DNA from: Desulfobacteraceae bacterium
GTDB lineage: Bacteria > Desulfobacterota > Desulfobacteria > Desulfobacterales > SURF-7
Direction of reading: 5' to 3'
DNA length: 45,078 nt
Assembly: GCA_003599865.1 (NCBI GenBank)
Contig: QZKS01000080.1
Location: forward strand, 1-45,078
Shown: positions 1 to 45,078 of the stretch, one piece after another
Numbering within the stretch: position 1 is the first letter of the stretch
Layout: the number at the start of each line of letters is the position of its first letter
Position numbers and translations under genes: made by a program
The notes under the pieces: generated by a model
What the model saw: only the letters and a program-made list of their open reading frames with translations
The model's database searches: none
What the model was told of the DNA's origin: nothing

Positions 1-2
1 TC

Positions 3-1586
3 GAAAAAATACTGGACAGCGTCACCCCGTTATACAAACACCGCATGGATAAGCTGTCCCCCCAGCAGCAGGAAATTGTCGATTGCATTGCATTGAACTG
101 GGATGCCATTACAACAAAGGAGATTGCCAAAAAAACCAGGATTCAAAGCAAGGCGGTTTCCGCACAGCTGGGGCAACTGGAAAAATTTCATATCATTGAA
201 AAAGAAAAAACAGATACCAAAAACCACCTATACCGGATACATGAACGATTTTTCAACATCTGGTACCTCATGCGCCTGGGGCGGACATGGGATGAGAGGC
301 GAGTGCGCTTTATTGTCGAATTCCTGCAGATCTGGTGCGATGAACACGACCTGGAAAAACGCGCAAACCGCCATCTGGGGGCGTTGAAGCAGGGAAAGCT
401 GGATGACCGTCATGCATTTATGATGACCGAAGCGCTTGTCCGGACACAGCTCAATCGGGAACTGCAAAATCAGCTAATCGAAACTACAAGAACGTATCTG
501 GAAAGTCGGGGATCGGTTTTCTGTGGATATTTATCCCCATGTGAAGAAAAGCCAATTGAAAACAATTTAAATGATATTAAAAAAGCCGAGATAGTCGATC
601 TGAATGAGAAACTTGAACAAAAAGAAAAGAAAACTCCGAAAGATTTAAATTATCTTGGTATATTACATATGATATCAACAGGAGATATCGAAAAAGCAGA
701 AATTTATTTACTTCAGGCAGTAGAACAAGGCCATGTCGACGCCATGTTTAATCTGGCCCTGCTGTATCAAACAGAATTCAAGGACATGAAAAAAGCCGAA
801 GCTTATTACCTTCAGGCAGTGGAAAAAGGTCATGCCGGCGCCATGTTTAATCTGGCCCTGCTGTATCAAACAGAATTCAAGGACATGAAAAAAGCCGAAG
901 CCTATTACCTTCAGGCAGTGGAAAAAGGTCATGCCGGCGCCATGAATAATCTGGCCGATCTATATCGGACAGAATTCAAGGACATGAAAAAAGCCAAAGA
1001 TTATTACCTTCAGGCAGCGGAAAAAGGTCATGCCGGCGCCATGAATAATCTGGCCCTGCTGTATGAAACAGAATTCAAGGATATGAAAAAAGCCGAAGCT
1101 TACTACCTTCAGGCAGTGGAAAAAGGTGATGCCGATGCCATGAATAATCTGGCATACATGCTCTTTGAACAAAGAAAAAACAAAGAGCATGCCATCAAAT
1201 TATCGGGAGAGTCATTTTCCAAAGAGAATACCCGTATCAAAGCCCATACCCATGCCACGATCCTGTTATGGGACAATCAATTTGAAAAATGTCTTGCCGT
1301 TGCAGAAACTTTTTTAAGGGATGAAGAATTTCTTGAGAAAGCTGCACCGGATGTAAATCTGTTTTTGATGCTGCTGATCGCCAAAAAACAGTTTCATTCA
1401 GCCTTACGAATTTTCAATGAAACTTCCCATCAGCTTAAAGATCGGTTTAAACCTGTGTATTATGCTCTCATGGGATTCATGAAAGATGAATATCCCAATG
1501 AATACCGGAAAATGGGAGGGGAGCTGAAGGAAACCGTGGATGAGATTGTGCAAAAGATAAAAGATCTGGGGAAGAAATATCAATAA
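3..1586 (+). CDS. ATPase-like protein with winged helix and Sel1 repeats (5' partial)
   Basis: The frame is already open at base 3, so the gene starts outside the window; the first internal ATG (45) is not a convincing start because coding sense (ILDSVTPLYKHR) precedes it. The first ~80 visible residues look like the helical/winged-helix tail found after the NTPase domain of archaeal-type ATPases (LSPQQQEIVDCIA, EIAKKTRIQSKAVSAQLGQL, then YRIHERFFNIWYLMR). After a charged linker come at least four near-identical Sel1/TPR-like units of 33 residues (N-L-A-x-L-Y ... A-x-x-Y-Y-L-Q-A) and a helical C-terminus. The missing N-terminus probably holds the nucleotide-binding domain. Such proteins are often signal-sensing or defence-type ATPases; the function here is unknown. 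Stop TAA at 1584-1586. Confidence 0.75.
   Translation, partial: EKILDSVTPLYKHRMDKLSPQQQEIVDCIALNWDAITTKEIAKKTRIQSKAVSAQLGQLEKFHIIEKEKTDTKNHLYRIHERFFNIWYLMRLGRTWDERRVRFIVEFLQIWCDEHDLEKRANRHLGALKQGKLDDRHAFMMTEALVRTQLNRELQNQLIETTRTYLESRGSVFCGYLSPCEEKPIENNLNDIKKAEIVDLNEKLEQKEKKTPKDLNYLGILHMISTGDIEKAEIYLLQAVEQGHVDAMFNLALLYQTEFKDMKKAEAYYLQAVEKGHAGAMFNLALLYQTEFKDMKKAEAYYLQAVEKGHAGAMNNLADLYRTEFKDMKKAKDYYLQAAEKGHAGAMNNLALLYETEFKDMKKAEAYYLQAVEKGDADAMNNLAYMLFEQRKNKEHAIKLSGESFSKENTRIKAHTHATILLWDNQFEKCLAVAETFLRDEEFLEKAAPDVNLFLMLLIAKKQFHSALRIFNETSHQLKDRFKPVYYALMGFMKDEYPNEYRKMGGELKETVDEIVQKIKDLGKKYQ
729..1160 (+). repeat. Tandem 99-bp coding repeats (Sel1-like units)
   Basis: Units begin at 729, 828, 927 and 1026, with a further partial unit at 1125: exact 99-bp (33-codon) spacing. 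The copies are almost identical at DNA level, each with the same GAATTCAAGGA stretch (an EcoRI site). Silent and replacement differences are few, so the array expanded recently by unequal recombination or slippage. Canonical Sel1 repeats are about 36 residues; these are three shorter. Confidence 0.9.
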
Positions 1587-1735
1587 TCCATCGGCATATC
1601 CTGATATATATCAAGATAGCGGGGCGGATGATTTTTATTGCACTGACCAGGAAGCCACCGGTCTTCGATAGTTGCTGCCGCCGCCTGTTCCGGCCGGCAA
1701 TGCCAACAATCATCCATATCGGCCATAAAATGTAG

Positions 1736-1764
1736 TTGACACACACAGAGGCTTTAACTATAGT
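1736..1764 (+). promoter_or_regulatory. Sigma70-type promoter of pqiABC
   Basis: TTGACA at 1736-1741, a 17-bp spacer and TATAGT at 1759-1764. This lies about 70 bp upstream of the pqiA start, in the 247-bp gap after the Sel1 gene, and fits a transcription start near 1771. Confidence 0.75.
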
Positions 1765-1833
1765 CTTTATCAAAAAAAGCAAACGCTTATCTCTTTATAT
1801 CTCTAAACCCTTGGCCTTGGTATTCGTTTCCGC

Positions 1834-3072
1834 ATGCAATCAAACCCTGTGATCATTTGCCATGAATGCGACCGGATGCAAAAAAGACCGGATGCACCGA
1901 TTGAGGGTGTCCTCCGGTGTGTTCAGTGTGATGCGATACTGCAAAAAAGCGCAGCAGACAATACGGATGTGACCCTTGCACTGGTCCTGGCTGGAATGAT
2001 CCTGTTTATCCTGATCAATGCCTTTCCCTTTCTGACGTTTCGCATGGGCGGTCAGATCCAGGAAACCACCCTGATTACCGGCATTCATATGTTTTTTATC
2101 CAGGGATGGTGGCCCCTCGGCCTTCTGGTTTTTCTGGCAACCATACTGGCACCGGCTTTTCACCTGATGGGGCTGTTCTATATTCTGCTTCCGCTGAAAT
2201 TCGGAAAGACGGCAAAATGTCTGCCGTGGATTCTGCGCACCATCTCCGCATTGCAGCCCTGGAACATGATTGAAATTTTCATGCTGGGCATTCTGGTAAC
2301 CGTGGTCAAACTGTCCAATGACGGCGAGATCACATTTGGCATTTCCCTGTTTGCATTAATGGCTTTCACCTTTGTCCAGGCAGCGATATTTTACACCTTC
2401 AATCCTGTAGTGATCTGGGAAAAGCTGGATCGTCTTTCAGACCGGCACATGGAAAAAACAATCTGCCGCAAAGATCTGGTCCAGTGTCATATCTGCGGTC
2501 TGGTCTGTTCCACGGAAAACATGACAGGCAGGCTGTCCTGCCGGCGCTGCGGCGCTGCACTTCACAAAAGGAAGCAGAACAGTGTCTCCCGAACCTGGGC
2601 ATTGGTGCTGACGGCCGGCATTTTTTATATCCCCGCCAATGTATTTCCCATTACCAATATCATTTCATTTGGAGAATATACTACCGACACGATCCTGAGC
2701 GGCGTGATCTATTTTGTCAAAACCGGGATGTGGCACCTTGCCCTGATCATTTTTACCGCCAGCATCTTTGTCCCCTTGTTAAAACTGGTGATTCTATGCT
2801 TTCTGCTGATCAGCGTTCAGTTGAAAACAACCTGGCGGCAGAAGGACCGCACCCGGATTTACCGGATCACGGAAGCCATCGGCCGATGGTCCATGGTGGA
2901 TATATTTGCGATAACCGTACTAATCGCCCTGGTCGACATGGGGGCGATTGCAACTGTCCGGATTGAACCGGCTGCCTTGTATTTTGCCGCCGTTGTGGTG
3001 TTCACCATGTTTGCGGCGATGACATTTGATCCCAGACTGATCTGGGATACGGAGAATAACAGTCATGACTGA
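1834..3072 (+). CDS. pqiA: PqiA-family inner-membrane protein
   Basis: 412 aa with two PqiA domains in tandem. Each begins with a zinc-ribbon-like CxxC pair (CHEC...CVQC at residues ~9-33; CHIC...CRRC near residues 217-240) and is followed by about four hydrophobic segments. The PqiA family is the integral-membrane partner of MCE-protein lipid transport (PqiABC in E. coli). The ATG at 1834 has only a weak ribosome-binding site, but no better in-frame start is seen. The pqiB start codon lies inside the 3' end (8-bp overlap), so the two are translationally coupled. Confidence 0.9.
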   Translation: MQSNPVIICHECDRMQKRPDAPIEGVLRCVQCDAILQKSAADNTDVTLALVLAGMILFILINAFPFLTFRMGGQIQETTLITGIHMFFIQGWWPLGLLVFLATILAPAFHLMGLFYILLPLKFGKTAKCLPWILRTISALQPWNMIEIFMLGILVTVVKLSNDGEITFGISLFALMAFTFVQAAIFYTFNPVVIWEKLDRLSDRHMEKTICRKDLVQCHICGLVCSTENMTGRLSCRRCGAALHKRKQNSVSRTWALVLTAGIFYIPANVFPITNIISFGEYTTDTILSGVIYFVKTGMWHLALIIFTASIFVPLLKLVILCFLLISVQLKTTWRQKDRTRIYRITEAIGRWSMVDIFAITVLIALVDMGAIATVRIEPAALYFAAVVVFTMFAAMTFDPRLIWDTENNSHD

Positions 3073-4729
3073 TACCGATACCCATTCTTCCCAGGACCCT
3101 CAGATTCCGACAGCGATTATGGCAAACCGGAACCGCCGCATTTCCATTGTCTGGCTGATCCCCTTTATCGCTCTGCTGATCGGCGTCTGGCTGGCATACA
3201 CCACCATTTCCCAAATGGGTCCCACCATTACCATCATGTTTAAATCCGCCAAGGATCTGGAAGCCGGAAAAACGCGAATCAAGTACAAGGATGTGGAACT
3301 CGGCAAGGTCACATCCATTCAATTGAGCGATGATCTTTCCCATGTTATCGTAAAAGCGGAAATGTCCAAACAGGCGGAAAAACTGCTGTCGGACCACACA
3401 AAATTCTGGGTGGTGCGGGCAAGAGTCGCTGCCACGGGCATATCCGGACTCGGGACATTGTTCTCCGGAGCATATATCTCCATGGATCCGGGCCCACCCG
3501 GTAAACCGTTAAAAGATTTCAACGGAAGCGAAGACCCGCCGGCGGTCACCACGGATGCCCCGGGGATGATGTTTTCCCTGCAGGCCTCCCGGCGCGGTTC
3601 CCTTGAAAAAGGATCACCGGTTTTTTATCGTCAGATTGATGTGGGCCAGGTAACGGATTATCATCTTTCCGAAGATGGAACATCCGTCAATCTTCAGGTT
3701 TTCATCAACGACCCCTACCACAAGTTTGTCTACCGGAATACACGCTTCTGGAATGCCAGCGGTGTGGAGGTGGCATTGAATACCGAGGGGATAAAGGTCC
3801 ATACGGATTCCGTCGTAAGCCTTCTGATCGGCGGTATTTCATTTGGTATCCCTCAGGGAGAAGTCCCTGGAAAATCCGCGGAAAACAGGTCAAAATTCCT
3901 TTTGTATGAAAGCCTGGATAAGGCCAAGGAAAAAGCCGGCCTGATCAAGGAGAAGTGGCTCCTTTACTTTGATGAGTCGGTTCGGGGTCTGTCACCGGGA
4001 GCACCGGTTGAATTGCAGGGCATCCGTATCGGTCAGGTCCTGGACGTACACCTTGAGTTTGACCGGGAAAAATATGAATTCCGCATACCGGTCCTGATTG
4101 AACTGGAACCGGAACGGGTTGTTTTTGAACAGTATGTGGGAAGTGAAAGGGAAGAGATCATGGAGAAGCTGGTCGAAAAAGGATACCGGGCGCAACTGGA
4201 TACCGGCAATCTTCTTACTTCCCAGCAGATGATTGTTGTCTCCCTGATTCCGGATGCCCCGCCTGCCGGCATTGTCTGGGGCGGCCCCTACCCGGTTTTT
4301 CCGACAATTCCGAAAGCCATACAGGGAATCAAGGAAAAAGTGGCCAGAATTATCGACAAGATTGACCGGATGCCCATCCGACAGATCGGAGATGATTTGC
4401 GGGATACCATACATGGCGTGAAAAAGCTGGTCAACTCCCCGGAGATGGAAAGAGCGCTGCACAATCTGGATGCTTCTCTGGAGGAAAGCCGGATGCTGCT
4501 TTCCGAGCTTCGAACCAATGTGGCGCCTCAGCTCAGCGCAACCATTGATGAAGCAAAGACAGCCCTTGAAGGAGCCGGAACAATGTTAAAATCCGATTCC
4601 CCATTGCAGATCAGAATGAATGGAGCACTGGATGAGGTTAGCAAAGCATCCCGTTCTCTCCACCACTTACTGGAATACCTGGAGCGGCACCCGGAATCAC
4701 TCATCAGCGGAAAAGGGGATACGGAATGA
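3065..4729 (+). CDS. pqiB: PqiB, three-MCE-domain periplasmic protein
   Basis: 554 aa. An N-terminal signal anchor (residues ~20-42, IVWLIPFIALLIGVWLAY) is followed by three MCE domains (starting near residues 50, 165 and 300, with motifs such as YKDVELGKVTSI, YRQIDVGQVTDY and LQGIRIGQVLDV) and a long C-terminal coiled-coil region (residues ~410-545). In the E. coli homologue, hexamers of such chains form a periplasm-spanning tube for lipids. The gene overlaps pqiA by 8 bp and pqiC by 4 bp (ATGA), a tight operon. Confidence 0.93.
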   Translation: MTDTDTHSSQDPQIPTAIMANRNRRISIVWLIPFIALLIGVWLAYTTISQMGPTITIMFKSAKDLEAGKTRIKYKDVELGKVTSIQLSDDLSHVIVKAEMSKQAEKLLSDHTKFWVVRARVAATGISGLGTLFSGAYISMDPGPPGKPLKDFNGSEDPPAVTTDAPGMMFSLQASRRGSLEKGSPVFYRQIDVGQVTDYHLSEDGTSVNLQVFINDPYHKFVYRNTRFWNASGVEVALNTEGIKVHTDSVVSLLIGGISFGIPQGEVPGKSAENRSKFLLYESLDKAKEKAGLIKEKWLLYFDESVRGLSPGAPVELQGIRIGQVLDVHLEFDREKYEFRIPVLIELEPERVVFEQYVGSEREEIMEKLVEKGYRAQLDTGNLLTSQQMIVVSLIPDAPPAGIVWGGPYPVFPTIPKAIQGIKEKVARIIDKIDRMPIRQIGDDLRDTIHGVKKLVNSPEMERALHNLDASLEESRMLLSELRTNVAPQLSATIDEAKTALEGAGTMLKSDSPLQIRMNGALDEVSKASRSLHHLLEYLERHPESLISGKGDTE

Positions 4730-5328
4730 ACCGGAAAACTTCCGAAAATGTATTATCCATCATCATGATAACGGTATTGCTGTGTTCCTGCTTTGGGAAA
4801 ACACCCCCGGCAGCCTTTTATACCCTGAGCACCATACAGGAAGAAACGCCGCAGGATAAGCTTCCGGCAGAATTTTATCTTGCCGTCGGACCGATATCCA
4901 TTCCATCGGAACTGGACAGACCGCAGATCATTGTCCGGGATCACGAAGGCAGAATCAAGCTGTCGGAGTTTCATCGCTGGGCCGGTTCTTTTCCGGATAA
5001 TATCGCTTCCGTCCTGTCGACGAACCTTTCCGTCCTTCTGGGGACAGACCGCATTGTTCCGAGACATCATGGGGATCTGTATCCCCTCACCCATTTTATT
5101 GTTCTGCACATCAACCGGTTTGACGGTCAACTGCAGGGAGAAGTGCTGCTGGATGTGACATGGAGCATGCAGAAGATCAACCATCTGGAACCGCTGATCG
5201 TCAAAAGATCCGTCATTCATGAACCGGTCCTGTCCGGCGATTACACCGGTCTTGTCGCTGCCCAGAGCAAGGCCCTTGCCGGACTCGCCGGCCAGATTGC
5301 CGATTCCGTTCCGATGATACAGGAATAA
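4726..5328 (+). CDS. pqiC: PqiC-family outer-membrane lipoprotein
   Basis: 200 aa. Lipoprotein signal MNRKTSENVLSIIMITVLL with lipobox LLCSC, so the mature protein starts at Cys21 or Cys23. The body matches the PqiC/YmbA (ABC-type transport auxiliary, DUF330) pattern: FYTLS near the N-terminus, VGPISIPSELDRPQIIVR and FHRWAGSFPDNIASVLSTNL. The family anchors the PqiB tube at the outer membrane. It starts in the ATGA overlap with pqiB and ends the operon. Confidence 0.88.
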   Translation: MNRKTSENVLSIIMITVLLCSCFGKTPPAAFYTLSTIQEETPQDKLPAEFYLAVGPISIPSELDRPQIIVRDHEGRIKLSEFHRWAGSFPDNIASVLSTNLSVLLGTDRIVPRHHGDLYPLTHFIVLHINRFDGQLQGEVLLDVTWSMQKINHLEPLIVKRSVIHEPVLSGDYTGLVAAQSKALAGLAGQIADSVPMIQE

Positions 5329-5363
5329 GTTCGGAATGCTTTCCGCTTTTTGATAAAATTCTA

Positions 5364-5415
5364 TTGACAGTAACCGCAACAGCATATAAACAAATATTTA
5401 TATGCTGTTGCGGTT
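5364..5415 (+). promoter_or_regulatory. Promoter with 19-bp perfect inverted repeat, likely ArsR-family operator
   Basis: TTGACA at 5364-5369 is followed by a perfect palindrome: left arm AACCGCAACAGCATATAAA (5372-5390), 6-nt spacer, right arm 5397-5415. A -10-like TATAAA (5385-5390, spacer 15) or TAAACA (5387-5392, spacer 17) lies within the left arm. The AT-rich centre resembles SmtB/ArsR-type operators. There is no T-run, so it is unlikely to be a terminator for pqiC. It lies 58 bp upstream of the trxB-like gene, whose next gene encodes an ArsR-type repressor, so autoregulation is the simple reading. Confidence 0.65.
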
Positions 5416-5473
5416 CATATCCTAAATACCAGCTAAACATGCATCTGCTCAAAATAAAAAATGGAGGGGAGGT

Positions 5474-6433
5474 ATGCCGGAAAATCAGAAGTATGATTTG
5501 ATCATTATAGGTGGAGGTCCTGCGGGTTTGACTGCCGGAATTTATGCTATGCGCGCAGCGCTTAAAACCGTCTTGATCGAAAAAGGCGTCCCCGGCGGAC
5601 AAGTGGCCATCACCAAGGACGTTGAAAACTATCCAGGATTTATAGAAATCGGTGGATTCGATCTTTGCCAAAAATTCCTGCAACATGCCAAACATTACGA
5701 ACTCAAGATTTTAGAAGAAGAGGTACTCACGACCGAACCTGGGATTGAATATCACTCCGTGCGTTTCGCAGATGGGACCATATTGAAGGCCCACGCGATC
5801 ATCCTTGCGGCCGGCGGCACGGCACGAAAATTAAACATCCCGGGTGAAAACGAATATTTCGGCAAAGGGGTTTCATATTGCGCGACATGCGATGGTTTCT
5901 TTTTTCGCGATAAAACGGTTGCTGTTGTGGGCGGCGGTGACACCGCCTTGGAGGATGCTCTTTACCTTTCTAAGATAACCCGTAAAGTTTACCTTATTCA
6001 TCGACGAGAGGCTTTTCGGGGAAGCCGAATTCTTCAGCAACGTGTTTTCGCTGAGCCAAATATTGAAATTATATACAATACGGCAGTTACCGCAATCAAC
6101 GGTGGCGACAAGGGCGTCCGCAATATCTCTATCAAAAACCTGGAATCCGGTGGTCAGAGCAATATTGATCTTGAGGGTGTTTTTATTTTTGTCGGCTTCG
6201 CGCCTAATAATCAAATCGTTCCTAAAGGAATAAAAATCAGTAAAACAGGTTATGTCATTACCGACGAAAAATGTGAGACAGATATCCCAGGTGTTTTTGC
6301 CGTAGGAGACCTTCGTCAAAAATATGCCAATCAGATTGTTCTTGCCGCCGCAGATGGTTGTACGGCGTCCCTGGCGGCTGCGCACTATATTGAAGCCCGT
6401 AAAGCGGCTTTACGGGTTAGAATGTTGGGTTGA
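5474..6433 (+). CDS. trxB: Thioredoxin-disulfide reductase-like flavoprotein
   Basis: 319 aa; NADPH-dependent FAD enzyme that reduces a thioredoxin-type partner. Visible: N-terminal FAD motif GGGPAG at residues ~12-17, redox-active CATC (SYCATCDGFFF) near residue 136, NAD(P)H motif GGGDTA near 155, HRREAFR for NADPH phosphate recognition, and C-terminal FAD motif GVFAVGDLR. The length is typical. The start is fixed by a strong GGAGGGGAGG ribosome-binding site 1-2 nt before the ATG region. It is the first gene of the Sec operon, with arsR starting 3 bp after its stop, and is likely the electron source for the Sec proteins downstream. The active site has two Cys, not Sec. Confidence 0.93.
   Translation: MPENQKYDLIIIGGGPAGLTAGIYAMRAALKTVLIEKGVPGGQVAITKDVENYPGFIEIGGFDLCQKFLQHAKHYELKILEEEVLTTEPGIEYHSVRFADGTILKAHAIILAAGGTARKLNIPGENEYFGKGVSYCATCDGFFFRDKTVAVVGGGDTALEDALYLSKITRKVYLIHRREAFRGSRILQQRVFAEPNIEIIYNTAVTAINGGDKGVRNISIKNLESGGQSNIDLEGVFIFVGFAPNNQIVPKGIKISKTGYVITDEKCETDIPGVFAVGDLRQKYANQIVLAAADGCTASLAAAHYIEARKAALRVRMLG
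6396..6416 (+). other. 9-bp perfect hairpin at the trxB 3' end
   Basis: CCCGTAAAG (6396-6404), a 3-nt loop and CTTTACGGG (6408-6416) lie inside the last trxB codons, 20 bp before the arsR start. There is no T-run. It could adjust arsR translation or mRNA processing between the two genes; function not shown. Confidence 0.4.
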
Positions 6434-6436
6434 AAA

Positions 6437-6796
6437 ATGGGTAGAACGCAAAACATTTCATCAAATGACGATACAGACCCGAGTGCAACGGTTCACAACG
6501 ATGATCTCCAAAGTGCCGCCTTTCTTGCTAAAAGTCTTTCCGACGGAAACCGTTTGAGGATACTGATTCTCATCAGCAGCGGCAGGAAATCGGTTTCCGC
6601 CATTGTCGAGGAACTTGGTTTATCACAACCTCTGGTGTCGCATCATCTGAAAGAGTTGAAGCGATCCTTGATGGTCAGGGTAGAGCGCGAGGGTCCTTTC
6701 ATTTACTACGAACTGGCGGATGCAAGGATATTGAATGTATTAAAAATCCTGAGTGAGATAGCAACGGACCTTTTATCTGATAGAAAAATGTTTTGA
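6437..6796 (+). CDS. ArsR/SmtB-family transcriptional regulator
   Basis: 119 aa. A winged helix-turn-helix covers residues ~35-95 (LAKSLSDGNRLRILILI, VSAIVEELGLSQPLVSHHLKELKRS, VRVEREGPFIYYELAD). The HTH core SQPLVSHHLKEL is the ArsR signature. The protein has no cysteine at all, so it cannot sense metals or reactive sulfur through Cys thiols as ArsR, BigR or SqrR do; a His/Asp/Glu site or a small-molecule signal is more likely. It sits second in the operon, 3 bp after trxB, and probably acts at the palindrome at 5372-5415. Confidence 0.88.
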   Translation: MGRTQNISSNDDTDPSATVHNDDLQSAAFLAKSLSDGNRLRILILISSGRKSVSAIVEELGLSQPLVSHHLKELKRSLMVRVEREGPFIYYELADARILNVLKILSEIATDLLSDRKMF

Positions 6797-6820
6797 ATGT
6801 AAAGGGGGCAAACCAACCGT

Positions 6821-7273
6821 ATGGACAAATTTTTTGAAATTATTGCCGACATGGCTCCGGAAGAGGCTTTATCAGAAATAACCAGGGTCTTGGGAAGGCT
6901 ATTGCAAGACCTGGATAATGAGGCACGAGAGCGCTTTTTGGTGAATTTTATCGGACAGTCCGAAGGTGACAAGCTTTCCGGAATGGTGCATTTATGACTG
7001 GCGGAATGTATGGGCGAAGGTGTCGACCCAACGCAGATGTGCCATAGCCTGGTGGATAAAGTAGCCAGGTCCGAGCAGCTTTTGGCGATTGCCGATCCGG
7101 ATCTGCTGGCACTTTTCGAAGACTGGCTGGAGGAACTGGAAGCGGAAGCAATGGCATTGATGAAAAATGAGTCGTTAGATGACGGTACACTGGCCGAAAA
7201 GCTCGGTTTATCGCGCAGAGGAGCGACATTTCTGCTTTCAAAACTCGAAAGGAAGAAGAAGCAATCCGGTTAA
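6821..7273 (+). CDS. Predicted selenoprotein of unknown family (Sec59, ULAEC motif)
   Basis: 150 aa if the in-frame UGA at 6995-6997 is read as Sec. ATG 6821 and the downstream open frame (from 7010) share one phase, and coding sense continues without a break: KLSGMVHL-U-LAECMGEGVD. The result is U-x3-C (Sec59, Cys63), with another Cys at residue 74. A SECIS-like hairpin with an AGGUG apical loop follows at 7011-7030. The N-terminal half is acidic and helical (MAPEEALSEITRVLGRLLQDL); the C-terminus LAEKLGLSRRGATFLLSKLERKKK resembles a small HTH. No signal peptide, so cytoplasmic. I do not recognise the family. It lies 24 bp after arsR and 5 bp before the rhodanese-DsbD gene. Confidence 0.78.
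6995..7030 (+). promoter_or_regulatory. Sec UGA with bacterial SECIS-like hairpin
   Basis: UGA at 6995-6997. After 13 nt, TGGG (7011-7014) plus CGA (7015-7017) pair with TCG (7023-7025) plus CCCA (7027-7030), with A7026 bulged. The apical loop is AGGTG (7018-7022), starting 20 nt after the UGA. A GGU-containing apical loop about 16-22 nt after the codon is what SelB recognises in known bacterial SECIS elements. Confidence 0.7.
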
Positions 7274-7278
7274 AAAAT

Positions 7279-9069
7279 ATGAAAAAACAAACTTCATTTT
7301 TGTTGGCACTGACATCCGTCATGATCACGATCCTTTCGGTTTGGTACATTCAACGCCCCATCGAACCGAAGCAGACCACCTGGGAAGATGTAATCGTCGA
7401 GGCTGAGGCCGGCGGTTATAAGATCATTACAACTGAAGAACTTGCCGACCGCTATCGCAAAGATGCCTCAAACCTCATGTTGATCGACACCCGTCAGGAG
7501 TGGGAGTATCGCACCGGACATATTGAAGGTGCGCTTAATTTTTCCATGAAACCCACATGGTGGGAACGCCGGCAGAAAGCTTCGCAATTAAAAGATTTTT
7601 TAGGACCGAATCCAGAGCGTGTCCTGATCTTTTACTGAGCAGGCTTGACATGAGTCCGCAGCGACTCGGCGGCCAGGGTGGCCGTATCACTTGGTTATAA
7701 AAACGTCTACCGTGACCCATACGGATTCCCAAAATGGCAGGAAAATGGCCTGCCTATCGCCGGCAGTCCGATGGGACCAACAACTTCCGGTGAACCATCA
7801 ACGAAAACGGCAGCCGACCGATCCCTCCAGGGCTGGACCATGCTCTGGACCCTCCTTGGCATTTTCGCAGGCGGTGTGGCGCTGAACCTGACTCCCTGCG
7901 TCTATCCGATGATTCCCATCACGGTTTCGTTTTTCGGAGGTCGGGCAGCAAAGGGAAAGCCCAGCCAGATCAAGCTGGTATTGCATGGAATCTGCTACCT
8001 GACCGGCCTGTCCCTGACCAACTCCATTCTTGGAGTGGTCGCCTCACTTACCGGCGGCCTGATGGGGGCACTGCTTCAAAATCCCATCGTTCCGGCCCTG
8101 GTGGCCGGCGTCCTGATCCTGTTCGCTACCAGTCTCTTCGGGCTTTGGGAATTACGCCTGCCCGGAGCCTTGACGCAAGCCGCCGGCAAATCCTACACCG
8201 GCTATTTCGGCAGCCTGTTCATGGGCCTTACCTTAGGAGTTGTGGCAGCCCCCTGCATCGGCCCCTTTGTGCTGGGGCTGCTGACATGGGTAGCCGGTAT
8301 GGGTAATCCATGGATTGGTTTTCTGGTTTTCTTTATTCTCAGTTTAGGCCTGGGTCTGCCCCTTTTTATACTGGCGCTCTTTTCCGGACAGCTTCAACGA
8401 CTGCCTAAGGCAGGCGGCTGGATGCTGTGGGTGCGCAAATTGATGGGCTGGGTTCTTGTCGGTATGGCGGCATATTTCATCCGGCCGATTTTGCCCGACA
8501 TCATGAAAGTCATACTGCCGGTTGCCGTAACCCTTGCTGCAGGTCTGCATCTGGGATGGTTAGACAGAAATCAGGCAAGCTTTAAAGCCTTTCCCTGGTT
8601 AAAAACCATTGTCGGTACCGGATGTCTGATCCTTGCCACTTTCTGGATCACCAGTTGGGCCATGCGCGGGCCGGGGATCGAGTGGTATTCGTATTCGGAG
8701 CAAACCCTTCAGCAGGCGGTCGCCCAGAAAAAGCCGGTGATCATCGATTTTTACGCCGATTGGTGCACACCATGCAGGGAACTGGAGGAAACGACCTTTT
8801 ATCACGCCGACGTGGTCCGTCAGGCCCGGCAGAATTTTATTATGGTAAAGGTTGATGTAACCCAGGCCGGCGATCCATTTCAGGAACAGCTTTTAAAACA
8901 ATACGGTATCAAGGGGGTGCCTACCATCGTTTTTCTGGATGCGCGGGGTAAGGAACGTACGGATCTGCGCCTGGTGGACTATCTGCCGCCCGAATCATTC
9001 CTGAATCATATGGCCGCATTACAGGAATCCGTTTCCACACGGAATCACCAACCCCGGAAGACACAATGA
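7279..9069 (+). CDS. Predicted double-Sec rhodanese fused to DsbD-like transporter and thioredoxin
   Basis: 596 aa with two in-frame UGAs (7636-7638, 7651-7653) read as Sec120 and Sec125. Order: signal anchor (residues ~7-26), rhodanese domain (~45-165), CcdA/DsbD membrane domain (~190-460) and C-terminal thioredoxin (~475-580, WCTPC at 495-499, Cys496/Cys499). The rhodanese active-site loop spans the UGAs: LIFY-U-AGLT-U-VRSDSAA, then LGYKNVYRDPYGFPKW, matching the usual YCxGxxCxxS loop with both Cys replaced. Membrane cysteines are Cys207 (NLTPCVYP) and Cys326 (AAPCIGPF). Stopping at either UGA would cut the rhodanese before its catalytic residue. DsbD-type proteins move electrons from cytoplasmic thioredoxin to the periplasm; here the acceptor is probably the attached rhodanese/thioredoxin. 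The GTG at 7678 is not a start. Confidence 0.85.
7636..7685 (+). promoter_or_regulatory. Two Sec UGAs with overlapping candidate SECIS hairpins
   Basis: UGA1 (7636-7638): TGAGTC (7651-7656) pairs with GACTCG (7663-7668) around loop CGCAGC, 18 nt after UGA1; UGA2 itself lies in this stem. UGA2 (7651-7653): GCGGCC (7669-7674) pairs with GGCCGT (7680-7685) around loop AGGGT, 21 nt after UGA2. The second has the GGU-type loop and is the better SECIS candidate; the first lacks a U in the loop and is weaker, so one element may serve both codons. Confidence 0.5.
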
Positions 9070-9080
9070 AGGAGATGATC

Positions 9081-9401
9081 ATGCTCAAAGTCCGCTTTTT
9101 TCTCAATGAGCCGAATGGCAGTCCCTGAAAGCATTTCAAACGGATGATGCCTAGGCTGGGCGCAAAATATCAGATTGAAATCGATATCACCTCAAAACCC
9201 AAAAATGATTACCAGACCGACGAATACTTCGAGCTGGAACTGCCTGTGGCACCGGCGGTCATGGTGGGCGATGAGATTGTGGTGGAAGGGGCAGATGTGT
9301 CTGAACACGAAGTGGAAGTATGCATTTGCCGCCTGTTGGGGCTGCCGGAACCCGAACCGCCGAAAAAAGGAATACTGCGCCGTTTATTAAAAACAGATTA
9401 A
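9081..9401 (+). CDS. Predicted thioredoxin-like selenoprotein (SPU motif)
   Basis: 106 aa with an in-frame UGA at 9126-9128 as Sec16: MLKVRFFLNEPNGSP-U-KHFKRMMPRLG. The ATG at 9081 follows GGAG (9071-9074) and shares its phase with the open frame after the UGA. Secondary structure and the LPVAPAVMVGDEIVVEG stretch (cis-Pro position of thioredoxin folds) suggest a small thioredoxin/glutaredoxin-like redox protein, with a C-terminal CIC motif (VEVCICRLLGL). There is no signal peptide, so it is probably the cytoplasmic shuttle between the TrxB-like reductase and the DsbD domain. It begins 11 bp after the rhodanese-DsbD gene and ends the operon before a hairpin terminator. The internal ATG at 9144 would lose the active site. 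Confidence 0.78.
9126..9164 (+). promoter_or_regulatory. Sec UGA with weak SECIS-like hairpin
   Basis: UGA 9126-9128. TGC (9148-9150) and CT (9151-9152) can pair with GG (9159-9160) and GCA (9162-9164), with C9161 bulged, leaving loop AGGCTG about 24 nt after the UGA. The stem is short; only position and loop type support it. Confidence 0.35.
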
Positions 9402-9410
9402 TTAGATTAA

Positions 9411-9458
9411 ATCTCCTGTCTGCCGAAGGCCGGTTGATTCTCCTTCGGCAGACGAGAT
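9411..9458 (+). terminator. Bidirectional hairpin terminator between convergent operons
   Basis: GTCTGCCGAAGG (9418-9429) pairs perfectly with 9442-9453 (12 bp), extended by ATCTC (9411-9415) with GAGAT (9454-9458). It lies between the Sec operon (plus) and the aldehyde dehydrogenase (minus). T-runs are weak on both sides, so termination strength is uncertain. Confidence 0.6.
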
Positions 9459-9475
9459 GTCCATACGGCATTTCA

Positions 9476-10933
9476 TCAGGAAAGAAACAGTTTGTAGATA
9501 AATTTATGAATGAGCCTTCCATAGGGCGGATAGATTAACTTCCCGCTGTTGAACCGCGGCTTGATCAGCACGCCTTTTGCCTTTGAAAACGTCAAAAACC
9601 CTTCCCGGCTGTGGTATTGCCCCATGCCGGATTCACCGACCCCTCCGAAGGGCAGGTCATCCATGGCAACATGAATCAGCGTATCATTGATCACCGCACC
9701 GCCGGAATGGGTATGGGTCAGAACATAATCGACATTTGCCTTTTCATAATCAAAATAATACAAGGCGAGCGGCCGGGGCCTTTGATTGACATATGCCAGA
9801 GCGTCTTTTAATGTGTTGTAGGGGATGACCGGCAGAAGCGGCCCGAAAATTTCATTCCGCATCACATCCATGTCTTCCGTCACCTGGAGAAGAAGATGAA
9901 TCGGAAGTTTGCGGGATTGATCAAAGGATTCATTGGCTGGATTGATTTTTATGACACGGGCCCCTTTTTTCTCGGCATCGGCAATCAAGGCCTTGAGACG
10001 TTCATGCTCTTTGGGATTAATGATGCTGGTATATTGCGGATTCTTGTCCATGCGGGGATACATGGCGGAAACCGATTTTTGAAAGGCCGCAACAAACGAG
10101 TCGATCCGGTTTTCCGGGCAAAGGACATAGTCCGGTGCAACACAGGTCTGCCCTACGTTGAACTGCTTTCCGAACGCGATTCTCTCCGCAGCATCCTCCA
10201 TAGGCACCGATTGGCTGATGATGGCTGGAGACTTCCCTCCCAGCTCCAAAGTGACGGGAGTCAGATTGTCGGAGGCTGCACGCATGATCCGCCTACCGGT
10301 AAACGTCGATCCGGTAAAAACCAGATGGTCCCATGGTTTGCCTGCAAATGCCGATCCCATTCCGTCCTCACCGGTAATTACCGCCACGAGGTCTTCAGGA
10401 AAGGTTTCCTGAATCAGTCCTTTGAACACTTTTCCAAGTTTCGGTGTATTCCGGCTCATTTTGATCATGACCCGGTTCCCGGCCGCCAGCGCACCGGTCA
10501 ACGGACCGACGCTCAGATACAATGGATAATTCCAGGGAACAATCACACCGACAACTCCCATAGGCTGGTAGATGACTTTTGCCTTTGCCGGCTGGAACAG
10601 CATGCTGACATGCCTTCTGGATGGTTTCATCCATTTTTTAAGATGTCTTTCCGCGTACCGGATGCCTTCCACACCTGGAAAAATTTCAGCCAGAAGGGTT
10701 TCATCCCTGGACCGGCAACTGAAATCTTCATGAACGGCGGAAATGATGGTTTCCTGGTTTGCAATCAAGGCCTGTTTAAGCCGCCTGAGATTATCCTTCC
10801 GTTCCTGAACACCGGGCATGGGATTCCGGCTGAAAGCTTCCTTCTGGGCCTGAAATATTCTGTCCAGTGTCGTAATCCCGGGTGATGCCGGTTCACCGGC
10901 CAATTCATTGATACGTATAACCGATTCCTGCAT
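9476..10933 (-). CDS. Aldehyde dehydrogenase (coniferyl-aldehyde/class 3 type)
   Basis: 485 aa from the ATG at 10933, which has AAAGGAGG 9 nt upstream; the in-frame GTG at 10939 is too close to that site. NAD(P)-dependent oxidation of an aldehyde to its acid. Visible: PMGVVGVIVPWNYPLYL (cofactor binding), FTGSTFTGRRI, catalytic Glu in VTLELGGKSP, nucleophile Cys in FNVGQTCVAPDYV, and EIFGPLLPVIPY. A hydrophobic C-terminal tail (LIYPPYGRLIHKFIYKLFLS) suggests membrane association, as in class 3 fatty-aldehyde enzymes. It lies 33 bp downstream of fdhA on the same strand and may be co-transcribed from the ModE-controlled promoter. Substrate unknown. Confidence 0.88.
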   Translation of the reverse strand: MQESVIRINELAGEPASPGITTLDRIFQAQKEAFSRNPMPGVQERKDNLRRLKQALIANQETIISAVHEDFSCRSRDETLLAEIFPGVEGIRYAERHLKKWMKPSRRHVSMLFQPAKAKVIYQPMGVVGVIVPWNYPLYLSVGPLTGALAAGNRVMIKMSRNTPKLGKVFKGLIQETFPEDLVAVITGEDGMGSAFAGKPWDHLVFTGSTFTGRRIMRAASDNLTPVTLELGGKSPAIISQSVPMEDAAERIAFGKQFNVGQTCVAPDYVLCPENRIDSFVAAFQKSVSAMYPRMDKNPQYTSIINPKEHERLKALIADAEKKGARVIKINPANESFDQSRKLPIHLLLQVTEDMDVMRNEIFGPLLPVIPYNTLKDALAYVNQRPRPLALYYFDYEKANVDYVLTHTHSGGAVINDTLIHVAMDDLPFGGVGESGMGQYHSREGFLTFSKAKGVLIKPRFNSGKLIYPPYGRLIHKFIYKLFLS

Positions 10934-10966
10934 GATCACTGCCTCCTTTCAGTTATGTGACATCCG

Positions 10967-13732
10967 TTACATTCTTTCCAATCGAACAGCACAGGCCTTA
11001 TATTCGGCTGTTAACGTAAAAGGGTCAAAGGCTGCGTTGGTCAGCCAGTTGGCATTGCCTTCATTAAAGTGGAATGCCATCCATACCATGCCTTCCGGCA
11101 CTTCCGGTGTGACGTTCGCTTTTACGCAAACCGCTCCGCGTCTTGATTTTACCTGGATTCTTTCACCATGTTCTATACTCATTCGACTTGCATCCGCAAG
11201 TGATATATCCGCTGTTTCCTCCCCCAGAAGGTCATTCAAACCTTCACAGCGTCCTGTCTGGGTCCGCGTATGGTAATGATACAGCCGCCTGCCGGTACTG
11301 AGTACCAGCGGATACTCCTCGTCCGGAACTTCCGCAGGAGGTGTCCAGTCAGCCGGAGAAAACCGTCCCAGTCCGCAGGTGAAGTTACCGGATCGATGGA
11401 GAAAGGGCGTACCGGGATGATTTTCGGTCGGACAAGGCCATTGCAAACCATCTTCCTGGATTCTGTGATATTTGATTCCTCCCAGATTAGGGGCCAGCAT
11501 GGAAATTTCCGTATCCCAGATTTCTTTCCCACTGTCGGCTTTCCAGTCATGACCGAACCGTTTGGCGATCTCCCTGAAGATCCACCAGTTTGGTTTGGCA
11601 ACTCCCGGCGGCGGGCTTGCCGTGCGGACACGGCTGACCCTTCTTTCGCTGTTGGTAAAAGTGCCGTCATTTTCACTCCAGGCAGCAGCCGGCAGAATTA
11701 CGTGGGCGAATCGGGTGGTTTCCGTCTCAAAGATATCCTGACATACGATAAATTCGGCTGATTTCAGTTCATGGGCCACCTTGTTCATGTCCGGTTCCGT
11801 GTTGGCCAGATTTTCCCCGAAAATGTAAAACCCCCTGACACGACCATTGGTCAACCCGTGCATCATTTCCGGAATCATCAATCCCGGTTTATCCGACATT
11901 CCGGTGACACCCCAGGCGGTTTCAAATTTTTTCCGGGCAGCCGGATCATCCACTTTCTGATAACCCGGATACACGTTGGGGAGAGCGCCCATATCGCAGG
12001 CGCCCTGAACATTATTCTGTCCCCGAAGCGGGTTGACGCCACCATATTCCATTCCCATATTGCCGAGAAGCATCTGCAGATTGGCAACCGTCATGACATT
12101 GTTTTTGCCGCATGTGTGTTCCGTAATACCCAGGGTATAGCAGACCATCACCGGTTTGACGGAGGCAAGTTCCCTTGCCGTCTCCCGGATGATGCCCGCT
12201 TCAATCCCGCAAATTTCAGAAGCACGCTCCGGGGGGTATTCCCCAACCTTTTCCGATAGCGCTTCAAATCCGGTACATCGGGTGGAAACAAATTCTTGAT
12301 CATACAAATTCTCCCGGATCAGCACATGCATAATGGAATTCAGCAGTGCAATATCGCTTCCGACCTTGAGCGGCAGATGACGGGTCGCAAAATTCACAAG
12401 GCGATGCCTGCGGGGATCGATCACGATCAGTTTCGCACCATTTTGAACCGCATTCTTGACAAATGTTGCTGCAACCGGATGTGCTTCCGTCATATTGGAA
12501 CCGATCACCAGAAACATACGGGCTTTGGAAAACTCTGAAAATGAATTGGTCATTGCGCCTGATCCGAAAGTTGTCGCCAGACCGGCGACGGTAGGAGCAT
12601 GTCAGGTACGGGCGCAATGATCGATATTATTGGTTTTGAACACCGCCCGGAAAAGCTTCTGCATCTGATAGGAGTCTTCGTTGATGCTGCGGGCGCAACT
12701 GACACCGGCCAGGGCGTCCGGCCCGCTCTGGTTGATGATTTCAATGAATTTGGAGCTGACCAGATCAAGGGCCTCATCCCAGGAAGCTTCCCTGAATCTA
12801 TCTTTGTCCCGGATCAATGGCGTTTTCAGGCGCTCATCCGAATAAATAAAATCAAACCCGAAGCGACCCTTGACGCACAGACGCCCTTTGTTCGGGGAGC
12901 CGTCTTCCACACCGGTCACTTTGACAATTCGCTTGTCCCGGACGTGCAGGTTTAACTGACAACCCACCCCGCAATAAGGGCATGTGGTCCGTACTTTTTC
13001 AGAATCCCATGGCCGCCATTGGTATCGTGATTTTTTTTCAACCAGGGCACCCACCGGACATGCCTGCACGCATTCCCCGCAAAATACGCAATCCGAATCC
13101 TTGAGAGGTACATCGGACCCGGCAATGACTTTCGGGTCCGTGTCCTGATTACCCAATCGAATGGCTTTGTTGACCTGGATTTCATTGCAGGCCTGAATGC
13201 ATCGTCCGCATAAAATACAGCGTGAAAAATCCCTGATAATCAGCGGATTGACGGTTTCCATCGGATAGTTGACCGGCTTTTTGGCGGATGTCCCTCCTTG
13301 AACCTGATACTGGTAGGCCAGATCCTGAAGCCGGCAGTCACCCCATGCAGGACAAAGTTCTTCGGCGCCGTCATCGGTCAATACTTTCGCTTGAAACAAA
13401 GACCAGTCCCTTTCCTGATTGGTTCCGATAGAGCAATTGTGATTTCCGGATGCAAGAAACTTTCGGATGGTTTCCTTTCTGGATTCGATTACCCTGGCGG
13501 ATTCCGTTAACACAAACATTTTGTCCTGAGCATGGGTATTGCAGGCCGTTGCCAGTTCCGGCAGGCCATCAATTTCAACAACACAGACACGGCATGTGCC
13601 GGTTGGTGATGCGTCTTTGAGATGACACAAAGTGGGTATCCGGATGTTGTTTTCCGCAGCAACTTCCAGGATGGTGCTGCCCGGATTAAACCTATATTTT
13701 TTATGATTGATTACGATTTGCCGCTGTTCCAT
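10967..13732 (-). CDS. fdhA: Sec-containing formate dehydrogenase, catalytic subunit
   Basis: 921 aa with in-frame UGA at 12604-12602 as Sec377 in DHCART-U-HAPTVAGLATTFGSGA, the canonical formate dehydrogenase active site. It oxidises formate to CO2 at a Mo/W-bis-pterin centre. Order: [2Fe-2S] domain (CHLKDASPTGTCRVC), His-Cys3 cluster region (HNCSIG...CPAWGDC), two [4Fe-4S] motifs (CILCGRCIQAC, CVFCGECVQACPVGA), a further cluster CPYCGVGC, then the molybdopterin oxidoreductase and C-terminal dinucleotide-binding domain. The NuoG-like N-terminus indicates a soluble, NAD- or ferredoxin-linked type; no beta subunit lies nearby. ATG 13732 has GGAG 9 nt upstream; ATG 13747 is an alternative. A conventional gene call would split it at the UGA. 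Confidence 0.95.
12573..12604 (-). promoter_or_regulatory. SECIS element of fdhA
   Basis: Reading the minus strand: UGA (12604-12602), 12 nt, then GTCGCC (12589-12584), loop GGTCT (12583-12579), GGCGAC (12578-12573). A 6-bp perfect stem with a GGUCU loop 18 nt after the codon closely matches the E. coli fdhF SECIS. Confidence 0.88.
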
Positions 13733-13862
13733 ATCAACTGTCTCCATTCATGGTTCCGCCATCGATTCCCGGTATCCTCTTTCAGGGCCCGTGCCTCCAT
13801 TCGAACATTATTTTAAGCATATTCGGATTCTTTTTCTGTTTTTCAATGATTATGCAGGTTGC

Positions 13863-13904
13863 CATCTATCATAGCCAAAGCGCTATGTCAATAATGGCAT
13901 AACG
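13863..13904 (-). promoter_or_regulatory. fdhA promoter with ModE-type box
   Basis: 24-bp box at 13881-13904 with half-sites CGCTAT and ATAACG, the E. coli ModE half-site pattern. On the minus strand TTGACA (13891-13886) lies inside the box and, after 17 bp, a -10-like TAGATG (13868-13863). The box differs from the one at modA at a single base. A repressor bound here would cover the -35 element; the start codon is about 130 bp downstream. Confidence 0.75.
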
Positions 13905-13986
13905 ATGATTCTGTTACGGCATCTTTATTATGATCTTTGATATTAAATAGTTGAAAAATAATGGCAATACGGAAGCGGGAAACCGG

Positions 13987-14652
13987 TCAGAGTATTGTTT
14001 TTGCATACCGGTTGGCGACATATAATAAAACACCGGACAGCCCGGTCATTAAAACAACCATCACATGGGCCTTTGCCCATTCGCCGCTGCCGGAAAGGCT
14101 GTAAATCGCAATCGGCATCGTGTCGGTCCTTCCCGGCAAATTACCTGCAAGCATGAGCGTGGCTCCGAATTCCCCCATTGCACGAGAAAAGGAAAGCATG
14201 ATACCGGCAATAATACCTCGTTTTGCCAAAGGGATAACAACCTTGATCGCGGTATCAAATTCCGAAAGCCCGAGAGTATACGACGCTTCGATAAGGCCTT
14301 TGTCAACAGAATCAATGGCCGCCCTGGCCGTCTTGATCATGAGAGGCAGGGCAACGATAAATGAAGCCAGCACGGCAGCATACCAGGTAAACATGATACT
14401 CCAGCCGGTCCATTCATAAATGAATTTCCCGATCCAGCCGTTTCTTCCAAAAACGATAATGAGATAGTATCCTGTGACGGTAGGCGGCAATACCAGGGGA
14501 AGCGTAAAAACAACATCGAGGAGCTCCCTTCCCATAAAATCCTTTCTTGCCAGAAGGTAGGCTGCGGGTATGCCGATGAGGACAATCAGGAATGTTGACA
14601 CAAATGCCACTTGAAATGAAAGACGTATGGAAACAAGAAATGATCCGTCCAT
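13987..14652 (-). CDS. modB: Molybdate ABC transporter permease
   Basis: 221 aa, inner-membrane permease for molybdate/tungstate uptake. It has five to six hydrophobic segments (VAFVSTFLIVLIGIPAAYLLA; FTLPLVLPPTVTGYYLIIVFG; and others) and the EAA coupling loop EASYTLGLSEFDTAIKVVIPLAKRGIIAG, which contacts the ATPase. FTLPLVLPPTV is typical of ModB. The start is 6 bp after modA. No modC ATPase gene follows: the next sequence downstream is the fdhA promoter, so the ATPase must be encoded elsewhere. Confidence 0.92.
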   Translation of the reverse strand: MDGSFLVSIRLSFQVAFVSTFLIVLIGIPAAYLLARKDFMGRELLDVVFTLPLVLPPTVTGYYLIIVFGRNGWIGKFIYEWTGWSIMFTWYAAVLASFIVALPLMIKTARAAIDSVDKGLIEASYTLGLSEFDTAIKVVIPLAKRGIIAGIMLSFSRAMGEFGATLMLAGNLPGRTDTMPIAIYSLSGSGEWAKAHVMVVLMTGLSGVLLYVANRYAKTIL

Positions 14653-14658
14653 GGATGT

Positions 14659-15432
14659 TTAATCAACCTTTTTAAAACCATATTTTTGCAAGATCGTATT
14701 GCCGTCCCGGGATAAAACCATCGAGATAAAAGCCCTTGAATCCGCCATCCTTTTTGTTCCTTTCACAGCACAAATGGGATAAACAATCGGCTTATGGCTT
14801 TTCTCAGGAGCAACGGCAATCACCCTGACCTCTTTTGACCTGACGATCGCATCCGTTGCATATACAACCCCGGCATCCACCTCATCGCGGGCGACATAAT
14901 CCAGAACCTGCCTTACGTTTTCAGTATATATGAATTTATTTTTCAATACCGGGAGCTGCCCATAAAAATACAACACTTCTTCTGCATATCGACCGGCGGG
15001 AACCGTTCTGGGGTTTCCGATCGCTATATATTGAATACCTTTTCCGGTCAAACCGTCAAAAGATGCAAGCGATACCGCACTCCCTGACGGAATGATCAGA
15101 ACGATACCGTTGGCGGCAAAATTAACACGCGTATCAGCATGGATGAGGCCCAGTCCGGCTGCTTCATCCATGTCCTTTTGGGAAGCGGATGCAAAGACAT
15201 CCACAGGCGCACCGCCTGCCATTTGTTTCACCAGATCTCCGGATGCGCCAAAATTGAAAATGCATTTCATCCCATATCGCAATGTATACAGATTCCCTAT
15301 TTCCTCAAATGCATTTTTCAGGCTTATGGCCGCTGAAACGGTAATGGTTTTTTCCGGTTCGGCAATGGACGTAAACGGGGCCGCAGGACAGAGCATAATG
15401 ATCATCAAATACAACAACAATTTTTTATTCAT
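14659..15432 (-). CDS. modA: Molybdate-binding periplasmic protein
   Basis: 257 aa from the ATG at 15432, preceded by GAGGAG; the longer frame to 15462 lacks a ribosome-binding site. Signal peptide (MNKKLLLYLMIIMLCPAAPFTSIA) then the ModA fold: ITVSAAISLKNAFEEIG (oxyanion-binding Ser), FNFGASGDLVKQM, VDVFASASQKDMD, IAIGNPRTVPAGRYAEEVL, DEVDAGVVYATDA. Binds molybdate or tungstate in the periplasm and hands it to ModB. Controlled by the ModE-type box 39 bp upstream; cofactor supply for the adjacent formate dehydrogenase is the obvious role. Confidence 0.93.
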   Translation of the reverse strand: MNKKLLLYLMIIMLCPAAPFTSIAEPEKTITVSAAISLKNAFEEIGNLYTLRYGMKCIFNFGASGDLVKQMAGGAPVDVFASASQKDMDEAAGLGLIHADTRVNFAANGIVLIIPSGSAVSLASFDGLTGKGIQYIAIGNPRTVPAGRYAEEVLYFYGQLPVLKNKFIYTENVRQVLDYVARDEVDAGVVYATDAIVRSKEVRVIAVAPEKSHKPIVYPICAVKGTKRMADSRAFISMVLSRDGNTILQKYGFKKVD

Positions 15433-15452
15433 TTCATATCTCCTCGAATCGC

Positions 15453-15494
15453 GGAGTACCACATGAAAAACGCTATGTCAATAATAGCATAACG
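15453..15494 (-). promoter_or_regulatory. modA promoter with ModE-type box
   Basis: 24-bp box at 15471-15494 (half-sites CGCTAT and ATAACG), one base different from the fdhA box. On the minus strand TTGACA (15481-15476) is inside the box and, after 17 bp, a -10-like TACTCC (15458-15453). Same architecture as fdhA. The box lies between divergent modA and modE, so modE may be autoregulated through it. Confidence 0.78.
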
Positions 15495-15549
15495 TTTTTA
15501 CATGAAATACTCTTGAGTTTCTTCCGGTGCCCATGTAACATTTTTAATC

Positions 15550-15909
15550 ATGAAACAGAAGATTAAAAAGATTACCGTCAGATCCAAAATCTGGCTGTCC
15601 GATGATACGGGAGAAGTGATTTTCGGTCTGGGGCGCTTGCGGATGCTGGAAGCGATTGAACGCAGCGGTTCCATTCAGGCTGCGGCAAAGGAACTGGGGA
15701 TGAGTTACCGGGCCATATGGGGACGGATCAAGGCCACGGAGGAGCGTCTGGGGGAACCGCTTCTCCTCCGGAATATCGGGGGACGTTCCGGAGGAGGTTC
15801 TGAATTGACCGATTTTGCCCGGCATCTGATGCAGCAGTTTAAAAAACTGCACCAGATGGTTACCGAATCTTCGGACCGGCTTTTTGCGGACCTGATCATC
15901 TCAAAATAA
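15550..15909 (+). CDS. modE: ModE-type regulator, DNA-binding domain only
   Basis: 119 aa. It matches the N-terminal LysR-like winged helix of ModE: RSKIWLSDDTGEVIFGLGRLRMLEAIERSGSIQAAAKELGMSYRAIWGRIKATEERLGEPLLLRNIGGRSGGGSELTDFA as one continuous domain. E. coli ModE (about 260 aa) also has two C-terminal MOP/TOBE domains that bind molybdate; here the protein ends right after the HTH and a short helix. Molybdate sensing must therefore use another protein or site. Divergent from modA across a ModE-type box and convergent with the EFR1-family gene, with no intergenic bases. Confidence 0.88.
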   Translation: MKQKIKKITVRSKIWLSDDTGEVIFGLGRLRMLEAIERSGSIQAAAKELGMSYRAIWGRIKATEERLGEPLLLRNIGGRSGGGSELTDFARHLMQQFKKLHQMVTESSDRLFADLIISK

Positions 15910-16749
15910 TCAGACAAAAGCCTGTGTCAGCGGCCTTTCCTGTATCGCGTTTACTCTTTTTCCGATATTCGCCCGGATTTCATCCAGTGATTTTGCCGGT
16001 TGTATGGCATTTTCCGGGCAGAACTGAACACAGTTGAAGCAGTCAAAGCAGGAATCCGTGAATTTTGGATAGGGATTCAGCTCGATGGCCTGCACCGGAC
16101 ACTCCTCCTCGCACAGACCGCACTGGGTACAGGCATAGGTGTCAATCTTTTTGGAAACGATCATCCATGGTTTTCCCATCCGGCTTTTGCATTCTACGGA
16201 CATTTCCGGCGACTGATAATCCAGGTCGTCCGGATCCAGATTCCTTACGGTATTGGTATCAAACCTTGAAATCAGAAGATCGATCAGCCGGACAACTTCC
16301 TTCTGATCGTCCGCGTCCGGATGTCCTTCTCCGATCGGATGATCCAGATTCCGCATCATGGAATGAACTGCCGCCACCTTGGCCGCTCCGGCAATCCGGA
16401 AACCCTGTCCAAGAAGCGCTTTTCCCATCTGCCATAAGGCAACACCGCTGCATGCGTGCCCCCATGTGACAAAAGGGACGGCCCATGCGTTTTTCTTTTT
16501 CGGCAGCCGTTGTATAAAATCCATGACCGGCGGTACCGCCATATCCCGATAAACCGGTGACCCGATCAAGATGCAGATATTTTCCGCATCTGCAACTTCC
16601 TCGATAAAATCAGGAATCAGCGATTGGTCCGACAGGTTCAGGGATGCAAAATCCTGTCCGGCCTCGGCTAACTGCTGTAAAAAAACATCTGCTACCAATC
16701 GGGTGGACCCGTTGGGCGAAATAAAAACGACAAAAAATTTAAATCTCAT
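15910..16749 (-). CDS. EFR1-family flavodoxin-ferredoxin protein
   Basis: 279 aa. N-terminal flavodoxin-like domain (residues ~1-150: FVVFISPNGSTRLVADVF for FMN phosphate, ILIGSPVYRDMAVPP, VTWGHACSG) followed by a 2x[4Fe-4S] ferredoxin domain near residues 208-255 (CTQCGLCEEECPVQAIEL and CFDCFNCVQFCPENAI). The EFR1 family carries out electron transfer in anaerobes; the partner is unknown. Good ribosome-binding site (AAGGAG). Abuts modE tail to tail. Confidence 0.88.
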   Translation of the reverse strand: MRFKFFVVFISPNGSTRLVADVFLQQLAEAGQDFASLNLSDQSLIPDFIEEVADAENICILIGSPVYRDMAVPPVMDFIQRLPKKKNAWAVPFVTWGHACSGVALWQMGKALLGQGFRIAGAAKVAAVHSMMRNLDHPIGEGHPDADDQKEVVRLIDLLISRFDTNTVRNLDPDDLDYQSPEMSVECKSRMGKPWMIVSKKIDTYACTQCGLCEEECPVQAIELNPYPKFTDSCFDCFNCVQFCPENAIQPAKSLDEIRANIGKRVNAIQERPLTQAFV

Positions 16750-16781
16750 GATTACTCCTTACAGGTTTATTTTTCATCATA

Positions 16782-19013
16782 TTATTTTCCATCTAAAACG
16801 TCGCGTACCGTTCTGGCCAATTCGGTGACCGTCAGCGGTTTCATGATCACCGTTTTGATTCCTGCTTCCGACAGCTGTTTTTTCGTCAGTTCCTGCCGGA
16901 AACCGGTACATAGAATAATGGGGATATCCATTCTGATTTTCATAATTTCTTTTGACAGTTTTTCTCCGGTAATTTTCGGCATGGTCATATCGGTAATGAT
17001 CAGATCAAACCGATCCGGGTGGTCACGAAAGACGGCAAGCGCTTCAAAAGGATCAAGCCGGGCCTCCACCGAATATCCCAGTTCACCCAGCATCCTGGTT
17101 CCGATTTCAACCAGGTCTTTTTCATCATCCAGAAACAGGATATGTTCCGTACCCTTTGGCAGGAGTTTTGTTTTCAGTCTCCTGACTTCTCTTACCCCTT
17201 CCTGAAGGCAGGGAAAATAAACATTGAATGTGGTCCCCTCATTCAGGCGGGTCTTGAAATCAATGGCTCCGCCATGACTTTGTACGATGCCGTGGACAAC
17301 CGATAATCCCAGACCGGTTCCCTCCCCTACTTCCTTGGTGGTAAAATAGGGATCAAAAATTCTGGGCTCGACATCAGGCGGTATTCCGCATCCGGTATCA
17401 CTGACCGATAATTTGAAATACCTGCCGGGTTTCAGATTCGGGTTCATGACTTTCCGGGCCTGATCCAATGAAATGATATCCAGTACCACTTCCAGGATTC
17501 CGCCTTGTTTCCGCATGGCATGGCCGGCATTTGTGCAAAGATTAATCAAAACCTGATGAATCTGGGTCGGATCGGCGAGCACGGTCCCCATATTGGACTG
17601 CACATCGGATTGAATATCGATGGTAGTCGGCAGGGAGGCGCGCAGCAGTTTCAAGGCCTCTTTAATGATCAGCGCAATATCGACCGGCTTTTTTTCAATT
17701 TCTCCCTTCCGGCTGAATGCCAGGATCTGCCTGACCAGCCCTTTGGCACGGTTGCATGCGTTTTCTACCTGATTGAGGTATCCCAAAACCGCTTCTTCAT
17801 CTGTAATATTCATCTGGCTCAATTGGGTGTATCCGAGAATGGCACTCAGAATATTATTGAAATCGTGTGCGATGCCGCCGGCGAGCGTACCGATGGATTC
17901 CATTTTCTGGGACTGCTGCAACTGCTTTAACAGCTCTTTTTGTTCGGTAATATCAATGATGGCGCCTTCGACAATGTTTTCCTCCGGAACCTGACGGGAG
18001 GTGAAGCTGACCCATACAAGAGAGCCGTCCTTTTTTTGGAACTGGGTCTGGAAATTCCGGACCCGTCCGTTCTGTTCCAGTTCCTTGAGGATTTTTTCAC
18101 GGTCTTCGGGAATGACATAATTCTGAGTGGGTTTCCAGGTGGATATCAGTTCATCTCTTGTATATCCGAGCAGATGGGCGCAAAGATCGTTTACGTCCAG
18201 TATTTTTCCGTCACTGAGCCGGGATCGGAACAGTCCGACCTGTGCATTGTTGAACAGGGTCCGGAATCGATCTTTGCTGTTCCGAAGAGAGGCCTCGATT
18301 TCGACCCGATCCGCTATTTCAAGGTTCAGGCTCTTGATGGTTTCATTCAGGTCTCTTGTTCTGGACTCGATCAGGATCTCCAGATTTTTCCGGTTTTGCT
18401 CTAATTTTTCCGCAGCGATCTGCCGTTCCAGGACATTGCTCACCCATCGTCCCATAAGCCGGACAAAATCACGATCAGACTGGGTGAACGGTTTTTCAAC
18501 CGGATCGGGACTGGCAAAAAACAAGGTTCCGAATAGTTGTTTACCAACGACAAGCGGCACGCCGATATAGGTTTCAAATGAAAAAATCCGGTAACAGGGG
18601 TGGGAGGCATATGGGGATAAGCCCATATGATTGATGGCGACAACATCCTTGTCGGCGATTGTTAAGGAACAATAGGTATCGCCCAGTTCGAAAATCTGTT
18701 TTTCCGGGAGAATCGGTTTTCTGGCATATTGATGGAAAACCGTATATTTTTCTTCCGCAACCTTGCCGACAATGCCGATATCCAGATTCATCATCTCGAC
18801 GCCGGATCGAAGGGTAAGCTCAATCTGTTTTTCAAACGGGAGGGATTGATCGGATGAAATCGTATATAACGTTTTTAACCGGGCGCGCTCTGCGGCCAGG
18901 GTTTGTTCGATACGCAGGCAGCTTACATTCTTCCCTTCCAGCTGCCGCACCTGCTCTTTTAATGCATGAATCTCATCCTGCAGTTGTTTTGTTTCGGGAT
19001 TTTCGGATTCCAT
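16782..19013 (-). CDS. Hybrid sensor histidine kinase (GAF-PAS-HisKA-HATPase-REC)
   Basis: 743 aa, no transmembrane segment, so cytoplasmic. Order: N-terminal coiled coil (~1-40), GAF (~45-200), coiled coil, PAS (~245-365, SKDRFRTLFNNAQVGLFR ... SFTSRQVPEENIVEGAIIDITE), HisKA with phospho-acceptor His383 (GGIAHDFNNILSAILGYTQL), HATPase (NLCTNAGHAM; VSDTGCGIPPD; GTGLGLSVVHGIV), and a C-terminal receiver with Asp675 (DLIITDMTMPKITGE). The output partner is not adjacent; the CheY-like protein at 24333 is a possible but unproven target. The upstream region carries a terminator and a riboswitch-like RNA. Confidence 0.93.
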   Translation of the reverse strand: MESENPETKQLQDEIHALKEQVRQLEGKNVSCLRIEQTLAAERARLKTLYTISSDQSLPFEKQIELTLRSGVEMMNLDIGIVGKVAEEKYTVFHQYARKPILPEKQIFELGDTYCSLTIADKDVVAINHMGLSPYASHPCYRIFSFETYIGVPLVVGKQLFGTLFFASPDPVEKPFTQSDRDFVRLMGRWVSNVLERQIAAEKLEQNRKNLEILIESRTRDLNETIKSLNLEIADRVEIEASLRNSKDRFRTLFNNAQVGLFRSRLSDGKILDVNDLCAHLLGYTRDELISTWKPTQNYVIPEDREKILKELEQNGRVRNFQTQFQKKDGSLVWVSFTSRQVPEENIVEGAIIDITEQKELLKQLQQSQKMESIGTLAGGIAHDFNNILSAILGYTQLSQMNITDEEAVLGYLNQVENACNRAKGLVRQILAFSRKGEIEKKPVDIALIIKEALKLLRASLPTTIDIQSDVQSNMGTVLADPTQIHQVLINLCTNAGHAMRKQGGILEVVLDIISLDQARKVMNPNLKPGRYFKLSVSDTGCGIPPDVEPRIFDPYFTTKEVGEGTGLGLSVVHGIVQSHGGAIDFKTRLNEGTTFNVYFPCLQEGVREVRRLKTKLLPKGTEHILFLDDEKDLVEIGTRMLGELGYSVEARLDPFEALAVFRDHPDRFDLIITDMTMPKITGEKLSKEIMKIRMDIPIILCTGFRQELTKKQLSEAGIKTVIMKPLTVTELARTVRDVLDGK

Positions 19014-19126
19014 TTTTATTTCAAAAAATTAATCGCCTGTCTACCGGTGTTGTCGGATTAAAAAATAGATATGTCATCCCAGCGGAAGTATGGATAGAAA
19101 ATGGTTTTGTGTCAACAAAATAAAAC

Positions 19127-19158
19127 AAAAAATCCGGTCCATAAGGACCGGATTTTTT
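19127..19158 (-). terminator. Rho-independent terminator
   Basis: AAAAAATCCGGTCC (19127-19140), loop ATAA, GGACCGGATTTTTT (19145-19158): a perfect stem flanked by A/T runs, functional in either direction. On the minus strand it ends any transcript coming from the riboswitch-like RNA and shields the histidine kinase. Confidence 0.85.
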
Positions 19159-19275
19159 ACATGTTACAACCATATTGAAATCAAAAAGGATATGAAAATA
19201 AGGCAGCCCTGCTACCATGTCATGTTTGTTTGTCTTCGTCAGATGCGTTTTAATAAGAGATTTAACTTCAGGCCC

Positions 19276-19330
19276 GGATGATTCGTTTTGTTACTATGGT
19301 TGTGTTCCTGTTTTCCGCGAATCATCTTTT
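19276..19330 (-). other. Hairpin just 3' of the riboswitch-like RNA
   Basis: On the minus strand GATGATTCG (19324-19316) pairs perfectly with CGAATCATC (19284-19276) around a ~31-nt loop, directly downstream of the aptamer. It may be part of an expression platform. The rest of 19159-19275 shows no gene. Confidence 0.45.
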
Positions 19331-19430
19331 GCCATCTCTTTCTTAAGATATTCATCCGGTCAAGAAACAAATCAAATTCAACGATTTAGGCCAGTGGCTT
19401 TGCGTCCCACCCTTTCGGCGTGGTTTGCTT
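19331..19430 (-). ncRNA. Cyclic-di-GMP-I (GEMM-I) riboswitch-like RNA
   Basis: Minus-strand reading from 19430 gives AAGCAAACC, then CCAC-G-CC-GAAA-GG-GTGG (a hairpin capped by a GAAA tetraloop), then GGGACGCAAAGCC and GGCCTAA. These are the invariant blocks of the class I c-di-GMP riboswitch: GCAAACC, GNRA-capped P1b, GACGCAAAGCC, and CCTAA of the tetraloop receptor. GCCA at 19398-19395 can close the second helix with TGGC at 19334-19331. No coding gene follows before the terminator at 19127-19158: the next gene, a histidine kinase, begins beyond it. It may be a stand-alone c-di-GMP-binding RNA or a long leader with transcription control. Confidence 0.8.
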
Positions 19431-19476
19431 TTAACTTGAGGTCAGCTTACCGCAAAATCCGGAATAAAACAAGAAT

Positions 19477-20574
19477 TTATTTTATGAAAGAGGGTTCAAC
19501 CGCTTTACCGTTGCGATGGTTCCGGACCATCCGTAACGCGATCAGAAGCAGTAAACCCGCTCCGGCCGAAATGAAAATCCACATCCCGGCGTTCCATCCC
19601 GGTCCGTTCTTTTTTTCCGCAGCGTGCGTTGCAATCCATTGATGCATATCCGCTGCAACCTGATCCGGGATTTCCAGTTGCGGAACATGCCCTGCGTTTT
19701 CATACAAAATGGTTTGGATGCCCGGCACAGCCTGTTTCCATTTGGATACATGGGAAACCGGAATCCAGATGTCTTTTTCACCCCATATCAGCAAGGTCGG
19801 CACGGACAGATCGGCAATGTTCCGACTGAATGCAGGGTCATGGTTCAGTTTTTTCAGGGAGTCCATAATCCCTATCAGCGCACCCCGGTTCCCCGGACGG
19901 AGATTCAACTCGTAAAACCGGTCAATGATCTGATCGGTAACCTTGGATGGATCTCCAAAGACCTGTTTCAGGCTCATCTGAAAAATCCAGCGCGGTGTGA
20001 TCCATTTTGCCACATGACGGATGCCTGGTGTCTCCGCCAGATTCAGCGGCCACGGAATCTCCATGGGGTATCCGGCCGGATCGATCAGGACCAGTTGATT
20101 CACCATCTCCGGATACGCAAGCGCAAAATTCCACGCAATGGCTCCGCCCAGAGAATTACCCACGATAATGCCATTTTCGATTTTCAGCGCATCCATAAAG
20201 GTTTTCAGAAAACCGACAAAACCATCCTTTGTATATATTCCGTCCCTGGCCGGGCCTGTCAGCCCGAAGCCCGGGATATCCATGCGCACAATCCGGTAGT
20301 GGGGAACCATCTTTTCCGTCCATTGGTCCCAGGTATGCAGCGAATCGGCAATGCCGTGCAGGGCAATGACAACCGGCCCTGTCCCCTGATCACAATAATG
20401 CACGGGTGTTCCATGGATTGAAATATATCGGGATTCGGGTTTTTCATATTTGGCCTGCAATACCGCAAGCGGAATTTCCCGGATGCCCAGTTCGTCCCGG
20501 TAGTAAATCGTTGCCGAAACAGCGGTAATGATAAAACATAAAATCAGTAAACGATGTATTTTGTATTTTTTCAT
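19477..20574 (-). CDS. Membrane-anchored alpha/beta hydrolase
   Basis: 365 aa. N-terminal signal anchor (LLILCFIITAVSATIYY), an alpha/beta-hydrolase domain, and a C-terminal membrane segment (WIFISAGAGLLLLIALRMV). Catalytic features: oxyanion motif LHGIADS, nucleophile elbow GNSLGGAIA, late Asp in IWGEKDIWIP, and His in ENAGHVPQLE. The substrate cannot be told. It is the last gene of a minus-strand operon (24 bp after the C69 gene) with an aminotransferase, so an ester, amide or lipid substrate of that pathway is inferred. Confidence 0.85.
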   Translation of the reverse strand: MKKYKIHRLLILCFIITAVSATIYYRDELGIREIPLAVLQAKYEKPESRYISIHGTPVHYCDQGTGPVVIALHGIADSLHTWDQWTEKMVPHYRIVRMDIPGFGLTGPARDGIYTKDGFVGFLKTFMDALKIENGIIVGNSLGGAIAWNFALAYPEMVNQLVLIDPAGYPMEIPWPLNLAETPGIRHVAKWITPRWIFQMSLKQVFGDPSKVTDQIIDRFYELNLRPGNRGALIGIMDSLKKLNHDPAFSRNIADLSVPTLLIWGEKDIWIPVSHVSKWKQAVPGIQTILYENAGHVPQLEIPDQVAADMHQWIATHAAEKKNGPGWNAGMWIFISAGAGLLLLIALRMVRNHRNGKAVEPSFIK

Positions 20575-20598
20575 GGTTCTTCCTGTCGGTTTTATATT

Positions 20599-21933
20599 TC
20601 AGACCATCGGGAGACGTGCTGTCTGATTGTATTTTTTCCATGCCATTTTATACAGCAGTCCGCATTTTCTTTTTACCGGCTGATGCTTCAGACGGGAGAT
20701 CCACTGGTTTTCCGTTTCCATCCATTGGTCAAAACAATCCCTTACAAAAGCGGACCGGGTGTTGGGCTCCGCTCCAGACATCTCTATGGCACGGGTGAAA
20801 AAAAGTGTTTCCAGTTGATCCCGGTCTTTTTGATAGTCCGAAAGCAGCGGGTAAAAATCGTTCAATATTGTCCGGTGCAGCAGCTCATGTTTCCAGAACA
20901 GGGAGGCCCCATCAAAATAACGGGAAGGTTCCTGGTCTTCCAATGGCCATTTTGTATCAATCCAGACCGGTTTAAACGTGCTGGTGCAGGGGGCGGCCGT
21001 ACCGGTAAAAAAATGGACGGCATTTTCCGCTGTCAGGTGAGAAATCATGGAACCGGTTGTCTGGCTGATTCGGACCGGCCCAAAGCCCGCATGGTTGCAA
21101 ATGGTGGATTGAATCCAGCTTTGGTCCGGCCCCCATGATTCCGCAGCGGATGCCCCGTGGTCCCGCAGAATTTCCGCCATGTCCGGAATGCCGATCCTGC
21201 CGGATTTGGATTGCAGCAGATCCATGGCCCTTCCCCGACGAAATTTGGCGAAGCTGAAGCCGGTATATAACCGATCGGAATAACAGCGGGCAAATGAAAA
21301 GTCGGCTTCCGATTTGCACCATCCTTTCCGGATTGCGTGTGAAACCAGATCTTCGGATGCGATATCCCAATCGTTTTCAATGGTCAAACGGTTTGAAATG
21401 GCATACACACCGGTAATTTTTCTGGCTGCCCAATGGTTTCCGGCGGTTTCCAGCAGCCAGGTTTCCCGGGGGTCGGCGAGAAGGTAACTGTTGTGATAGA
21501 ACATTTTGTTCCGGTATCCGCAATTGCCGCCCTGACCATGGGTTTTCATGAGTTCCGTAATAATGGTGACCGCCTGGGCCGCTGTCTCCCCTCTTTCCAG
21601 TGCCAGACGCAGCAGGTCCATGCCGGTCAGTGCATCTGCCTTACGGCAGGGAATCCTGGTAAAAACCGCTTCATTCCCAATGGCAAGACCATGTTCATTC
21701 ACGCCCATTTCCGCGCCCCACATCCAGAAGGGTCTGGACAACAGTACGGCATGGGTTTTCCGGACCTGTGGTATGCGGATGTAGGTACATTGAACAAAGC
21801 CGTCATCCGGATGTTCCATGGCTGGCTTCCGGCAGACATATTGCGCTTCATTGGGTTCCCGGTCTGAATTTTTCCCCAAAAGGGTTATCCCGTCTTTCGT
21901 GACACTCCCGGTTGCAACGATGGTATCACACAT
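20599..21933 (-). CDS. C69-family (secernin-like) peptidase/amidohydrolase
   Basis: 444 aa. It begins MCDTIVATGSVTKDGITLLGKNSDR: Cys2 is the N-terminal nucleophile once Met is removed, and the GKNSDR segment is typical of C69/secernin proteins of the Ntn-hydrolase fold. Further family-like features are GAEMGVNEHGLAIGNEAVF, HGQGGNCGYRNKMFYHNSYLLADPRETWLLETAG and SNRLTI. No signal peptide. Hydrolysis of dipeptides or N-acyl amides is possible. Good GGAG site; 10 bp after the kinase-like gene. Confidence 0.85.
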   Translation of the reverse strand: MCDTIVATGSVTKDGITLLGKNSDREPNEAQYVCRKPAMEHPDDGFVQCTYIRIPQVRKTHAVLLSRPFWMWGAEMGVNEHGLAIGNEAVFTRIPCRKADALTGMDLLRLALERGETAAQAVTIITELMKTHGQGGNCGYRNKMFYHNSYLLADPRETWLLETAGNHWAARKITGVYAISNRLTIENDWDIASEDLVSHAIRKGWCKSEADFSFARCYSDRLYTGFSFAKFRRGRAMDLLQSKSGRIGIPDMAEILRDHGASAAESWGPDQSWIQSTICNHAGFGPVRISQTTGSMISHLTAENAVHFFTGTAAPCTSTFKPVWIDTKWPLEDQEPSRYFDGASLFWKHELLHRTILNDFYPLLSDYQKDRDQLETLFFTRAIEMSGAEPNTRSAFVRDCFDQWMETENQWISRLKHQPVKRKCGLLYKMAWKKYNQTARLPMV

Positions 21934-21943
21934 TTTTTTCTCC

Positions 21944-22867
21944 TTATCGGTTTATTTTTCCGGGAAGGATAAATTCATATTGTTTTCGAAGAAGCCTGGT
22001 GGTCAGAAAACGATCCATTTTCCGAAAGGCCAGAAAGAGTGTCCAGATCAGTTTGTCTTCCCGGTAGTAATGGTCCACCTCTTTTTGGGTTAGCGGTTCG
22101 TATTCATCGAACAGGAAACGGTTTACCAGAAGGATGGCCGAAGAGATCAGATCGGGTCTCTGTTCTTTGTAGAGATTGGCCACCAGATCGGTGTACACCA
22201 GTTTGGGGCTGTAATACCGGGTCATCACATCTTTTAAAAAAAACAGCCGGATAATCCATCGGAGAAAGGATGGTGCGCTTTTCAGCATCAGTTCCGGATT
22301 TTGCTGTTCCACGCCGTTCTTTCGATACAGGGGCGTGCTGGTGTCGATATAAAACAGCCGGCCATTGCCTTGGGGTTTGGAATACACCCAGTTGGAGAGC
22401 TGTCCGTCGATGGCCAATTCAACGGTTTGAGATGCCTGCCGGTTATAGATCCAGATTTTATGGATATGCGACAGGATCTGCTCCATCAGCAGAAGACTGT
22501 AGGATTCGTCCGACGTCCGGACCAGATGATTGCAGAGCCGCTCTCCCTTGAATTTCTCCTGAATAATATAAAGACATATCGGTCTATCCGGAACGGAAAT
22601 GATGCGGGTTTCATGTTCCGGCAGACACAGACCGGCCTGTATCAGAAGATTGCTGTATTCATGATACATGGCTTCATACGCGGCCGCAGCCGCCTGTTCC
22701 TGAAACAGCGGCAGCCGTTTGAATACGCATGCTTCATTCCCGTTGATCTGAAAAATTGCCGATATTTCACCATATCCGACAATGGTTGCCGGAATGGCCG
22801 ACCGGTTCAGATGTTGAGGATCCAGGCCGGATTCAAAGTCATACAACAGAGAATCATCTATTTTCAT
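21944..22867 (-). CDS. Kinase-like protein of unknown function
   Basis: 307 aa; family uncertain (possibly DUF6206). Traits of a protein-kinase/aminoglycoside-phosphotransferase-like fold: a Lys in NEACVFKRLPLF, Glu-rich helix YEAMYHEYSNLL, IIQEKFKGERL (hinge-like), AIDGQLSNWVY (D-x4-N, catalytic-loop-like) and FYIDTSTPLY (metal-binding Asp-like). It could phosphorylate a small molecule. Start supported by GGGGATGGG; 34 bp after the aminotransferase. Confidence 0.7.
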   Translation of the reverse strand: MKIDDSLLYDFESGLDPQHLNRSAIPATIVGYGEISAIFQINGNEACVFKRLPLFQEQAAAAAYEAMYHEYSNLLIQAGLCLPEHETRIISVPDRPICLYIIQEKFKGERLCNHLVRTSDESYSLLLMEQILSHIHKIWIYNRQASQTVELAIDGQLSNWVYSKPQGNGRLFYIDTSTPLYRKNGVEQQNPELMLKSAPSFLRWIIRLFFLKDVMTRYYSPKLVYTDLVANLYKEQRPDLISSAILLVNRFLFDEYEPLTQKEVDHYYREDKLIWTLFLAFRKMDRFLTTRLLRKQYEFILPGKINR

Positions 22868-22901
22868 AAAAATCCCATCCCCTTGATAAAATCATCGGAG
22901 A

Positions 22902-24158
22902 CTACAAACCGAGAAATCGTTTTGCGTCGTCCAGTCCCTTGTCTACCCGTTCCAGGATTTCTATGGCAAGCTCCGGATCAATCGTCAGGGGTGGAAGCAG
23001 CTGGCTGACACAGGTGTTGTTGTTTGCGTAGACGCTGAGAATGCCGTTGTCGAACAGGGTTTTTGACAGAACCGGGCCGCAGCTTTCATTCACCATTTCA
23101 ATCCCCATCATCAGACCGAGCCTGCGAAGGGAAACCAGGATCTCCGGGTGTTTTTCCTGTAATGCCTCAAATCCTGCCTGAAAAATTTCAGACAGATGCA
23201 CCACATTGTTCAGGAATTCAGGCCTTGATGTATACTCAAGGACCGTCTGTGCAACCGGGCATCCGATTTCCGCACCGCCGAACGTGGATATATGGATAAA
23301 AGGGTTGTTATGAAAAAAGATTTCCAGCTCTTTCCGGAAACAGGTGGCGGACATGGGATAGATGCCTCCGGATAACCCTTTTCCGATCACCATGATATCC
23401 GGAACCACCTGAAAATGTTCAATCCCCCACATCCGGCCGGTTCGTCCGAGTCCGGTTTGCACCTCGTCTGCGATCAACAGCGCACCATGTTTCCGGCAGA
23501 GATCATATGCGAATCGGTAGTAGTCCGGTTGCGGAATCGGAATGCCGTAGGTCGCCGGTATGGTTTCAAAAATGACGGCAGCGGTCTGCTCGTCAACTGC
23601 CGCGGACAAGGCTTCCCGATCGTCAAAAGGGATTTGCAGAAAGCCGGGGGGATTGGGGCCGAACGGTTTTCGATATTGTTCATCGCCTGTTGCCAGGGCA
23701 AATCCCGTATGCCCATGATAACCGCCTTTTGCGGATATGATGCCGGTCCTGCCGGTAAACCCCCTGGCCAGTTTAATGGCAAGATCAATGGCCTCCCCGC
23801 CCCCCACCCCGAAAACAGTGTATGTCAGGTCTCCGGGAGTCAGTTCGGCGAGTTTTTCCGCCAGTGCGGCCCTGGCTTCACTGACCAGATGATGATTGCC
23901 GATATCGAGTTCTTCCATCGCAAGTCGCAGCGAATTCATCACTACCGGATGGCGGTGGCCGAGATTAAAGACGCCTCCGTTGCAATGGCAATTGATGAGG
24001 CGTTTGCCGGAATGGGTATCCCAGACATAGGGCCCTTCTCTTCGTCCAAACACAAAGTCAATTCCGACATTCTGAAAAAAGTCCGCCTTACCGGATGAGA
24101 CATGGTTTCGAAACCGGGAAAAAATATCCGTCTTGCCGGACTGTCCGATATAATTCAT
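22902..24158 (-). CDS. Class III PLP-dependent aminotransferase
   Basis: 418 aa from the ATG at 24158, which has GGAG 7 nt upstream; the GTG at 24182 adds nine residues but lacks a site. Class III (acetylornithine/GABA aminotransferase-like) features: YVWDTHSGKRLINCHCNGGVFNLGHRHP, GGGEAIDLAIKLAR, GYHGHTGFALATG, LIADEVQTGLGRTGRMWG (Asp contacting the PLP pyridine N) and the Schiff-base Lys in DIMVIGKGLSGGIYP. The amine substrate cannot be told from sequence. First gene of a four-gene operon ending with the alpha/beta hydrolase. Confidence 0.9.
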   Translation of the reverse strand: MNYIGQSGKTDIFSRFRNHVSSGKADFFQNVGIDFVFGRREGPYVWDTHSGKRLINCHCNGGVFNLGHRHPVVMNSLRLAMEELDIGNHHLVSEARAALAEKLAELTPGDLTYTVFGVGGGEAIDLAIKLARGFTGRTGIISAKGGYHGHTGFALATGDEQYRKPFGPNPPGFLQIPFDDREALSAAVDEQTAAVIFETIPATYGIPIPQPDYYRFAYDLCRKHGALLIADEVQTGLGRTGRMWGIEHFQVVPDIMVIGKGLSGGIYPMSATCFRKELEIFFHNNPFIHISTFGGAEIGCPVAQTVLEYTSRPEFLNNVVHLSEIFQAGFEALQEKHPEILVSLRRLGLMMGIEMVNESCGPVLSKTLFDNGILSVYANNNTCVSQLLPPLTIDPELAIEILERVDKGLDDAKRFLGL

Positions 24159-24216
24159 TTTTTTCTCCACATGAGAAGTCACACTGTCATTATTCGAAAC
24201 AGGAGATGATCGCGTA

Positions 24217-24260
24217 GTTGTTTAGTCAACCAACCTAAATAAATATAATCCATTTGTCAA
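24217..24260 (-). promoter_or_regulatory. Candidate promoter and imperfect operator of the aminotransferase operon
   Basis: On the minus strand TTGACA (24260-24255) is followed by an imperfect dyad GTTGGTTGACTAAACAAC (24234-24217), 12 of 18 positions symmetric and TetR-operator-like. The -10 is not obvious. Confidence 0.35.
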
Positions 24261-24332
24261 TAATGGACAGATGAAAAAAAATGAGAAAACTCCCTGTCCC
24301 GAAAAGACATGGATACGAAGCGGAGGATACGG

Positions 24333-24704
24333 TTACAGGAAGGACTGAATCATGCTTAACAACTCCCTTGCCTGAAACGGTTTGTTCAGAAAGCCGTCGG
24401 CTCCCAATTTTTTTACCGGCAGTTCATTGTCGGGATCTCCGGACATCATGATACAGATTTTAGCGGGATACCGTTGTTTAATTTGTGTGAGGAGCTGCAA
24501 TCCATCCATTTCCGGCATATTGATATCGGAAAGGATGATGTTCGCACTGTCATGGTCCTTCATATAATCCCAGGCAGCCTTGCTGCTTTGAAAAGAAACC
24601 ACATTTTCATCAATATCATGCGAAACGATCATTCTTGTCATTTCCAGAAACATATTGTCGTCATCGACTACGGCAATCTTGATCGGATGGGCTGCTTTGT
24701 TCAT
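24333..24704 (-). CDS. CheY-like single-domain response regulator
   Basis: 123 aa, receiver domain only. Acid pocket VVDDDN (residues 12-17), phospho-acceptor Asp60 (ANIILSDINMPEMDG), switch Ser in IMMSGDPDNE, and Lys in FLNKPFQARELL. There is no output domain, so it acts by protein contact or in a phosphorelay. It lies alone between the aminotransferase operon and a 618-bp intergenic region; no dedicated kinase is adjacent. Confidence 0.92.
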   Translation of the reverse strand: MNKAAHPIKIAVVDDDNMFLEMTRMIVSHDIDENVVSFQSSKAAWDYMKDHDSANIILSDINMPEMDGLQLLTQIKQRYPAKICIMMSGDPDNELPVKKLGADGFLNKPFQARELLSMIQSFL

Positions 24705-25052
24705 GTCTCGTTACCTAAAGTCTTGATGAGGGTCGGTTTGTATGGATGGCGTCTGTAAAAAAACGTTGTCAGATTTATTGTATCTCCGCAGGGAAGTCAA
24801 GCTGAAAATCCCGGGTTTTCACTCATCGGGGCAATCCGTTATGAACAATTTTTAACGGTTTATTTCCTATTGAAATGACATAACATATCGGGTGTCGGAA
24901 ACCGATTGTTTCATCCGGCGGGCGGAAAAACAGTATCGTATTAAACATCCTGATATCAAATTGTTATGAAGTTATGAACATGTTATGAACATTTTATCAA
25001 CATCCTCCCGGATCTTTTTTTTCAATCGATTCCTTTGATTCTCTATCACTTT
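24705..25052. other. Intergenic region with iterated GTTATGAA motifs
   Basis: No gene seen. GTTATGAA occurs at 24838, 24963, 24971 and 24982, the last three within 30 bp and at roughly one-turn spacing. They might bind a regulator of the divergent response-regulator or aminotransferase genes; nothing more is evident. Confidence 0.35.
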
Positions 25053-25206
25053 TGATGCACTCGTAAAAAGTCAAAAATCACCTTTCTTGTCATTCCGTCG
25101 AAAGACAGACACGCAGTGAAGCGTAGCGCTATCCAGTTTTTTCAATATGATCTGGACTCCGGTTTCCACCGGAGTGACGGAATTTGGACTTTTTAAGGTT
25201 TCATCA
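25053..25206. mobile_element. MITE-like non-autonomous element
   Basis: About 154 bp bounded by imperfect terminal inverted repeats: TGATGCACTCGTAAAAAGTC (25053-25072) and, reversed, TGATGAAACCTTAAAAAGTC (25206-25187). The interior carries a REP-like palindrome, ACTCCGGTTTCCACCGGAGT (25156-25175). No open frame. Sequences of this kind (AAAAAGTC termini) are scattered through Desulfobacterota genomes. Confidence 0.6.
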
Positions 25207-25322
25207 CTTTTATCATTTTGAAATCTCTATGTTTGATATTGAATGATTCCGTTTTTTGGTTGTATATAGTGAAGAATTGGCTGGATTTGCTTTCTTTGAT
25301 ACATCTCATGGTATGGTGAGTC

Positions 25323-26168
25323 ATGGATATTTATTATATTGACGGACAATATGTACCGGCGGATCAGGCAGTGATTCCGGTAAATGATCTCGCATTGCTG
25401 AGAGGATACGGCGTTTTCGACTTTTTGCGGACCCACGACGGATCTCCCTTTCTCCTGCAGGAACATCTTGCCCGTCTGAAGGATTCCGCCAAAAAGATCG
25501 GTCTGTATTTTCCCTGGACACGCAAGGAATTGACGGAAATCGTGAATAACACCATTCAAAAAAACAAATACGGGAATGCGACGGTCCGGATTATTGTCAC
25601 CGGAGGCCCGAGCAGGGATTTTATCACTCCTGACGGCAAGCCGCGCCTGCTGGTGATCGTATCTCCCGCACCCGCCTTGCCGGAATCCTGGTATACGGAA
25701 GGAATCAAAGTGATCACCATCGAGCTGGAAAGAACCATACCCGGAGCAAAAAGCATCAACTACCTTGATGCAACCATGGCGTTGACTAAGGCCCGGGATC
25801 AGGGAGCGGTGGAAGCCATATACACGGATACGGCAGGTTTCATCAAGGAAGGAACAACCTCCAACCTGTTTGCATTTTATCAGGACTGCCTGATTACTCC
25901 CGGAAAAAATATTCTGTCCGGAATCACCCGCAAAGTGATCCTGAAAATTGCAAAACCCTTATTTGAACTCAAGATCCGTGAAATCCGGCAGGACGAGCTG
26001 TATCGGGCAGATGAGATCTTTATCTCCGGCTCCAGCAAAGGAATCGTGCCGGTTGTTCAGGTAAATGATAGGGTGATCGGCAGCGGAAGGCCGGGCGATC
26101 GTACAAAAGCCCTCATGCAGCAATTGCAGGAATATATAAAAACCGTAACCCCTTCCGGCAATGATTGA
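25323..26168 (+). CDS. Class IV aminotransferase (IlvE/DAAT/PabC-like)
   Basis: 281 aa, typical length for fold-type IV PLP enzymes. Motifs: GQYVPADQAVIPVNDLALLRGYGVFDFLRTHDG, HLARLKDSA, the Schiff-base Lys in PGAKSINYLDATMALTKA, EGTTSNLFAF (PLP phosphate region), LSGITRKVIL and DEIFISGSSKGIVPV. It catalyses amino-group transfer with branched-chain or D-amino acids, or the aminodeoxychorismate lyase reaction; motifs do not settle which, but IlvE-like is favoured. ATG 25323 follows GGTGAG. Stands alone, with the MITE-like element upstream. Confidence 0.88.
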   Translation: MDIYYIDGQYVPADQAVIPVNDLALLRGYGVFDFLRTHDGSPFLLQEHLARLKDSAKKIGLYFPWTRKELTEIVNNTIQKNKYGNATVRIIVTGGPSRDFITPDGKPRLLVIVSPAPALPESWYTEGIKVITIELERTIPGAKSINYLDATMALTKARDQGAVEAIYTDTAGFIKEGTTSNLFAFYQDCLITPGKNILSGITRKVILKIAKPLFELKIREIRQDELYRADEIFISGSSKGIVPVVQVNDRVIGSGRPGDRTKALMQQLQEYIKTVTPSGND

Positions 26169-26346
26169 AATTCTTATGCATTATCCAATTGAATAACGCT
26201 CCAGGATTTGGTAAGGTCGTACTTCAATTTACGAGTGCCTGATCCACTTTACACCTGACATATGACAATATTTTTTCATCGGAACCGTATCCGGAACTGT
26301 TTTTTTACAATACTTTTTTATCATCACCAAAAGGAGGAATACCATT

Positions 26347-26922
26347 ATGGCAAGCCTTAAGGGAACAAGAACGGAAAAAAATCTGCTCACTGCTTTTGCC
26401 GGTGAGTCTCAGGCCAGAAACCGATATACCTATTTTGCCGGTAAGGCAAGAAAAGAAGGCTTTGTACAAATAGCGGATATTTTTGAAGAGACCGCCAACC
26501 AGGAAAAAGAGCATGCCAAACGGTTTTTTTCATTTCTGGAAGGCGGAGATGTGGAAATAAGCGGCTGTTTTCCGGCAGGCGTGATCGGAACCACCCTTGC
26601 CAATCTAAAAGCTGCTGCTGCCGGGGAGCATCATGAATGGACGGACATGTACCCCGGCTTTGCCAAAATCGCGCGTGAAGAGGGTTTTGAGGCTGTTGCC
26701 ATGGTTTTTGAAAAAGTCTCGGTTGCGGAAAAACAGCATGAAAAGCGGTATAAAGACCTTGCCGCCAATATTGAAAACGGCCGGGTTTTCAAACGGTCAA
26801 ACAGCGAAAAATGGCGATGCCGGAACTGCGGCTATGTCCATGAGGGCAAAGACGCGCCGGATATGTGTCCGGCCTGCGCCCACCCGCAGGCTCATTTTGA
26901 GCTTCTCGGTGAAAACTGGTAA
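26347..26922 (+). CDS. rbr: Rubrerythrin
   Basis: 191 aa, full length. Ferritin-like diiron domain (residues ~1-145; metal ligands within AGESQARNRYTYF, EETANQEKEHAKRF, GEHHEWTDMYPGF, EKVSVAEKQHEKRY), then C-terminal rubredoxin-type Fe(Cys)4 domain (CRNCGYVHEGKDAPDMCPACAHPQ). It reduces hydrogen peroxide to water with electrons from rubredoxin or NADH oxidoreductases in anaerobes. Strong AAAGGAGG site and a clear terminator after the gene: a single-gene unit. No PerR box could be assigned in the 178-bp upstream gap. Confidence 0.96.
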   Translation: MASLKGTRTEKNLLTAFAGESQARNRYTYFAGKARKEGFVQIADIFEETANQEKEHAKRFFSFLEGGDVEISGCFPAGVIGTTLANLKAAAAGEHHEWTDMYPGFAKIAREEGFEAVAMVFEKVSVAEKQHEKRYKDLAANIENGRVFKRSNSEKWRCRNCGYVHEGKDAPDMCPACAHPQAHFELLGENW

Positions 26923-26957
26923 ACAGCGGCTGCCGTCCGACGGAACAGCATCTTTTC

Positions 26958-27003
26958 AAGGGGCTTGATTCCATATGAAGTTCAATGGATCAGCCCCTTT
27001 TTG
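26958..27003 (+). terminator. Rho-independent terminator of rbr
   Basis: AAGGGGCTTGATTCCAT (from 26958) pairs with ATGGATCA-GCCCCTT (to ~26999), followed by a T-run. It lies between rbr and the convergent GGDEF gene and can serve both. Confidence 0.85.
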
Positions 27004-27006
27004 TAT

Positions 27007-28038
27007 TCAGGTAACCCCGTAGCCGTTTTTGGTGGATCGTTTCACCGAGTACATAATCTGGTCTGCCTTGATCAGAAGCTCTTTGGGGGCAATTGCATCA
27101 TCAGGATACATCGCAATACCGAAACTTGCCGTAAGGTGAACCGGGTTTGATTCCTCGGGAAGATAGGATGTTTTCCGGATGCTGTCCAGAATTCTTTCCA
27201 CGTTTGTTATGGCCTGATTCCGATTGACATCCGGAAAAATGATCACATATTCATCACCGCCGTATTTTATCAAAAGATCCCTGTTTTCCATATTTTCATT
27301 CATGGTACGCCCGACTTCCCGCAATACCTGTGATCCCTTCAGGTGTCCGTATGAATCCACGATATCCTTAAAGTTATCAATATCGACAAAAATGATGGCA
27401 AAGTGCTTTTGGTGATCCGGATCATTCTGAACCAGATCCTCGAGATGCTGGTACAGGAACCGTGCGTTATACAATCCGGTATATTCATCCCGGATGCTCA
27501 TCTGGAATACCCGGTCACAATAATGGGAATTCTGAATGGCGATTGCCGCAAAATCAACAAGAACCTTTAGAATGGGCAGATATTGGACCTGAAAAGCGGC
27601 GATATCTTTTACATTGATGATTTCCATCACACCAAGCACCCGGCCCTGTGTCTTTAAAGGAATACAGATGACCGAACGCGTTTGAAACCCGGTAATCTCA
27701 TCCACTTTTCTGTAGAAATTCCGATCCTGCTCAACATCGTGCAGTATTTTCATCTCACCGGTTTCAAGGACATGTCCTGCAATGCCCTCTCCCGGCGACA
27801 GACGGATGTTCTCCGTGAGTTTTTTATCAACCCCTACGACAATATCAAAAGCCAGTTTCCCTGTTTCCTCATCCTTCAGCAGCAATGACCAGTTATCCGC
27901 CGCAATCAACTGGCTGACCTTTAATACAATCACCTGTAAAATCTCTTTTAAATCCAGCGTGGATGTCAGCAGCTTCCCCATTTCGACGCAGGCTTCAAAG
28001 GCCTGCATGCTAATATCAGGTTGATTCCGGTTTGTCAT
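27007..28038 (-). CDS. GAF-GGDEF diguanylate cyclase
   Basis: 343 aa, cytoplasmic. N-terminal GAF domain (residues ~20-165: EILQVIVLKVSQLIAADNWSLLLKDEETG ... VICIPLKTQGRVLGVMEIINV) and C-terminal GGDEF domain (~175-340) with active-site variant GGDEY (IKYGGDEYVIIFPD). Synthesises c-di-GMP from two GTP. The inhibitory RxxD site before the active loop is ENRD rather than RxxD, so product inhibition is probably lost. GAGGAC site before the ATG at 28038. The c-di-GMP riboswitch-like RNA at 19331-19430 gives a possible local target of the signal. Confidence 0.93.
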   Translation of the reverse strand: MTNRNQPDISMQAFEACVEMGKLLTSTLDLKEILQVIVLKVSQLIAADNWSLLLKDEETGKLAFDIVVGVDKKLTENIRLSPGEGIAGHVLETGEMKILHDVEQDRNFYRKVDEITGFQTRSVICIPLKTQGRVLGVMEIINVKDIAAFQVQYLPILKVLVDFAAIAIQNSHYCDRVFQMSIRDEYTGLYNARFLYQHLEDLVQNDPDHQKHFAIIFVDIDNFKDIVDSYGHLKGSQVLREVGRTMNENMENRDLLIKYGGDEYVIIFPDVNRNQAITNVERILDSIRKTSYLPEESNPVHLTASFGIAMYPDDAIAPKELLIKADQIMYSVKRSTKNGYGVT

Positions 28039-28394
28039 TGCGTCCTCTCTGTGATCTGGTCTTTTGTAAATTTTTCCCTTAACTTAGAATCAAACCATGG
28101 AAATTTCAAGTATTAGAATATGCTGTCTGAATCAATACCCGCAACTTATATTCCCTGTCAACTTTGGCAAAAAAATAATAACCATTTGAAAAATAATTAA
28201 ATTATTGATAATATCATAAGCATGAAGCAACAAAAGTTTCCATCGGGTGGAGATCTCTTTTTTTTCCATGATGGTTATTCCCAAAATTTCCTGATGTTAT
28301 TCATCTGACTCAATACTGGCATATGGCTTGCAAATCTCTGGGACTGAACACCATCACAGATCAAACCAGATATTTCAGAAAAAGGGGAAACCAT
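28039..28394. other. AT-rich divergent intergenic region
   Basis: No gene supported. Holds the divergent promoters of the GGDEF gene and the small exported protein; AT-rich with several -10-like stretches near 28180-28220, and a weak hairpin CCATC/GATGG (28240-28274). In-frame codons from 28323 precede the exported protein but have no ribosome-binding site. Confidence 0.5.
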
Positions 28395-28787
28395 ATGAAA
28401 ACCATAAAACAACAATTTCAGAATGTAAAATTCGCAGCGCTGTCCGGCCTGCTGGTCATCTGCCTTGGATTCCCGGTCAATGCGCCGGCTGAATTAAAAG
28501 CCATGACCGACATGGAAATGAAGACGACCCGGTTAAATGATTTTATCCGTCCGTTAAGCAGACCGATCATCGTGGGACAACTGGTCGATGACAAAAAGGA
28601 CATTGAAAAGGAATTGCGGGAGGTTCAGGCTCCTGTGATCGTCCAGACGGAAGTATATGATCCTCAAGCGATTATAGAAGATATGCAGGCTCAACTGGAT
28701 CGGATCAACAATGGAGAGGCCCCGGTAATCGGCCTGTTCCCTTTTATCCAGACCCAGGCCGACAAACAGCATCTCTTAAAACAATAA
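28395..28787 (+). CDS. Small exported protein of unknown function
   Basis: 130 aa from the ATG at 28395 (AAAGGGG site upstream). Sec signal peptide: MKTIKQQFQNVKFAALSGLLVICLG followed by FPVNAPA, with cleavage probably after NAPA. The mature part begins ELKAMTDMEMKTTRLN, faintly like the MxDxEL motif near the start of some Gram-negative surface proteins, and continues as a charged helical domain without cysteines. No family recognised. Confidence 0.7.
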   Translation: MKTIKQQFQNVKFAALSGLLVICLGFPVNAPAELKAMTDMEMKTTRLNDFIRPLSRPIIVGQLVDDKKDIEKELREVQAPVIVQTEVYDPQAIIEDMQAQLDRINNGEAPVIGLFPFIQTQADKQHLLKQ

Positions 28788-28868
28788 GCGGTCTTTTCTT
28801 TTTCCGCCGGAGCGTGTATAACGTGTAGAAAAGACCGAGAATAATCAATCACCCAAAGGAGGGTTCCA

Positions 28869-29984
28869 TTGTCTTTTCAGCTCCCGCAATATACACCGCC
28901 CGACTTTTCAGCGGAAAATCTTCGCAACGCTCCGAAAATCAAGACGCAGCCTGCACCGCAAAAAGGTGTTGCCCCCCGACAATTTCACGCCACCTCCAAT
29001 CATCCGGAATATCTTCACCTGGGCAACGGCAAATGGGTCCTTGCCGGGGAAAACAGGATGGATTGCGTCATGGTCGTAAAGGACGGCCGGATTGAAGTGG
29101 TCGAGGCCCGAAGGCTGCAAAAAGGAGATCCGGTCGTTATCGGCCGAACCGAAAACGGTGAAGACGGGATTCTGGTTTATACCACCGGTTTTGACGAAAA
29201 AACGGAAAAGAGAGAGGACAAGTTTTCCTTCCGCACCAGGGGAACCAGGGAAACGCCTTTCTCCAGAAGCTATGACCAGCTTTATGAGATTTTAAAACAT
29301 GACCGGGATCATGGCTATATTGTCTGGGTACTGGGACCGGCGGTCGCATTTGACAAAGACAGCCGGGATGCCATGCAGGGACTCATCGAAAGCGGATTCT
29401 GCGATGCCTTGCTTGCCGGGAATGCCCTGGCGACGCACGACCTTGAAGCCGCCTGTTTTAAAACCGGCCTGGGACAGGATATCTATACCCAGGCATTGCA
29501 GCCCCTGGGGCATTATCACCATCTGGATATCCTGAACGAGGTCCGGGATGCGGGTTCGATCCGAAAGGCCATCGATACCCTGAACCTGAAAGACGGAATC
29601 ATCTATGCCTGTGAAAAGAATAACGTTCCCTATGTGCTCGCCGGGTCCATCCGGGATGACGGACCTCTCCCGGAAGTCATTCCGGATGTTTATGCGTCTC
29701 AGGACATCATGCGGACATATGCCAAAAAGGCAACCATTGTCATCACACTGGCTACGCAGCTCCATTCCATTGCCTTTGGGAACATGACCCCCAGCTATCA
29801 GGTTCGGGAAGACGGTTCCATCCGGCCGGTGTATTTCTATATTGTGGATATGACGGAATTCAGCGCAGACAAGCTTGCCAACCGGGGTTCCGCCCAGGCG
29901 GTAGCGATCTTGACCAATGTGCAGGATTTCATGATCAACCTCTGGAACAACCTTGCCAGAAACAAAAAGAAAACGCCGTTATGA
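28869..29984 (+). CDS. Archaeal-type ornithine cyclodeaminase (LOR/SDH-like, TIGR00300)
   Basis: 371 aa from a TTG at 28869, chosen because AAAGGAGG lies 7 nt upstream and the frame starts [12 protein letters not shown]. It matches the LOR/SDH-type domain protein: N-terminal substrate region ([27 protein letters not shown]) and C-terminal NAD-binding half ([49 protein letters not shown]). Archaeal homologues convert ornithine to proline plus ammonia with NAD. The arginase gene overlaps by 4 bp, which supports an arginine to ornithine to proline route. Confidence 0.85.
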
Positions 29985-30862
29985 AGGGCTCCATCCGAAT
30001 CATAGGCGCTCCGGTCGACCTGGGGCAATCCCATCGCGGTGTGGATATGGGGCCCAGCGCCATACGCTATGCCGGACTCCTGTCGCGTCTCCGGGAACTG
30101 GGCTACAATGTTACCGATGAGGGTAATATCCAGGTTCGTGTCCGGGATTCCCTTTCCGAAGACAGCCTTCTGAAGGAAATCACAACCGCATGTGAAACAG
30201 CGTACCAGCTCGCCCGCAGGGCAATTGAGGACAACTGCAAACCCATTTTCCTCGGCGGGGACCACTCCATATCCATCGGAACCATCGGCGGCGTATCTCA
30301 CAGCGATGCCGTCGGAGTCATCTGGATTGATGCACACGGTGATTTCAATACACCGCAAACCTCCACTTCCGGCAATATCCATGGGATGTCCCTGTCTGTT
30401 CTATCCGGCAATGGACTGCCGGAACTGGTCAATATCGGCAGGAAAGGTCCCAAGATCAAGCCCGGAAATGTCGTACTCATCGGCGTCCGCTCCTTGGATC
30501 CAAAAGAGCGGGAAAACCTGAAGAAAAGCGGGATCGTCGTGTATACCATGAGGGATATTGATGAAGAAGGAATGAATGTGATTGCCAGAAAAGCCCTGAT
30601 GCGGCTGAACCGGCTTTCCCGGATTCATGTAAGTCTGGATATTGACAGTCTTGATCCCATTGCCGTCCCGGGTGTCGGAACACCGGTGTCCGGAGGATTG
30701 ACCTACCGGGAGGCCCATCTGCTGATGGAAGTGATCGCCGACTCAGGACTGGTATGTTCCATGGACATTGTTGAAATCAATCCCATCATCGATCATTGCA
30801 ACCAGACCGCCAAAACAGCGGTGGATCTTGCCGTTTCCCTGTTTGGAAAACGCATCCTGTAA
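29981..30862 (+). CDS. rocF: Arginase
   Basis: 293 aa, ureohydrolase family. Mn-binding motifs: [31 protein letters not shown] and SLDIDSLDP. The N-terminus [29 protein letters not shown], with GQ..RGVD..P, is the arginase type rather than agmatinase or formimidoglutamase. Splits arginine into ornithine and urea. Starts inside the ATGA overlap with the ornithine cyclodeaminase gene; together they catabolise arginine to proline. No urease genes are in view. Confidence 0.93.
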
Positions 30863-30872
30863 GTAATCCGAC

Positions 30873-31421
30873 CTACACAGCCTGCAATATTCCTTTCCAG
30901 ATGGCGTGCAGGGCAAGGCGCCACCGTTGATTCTCAAAAGCCTTTCCGCGCCATTTCCGCCCTTCCCTTACCTGATGCTCCAGCTCCCGCCATCCATTGT
31001 CGTAATCAAAATCCTTCCACATGGCTCCGGCTTTGTAGATGAAGGGAAGGTCCTTCCAGGCCAGCAGGGCTTTTGAACCTTCTGCGGTATCGAATATCCT
31101 CCAATGGGTTCCTGCGTAAAACAGGAACTCACTGTTTTGAAGTTTTACCAGGGCTTTCATTCCTTCTGAAAAATCAAACTGCTTCCAATGCAGACCGGCA
31201 TAATAGATATGCCTTGCGCTCTTGAGGGAAACGAGCGCCTCCAAACCCTTTTGAAAATTGAAGGCCGGCCAGTAGATCCCGGAACGGTAGATGTATTCAT
31301 ACGCGCGGAGTTGAATCAGCGCATCCAGGCCGTCTTCATGGTTAAACAGATGATCCTTGCGGCCTTGGCAAAAAATCTTTTCCGCATCGATGGCGTTATT
31401 CATTGGATTATGGTTTTCCAT
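30873..31421 (-). CDS. Protein of four 28-residue Trp/Phe repeats
   Basis: 182 aa. Four tandem units of about 28 residues with pattern L-x5-(Y/F)-(I/L)-Y-x-A-G-x-x-W-x-x-F-(D/N)-x-x-x-G-x-x-A, starting near residues 35, 63, 91 and 119 (e.g. YYAGLHWKQFDFSEG, FYAGTHWRIFDTAEG). No signal peptide. I do not recognise the family; the units suggest a helical solenoid or a peptide-binding scaffold. Overlaps the 3' end of the VWA gene by 14 bp, so it belongs to the MoxR/VWA operon. Confidence 0.75.
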   Translation of the reverse strand: MENHNPMNNAIDAEKIFCQGRKDHLFNHEDGLDALIQLRAYEYIYRSGIYWPAFNFQKGLEALVSLKSARHIYYAGLHWKQFDFSEGMKALVKLQNSEFLFYAGTHWRIFDTAEGSKALLAWKDLPFIYKAGAMWKDFDYDNGWRELEHQVREGRKWRGKAFENQRWRLALHAIWKGILQAV

Positions 31422-32793
31422 TGGTCACGGTTTTCATCATCATCACTTTTCCAAAAGGAGGATGAAACGGTTTTTCCTTCTCTTCGGGGATCACCCAGAG
31501 GGTTTGCGGATAGGGCTTCAACCGGTCCAGGTCAAAAATATCCCCGTCCGTGATAACGACCAAGGGCTCATGATGCCCCTTCATGAAGCCGTCAAACAGC
31601 GGTGAAAAAAAAGTCGTGCCGGAACTCCCGGTCCGGATATGCCGCCAGTCGCCCTTCTGATATAGATAATTCGTACCGGTTTCCCGGATTTTTTGCAGGG
31701 TATTGTTCTGTCTGAACGGAACAAATACGGTTTCGTCAATGCAAAGCAGAAACACCTTGTATTGGTTCAGGAGGCTTTCAACCACACCAAAGGCGGCCTC
31801 AAGATTTTCCGGATGCATGACCATGGAACCGGACACATCCACCGCAACGGTGACCGTCATTTTTTTCCGGTATGTCCTTCCGGGCGCATACAGTCCGGAT
31901 GCAAAGTAACGCCGGTCAAACCGGCTTGCCGTATAAGCCCACTCTTCGGACAGGGAAGTACTTTCCAGAAACGCTTTGAGAGTTTTGAGCGAGAATGATT
32001 TTTCGATTGGCTGTATCTGTTGGATCATGCCGGCAATGGATTGAAAAAACCGTTCGTCCCGGCAGTCCTCATCCCGGCTTGCATAGCGGATCATGCGATT
32101 TTTCAATGCTTCCACGGAAGTCCGGTCGGCGCTGTTTCCGAACAGATGAACGCCGGTCGGCAGATTTTCCATTTCCGGATGATGAAAGGAAAGCCCTTCC
32201 GGACCGGTTTCCATGATGCCTTCCGCAGCCATCCCGGACAGGGAAAAAGGATTCAGCCGATACGCTTCCCAATCGGCTTCCTCTGCCTGATCTGCGGCAT
32301 GTTTATTTGTCTTCTTTACCAGCCAGGCATACAGGTTCTCCCAGGTCGTATCCTGTTTTTTGCCTGCACAGCATTCGTGAAAAAATGCCCTGGGTATCCT
32401 GGGAAGTCCGGCCGGCAGGAGAAGATCGGGATGATCCCGTCTTCCCTGATGCATTCTGGAAAAAAACATTTCCTTTTGATCCATCAGATAGCTGTTGACT
32501 ACCATGTCCTGAGCCAGGTTGCGCAGAGCCGGATCATGATGCGGAAGGCTTCGATGATCATGGTTCAGGACAATATGCATCATCTCGTGAATCAGCAGGC
32601 CGATCAGTTCTTCCGGAATGATCCTGTCCGGAAATTCCGGATTAAACAGCAGGGATAAGCGATGGCCTGTGACATGAAGCGCCAGTGTGGGGATCTTTTT
32701 TTCTTCCTGGAATTGTACGGACTGGTAAAAATAGGATGCGAAGCGGCTTTGTTCCCACAAAATCCGAAGGACTTTTTCCATCCTGGGCATCAT
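31408..32793 (-). CDS. VWA-like domain protein with metallopeptidase-like HExxH-type region
   Basis: 461 aa. N-terminal putative metallopeptidase domain (DUF2201-type) with LIHEMMHIVLNH (HExxH at residues ~69-73), and a C-terminal VWA-like domain with the MIDAS start VAVDVSGSM. Such proteins pair with MoxR AAA+ ATPases and are thought to act as chaperones that insert cofactors or remodel complexes. Lies 15 bp after the MoxR gene and overlaps the repeat-protein gene. Confidence 0.88.
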   Translation of the reverse strand: MMPRMEKVLRILWEQSRFASYFYQSVQFQEEKKIPTLALHVTGHRLSLLFNPEFPDRIIPEELIGLLIHEMMHIVLNHDHRSLPHHDPALRNLAQDMVVNSYLMDQKEMFFSRMHQGRRDHPDLLLPAGLPRIPRAFFHECCAGKKQDTTWENLYAWLVKKTNKHAADQAEEADWEAYRLNPFSLSGMAAEGIMETGPEGLSFHHPEMENLPTGVHLFGNSADRTSVEALKNRMIRYASRDEDCRDERFFQSIAGMIQQIQPIEKSFSLKTLKAFLESTSLSEEWAYTASRFDRRYFASGLYAPGRTYRKKMTVTVAVDVSGSMVMHPENLEAAFGVVESLLNQYKVFLLCIDETVFVPFRQNNTLQKIRETGTNYLYQKGDWRHIRTGSSGTTFFSPLFDGFMKGHHEPLVVITDGDIFDLDRLKPYPQTLWVIPEEKEKPFHPPFGKVMMMKTVTNGKP

Positions 32794-32808
32794 TGGGCTG
32801 CCGATTCC

Positions 32809-34005
32809 TCAAAGGGGAGAATTTTTTGTTTCCGTAACACTGTCCTCTTTCGGTCTGATCCAATCCTCAAACCTGGCCAACAGATAGTCGGAATCACCTT
32901 GATTCTCAATGGCCTTCAGCGCAGCGGGTATGGAAGTAAACAGGCCGCAGTCTCTCAGCAGCAGGTAGAAAAAAGACATGGAAACATCGGCCCTGGAAAA
33001 TCCGATAAACTGCAATACATTCGCCAGCATGCGAAGATCTGTTCTGCGGCGGGATTCCCGGGCATCTTCGTCAAGCTCCCGCAGATGTGTGATCGCCCCG
33101 GAAAGCGCCCAGAGAAGATCTTCCGCCGGTATCCGGTTCTGTTTCAGTTTTTCCAGCTTATCCGGACTGCCGTCCAGTACTTCCGCGGTTGTCAGTTCCC
33201 GCGGCGTGATGTATTGAAGCAGGAAATCCGTTCCCGCCTCAAGACCGACCAGGGAGCAGATCAGCTTTTTGAGTGATGAATCCGGATGGTCCGTCAGATG
33301 GCGGGACAGGTCCTCCTCCCGTTCCATTTTATAACACGCCCTGAGTGCCTGTGAAACCTGATGCCATCCCCTTGGATTGGGATTGATATTCCGTTCATCC
33401 CATAATTTATCCGGAAACAGGGAAATATATCGAACGACAGCGGGTTGAATCTTCTCCTGGTCCGCCCATTGAAGCCAGTCCCGGGCGTTGGGTTTCAGGT
33501 GAAACAGGGCAAGCCTTCCATCCAGAGCCGAATCCTCAAAATCCGTTACCGTAGTCCGGTCCATTTCACCCAGATTCCCGGAAAGAACAATGGCGGTTTT
33601 ATCCGGCAGTTCATGCTCGCCGCATCGTCTTTCCGTGATAATCTGAAACAGGGTCTGGATCACTGTGGGGTGAGCCCGGTTGGCCTCGTCCAGGAACCAC
33701 AATATTCCGTTATATTCACCGGGTATTTCCACCGGAGGGATGAACTTGGGCCGGTAGTAGATCATCCGCCGGTCGGCATGGTCCGGGACCGGATACCCCC
33801 CAAGATCGATATTTTCTTTAAATGCCAGCCGGGTATCGATGAAGTAATGGTTTTTCTTCCGGGCCGCCTGCCTGACAATTTCCGATTTGCCGATGCCGGG
33901 ATGGCCGACAATCTTGATCGCATAATTCACGCGGGAATCCGCGTCCAGATAGGTTTCAAGAATGTCGGCAAGCTCCCGGACGGTTACTTCAATGGGCTGT
34001 TTCAT
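32809..34005 (-). CDS. MoxR-family AAA+ ATPase
   Basis: 398 aa. Walker A GHPGIGKSE (residues ~33-41), Walker B GILWFLDEANRA (~110), sensor 1 TAIVLSGNLGEM, then a lid domain and a C-terminal extension. MoxR proteins work with VWA partners on protein-complex maturation. AGGATGGA site before ATG 34005. It starts 6 bp after the acyl-CoA dehydrogenase, so the dehydrogenase may be its client or merely co-transcribed. Confidence 0.88.
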   Translation of the reverse strand: MKQPIEVTVRELADILETYLDADSRVNYAIKIVGHPGIGKSEIVRQAARKKNHYFIDTRLAFKENIDLGGYPVPDHADRRMIYYRPKFIPPVEIPGEYNGILWFLDEANRAHPTVIQTLFQIITERRCGEHELPDKTAIVLSGNLGEMDRTTVTDFEDSALDGRLALFHLKPNARDWLQWADQEKIQPAVVRYISLFPDKLWDERNINPNPRGWHQVSQALRACYKMEREEDLSRHLTDHPDSSLKKLICSLVGLEAGTDFLLQYITPRELTTAEVLDGSPDKLEKLKQNRIPAEDLLWALSGAITHLRELDEDARESRRRTDLRMLANVLQFIGFSRADVSMSFFYLLLRDCGLFTSIPAALKAIENQGDSDYLLARFEDWIRPKEDSVTETKNSPL

Positions 34006-34011
34006 TCCATC

Positions 34012-35718
34012 CTACGGGTTCATGTGATAGGTGTCCACCAGCGAATACACATGCTCTTTCAGAACCTTCTCGAACCGCTCCATGTTTTTCACCGGTTTTT
34101 TGATCATCTTCAGACAGATTCCCTGCTGCTTTTCCGTAGCGGAATTTTTGGAATAAATGTCCAGTGCATATTTGGAGAAATCCCGGACCATGAAATCAAA
34201 GATCTGGTCCAGGAGGTCATCATCAATCTTTTCCATGGCAGCGCTCTCAACGATCAATTGCGCATAGGCCACCAGGGTAAAGATCTCTCCGACCGCCAGC
34301 AGAAAATCAAAATCATTGAGCATCTGATCTCCCAGCTCCATGCCGGAAGCCATCAGGAATTCCTCATACACCTTGATCTGTTCCTTGAACATATTGATGT
34401 TCGGCAGGTCTTTTGTGGCAAATGTCTTCCGGAAATCATGGAACTGAATTTTGGCATATCCCTTTGTCGGTCCCTGCTGGAAAAGATAGTCGTCGTTTTC
34501 CGCACCATTGAGCCTTGGAACCACCGGGAACTCTCTGGGGTTGAAGAAGTAGCTTGGGATCAGTTTGGCAATCAAAGCCATGTTCACATGACGGGTGCCT
34601 TCCAGTTTGGGGAAGCCCCGCAATTCAACCACGGCCTGTTCAAAATAGATATCCTTTTCAAAACCGCGGGCGGCAATGATGTCCCACAGCATCTCATGGA
34701 CCTCTTCTCCCTGAATGGCGACCTTCATTTTCATGATGGGGTTATACAGGAGATATCGTTTGTCATCCGAAGATGCACATCGCATATAATCGGTTGCACG
34801 GAGCCCGAACAGCTTCATGGCGGCAAGACGGCAGAAAGAGTCCAGGAAAAGCCGCTTCACATGGGGGAATTCCGTGACATACTTGCCGTACAGGTTCCGG
34901 TGGGCTGCATGATTCAATGCTTCGTAAAAAGAATGCGTCACAATACCGGTTGCGCCGGACCCGATATTGAACTTGCAGATATTGATGGTGTTGAGCATGT
35001 CATCCCAGGCTTTCTTGCCCCTTGAGGTGATCTCGGCATCGGTGATGGGATAATCATGCAGGGCGAACTCGGAAACAAAATTCTGGGCATTGATGACATT
35101 CTGGATGCACTCGTATTTCTCATGTTTGGAATCCACAATAAAAAACACATACTCATCCGTATCGGCGATTTTTCCGAACACGGATACCATGCCCGCTTCA
35201 TTGCCGTTTCCAATATAATATTTGGAGCCGTTGGCAAGGTAGGTACCGTCCGCCTGCGGATACAGCTTCATGTCGGATGAATAGATATCCGCCCCATGTT
35301 CCTTTTCCGACAGGCCGAATGCGCAGAGCGGGTTTTCCCTCAATTTCTGTACGGCCTTGTGCTTGAATTCTTCATTGTCTCCCAGAAAAACCGGGTCCAG
35401 CCCGAGTGTGGAAACATGATACATGTACCAGTAGGCGGTTCCATAAAAACCGCAGATTTCGGAAAACTCAAACATTCGGTAAGTGCTGTAATACTGGTCT
35501 TTCTCACCATATCCCTGGGGCAGGAAAAGGGTTTCAAAAATCCGTTCTTTTTTCACAAATTCAGCGAAATCATAGGTAAACTGACAAGACCGGTAATCTT
35601 CCTTCATCTTTTTCAGTCCCTTGTTTTCAAACCATTCAATGGTTTTCAGCATGATCTCTCTGGATCGCGCGTCAGGGTAATTTCTGTCCTGATATTTTTT
35701 GGGGTTTAACAGAATCAT
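34012..35718 (-). CDS. Acyl-CoA dehydrogenase
   Basis: 568 aa, longer than the ~380-aa core because of N- and C-terminal extensions. Core features: YMYHVSTLGLDPVFLGDNEEFKHKAV, CAFGLSEKEHGADIYSSDMKLYPQADGTYLANGSKYYIGNGNEAGMVSVFGK (flavin/substrate segment), and a C-terminal helical domain. FAD-dependent desaturation of an acyl-CoA; the chain length cannot be told. Electrons normally go to ETF; no etf genes are here. GAGGAG site before ATG 35718. First gene of a co-directional run with moxR, vwa and the repeat protein. Confidence 0.88.
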   Translation of the reverse strand: MILLNPKKYQDRNYPDARSREIMLKTIEWFENKGLKKMKEDYRSCQFTYDFAEFVKKERIFETLFLPQGYGEKDQYYSTYRMFEFSEICGFYGTAYWYMYHVSTLGLDPVFLGDNEEFKHKAVQKLRENPLCAFGLSEKEHGADIYSSDMKLYPQADGTYLANGSKYYIGNGNEAGMVSVFGKIADTDEYVFFIVDSKHEKYECIQNVINAQNFVSEFALHDYPITDAEITSRGKKAWDDMLNTINICKFNIGSGATGIVTHSFYEALNHAAHRNLYGKYVTEFPHVKRLFLDSFCRLAAMKLFGLRATDYMRCASSDDKRYLLYNPIMKMKVAIQGEEVHEMLWDIIAARGFEKDIYFEQAVVELRGFPKLEGTRHVNMALIAKLIPSYFFNPREFPVVPRLNGAENDDYLFQQGPTKGYAKIQFHDFRKTFATKDLPNINMFKEQIKVYEEFLMASGMELGDQMLNDFDFLLAVGEIFTLVAYAQLIVESAAMEKIDDDLLDQIFDFMVRDFSKYALDIYSKNSATEKQQGICLKMIKKPVKNMERFEKVLKEHVYSLVDTYHMNP

Positions 35719-35821
35719 TTTTTCTCCTCATCTCATTTTTTTTAGTTGTCCCGGCTCTTTACAAAGTGACCTTTTATATATTGCCGCATCCGTATTTCTG
35801 TCAAGCTGATTCTTCCCGGAG

Positions 35822-36649
35822 CTATTCCGGCAGTTCCCATGCAAGCGGCGCATAGGTAAAAGGCACCTGATAATAATTGAAAACCTTTGCGGTTTTCCGG
35901 AAAGACAGGTCGGAAAACACTTTGGACAGATTGATGCCGATGCCCATATAAAAATGGCGGTTTTTCTCTTTGTTATCATCGGAATAACCACGGGCATAAT
36001 ACCCGATATGATATTCCAGGAATTGCAGATAACGGTTTTCCACCGCATCAAACCCGTCCAGTTTAACCGCCATCAGAAACTTCATGTTTTCATAATCGGT
36101 TGACATGTCATCTGCTGAAAAATCCGGTAAATATTCAATCCTGAAATCGATTTTCCGGCCATACTCCGGATACCGGTAGAGCAGGTATCCGGCATAACAG
36201 CCAAGGGTATTCATGAAAAAATCCTCAAAAGACAACCCGTAATGACTGAAAGAATCGCCGATCTCGATAAAACTCATCAGGCCAAAGGAAGACAAGGCGC
36301 CATATAAGGATGATTTCTGAATGGAATAGCCCCAGGATTCACAAAGGGCTGCGATACCGTGAGAGGTCAGATAGCTCGCATAAAAATGAGCCGCCTTGTC
36401 CGCCCCGCCTTCTGTTGTGTCCTGTTCAAACCAGCCTTCCGAACGGGTATGGGAGCTTCTTTCGCCATAATCCCAGCTCATGATCCCCCATGTTGTTAAA
36501 ACGGCAAAACCGCCGAGATTGGCAATCAGCAGTTTATCCTCTTTGGCAAACGATTCATTCCCTTCATCTTTTTCATCCGCCAGGACCGTCTGACCGGTCA
36601 GCACCACCACAGTCAAGAGGAAAACTATGAGAATTCGAAAAAATTTCAT
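35822..36649 (-). CDS. DUF2279 (YfiM-like) exported protein
   Basis: 275 aa from the ATG at 36649 (TAAGGG upstream); in-frame codons upstream to 36697 are less likely. Signal peptide MKFFRILIVFLLTVVVLTG, cut after VLA. The middle carries the DUF2279 signature GGADKAAHFYASYLTSHGIAAL, then hydrophobic helices (SSFGLMSFIEIGDSFSHYGLSFEDFFMNTLG) and a C-terminal Tyr/Phe-rich beta region that could be an outer-membrane barrel. Function unknown. Confidence 0.78.
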   Translation of the reverse strand: MKFFRILIVFLLTVVVLTGQTVLADEKDEGNESFAKEDKLLIANLGGFAVLTTWGIMSWDYGERSSHTRSEGWFEQDTTEGGADKAAHFYASYLTSHGIAALCESWGYSIQKSSLYGALSSFGLMSFIEIGDSFSHYGLSFEDFFMNTLGCYAGYLLYRYPEYGRKIDFRIEYLPDFSADDMSTDYENMKFLMAVKLDGFDAVENRYLQFLEYHIGYYARGYSDDNKEKNRHFYMGIGINLSKVFSDLSFRKTAKVFNYYQVPFTYAPLAWELPE

Positions 36650-36692
36650 GACCCTTACCATTGTTGATGAAACCGTAAAAAATCTCACCTCC

Positions 36693-36720
36693 GTCATGCC
36701 GGACCGGATCCGGCATCCGG
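36693..36720. repeat. REP-like palindrome
   Basis: ATGCCGGA (36696-36703), 5-nt loop, TCCGGCAT (36709-36716). Same family as the palindromes at 38771 and 40632. The rest of 36650-36975 shows no gene beyond low-quality short frames. Confidence 0.75.
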
Positions 36721-36975
36721 AAGCTTTTGAAAAGACTGGATTCCCTTGCTTCGCAAATAAGGGAAATGCCGCTAAAAGTGACGCTATCCGGAATCATGCC
36801 TCTCGATATGGAGGATCAGGCATCGTATGGTAAGCAGGCGGATTGGAAAAGAATCATGGTGCAAAACAGGAACTATTGATTTTCAGTATGCATAAGCGTC
36901 AGGATCTGCTTATTCCCATATCAAATCCGGACGGTTTATGCAAAACAAGAAAATACCGTATTGCGGAAAACCTCG

Positions 36976-38271
36976 CTACAACCGCTGAATCAGATAGACA
37001 AACACCGGCAGCCTGCTCCGGCTTTTAATCTCATAAAACCGTGGCAGCAGTTCACGCCGCTTCGGGTTGTCCTGCATTGGAGACAGGTACACCGTCCCTT
37101 TGGCATGGGAGGAACCTTTCGCCTCGGAAAGCAACTCCGCCAGGGACCGGTCATGCTCCCCGGACAACTGCTCGCCCAGCAAAAAATTACCGGAAATTTC
37201 GATATTTGTATGCAGGGAATTCATATGCTGCATCTTCCGGAACGCCTCAAGGACCGTCGATGCATCCACCGGTTTACCAATCAATTCCAGTGTCGACTGA
37301 TCAACCGACTCAAATCCGATGTTGATATGGGTGTAAAACGGCAGTCGGCTCAATTGTTCAAACAAACTGTCTTCCGCCTTGAGCAGGGAATCGATGCTTC
37401 CAAACAGAAACAGCATCGGCGTACCAACCTGCGGTTTGCCAAAACCAAAGGCGGCAGAGGCTTCTTCAGCGGCAAAACAGATCAGTTCCGCACCGGATGC
37501 CAGCGCATCGTGATTGCCCAGAAACAGGGCGTGATAATTTTCCATATTCCGGCCGTAAAAGGATTTCAACTGCCGGATCTGCTCTGATATGTTTTCTTTG
37601 GATCGAGTCTGAAATTTCCGGGCGGTTTTCACACAGCAGAATTTGCAGTGATACAGGCACCCGTCCGCAATCATGAGCGGAATGACCTCATAATCCACAT
37701 GCCGCGTATCCGGCGGCAGTACCGAAACCTGTCCGCCGATAATGGTATGCAGTTGGTTGGCCCGTTCATGCAGCACATTGTCATTATTCAGCATGATTCG
37801 TTCCACCAGCTCTCCGGCCCGGGAATGCAGACCGGTATTCTTCCCGGCCATGTACAGATCCGCATACAACTGCGACCAGGCGGAAAATGCATTCATAATC
37901 ACGGGATTGGCAAAATAATTGACCTCCCACACGGAATTGCTTGGATAAGGAAGGCATGGCAGGTAATATTCCCCGAGCCACGAGATAATACCGCGGTCGC
38001 CGCTTTGGTCGCCCACCGTATAATACATCCAGTCATTGCCGTCGGTCCGCTTCAGCTCTTCGGCCGGGTGGGGCCAATGGGGAGAAAGCCCCCGGATGGT
38101 CTTGATCTCGCCGTTCAGGTTAAACCGGAATTCAAAATCCTGCGTCCGGATTTCGGAATATTTCCCATGCCGGAGCGGAAACCGGTCTTTCCTGAGGTTG
38201 GGAGAGCTTTGTTTTTCAACGACAATGGAAAAGGGAAATCCATGCAGACCTGAATGAAGCATATGATTCAT
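36976..38271 (-). CDS. Radical SAM protein
   Basis: 431 aa. An atypical ~200-residue N-terminal domain of unknown role precedes the radical SAM core with CLYHCKFC (CxxxCxxC, residues ~203-210), followed by another Cys. The core continues through YHALFLGNHDALASGAELICFAAEEA, THINIGFESVDQSTLELIGKPVDASTVLEAF (SAM-binding barrel strands) and NIEISGNFLLGEQ. This resembles B12-independent, Elp3/HemN-like barrels. Substrate unknown. Starts 3 bp after the small membrane protein gene, same strand. Confidence 0.88.
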   Translation of the reverse strand: MNHMLHSGLHGFPFSIVVEKQSSPNLRKDRFPLRHGKYSEIRTQDFEFRFNLNGEIKTIRGLSPHWPHPAEELKRTDGNDWMYYTVGDQSGDRGIISWLGEYYLPCLPYPSNSVWEVNYFANPVIMNAFSAWSQLYADLYMAGKNTGLHSRAGELVERIMLNNDNVLHERANQLHTIIGGQVSVLPPDTRHVDYEVIPLMIADGCLYHCKFCCVKTARKFQTRSKENISEQIRQLKSFYGRNMENYHALFLGNHDALASGAELICFAAEEASAAFGFGKPQVGTPMLFLFGSIDSLLKAEDSLFEQLSRLPFYTHINIGFESVDQSTLELIGKPVDASTVLEAFRKMQHMNSLHTNIEISGNFLLGEQLSGEHDRSLAELLSEAKGSSHAKGTVYLSPMQDNPKRRELLPRFYEIKSRSRLPVFVYLIQRL

Positions 38272-38274
38272 GCG

Positions 38275-38721
38275 TCAACCTGTCATCCTTTCAATGGCTG
38301 CTTTCCATTTCATAACATCCGTCAAGGCCCATGCCATGGAATCCTCCCCTTCTCCCATATCGTAGGTTACACATAACAGGGGCACCAGTACCGACTTGCC
38401 GTTGAATGATCTGGGCATGGTTACACTTTTGATGGAACGGATTGGTATTTTATATTCCCTGCAGGGAACCGCCCGTATAAAAAATAAAGCCTCGCGTGTG
38501 AGCACGATTGCGCCATTTCCTCTTATTTGTCTGCCGCCTGTGGATTGAATTCCAAGAAAAGCAGCCTTTGTATTGACGCAAAGCAGCTCTTCTTTTGTAA
38601 ATTTTTCCTGAACGATCTTTTCTATCTTCCTTCGATTTCCCGAATAGACAATAAGCAGAATAGCCAGGAGAAACGACACGGCCAGAAGAATTGAAACAGC
38701 AATGATCAAAAAAGTGTTCAT
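38275..38721 (-). CDS. Small membrane-anchored protein, PH-like domain possible
   Basis: 148 aa. One N-terminal membrane helix (FLIIAVSILLAVSFLLAILLIVYSG) and a soluble C-terminal domain with beta-strand pattern (GNGAIVLTREALFFIRAV, EYKIPIRSIKSVTM, KSVLVPLLCVTYDMG) and a final amphipathic helix (WALTDVMKWKAAIERM), the layout of bacterial PH or GRAM-like domains. Family not confirmed. Immediately upstream of the radical SAM gene. Confidence 0.7.
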   Translation of the reverse strand: MNTFLIIAVSILLAVSFLLAILLIVYSGNRRKIEKIVQEKFTKEELLCVNTKAAFLGIQSTGGRQIRGNGAIVLTREALFFIRAVPCREYKIPIRSIKSVTMPRSFNGKSVLVPLLCVTYDMGEGEDSMAWALTDVMKWKAAIERMTG

Positions 38722-38762
38722 CTCAAATTCCTTCTACATTGAAAGCAAACCCACCTGCCCGC

Positions 38763-39035
38763 CTCGTTATACCGGACCTGATCCGGCATCCGGAACAGAC
38801 CTCATCCTTTTTTTACCAGCACTGCAATTATTTTCAAGATCAGCAGTATCCAGGGAAATCCATGCAGCAACAGATCAAACCAGTCAATCGGCCTTACCAG
38901 TGTTCCCTTGAACAGCATGGACAGCTTTTCCACAATATGCGGTGGGGAAAACGGGGCAAGGCCTAAGGTAAGGCAGAGTATGACGACAATGCCCCAGTTC
39001 ATGGAGTCGATTATGGTGAGGAGGTTTTTCATGGT
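38763..39035. repeat. Direct repeat copy 1 (about 270 bp)
   Basis: Nearly identical to 40636-40911 (a few scattered substitutions and one A/T-run length change). Each copy comprises a REP-like palindrome (here 38771-38790) plus a complete small membrane-protein gene. The copies bracket 1.6 kb holding the zeta-like toxin pair, a hypothetical gene and the HigA relic. Confidence 0.88.
38802..39032 (-). CDS. Small membrane protein (copy 1)
   Basis: 76 aa. Two hydrophobic segments: WGIVVILCLTLGLAPF and FPWILLILKIIAVLV, separated by the conserved-looking PPHIVEKLSMLFKGTLVRPIDWFDLLLHG. Proteins with this HxVEK...RPIDWFDLLLHG pattern are widespread small membrane proteins, sometimes annotated as RND-transporter related; the function is not established. 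Ends VKKG after a 7-base A-run. A near-identical paralogue is at 40619-40897. Confidence 0.75.
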   Translation of the reverse strand: MKNLLTIIDSMNWGIVVILCLTLGLAPFSPPHIVEKLSMLFKGTLVRPIDWFDLLLHGFPWILLILKIIAVLVKKG

Positions 39036-39130
39036 TTGGGTCCTTGTGGTTGAAATAATGTGATTTTGGATTTTTAAAAAAATTTAACGCCGAGAAGACC
39101 TGACACAAAAAAGCCATGATAGGTGTCCGA

Positions 39131-39328
39131 CTATGAAAGCTTTCCCGGCTTTTTTGTGCCATGTGTATTTTTTTGTTGAGTGATATCGGCTGGAATTTCA
39201 AATTCAATTTGTCCGTTTTTCCAGATGGGTATTTTATAATTGTTTCTTCGCGCATCTTCTGCAACTTTTTCAGCGGCTCTTTGTAAGGCTCTAAGCCCAA
39301 GAATGGCGTATTTACTATGTTTTTTCAT
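39131..39328 (-). CDS. Small protein paired with zeta-like toxin (possible antitoxin)
   Basis: 65 aa, basic: KYAILGLRALQRAAEKVAEDARRNNYKIPIWKNGQIEFEIP. It starts 5 bp after the zeta-like kinase gene. Small proteins of this kind (LGLxALxxAAxxVxExAR ... IPIWxxGxI) commonly sit next to zeta-type P-loop kinases and are presumed partners. Antitoxin activity is inferred from position only. Confidence 0.6.
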   Translation of the reverse strand: MKKHSKYAILGLRALQRAAEKVAEDARRNNYKIPIWKNGQIEFEIPADITQQKNTHGTKKPGKLS

Positions 39329-39333
39329 TATAT

Positions 39334-39858
39334 TTATTCATTTCCTTTTTCATCAATAATTACCGGAATGTGGCCAGAGGTATCAAAAACAATCCATGAA
39401 TCTGCTAATGGTTTGTATAGCAAATTGAAATTTTCCCAGCTTCTTTTAAAACGCCTCCTGATCACACTTTCCGGAATATTGTGCCCGCCACGCGCGACTC
39501 TCAATTTAACGCGCTCAATTGCAAAATCCACGGAGGGGATTTTTAAAAAGTATATGATAATCTCATATCCCATTTTTTTCCACTCAGTAATTTTTTTAAC
39601 ATAACCTTTGCCGCTCAGTGTTGTTTCAAAAGCAAATGAATCATTCTTTTTTGTGCATTCGGCAATATTTTTAATCATTAGCCGTCCGGCTTCAATAGCC
39701 ATTTTTCCCGGCTGAAAAGGTGACAGGCCTTGAGCTATTAAATCAGCATTTATGAAATTCAGGCACTCGGCTTCAATCGGCAGAAATTCATTTGCAAAAG
39801 TGGTTTTTCCTGCTCCATTGGGGCCTGCCAGTATGTAACATTTCAGATTTAAAGCCAA
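39334..39858 (-). CDS. Zeta-toxin-like P-loop kinase
   Basis: 174 aa. Walker A GPNGAGKTTFANEFLP (residues ~13-28), NADLIAQGLSPFQPGKMAIEAGRLM, FETTLSGKGYVKKI, and the Arg-rich stretch RVKLRVARGGHNIPESVIRRRF, typical of the zeta/YfhM-type kinase family. Zeta toxins phosphorylate UDP-N-acetylglucosamine; chromosomal short forms like this are not all toxic. Paired with the 65-aa gene downstream. Confidence 0.82.
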   Translation of the reverse strand: MALNLKCYILAGPNGAGKTTFANEFLPIEAECLNFINADLIAQGLSPFQPGKMAIEAGRLMIKNIAECTKKNDSFAFETTLSGKGYVKKITEWKKMGYEIIIYFLKIPSVDFAIERVKLRVARGGHNIPESVIRRRFKRSWENFNLLYKPLADSWIVFDTSGHIPVIIDEKGNE

Positions 39859-39999
39859 TTTATTATTATTCTTTCACCGAACGATTGAGTTGTAGGGCCG
39901 GGGGACAATAACCCCAGGCTGATTTAAAAACTCTAAAATTTCGTCAACCAAGGCCTTAGGAAAAACAAACGGCTTTTCCTGGGCCCCACAAGCGAATGG

Positions 40000-40263
40000 T
40001 TACCTGGCACTTTGATTTATTTCAACAAGGATCTCTTGCCCATTTTGAATTTTTTCTTCTAATACGGGCTTTTCGAGAGCTTCAACAAAATATTGGAGAT
40101 CTTTTCTCAGTTCAGCCATCGATTCCCCCATTGGTTCAACGGGTGATGCGGTCCAACTTTCAATTTTGTTATCATCATCGTAATAGACTTCATGAATTTG
40201 AAAAGTGGTGATATGGACTTTTTTATCGTGTCTTTTTATAACTCTGTGATTCCAGTGAGACAT
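40000..40263 (-). CDS. Hypothetical protein of an accessory module
   Basis: 87 aa from ATG 40263: MSHWNHRVIKRHDKKVHITTFQIHEVYYDDDNKI... with the ending KPVLEEKIQNGQEILVEINQ. The frame is open further upstream to 40416, but that part overlaps the HigA relic and is unlikely to be coding. Short proteins starting M-S-x-W-N-x-R-V-I-K are common hypothetical proteins; function unknown. Confidence 0.65.
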   Translation of the reverse strand: MSHWNHRVIKRHDKKVHITTFQIHEVYYDDDNKIESWTASPVEPMGESMAELRKDLQYFVEALEKPVLEEKIQNGQEILVEINQSAR

Positions 40264-40304
40264 CATACTAAATCCATATTTTAATGACAGGTAACACTGC
40301 CCTT

Positions 40305-40560
40305 CACCCGCCTGGCGGAAAACCGGGAAAAAGGGTGACAGGATGCAAAACTTTTTCCGAAAAAGGACGAGCCTGTTTCCAATCACTGGATGAATTTTCC
40401 GCTTCCCAGAGATCAAAGTTCTTTTGCAAATTCATGCACAATTCAAGTGTCGAGCCAAAAGCTCTGGACAGTCGCAAGGCCATATCCGGTGTTACAGGCC
40501 CTTTTTCGTTCAGTATCTTGGAAAGTGTTTTTCTGGTTTGGTTTTCGCTGCATTTTTTTC
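40305..40560 (-). pseudogene. Remnant of HigA-type XRE antitoxin
   Basis: On the minus strand one frame reads NQTRKTLSKILNEKGPVTPD, then MALRLSRAFGSTLELCMNLQ and KNFDLWEAENSSSDWK, ending FPGFPPGG-stop near 40305. This is the second half of a HigA HTH (VSRILNGKRPITPDMALRLAKALGTSPELWLNLQ-type). The first half of the HTH and any start codon are missing; upstream sequence is out of frame and runs into the direct repeat. No HigB toxin remains. Confidence 0.75.
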
Positions 40561-40618
40561 TTCATACTGAATCCTTTAGTGGAAATCGTCAGCATAAGCA
40601 ATAATATAGGAATCGTCA

Positions 40619-40897
40619 TCAATTCAGGCACGTCATGCCGGACTCGATCCGGCATCCAGAATAGACCTCATCCTTTTTTACCAGCAATGCGATTATTGTC
40701 AAGATCAGCAGTATCCAGGGAAATCCATGCAGCAGCAGATCAAACCAGTCAATCGGCCTTACCAGTGTTCCCTTGAACAGCATGGACAGCTTTTCCACAA
40801 TATGCGGCGGGGAAAACGGGGCAAGGCCTAAGGTAAGGCAGAGTATGACGACGATGCCCCAGTTCATGGAGTCGATTATGGTGAGGAGGTTTTTCAT
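40619..40897 (-). CDS. Small membrane protein (copy 2, C-terminus altered)
   Basis: 92 aa. Identical to copy 1 (38802-39032) through nearly all of its length except two substitutions in the last helix (LLILTIIALLVKK). One A fewer in the A-run shifts the frame, so instead of ending VKKG it reads on as VKKDEVYSGCRIESGMTCLN through the REP palindrome. The duplication is recent; whether this copy works is unknown. Confidence 0.7.
   Translation of the reverse strand: MKNLLTIIDSMNWGIVVILCLTLGLAPFSPPHIVEKLSMLFKGTLVRPIDWFDLLLHGFPWILLILTIIALLVKKDEVYSGCRIESGMTCLN
40632..40660. repeat. REP-like palindrome
   Basis: ATGCCGGA (40635-40642), 5-nt loop, TCCGGCAT (40648-40655): identical arms to the palindrome at 36693. 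It forms the edge of direct repeat copy 2. Confidence 0.75.
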
Positions 40898-40911
40898 GGT
40901 TTTGGGTCCTT
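40636..40911. repeat. Direct repeat copy 2 (about 270 bp)
   Basis: Near-identical to 38763-39035; see copy 1. Homology ends within a few bases of the gene start (40897), in the leader. Confidence 0.88.
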
Positions 40912-40912
40912 A

Positions 40913-41620
40913 TTATGATATTATGACGCATGATTCTTTCATAATTTTTATAATCTTTTCATCTAAGCAGGAGCGTAGAAAGGTATTCATCGGTTTCTGA
41001 TTACCAGTTTCATAAAAATCGAGCATCAATTGATTAAACTCTAATTGTCTCTTCGCAGGAAGATTAATCGCAGGGTATCCGCAACTCAACAAAAGCCCAT
41101 TCATAATAAAACGCCCCATACGCTTATTAACATCATAAAAAAATTGGCATCTCGCCATTGTAAGAAAAAAATGGATAGCACGATCGTAAATATCGGGTAT
41201 ACTATATGAGTCATTAACCATTTTTTCAAACAACTCCGGTAACGAATCAGCCTGTGGCGGCATATAGTCTGTCCCTGCTATAGTAACCCCACCAGATCTA
41301 AACTGCCCCCACTCCAATGCCTCGTCCTTACCCGCTATGAGATGTAGGGCACAGACTTTTTCACAGGTGATTTCAAACTGATTTTTATCAATTAACCCAA
41401 ATAACGCCCGCCATGTATCGGCTTGGTTCAATGCTATTTGTTGGTCGGATAATTTATGTCCTCCAACTGTAATCCCATCCAGTAATGTTTGGATCTCCGG
41501 TAAGGTTAAATTAATCCCTTCCAAGTTAACTGCGTCAAATACAAACTCAGGTAGTTGACGTTTAGCAAGCATTATTGCTTTTGCTTTATTTGGTTTCATG
41601 TTCCATTGAGTTTCATTCAT
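40913..41620 (-). CDS. Fic-family protein with degenerate active site
   Basis: 235 aa from ATG 41620 (GAGAG site 7 nt upstream); a GTG at 41671 is less likely. Fic fold: FDAVNLEGINLTLPEIQTLLDG near the N-terminus (class II-type inhibitory helix with Glu-Gly kept), RSGGVTIAGTDYMPPQADSLPELFEKMV, and the active-site loop QFFYDVNKRMGR where active Fic enzymes have HxFxDGNGRxxR. The catalytic His is Gln and both Gly positions are Val and Lys, so AMP transfer is doubtful. May act as an antitoxin, a scaffold or an altered enzyme. Confidence 0.82.
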   Translation of the reverse strand: MNETQWNMKPNKAKAIMLAKRQLPEFVFDAVNLEGINLTLPEIQTLLDGITVGGHKLSDQQIALNQADTWRALFGLIDKNQFEITCEKVCALHLIAGKDEALEWGQFRSGGVTIAGTDYMPPQADSLPELFEKMVNDSYSIPDIYDRAIHFFLTMARCQFFYDVNKRMGRFIMNGLLLSCGYPAINLPAKRQLEFNQLMLDFYETGNQKPMNTFLRSCLDEKIIKIMKESCVIIS

Positions 41621-41718
41621 TTCTCTCACCGACTGAATTATATAGTATAGGTTTCGAACCGGTATTTTCACAGGCGCCGGCAGTTTGGCATCCTATGGAG
41701 TGCGGTGTTGTGCATTTT

Positions 41719-41940
41719 TTATTGATGCCAATTAAATGAAAGCTTTCGGTTGGACTGAACACAGTCACGTAAATATAAGTTGATTAAATTTTGGTACGGG
41801 ACGCCCGTTTCTTCAGATAAATTTTTAAAATAATCAATAACGTCGACGCCTATCCGGATGGTTACCTGTTGTTTTAAATGTTTGGCAAAAGGATTTCGCC
41901 GCCCTTTCATTTTGTCAAAATCATATTCTTTTCGCATCAT
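41719..41940 (-). CDS. brnA: BrnA antitoxin
   Basis: 73 aa, ribbon-helix-helix protein: NPFAKHLKQQVTIRIGVDVIDYFKNLSEETGVPYQNLINLYLRDCV matches BrnA. It neutralises BrnT and represses the operon. The start overlaps the brnT stop (TAATG) and is preceded by AGGAGG inside brnT. Confidence 0.88.
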   Translation of the reverse strand: MMRKEYDFDKMKGRRNPFAKHLKQQVTIRIGVDVIDYFKNLSEETGVPYQNLINLYLRDCVQSNRKLSFNWHQ

Positions 41941-42227
41941 TACCTCCTAAAATAAGCGCCTTGCTCCTTTTTAGTTGCTTTCCTTGCCGAAATTATATGT
42001 ATTTTTAAATCTTGGCTTCGATAACAATGGCAAACAACTAAAACCTTAAGGCTTTGACAAAGGCCTAAAAGAATGAACCGTTCCTCTTGGATGGAATGGT
42101 CCGGATCATCAAATTCAATGGCATTTTCATCAAAAAAGACAGTCTGCGCCTCTTCAAAGGAAACACCATGTTTGCGTATATTTGATGAATTTTTCTTGTC
42201 ATCCCATTCAAAAATCAATTTTTTCAT
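41940..42227 (-). CDS. brnT: BrnT ribonuclease toxin
   Basis: 95 aa. FEWDDKKNSSNIRKHGVSFEEAQTVFFD, DPDHSIQEERFILLGLCQSLKVLVVCH and IHIISARKATKKEQ are the BrnT signature (RelE-like fold, mRNA cleavage). Toxin first, antitoxin second, as usual for brnTA. Its promoter is at 42234-42262. Confidence 0.92.
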   Translation of the reverse strand: MKKLIFEWDDKKNSSNIRKHGVSFEEAQTVFFDENAIEFDDPDHSIQEERFILLGLCQSLKVLVVCHCYRSQDLKIHIISARKATKKEQGAYFRR

Positions 42228-42233
42228 AATTAA

Positions 42234-42262
42234 TCTATAATTATATTGTAATTAATTGTCAA
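42234..42262 (-). promoter_or_regulatory. brnTA promoter
   Basis: Minus strand: TTGACA (42262-42257), 17-bp spacer, TATAGA (42239-42234). The spacer and -10 are rich in TATAATTATA-like palindromes suitable for BrnA autorepression. Confidence 0.7.
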
Positions 42263-42429
42263 GGGACTTGAAGAGGTCCATTTTTTGTGCAGAATGACGG
42301 CGGTCAGCGAGCAGCCAGGGCTTCCACTAACGCTTTTAATAAACGATTAATTCCAATTTCAAACGAACTTTCAAAAATGCGCCCGCCCTGGATGTCGGCT
42401 ATACTGCCTGGTAACACGTTTTTGAGAGT

Positions 42430-42891
42430 TTATTGATACATTTCCCCGCCATGATTTAACCAACCCTCTTCATGCTGCCCATTAGGGTCATGGTGAGTCC
42501 AGTGAATAACACCACCATTTGAATTCCACTCGTATTGACCATAAAAATTAACATGATCATCGACTTTCAGGTTTTCAATTTTTGGAGCAAGATCGATGTT
42601 GTGTGCGATCAGCAGTGTTTGGCTGGAGTTCAATTCGAGAATAAAACGTTGGTGCCTGCTACCTTGATTATCATCCGGTAGAATTTTGATAACTTTTCCT
42701 GACCCACCAACCTGAACCCCGCTAATTTTATTTTTAAAAAAATTTTTTAGAGCTTGATCGCTTGTGGAAAGCTCTGTATTTGCAAAAGGAAGGAGTGCTT
42801 TTATTGAGCCTGTGGAAAAATGTTCAGGATATCGGGACACAACTGCATATGCGCCAATACAAATTACAATGATTATAAGAAATTTTTTCAT
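42430..42891 (-). CDS. DUF3465-domain exported protein
   Basis: 153 aa. N-terminal signal/anchor (FLIIIVICIGAYAVVSRYP), then a compact domain: FFKNKISGVQVGGSGKVIKILPDD, GSRHQRFILELNSSQTLLIAHNIDLAP, VDDHVNFYGQYEWNSNGGVIHWTHHDP. The VxVxGxGxVxKxLPDDxxGxxHQRFI and GGVIHWTHHDP blocks are typical of DUF3465, an OB-like exported domain of unknown function seen in accessory regions. Confidence 0.85.
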   Translation of the reverse strand: MKKFLIIIVICIGAYAVVSRYPEHFSTGSIKALLPFANTELSTSDQALKNFFKNKISGVQVGGSGKVIKILPDDNQGSRHQRFILELNSSQTLLIAHNIDLAPKIENLKVDDHVNFYGQYEWNSNGGVIHWTHHDPNGQHEEGWLNHGGEMYQ

Positions 42892-43024
42892 TTCAACTCC
42901 CAGTTACATCAGTACTGACGTGCAATACCCGAATTCATGGGCCAGGCGGCAACCGGTCCGAAACGCCCAAGGCGGCCGGCCCCTGCGAGTCCTTTGTGAA
43001 TGGCGTGGTCAGGGCAATTTTTTA

Positions 43025-43075
43025 TTGACCTTTTCCAAACAAGCACTTATGCTCTTACATAAATCTTACTTATGT
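43025..43075 (+). promoter_or_regulatory. vapBC promoter and inverted-repeat operator
   Basis: TTGACC (43025-43030), 17-bp spacer, TATGCT (43048-43053), then ACATAA (43057-43062) and TTATGT (43070-43075), a perfect 6-bp inverted repeat placed at the transcription start, as expected for autorepression by the AbrB-type antitoxin. Confidence 0.65.
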
Positions 43076-43088
43076 TTTGGAGGATGCC

Positions 43089-43340
43089 ATGCAAACAACC
43101 AGATTATCCAGCAAAGGGCAAGTGATTATACCGAAAATATTAAGATCTCGATATAATTGGAATGCCGGTCAAAAGTTGTCCGTAATTGATACGGGTGACG
43201 GCATTCTGTTAAAGCCTTCCCGCTCTTTCAAACATACCCAACTCGAACAAGTGGCTGGAATTTTGAAATATTCAGGGAAACCAGTTTCAGTTGATGAAAT
43301 GGAAGAAGCGATAAAAAAAGGCGCCCTGGAGCATAAATAA
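43089..43340 (+). CDS. vapB: AbrB/SpoVT-type antitoxin (VapB)
   Basis: 83 aa. N-terminal swapped-hairpin AbrB domain: TTRLSSKGQVIIPKILRSRYNWNAGQKLSVIDTGDGILLKPS; the C-terminus, which binds the toxin, is acidic and helical. The ATG at 43089 has GGAGG 6 nt upstream; the TTG at 43077 is rejected. Ends in a TAATG overlap with vapC. Confidence 0.9.
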   Translation: MQTTRLSSKGQVIIPKILRSRYNWNAGQKLSVIDTGDGILLKPSRSFKHTQLEQVAGILKYSGKPVSVDEMEEAIKKGALEHK

Positions 43341-43729
43341 TGATTTCAGTAGACACCAACATTATTGTTCGCTTGCTGACCGGTGATGATAAACCACAAT
43401 TTAAAAGAGCGAAAGCACTATTCGAAAATGAAAATATAATGATTACAACATCTGTAATTTTAGAATGTGAGTGGGTCCTCCGTTATGCATATCACTTCAA
43501 CCAATCTGAAATCATGAACGCTTTTCAATCCTTATTTGGGCTATCAAATGTCCAATTGCACGATCCGGATGTCATTGCCGATGCAATTGAATGGCATCAG
43601 AATGGAATGGATTTTGCCGATGCCATTCATTTAGCGCAATCAAAGGACACAGAAGCTTTTGTGACATTTGATAAAAAATTCATAAAATCAGCTTTAAAAA
43701 ATACTGCTGTTTCCGTCCGAGAGCCTTAA
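43340..43729 (+). CDS. vapC: PIN-domain ribonuclease toxin (VapC)
   Basis: 129 aa. PIN acidic residues: Asp5 (ISVDTNIIVRLLTGD), Glu42 (VILECEWVL), Asp94 (DFADAIHLA) and Asp111 (VTFDKKF). Mg-dependent RNase, held inactive by VapB. The last codons run into an attC-like palindrome at 43724-43788. Confidence 0.92.
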   Translation: MISVDTNIIVRLLTGDDKPQFKRAKALFENENIMITTSVILECEWVLRYAYHFNQSEIMNAFQSLFGLSNVQLHDPDVIADAIEWHQNGMDFADAIHLAQSKDTEAFVTFDKKFIKSALKNTAVSVREP

Positions 43730-43788
43730 CGGCCACAGTATAAGGCGCGGCGGCTTTTTGCCGACGCTCTTTAATGCTATGGTTGGGC
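43724..43788. repeat. attC-like integron recombination site (B)
   Basis: 65 bp bounded by CCTTAAC (43724-43730) and GTTGGGC (43782-43788; fits GTTRRRY exactly). The interior folds: ATAAGG-CGC-GGCGGC around TTTTT with GCCG-ACGC-TCTTTAAT. The stop codons of vapC (plus) and of the HTH antitoxin (minus) both fall inside. Either orientation is possible: read on the minus strand the first core is GCCCAAC, a perfect RYYYAAC. Confidence 0.5.
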
Positions 43789-44097
43789 TATTGATCTATT
43801 TGCATGAACTGCTTCCGCGTGCAGTTTTATACCAAGCGCACTTATAACTTTAAGAATTGTATCAAAATTTGGACTTCTTTCTCCTGAGAGGGCCTTGTAA
43901 AGACTTTCACGAGACAAACCGGCATCACGTGCCACTTGAGACATGCCTTTGGCCCGTGCGATATCTCCCAGAGCTTTAGCAATAAGGGCAGCATCGCCAT
44001 TTGCCTCCTCAATGCAAGCTTCTAAATACGCAGCCATCTCCTCAGGAGTTCGAAGATGTTCTGCAACATCGTATCGGGTTGTAATGGTTTTAGCCAT
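43777..44097 (-). CDS. HTH antitoxin (probable addiction-module antidote)
   Basis: 106 aa. TTRYDVAEHLRTPEEMAAYLEACIEEANGDAALIAKALGDIARAKGMSQVARDAGLSRESLYKALSGERSPNFDTILKVISALGIKL: an XRE-like HTH (SQVARDAGLSRESLYKAL) with the N-terminal YDVAEHL region typical of TIGR02684-type antidote proteins. Starts 9 bp after its toxin gene. Confidence 0.9.
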   Translation of the reverse strand: MAKTITTRYDVAEHLRTPEEMAAYLEACIEEANGDAALIAKALGDIARAKGMSQVARDAGLSRESLYKALSGERSPNFDTILKVISALGIKLHAEAVHANRSIAQP

Positions 44098-44106
44098 AAT
44101 TGTCTC

Positions 44107-44397
44107 CTATAAGTTCTTTGCCAGACGTAAAGCGGTTTTTATATCTTTTGCCTGAGTGCGTTTATCACCACCTGCTAAAAGAATTATCAACTTACGTCCA
44201 TGTTTTTTATAATACACACGATATCCGGGGCCATAATCAACACGCAATTCTGAAATACCTTCGCCAACCGGCTTGACATCACCAGGGTTATCGGCCGCCA
44301 GTCGCTCTATCCGGACAAGTATACGGGCACGTGCACGAATATCATTCAATTCAGCAATCCAATTGGCGAAAGTTTCTGTCTTGCGAATTTCAATCAT
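44107..44397 (-). CDS. RelE/HigB-type toxin (addiction-module killer)
   Basis: 96 aa from ATG 44397 (MIEIRKTETFANWIAELNDIRARARILVRIERLAADNPGD...). RelE-superfamily features are VKPVGEGISELRVDYGPGYRVYYKK and LIILLAGGDKRTQAKDI. mRNA interferase partner of the HTH antitoxin. The in-frame TTG at 44415 lies in the promoter and is rejected. The predicted transcription start falls at or next to the ATG, so the mRNA may be leaderless. Confidence 0.9.
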   Translation of the reverse strand: MIEIRKTETFANWIAELNDIRARARILVRIERLAADNPGDVKPVGEGISELRVDYGPGYRVYYKKHGRKLIILLAGGDKRTQAKDIKTALRLAKNL

Positions 44398-44403
44398 AGC
44401 CAA

Positions 44404-44432
44404 ACTGTATCCCAAAGGCTACATATTGTCAA
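44404..44432 (-). promoter_or_regulatory. Promoter of the RelE/HTH module
   Basis: Minus strand: TTGACA (44432-44427), exactly 17 bp, TACAGT (44409-44404). Only 6 bp separate the -10 from ATG 44397. Confidence 0.7.
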
Positions 44433-44456
44433 TATTTTTTGTGAATTTAACGAGGG

Positions 44457-44515
44457 GGCCAACGAAAAGCTCAGCGGCGCATCTTTTTTGCGTCCGCTGA
44501 AGCGCCTTGTTCGGC
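44457..44515 (-). repeat. attC-like integron recombination site (A)
   Basis: Minus strand: GCCGAAC (44515-44509), AAGGCGCTTCAGCGGA, loop region, CCGCTGAGCTTTTC, GTTGGCC (44463-44457). CAGCGG pairs with CCGCTG. The order AAC-AAGGCGC-TTCAGCGGA ... CCGCTGA-GC-x-GTT is the usual attC layout. It includes the last codons of the TPR gene, as is common for cassette genes. Confidence 0.6.
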
Positions 44516-45078
44516 TTGCCGATTAGATTTATGTTCTAAATCGCTTAAACTTTCCCTTACTATCTTAGAATATTTATTCTTTTTCCCAAAAACAGTTTCC
44601 ATTATTGTTAGAGCCTTTTGATAATTAGTCCTTGCTTCATCAGTTCGCCCTATCTTAATGTAAATCCCTGCAAGGTTATTTAAGATCCGGGCAACATCTG
44701 GGTGGGCATACCCCAAAGACCTGCTTACTATATGATGTGCATGTTCATATAGTTCTAACGCTTTTTGATAATGACCCGAGGCTTCATAAACAGCTGCAAG
44801 GTTATTCATTGTGGTTGCTACCGAAAGATGCTCAGGACCAAGCGCATTGCGTGAAATATGAAGGCTGTGTTCGTATAGCTCTAACGCTTTTTGATAATGA
44901 CCCAAGGCTTCATAAACAGCTGCAAGATTATTCATTGTGGTTGCTACTGAAGGGTGCTCAGGACCAAGCGCATTGCGTAAAATATGAAGGCTGCGTTCAT
45001 ATAGCTCTAACGCTTTTTGATGATGACCCAAGGCTTCATAAACAGCAGCAAGATTATTCATTGTGGTTGCTACCGAAG
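44471..45078 (-). CDS. Tetratricopeptide (kinesin-light-chain-type) repeat protein, 5' partial
   Basis: At least 202 codons; open through the window edge, where SVATT of a preceding repeat is still readable, so the true start is outside. Three or more 42-residue TPR units (TTMNNLAAVYEALGHHQKAL, ELYE, LGPEHPSVA pattern) are followed by a diverged unit (ILNNLAGIYIKIGRTDEARTNYQKALTIME) and a basic tail. The last residues (EQGASADAKKMRR) are encoded by the attC-like site. Such repeats are typical protein-interaction scaffolds, often C-terminal to NTPase or protease effector domains; the effector part is not visible. Confidence 0.85.
   Translation of the reverse strand, partial: SVATTMNNLAAVYEALGHHQKALELYERSLHILRNALGPEHPSVATTMNNLAAVYEALGHYQKALELYEHSLHISRNALGPEHLSVATTMNNLAAVYEASGHYQKALELYEHAHHIVSRSLGYAHPDVARILNNLAGIYIKIGRTDEARTNYQKALTIMETVFGKKNKYSKIVRESLSDLEHKSNRQAEQGASADAKKMRR
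44751..45078. repeat. 126-bp tandem coding repeats
   Basis: The phrase AG(C/T)TCTAACGCTTTTTGAT recurs at 44751, 44877 and 45003, exact 126-bp spacing with few differences: recently amplified TPR units running off the window. Confidence 0.88.

Follow-up and report, generated by a model that had tools for sequence, protein, structure and literature searches.

Three neighboring genes in a Desulfobacteraceae bacterium (contig QZKS01000080.1) keep their reading frames open through UGA, raising the question of whether these codons specify selenocysteine (Sec) and what a group of adjacent selenoproteins would do for the cell. The window analyzed here is the whole 45,078-nucleotide stretch of that contig. 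Its initial annotation described trxB, an arsR-type gene and three UGA-containing frames, and all of its coordinates check out.

Identity of the operon

The five genes lie adjacent on the forward strand. The first, trxB (5474-6433), encodes an accessory thioredoxin-disulfide reductase (TIGR01292, 367.1 bits against a cut-off of 343.45). It is followed by tsoR (6437-6796; NF045707, 160.8 bits, cut-off 115), which encodes an ArsR/SmtB-type regulator, and by the selenoprotein genes tsoA (6821-7273; U59 at UGA 6995; NF045695, 206 bits, cut-off 170), tsoB (7279-9069; U120 at UGA 7636 and U125 at UGA 7651; NF045694, 968.1 bits, cut-off 805) and tsoC (9066-9401; U21 at UGA 9126; NF045708, 148.8 bits, cut-off 45), the last for a thioredoxin-fold protein. 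The four NCBIfam Tso models are all matched above cut-off and in order, and the proteins carry the model motifs: HLULAEC in TsoA (LULAXC), UAGLTU in TsoB (UxxxxU) and NEPNGSPU in TsoC (NEPxGxxU). By these matches, 5474-9401 holds the Tso operon in full, in the order trxB-tsoR-tsoA-tsoB-tsoC.

The initial annotation knew of no described system with this set, which proved wrong: NCBIfam already names Tso, and a review (PMC13188914) credits the “three selenoprotein operon” to Haft and Tolstoy 2025 (mSystems 10:e0141724). The operon itself is one more genome for an already named system, and the set is not new; cultured bacteria with a tso locus include Desulfoprunum benzoelyticum DSM 28570 (L022) and Desulforhopalus sp. 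IMCC35007 (L043). TrxB, the entry point of the relay proposed initially, is an occasional partner rather than a core part; of 29 tso loci in a neighbor survey, four have it nearby, and it was not found near the other 25, where flanks are short at some. Added to the named system is the architecture read from the TsoB sequence, a DsbD core in which a Sec-rhodanese replaces the N-terminal reductase domain; further additions are the thioredoxin fold of TsoC, a candidate TsoR operator and the pairing of TsoR with TsoA where TsoB and TsoC are absent.

Decoding of the four UGA codons

The in-frame UGAs lie at 6995 (ULAEC), 7636 and 7651 (FYUAGLTUVRSD) and 9126 (NEPNGSPU). Across 395 genomes of the phylum, UGA is kept in every TsoA match that covers the site (43/43) and in 41/42 TsoC matches, one TsoC-like match having Cys. 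Both UGAs are kept in 27/27 TsoB copies that reach the rhodanese loop, a count that leaves out two plain DsbD loci, L046 and L049, in which the TsoB match begins after the loop. Pairwise alignment placed a Cys pair of these two loci on U120/U125. TGA is absent from nine of 52 TsoA matches; in eight of these the match begins past the Sec column; only G062 covers it, and no ULAEC-like motif is present there. TGA occupies the Sec codon in all 58 distinct TsoA copies collected that reach across it, two of which are partial, so a chance UGA in tsoA is excluded.

Cys in place of Sec, sought in homologs on the suggestion of the initial annotation, is found for TsoB and TsoC, in distant relatives only, but not for TsoA. 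A rhodanese encoded on a Plesiomonas plasmid (WP_152135606.1) is 35% identical and has Cys at both the U120 and the U125 positions. A TsoC-like domain (29 bits, below the TsoC cut-off) with Cys at the Sec site is fused to DUF5714 in a genome that has no selA match. These counterparts of two of the three proteins allow Sec-free expression. For TsoA, the 395 phylum genomes yielded no copy that spans the Sec site with Cys in it. A UxxxC in L126, L127 and L129 was considered as the ULAEC site and rejected; it is a different motif, because right-anchored alignment (by eye) puts its Cys on C74.

The SECIS-like hairpins proposed to follow the UGAs are borne out, with a conserved one in each gene, and the tsoA hairpin (7011-7030, forward strand, as are the others) is real. 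Over 58 sequences, its pairing is kept in 94.6% of 406 cells, as compared to 14.8-44.1% with the partner strand shifted, and 0/500 shuffles reach the observed value; the number of pairs changed on both sides, four, is a weaker signal, reached by 13/500 shuffles. In tsoB, two tandem hairpins occupy 7652-7685 (7652-7667 and 7669-7685; 44 sequences, 11 pairs, 2 double-changed), the second UGA overlapping the 5' stem of the first. The tsoC hairpin is short (9149-9161; 43 sequences, 5 pairs, 2 double-changed). Covariation terms are small for both tsoB and tsoC.

The genome also holds the complete decoding machinery that the initial annotation had asked for: selA (638.8 bits), selD (372.8 bits, with a single TGA of its own), two SelB genes over the cut-off and two tRNA-Sec (selC) genes. 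In the phylum, selA accompanies UGA-bearing TsoA in 39/41 genomes, and the other two (62% and 90% complete) both have a SelB match over the cut-off; in one genome with a UGA-bearing TsoC, G042 (67% complete), selA is unmatched and SelB does not reach its cut-off. On the opposite strand, 1.6 kb beyond tsoC, a formate dehydrogenase gene has its own UGA, read through to give HCARTUHAP, the usual site motif of this enzyme.

Judged by conservation, hairpins and Sec machinery, the four UGAs are decoded as Sec, and the proposed read-through in three adjoining genes has strong support. That they are true stops, with separate genes or decay beyond them, is barely credible and was rejected on UGA conservation and TsoA hairpin pairing: start codons do occur after each gene's UGA (7010, 7678, 9144), but TGA stands in every spanning copy except the one TsoC-like match with Cys, protein similarity continues across the UGA, the TsoA hairpin covaries, distant relatives have Cys at Sec sites and the full Sec machinery is present.

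TsoR, its candidate operator and TsoA

Promoter-like boxes, TTGACA (5364-5369) and TATAAA (5385-5390), are seen by eye at 5364-5390 on the forward strand with a 15-nt spacer. The sigma-70 scan, which covers spacers of 16-18 nt only, does not list this pair, and the promoter and terminator scan gave sites no more numerous than in shuffles. The single promoter initially proposed is backed by tight gene spacing and the TTGACA-like box but not by the scan. The TATAAA box falls within an inverted repeat at 5372-5415, whose 19-bp arms are perfect and flank a 6-nt center; its core at 5384-5403 reads ATATAAACAAATATTTATAT. An operator-type core lies upstream of tsoR in 30/47 unique tso loci vs 14/1521 control blocks, and this recurrence makes the palindrome a likely TsoR operator, through which TsoR would repress the tso operon. 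The strict core occurs nowhere else in the 5.0-Mb genome; tried as a lead to further TsoR targets, it returned only the 5384-5403 site. The candidate operator makes the Tso inducer testable with a simple reporter.

TsoR has no conserved thiolate metal site, because Cys is absent here and in 25/59 strong TsoR matches; the count drops two split copies (L024 and L036), and L131 (23 bits) is under the threshold. The sole ArsR-type gene around L131 is a weaker one (46 bits) at a distance of about 1.7 kb. Judged on Cys alone, TsoR differs from ArsR/SmtB metalloregulators with a thiolate site in lacking conserved metal-binding cysteines. It also differs from the BigR-type sulfite/persulfide sensor, staying under the NF040642 cut-off (42.5 vs 155 bits).

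TsoA accompanies TsoR even where TsoB and TsoC are absent, which hints at a sensing role rather than one in the electron path. U59, C63 and C74 are conserved. A winged-helix or helix-turn-helix (HTH) fold of the TsoA C-terminus is tentative: the structure model has pLDDT 77.5 and pTM 0.39, and for residues 92-150 most structure-search rows are DNA-binding HTH domains, with Z of at most 7.0 and Foldseek E no better than 0.15. Searching PDB sequences with profiles of TsoA and of TsoC turned up no convincing relative; a designed repeat protein, 7rdr (E 2.4e-8), was rejected as its score is a sum of weak repeats. Tentatively, TsoA may be a Sec regulatory protein, in which a chalcogen sensor (U59-x3-C63, C74) and an HTH-like tail would partner the Cys-poor repressor TsoR on ATATAAAY-N4-RTTTATAT, the TsoR-TsoA module running several operons of the phylum for reactive sulfur or metalloids, Tso included. 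The steady pairing suggests that Sec may be used in gene regulation, beyond catalysis; a limited literature search on that topic found no bacterial selenoprotein transcription regulator.

TsoB, TsoC and the proposed function

TsoB is a single gene that fuses a rhodanese, DsbD and a C-terminal thioredoxin, as matched by Pfam (Rhodanese PF00581, 55 vs 22.2 bits; DsbD_TM, 134.2 vs 27.1; Thioredoxin also matched). An N-terminal hydrophobic anchor is followed by the Sec-rhodanese, the DsbD transmembrane core and the thioredoxin domain (C496-x2-C499). Among the 24 copies scoring 800 bits or more, C207, C239 and C326 are present in 24/24, and C496 and C499 in 23/23 that reach that region. In alignments with rhodaneses of solved structure, U120 takes the position of the catalytic Cys; one of these structures is 1qxn, deposited as sulfide dehydrogenase and presumably the periplasmic polysulfide carrier Sud. 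The anchor is the one feature that would place the TsoB rhodanese in the periplasm. TsoC, by its predicted structure (pLDDT 90.3), is a thioredoxin-fold protein: the top Foldseek rows are thioredoxins (probability 1.00, TM 0.52), with a best E of 1.1e-3 and none at or below 0.001.

With some reservation, we favor a Tso operon of four Sec UGAs in which DsbD-like TsoB relays reductant to a periplasmic Sec-rhodanese, with sulfane sulfur or a related species as the target. NADPH electrons would enter via TrxB, at the present locus, or another reductase, and pass by way of a thioredoxin in the cytoplasm, TsoC for instance, to the TsoB membrane cysteines C207/C326, then to the CxxC C496/C499, presumed periplasmic, and finally to the U120/U125 pair, which would reduce the periplasmic sulfur species or take its sulfur. 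Of the relay drawn initially, the anatomy stands (a kept DsbD core with its cysteines, the TsoC fold, U120 on a catalytic Cys), but TrxB is no core part. Sulfur handling draws indirect support from the neighbors of other TsoR-TsoA pairs, which include DsrE with an in-frame UGA, TauE/SafE and a thioredoxin-reductase-like oxidoreductase, as well as DUF5714; metal and metalloid neighbors of tso genes point elsewhere as much as these point to sulfur.

Such neighbors raise a less likely reading, in which the operon handles metalloids or soft metals (arsenic, selenium, tellurium), the Sec-rhodanese would act like rhodanese-fold arsenate reductases and TsoR would be metalloid-responsive. The ArsR/SmtB type of TsoR fits, but not its lack of Cys. 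TVP38/VTT genes lie near 10/29 tso loci vs 1/52 control loci, an ArsP-family permease is near one TsoA-like gene (L124), and the rhodanese match list includes 1t3k (E 0.0093), a plant Cdc25/arsenate reductase. In six cases, ArsM-type methyltransferase selenoproteins are encoded on the same contig as TsoA or a TsoA-like gene, and TsoA occurs in 12/20 genomes with a UGA-bearing ArsM-type match vs 46/395 overall, for matches of at least 230 bits, a threshold chosen after the list was seen. This association of the phylum sample is not seen at the loci themselves, where ArsM-type genes are near only 1/29 tso loci and 2/52 controls; moreover, seven of the 12 overlapping genomes are one family, and the present genome has no ArsM-type methyltransferase over the cut-off.

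General periplasmic thiol or peroxide repair by a Sec DsbD, the rhodanese serving as a redox module (a U120-U125 diselenide) with no sulfur transfer, is more doubtful still. Two loop chalcogens five residues apart, kept in 27/27 copies, would suit a redox couple, and the DsbD cysteines are retained; yet TsoB also retains the rhodanese fold and loop, and TsoR-TsoA pairs elsewhere adjoin sulfur-transfer proteins.

Among known systems, TsoB shares with DsbD the DsbD_TM core, membrane cysteines and a C-terminal thioredoxin domain with CxxC. It differs in having the two-Sec rhodanese where DsbD carries an N-terminal reductase domain, and stays below the full-length NF001419 cut-off (253 vs 330 bits), residues 173-582 matching. 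The rhodaneses 1qxn and WP_152135606.1 resemble TsoB in the domain and the place of the catalytic chalcogen, but have Cys instead of Sec and are unfused to a transmembrane electron carrier. Named Tso operons (NF045707/NF045695/NF045694/NF045708) have the same genes and motifs as the present locus, which stands apart from most in being headed by trxB. The SAO (Sec-assisted organometallic) operon likewise combines several different selenoproteins; by its description in the review, rather than by sequence, it is set apart by parts that include ABC-transport and MerB-like proteins (PMC13188914).

A compact cluster of selenoprotein genes

The window is one contig (C43) of a draft assembly totalling 5.0 Mb. 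On it, trxB (5474-6433) is followed by the ArsR-type gene tsoR (6437-6796; NCBIfam NF045707, 160.8 bits) and three UGA-interrupted genes, tsoA (6821-7273; NF045695, 206 bits), tsoB (7279-9069; NF045694, 968.1 bits) and tsoC (9066-9401; NF045708, 148.8 bits), each score being over the family cut-off. Spacing is 3 to 24 bases, plus a single 4-base overlap. Close relatives of TsoB at named loci carry Desulfobacterota or Deltaproteobacteria names. The operon with three adjacent selenoproteins described in the initial annotation is real, and computational evidence argues that UGA in tsoA, tsoB and tsoC is read as selenocysteine (Sec), because the genome encodes Sec machinery, the UGA codons are conserved, selA co-occurs, hairpins are present and distant relatives of TsoB and TsoC have Cys at the site.

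The Sec genes that the initial annotation named are all found: selA (638.8 bits), selD (372.8 bits, carrying its own UGA), selB (two genes, at 381 and 279.1 bits) and tRNA-Sec (two genes). In the window and 80 loci retrieved by a TsoB search, UGA occupies the TsoA site in 20/20 copies reaching it, the TsoB loop in 27/27 copies reaching it, and the TsoC site in 22/22 copies and three paralogues. Among 395 genomes of the phylum, TsoA is matched in 46 (52 matches); 43 matches span the site, with exactly one TGA in each, and the remaining nine, C-terminal or nearly so, have none. TsoC is matched in 31 of these genomes, with a single TGA in 41 of 42 matches. selA is present in 39 of 41 genomes with UGA-bearing TsoA vs 359 of 395 overall, a weak test since selA is so widespread anyway; the two genomes without it (62% and 90% complete) have SelB matches over the cut-off. 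For UGA-bearing TsoC, selA is present in 29 of 30 genomes; one, G042 (67% complete), has neither a selA match nor SelB over the cut-off.

The TsoA hairpin is paired in 94.6% of cells across 58 sequences, and 26 cells have changed on both sides, a level reached by none of 500 shuffles; TsoB has two hairpins and TsoC one short hairpin. The Cys homologues sought to corroborate Sec exist as distant relatives, for TsoB in a Plesiomonas plasmid rhodanese with Cys at both Sec positions and for TsoC in a TsoC-like domain below the family cut-off, whose genome yields no match to selA. For TsoA, the 395 genomes gave no Cys form spanning the Sec site.

Other Sec-related features were seen in this genome. 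The minus strand of the window (10970-13747) encodes a protein read through UGA (U382) in the motif HCARTUHAP, which we take to be that of a formate dehydrogenase catalytic subunit, a conventional selenoprotein. The two tRNA genes, with TCA anticodons, are clearly different. The SelB/tRNA sites lie on contigs C38 (locus L180, 5738-7770), C23 (35533-37425) and C11 (locus L001, 1501-1598). C38 carries the second SelB and one tRNA side by side, with a YedE-like transporter (named by eye) close at hand; the two may form a second Sec-type decoding pair, perhaps like the reported tRNA-ReC systems. Genome G005 likewise has two SelB over the cut-off.

TsoR-TsoA pairing and a candidate operator

Of 59 TsoA copies with both ends, 57 have a TsoR-like gene whose end lies no more than 200 bp upstream; of the remaining two, one has it 345 bp off and the other has no room for it on its contig. 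Eight C-terminal TsoA homologues also have such a gene, 115 to 936 bp upstream. In 20 loci fetched for divergent or stand-alone TsoA (L123-L141 and L168), TsoR-like genes of at least 65 bits occur in 18, and TsoB or TsoC in none beyond weak DsbD-like (48.6 bits) or thioredoxin-like (21.9 bits) matches. In the phylum sample, scanned for TsoA and TsoC, 21 of 46 TsoA genomes lack a TsoC match and six of 31 TsoC genomes lack a TsoA match. The genomic link of TsoA is thus stronger with TsoR than with TsoC. Cysteine is not conserved in TsoR, being absent altogether from 25 of 59 strong matches, the window's copy among them.

At 5372-5415, two perfect 19-bp arms form an inverted repeat that overlaps a promoter-like box and is likely the operator of the operon. 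Its strict core has no second occurrence in the genome. For its 20-bp form, ATATAAAY-N4-RTTTATAT, a hit required at least 13 of the 16 fixed positions. Such hits stand in the 250 bp ahead of tsoR at 30 of the 47 unique tso loci, a count that is partly circular since the consensus derives from them, vs 14 of 1521 control blocks from the same loci, a rate free of this circularity. The window's palindrome is outside the 30 because trxB stands first, as is that of L010.

Short proteins resembling TsoA, whose UMQMC motif seems to contain a UGA codon, occur in L126 (6883-7269, minus strand), L127 (6785-7159) and L129 (3718-4092). Their operons also encode a regulator of the TsoR kind, an ArsM-type methyltransferase whose frame contains UGA, and a VTT-domain protein, the last tested in L126. 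A variant palindrome stands some 40 bp ahead of the regulator gene: TTATATGAGC-TTAT-ACTCATATAA in L126 and L129, and near-identical in L127.

Protein architecture and proposed function

TsoB combines Rhodanese (52-155), DsbD_TM (189-405) and thioredoxin (from about 468) domains by Pfam. A hydrophobic segment (6-24) is preceded by MKKQ, so by the positive-inside rule the rhodanese would lie outside the membrane. U120 aligns with the catalytic Cys of solved rhodaneses, and U125 falls within a two-residue loop insertion relative to them. In copies of at least 800 bits, C207, C239 and C326 are kept in 24/24 and C496 and C499 in 23/23 reaching that point.

The TsoC model is confidently a thioredoxin fold. 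The all-helical TsoA model is of middling confidence; residues 92-150 resemble many DNA-binding helix-turn-helix domains, only a lead since such scores are common. U59, C63 and C74 are present in 20/20 close copies; across 56 of the 58 copies, after exclusion of two partial ones, U59 and C63 never vary and C74 hardly does. Second TsoC matches occur in 11 of 31 TsoC genomes of the phylum sample. A paralogue with KGKTU immediately follows TsoC in L020 (12168-12428), L021 (12172-12435) and L043 (12185-12445); the L020 copy was tested and, at 112.2 bits, lies above the cut-off for TsoC. The Cys-bearing TsoC-like domain, in L157 (1721-2722, minus strand; genome G004, without a selA match), is fused to DUF5714.

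What the analysis shows is the make-up of Tso, how far it is conserved and where Sec stands. Electrons would enter from NADPH through TrxB, pass to a cytoplasmic thioredoxin such as TsoC, cross via the DsbD core of TsoB to a periplasmic CxxC, and finally reach U120/U125. This scheme is weakest at the substrate. Sulfane sulfur ranks ahead, not by much, because of the rhodanese domain and sulfur-transfer neighbours. At eight inspected TsoR-TsoA loci without TsoB (neighbours picked by eye), the pair adjoins DsrE proteins with in-frame UGA in three, DUF5714 in two (L134, L137), and TauE/SafE, GDT1 and a thioredoxin-reductase-like Pyr_redox_2 protein in one each; two have no telling neighbour. A metalloid substrate, somewhat less probable, would suit the ArsR-type regulator and the TVP38 and ArsM-type neighbours. 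Within 7 kb of TsoB, flanks being short in some loci, TVP38/VTT proteins occur in 10/29 tso loci vs 1/52 control DsbD loci, TrxB in 4/29 vs 0/52, OlsE-like hydroxylases in 5/29 vs 1/52, and ArsM-type methyltransferases in 1/29 vs 2/52. In six cases, a contig with a TsoA or TsoA-like gene also carries an ArsM-type methyltransferase selenoprotein.

Relation to the named Tso system

The initial annotation knew of no described system with this gene set; Tso is, in fact, already named and is not a new system. Besides the NCBIfam families, a review of 2026 includes TsoA, TsoB and TsoC, expands Tso as three selenoprotein operon and gives Haft and Tolstoy 2025 as the source (PMC13188914). To the named system the present analysis brings a probable operator, counterparts with Cys and the pairing of TsoR with TsoA, points that may already be part of Haft and Tolstoy 2025.
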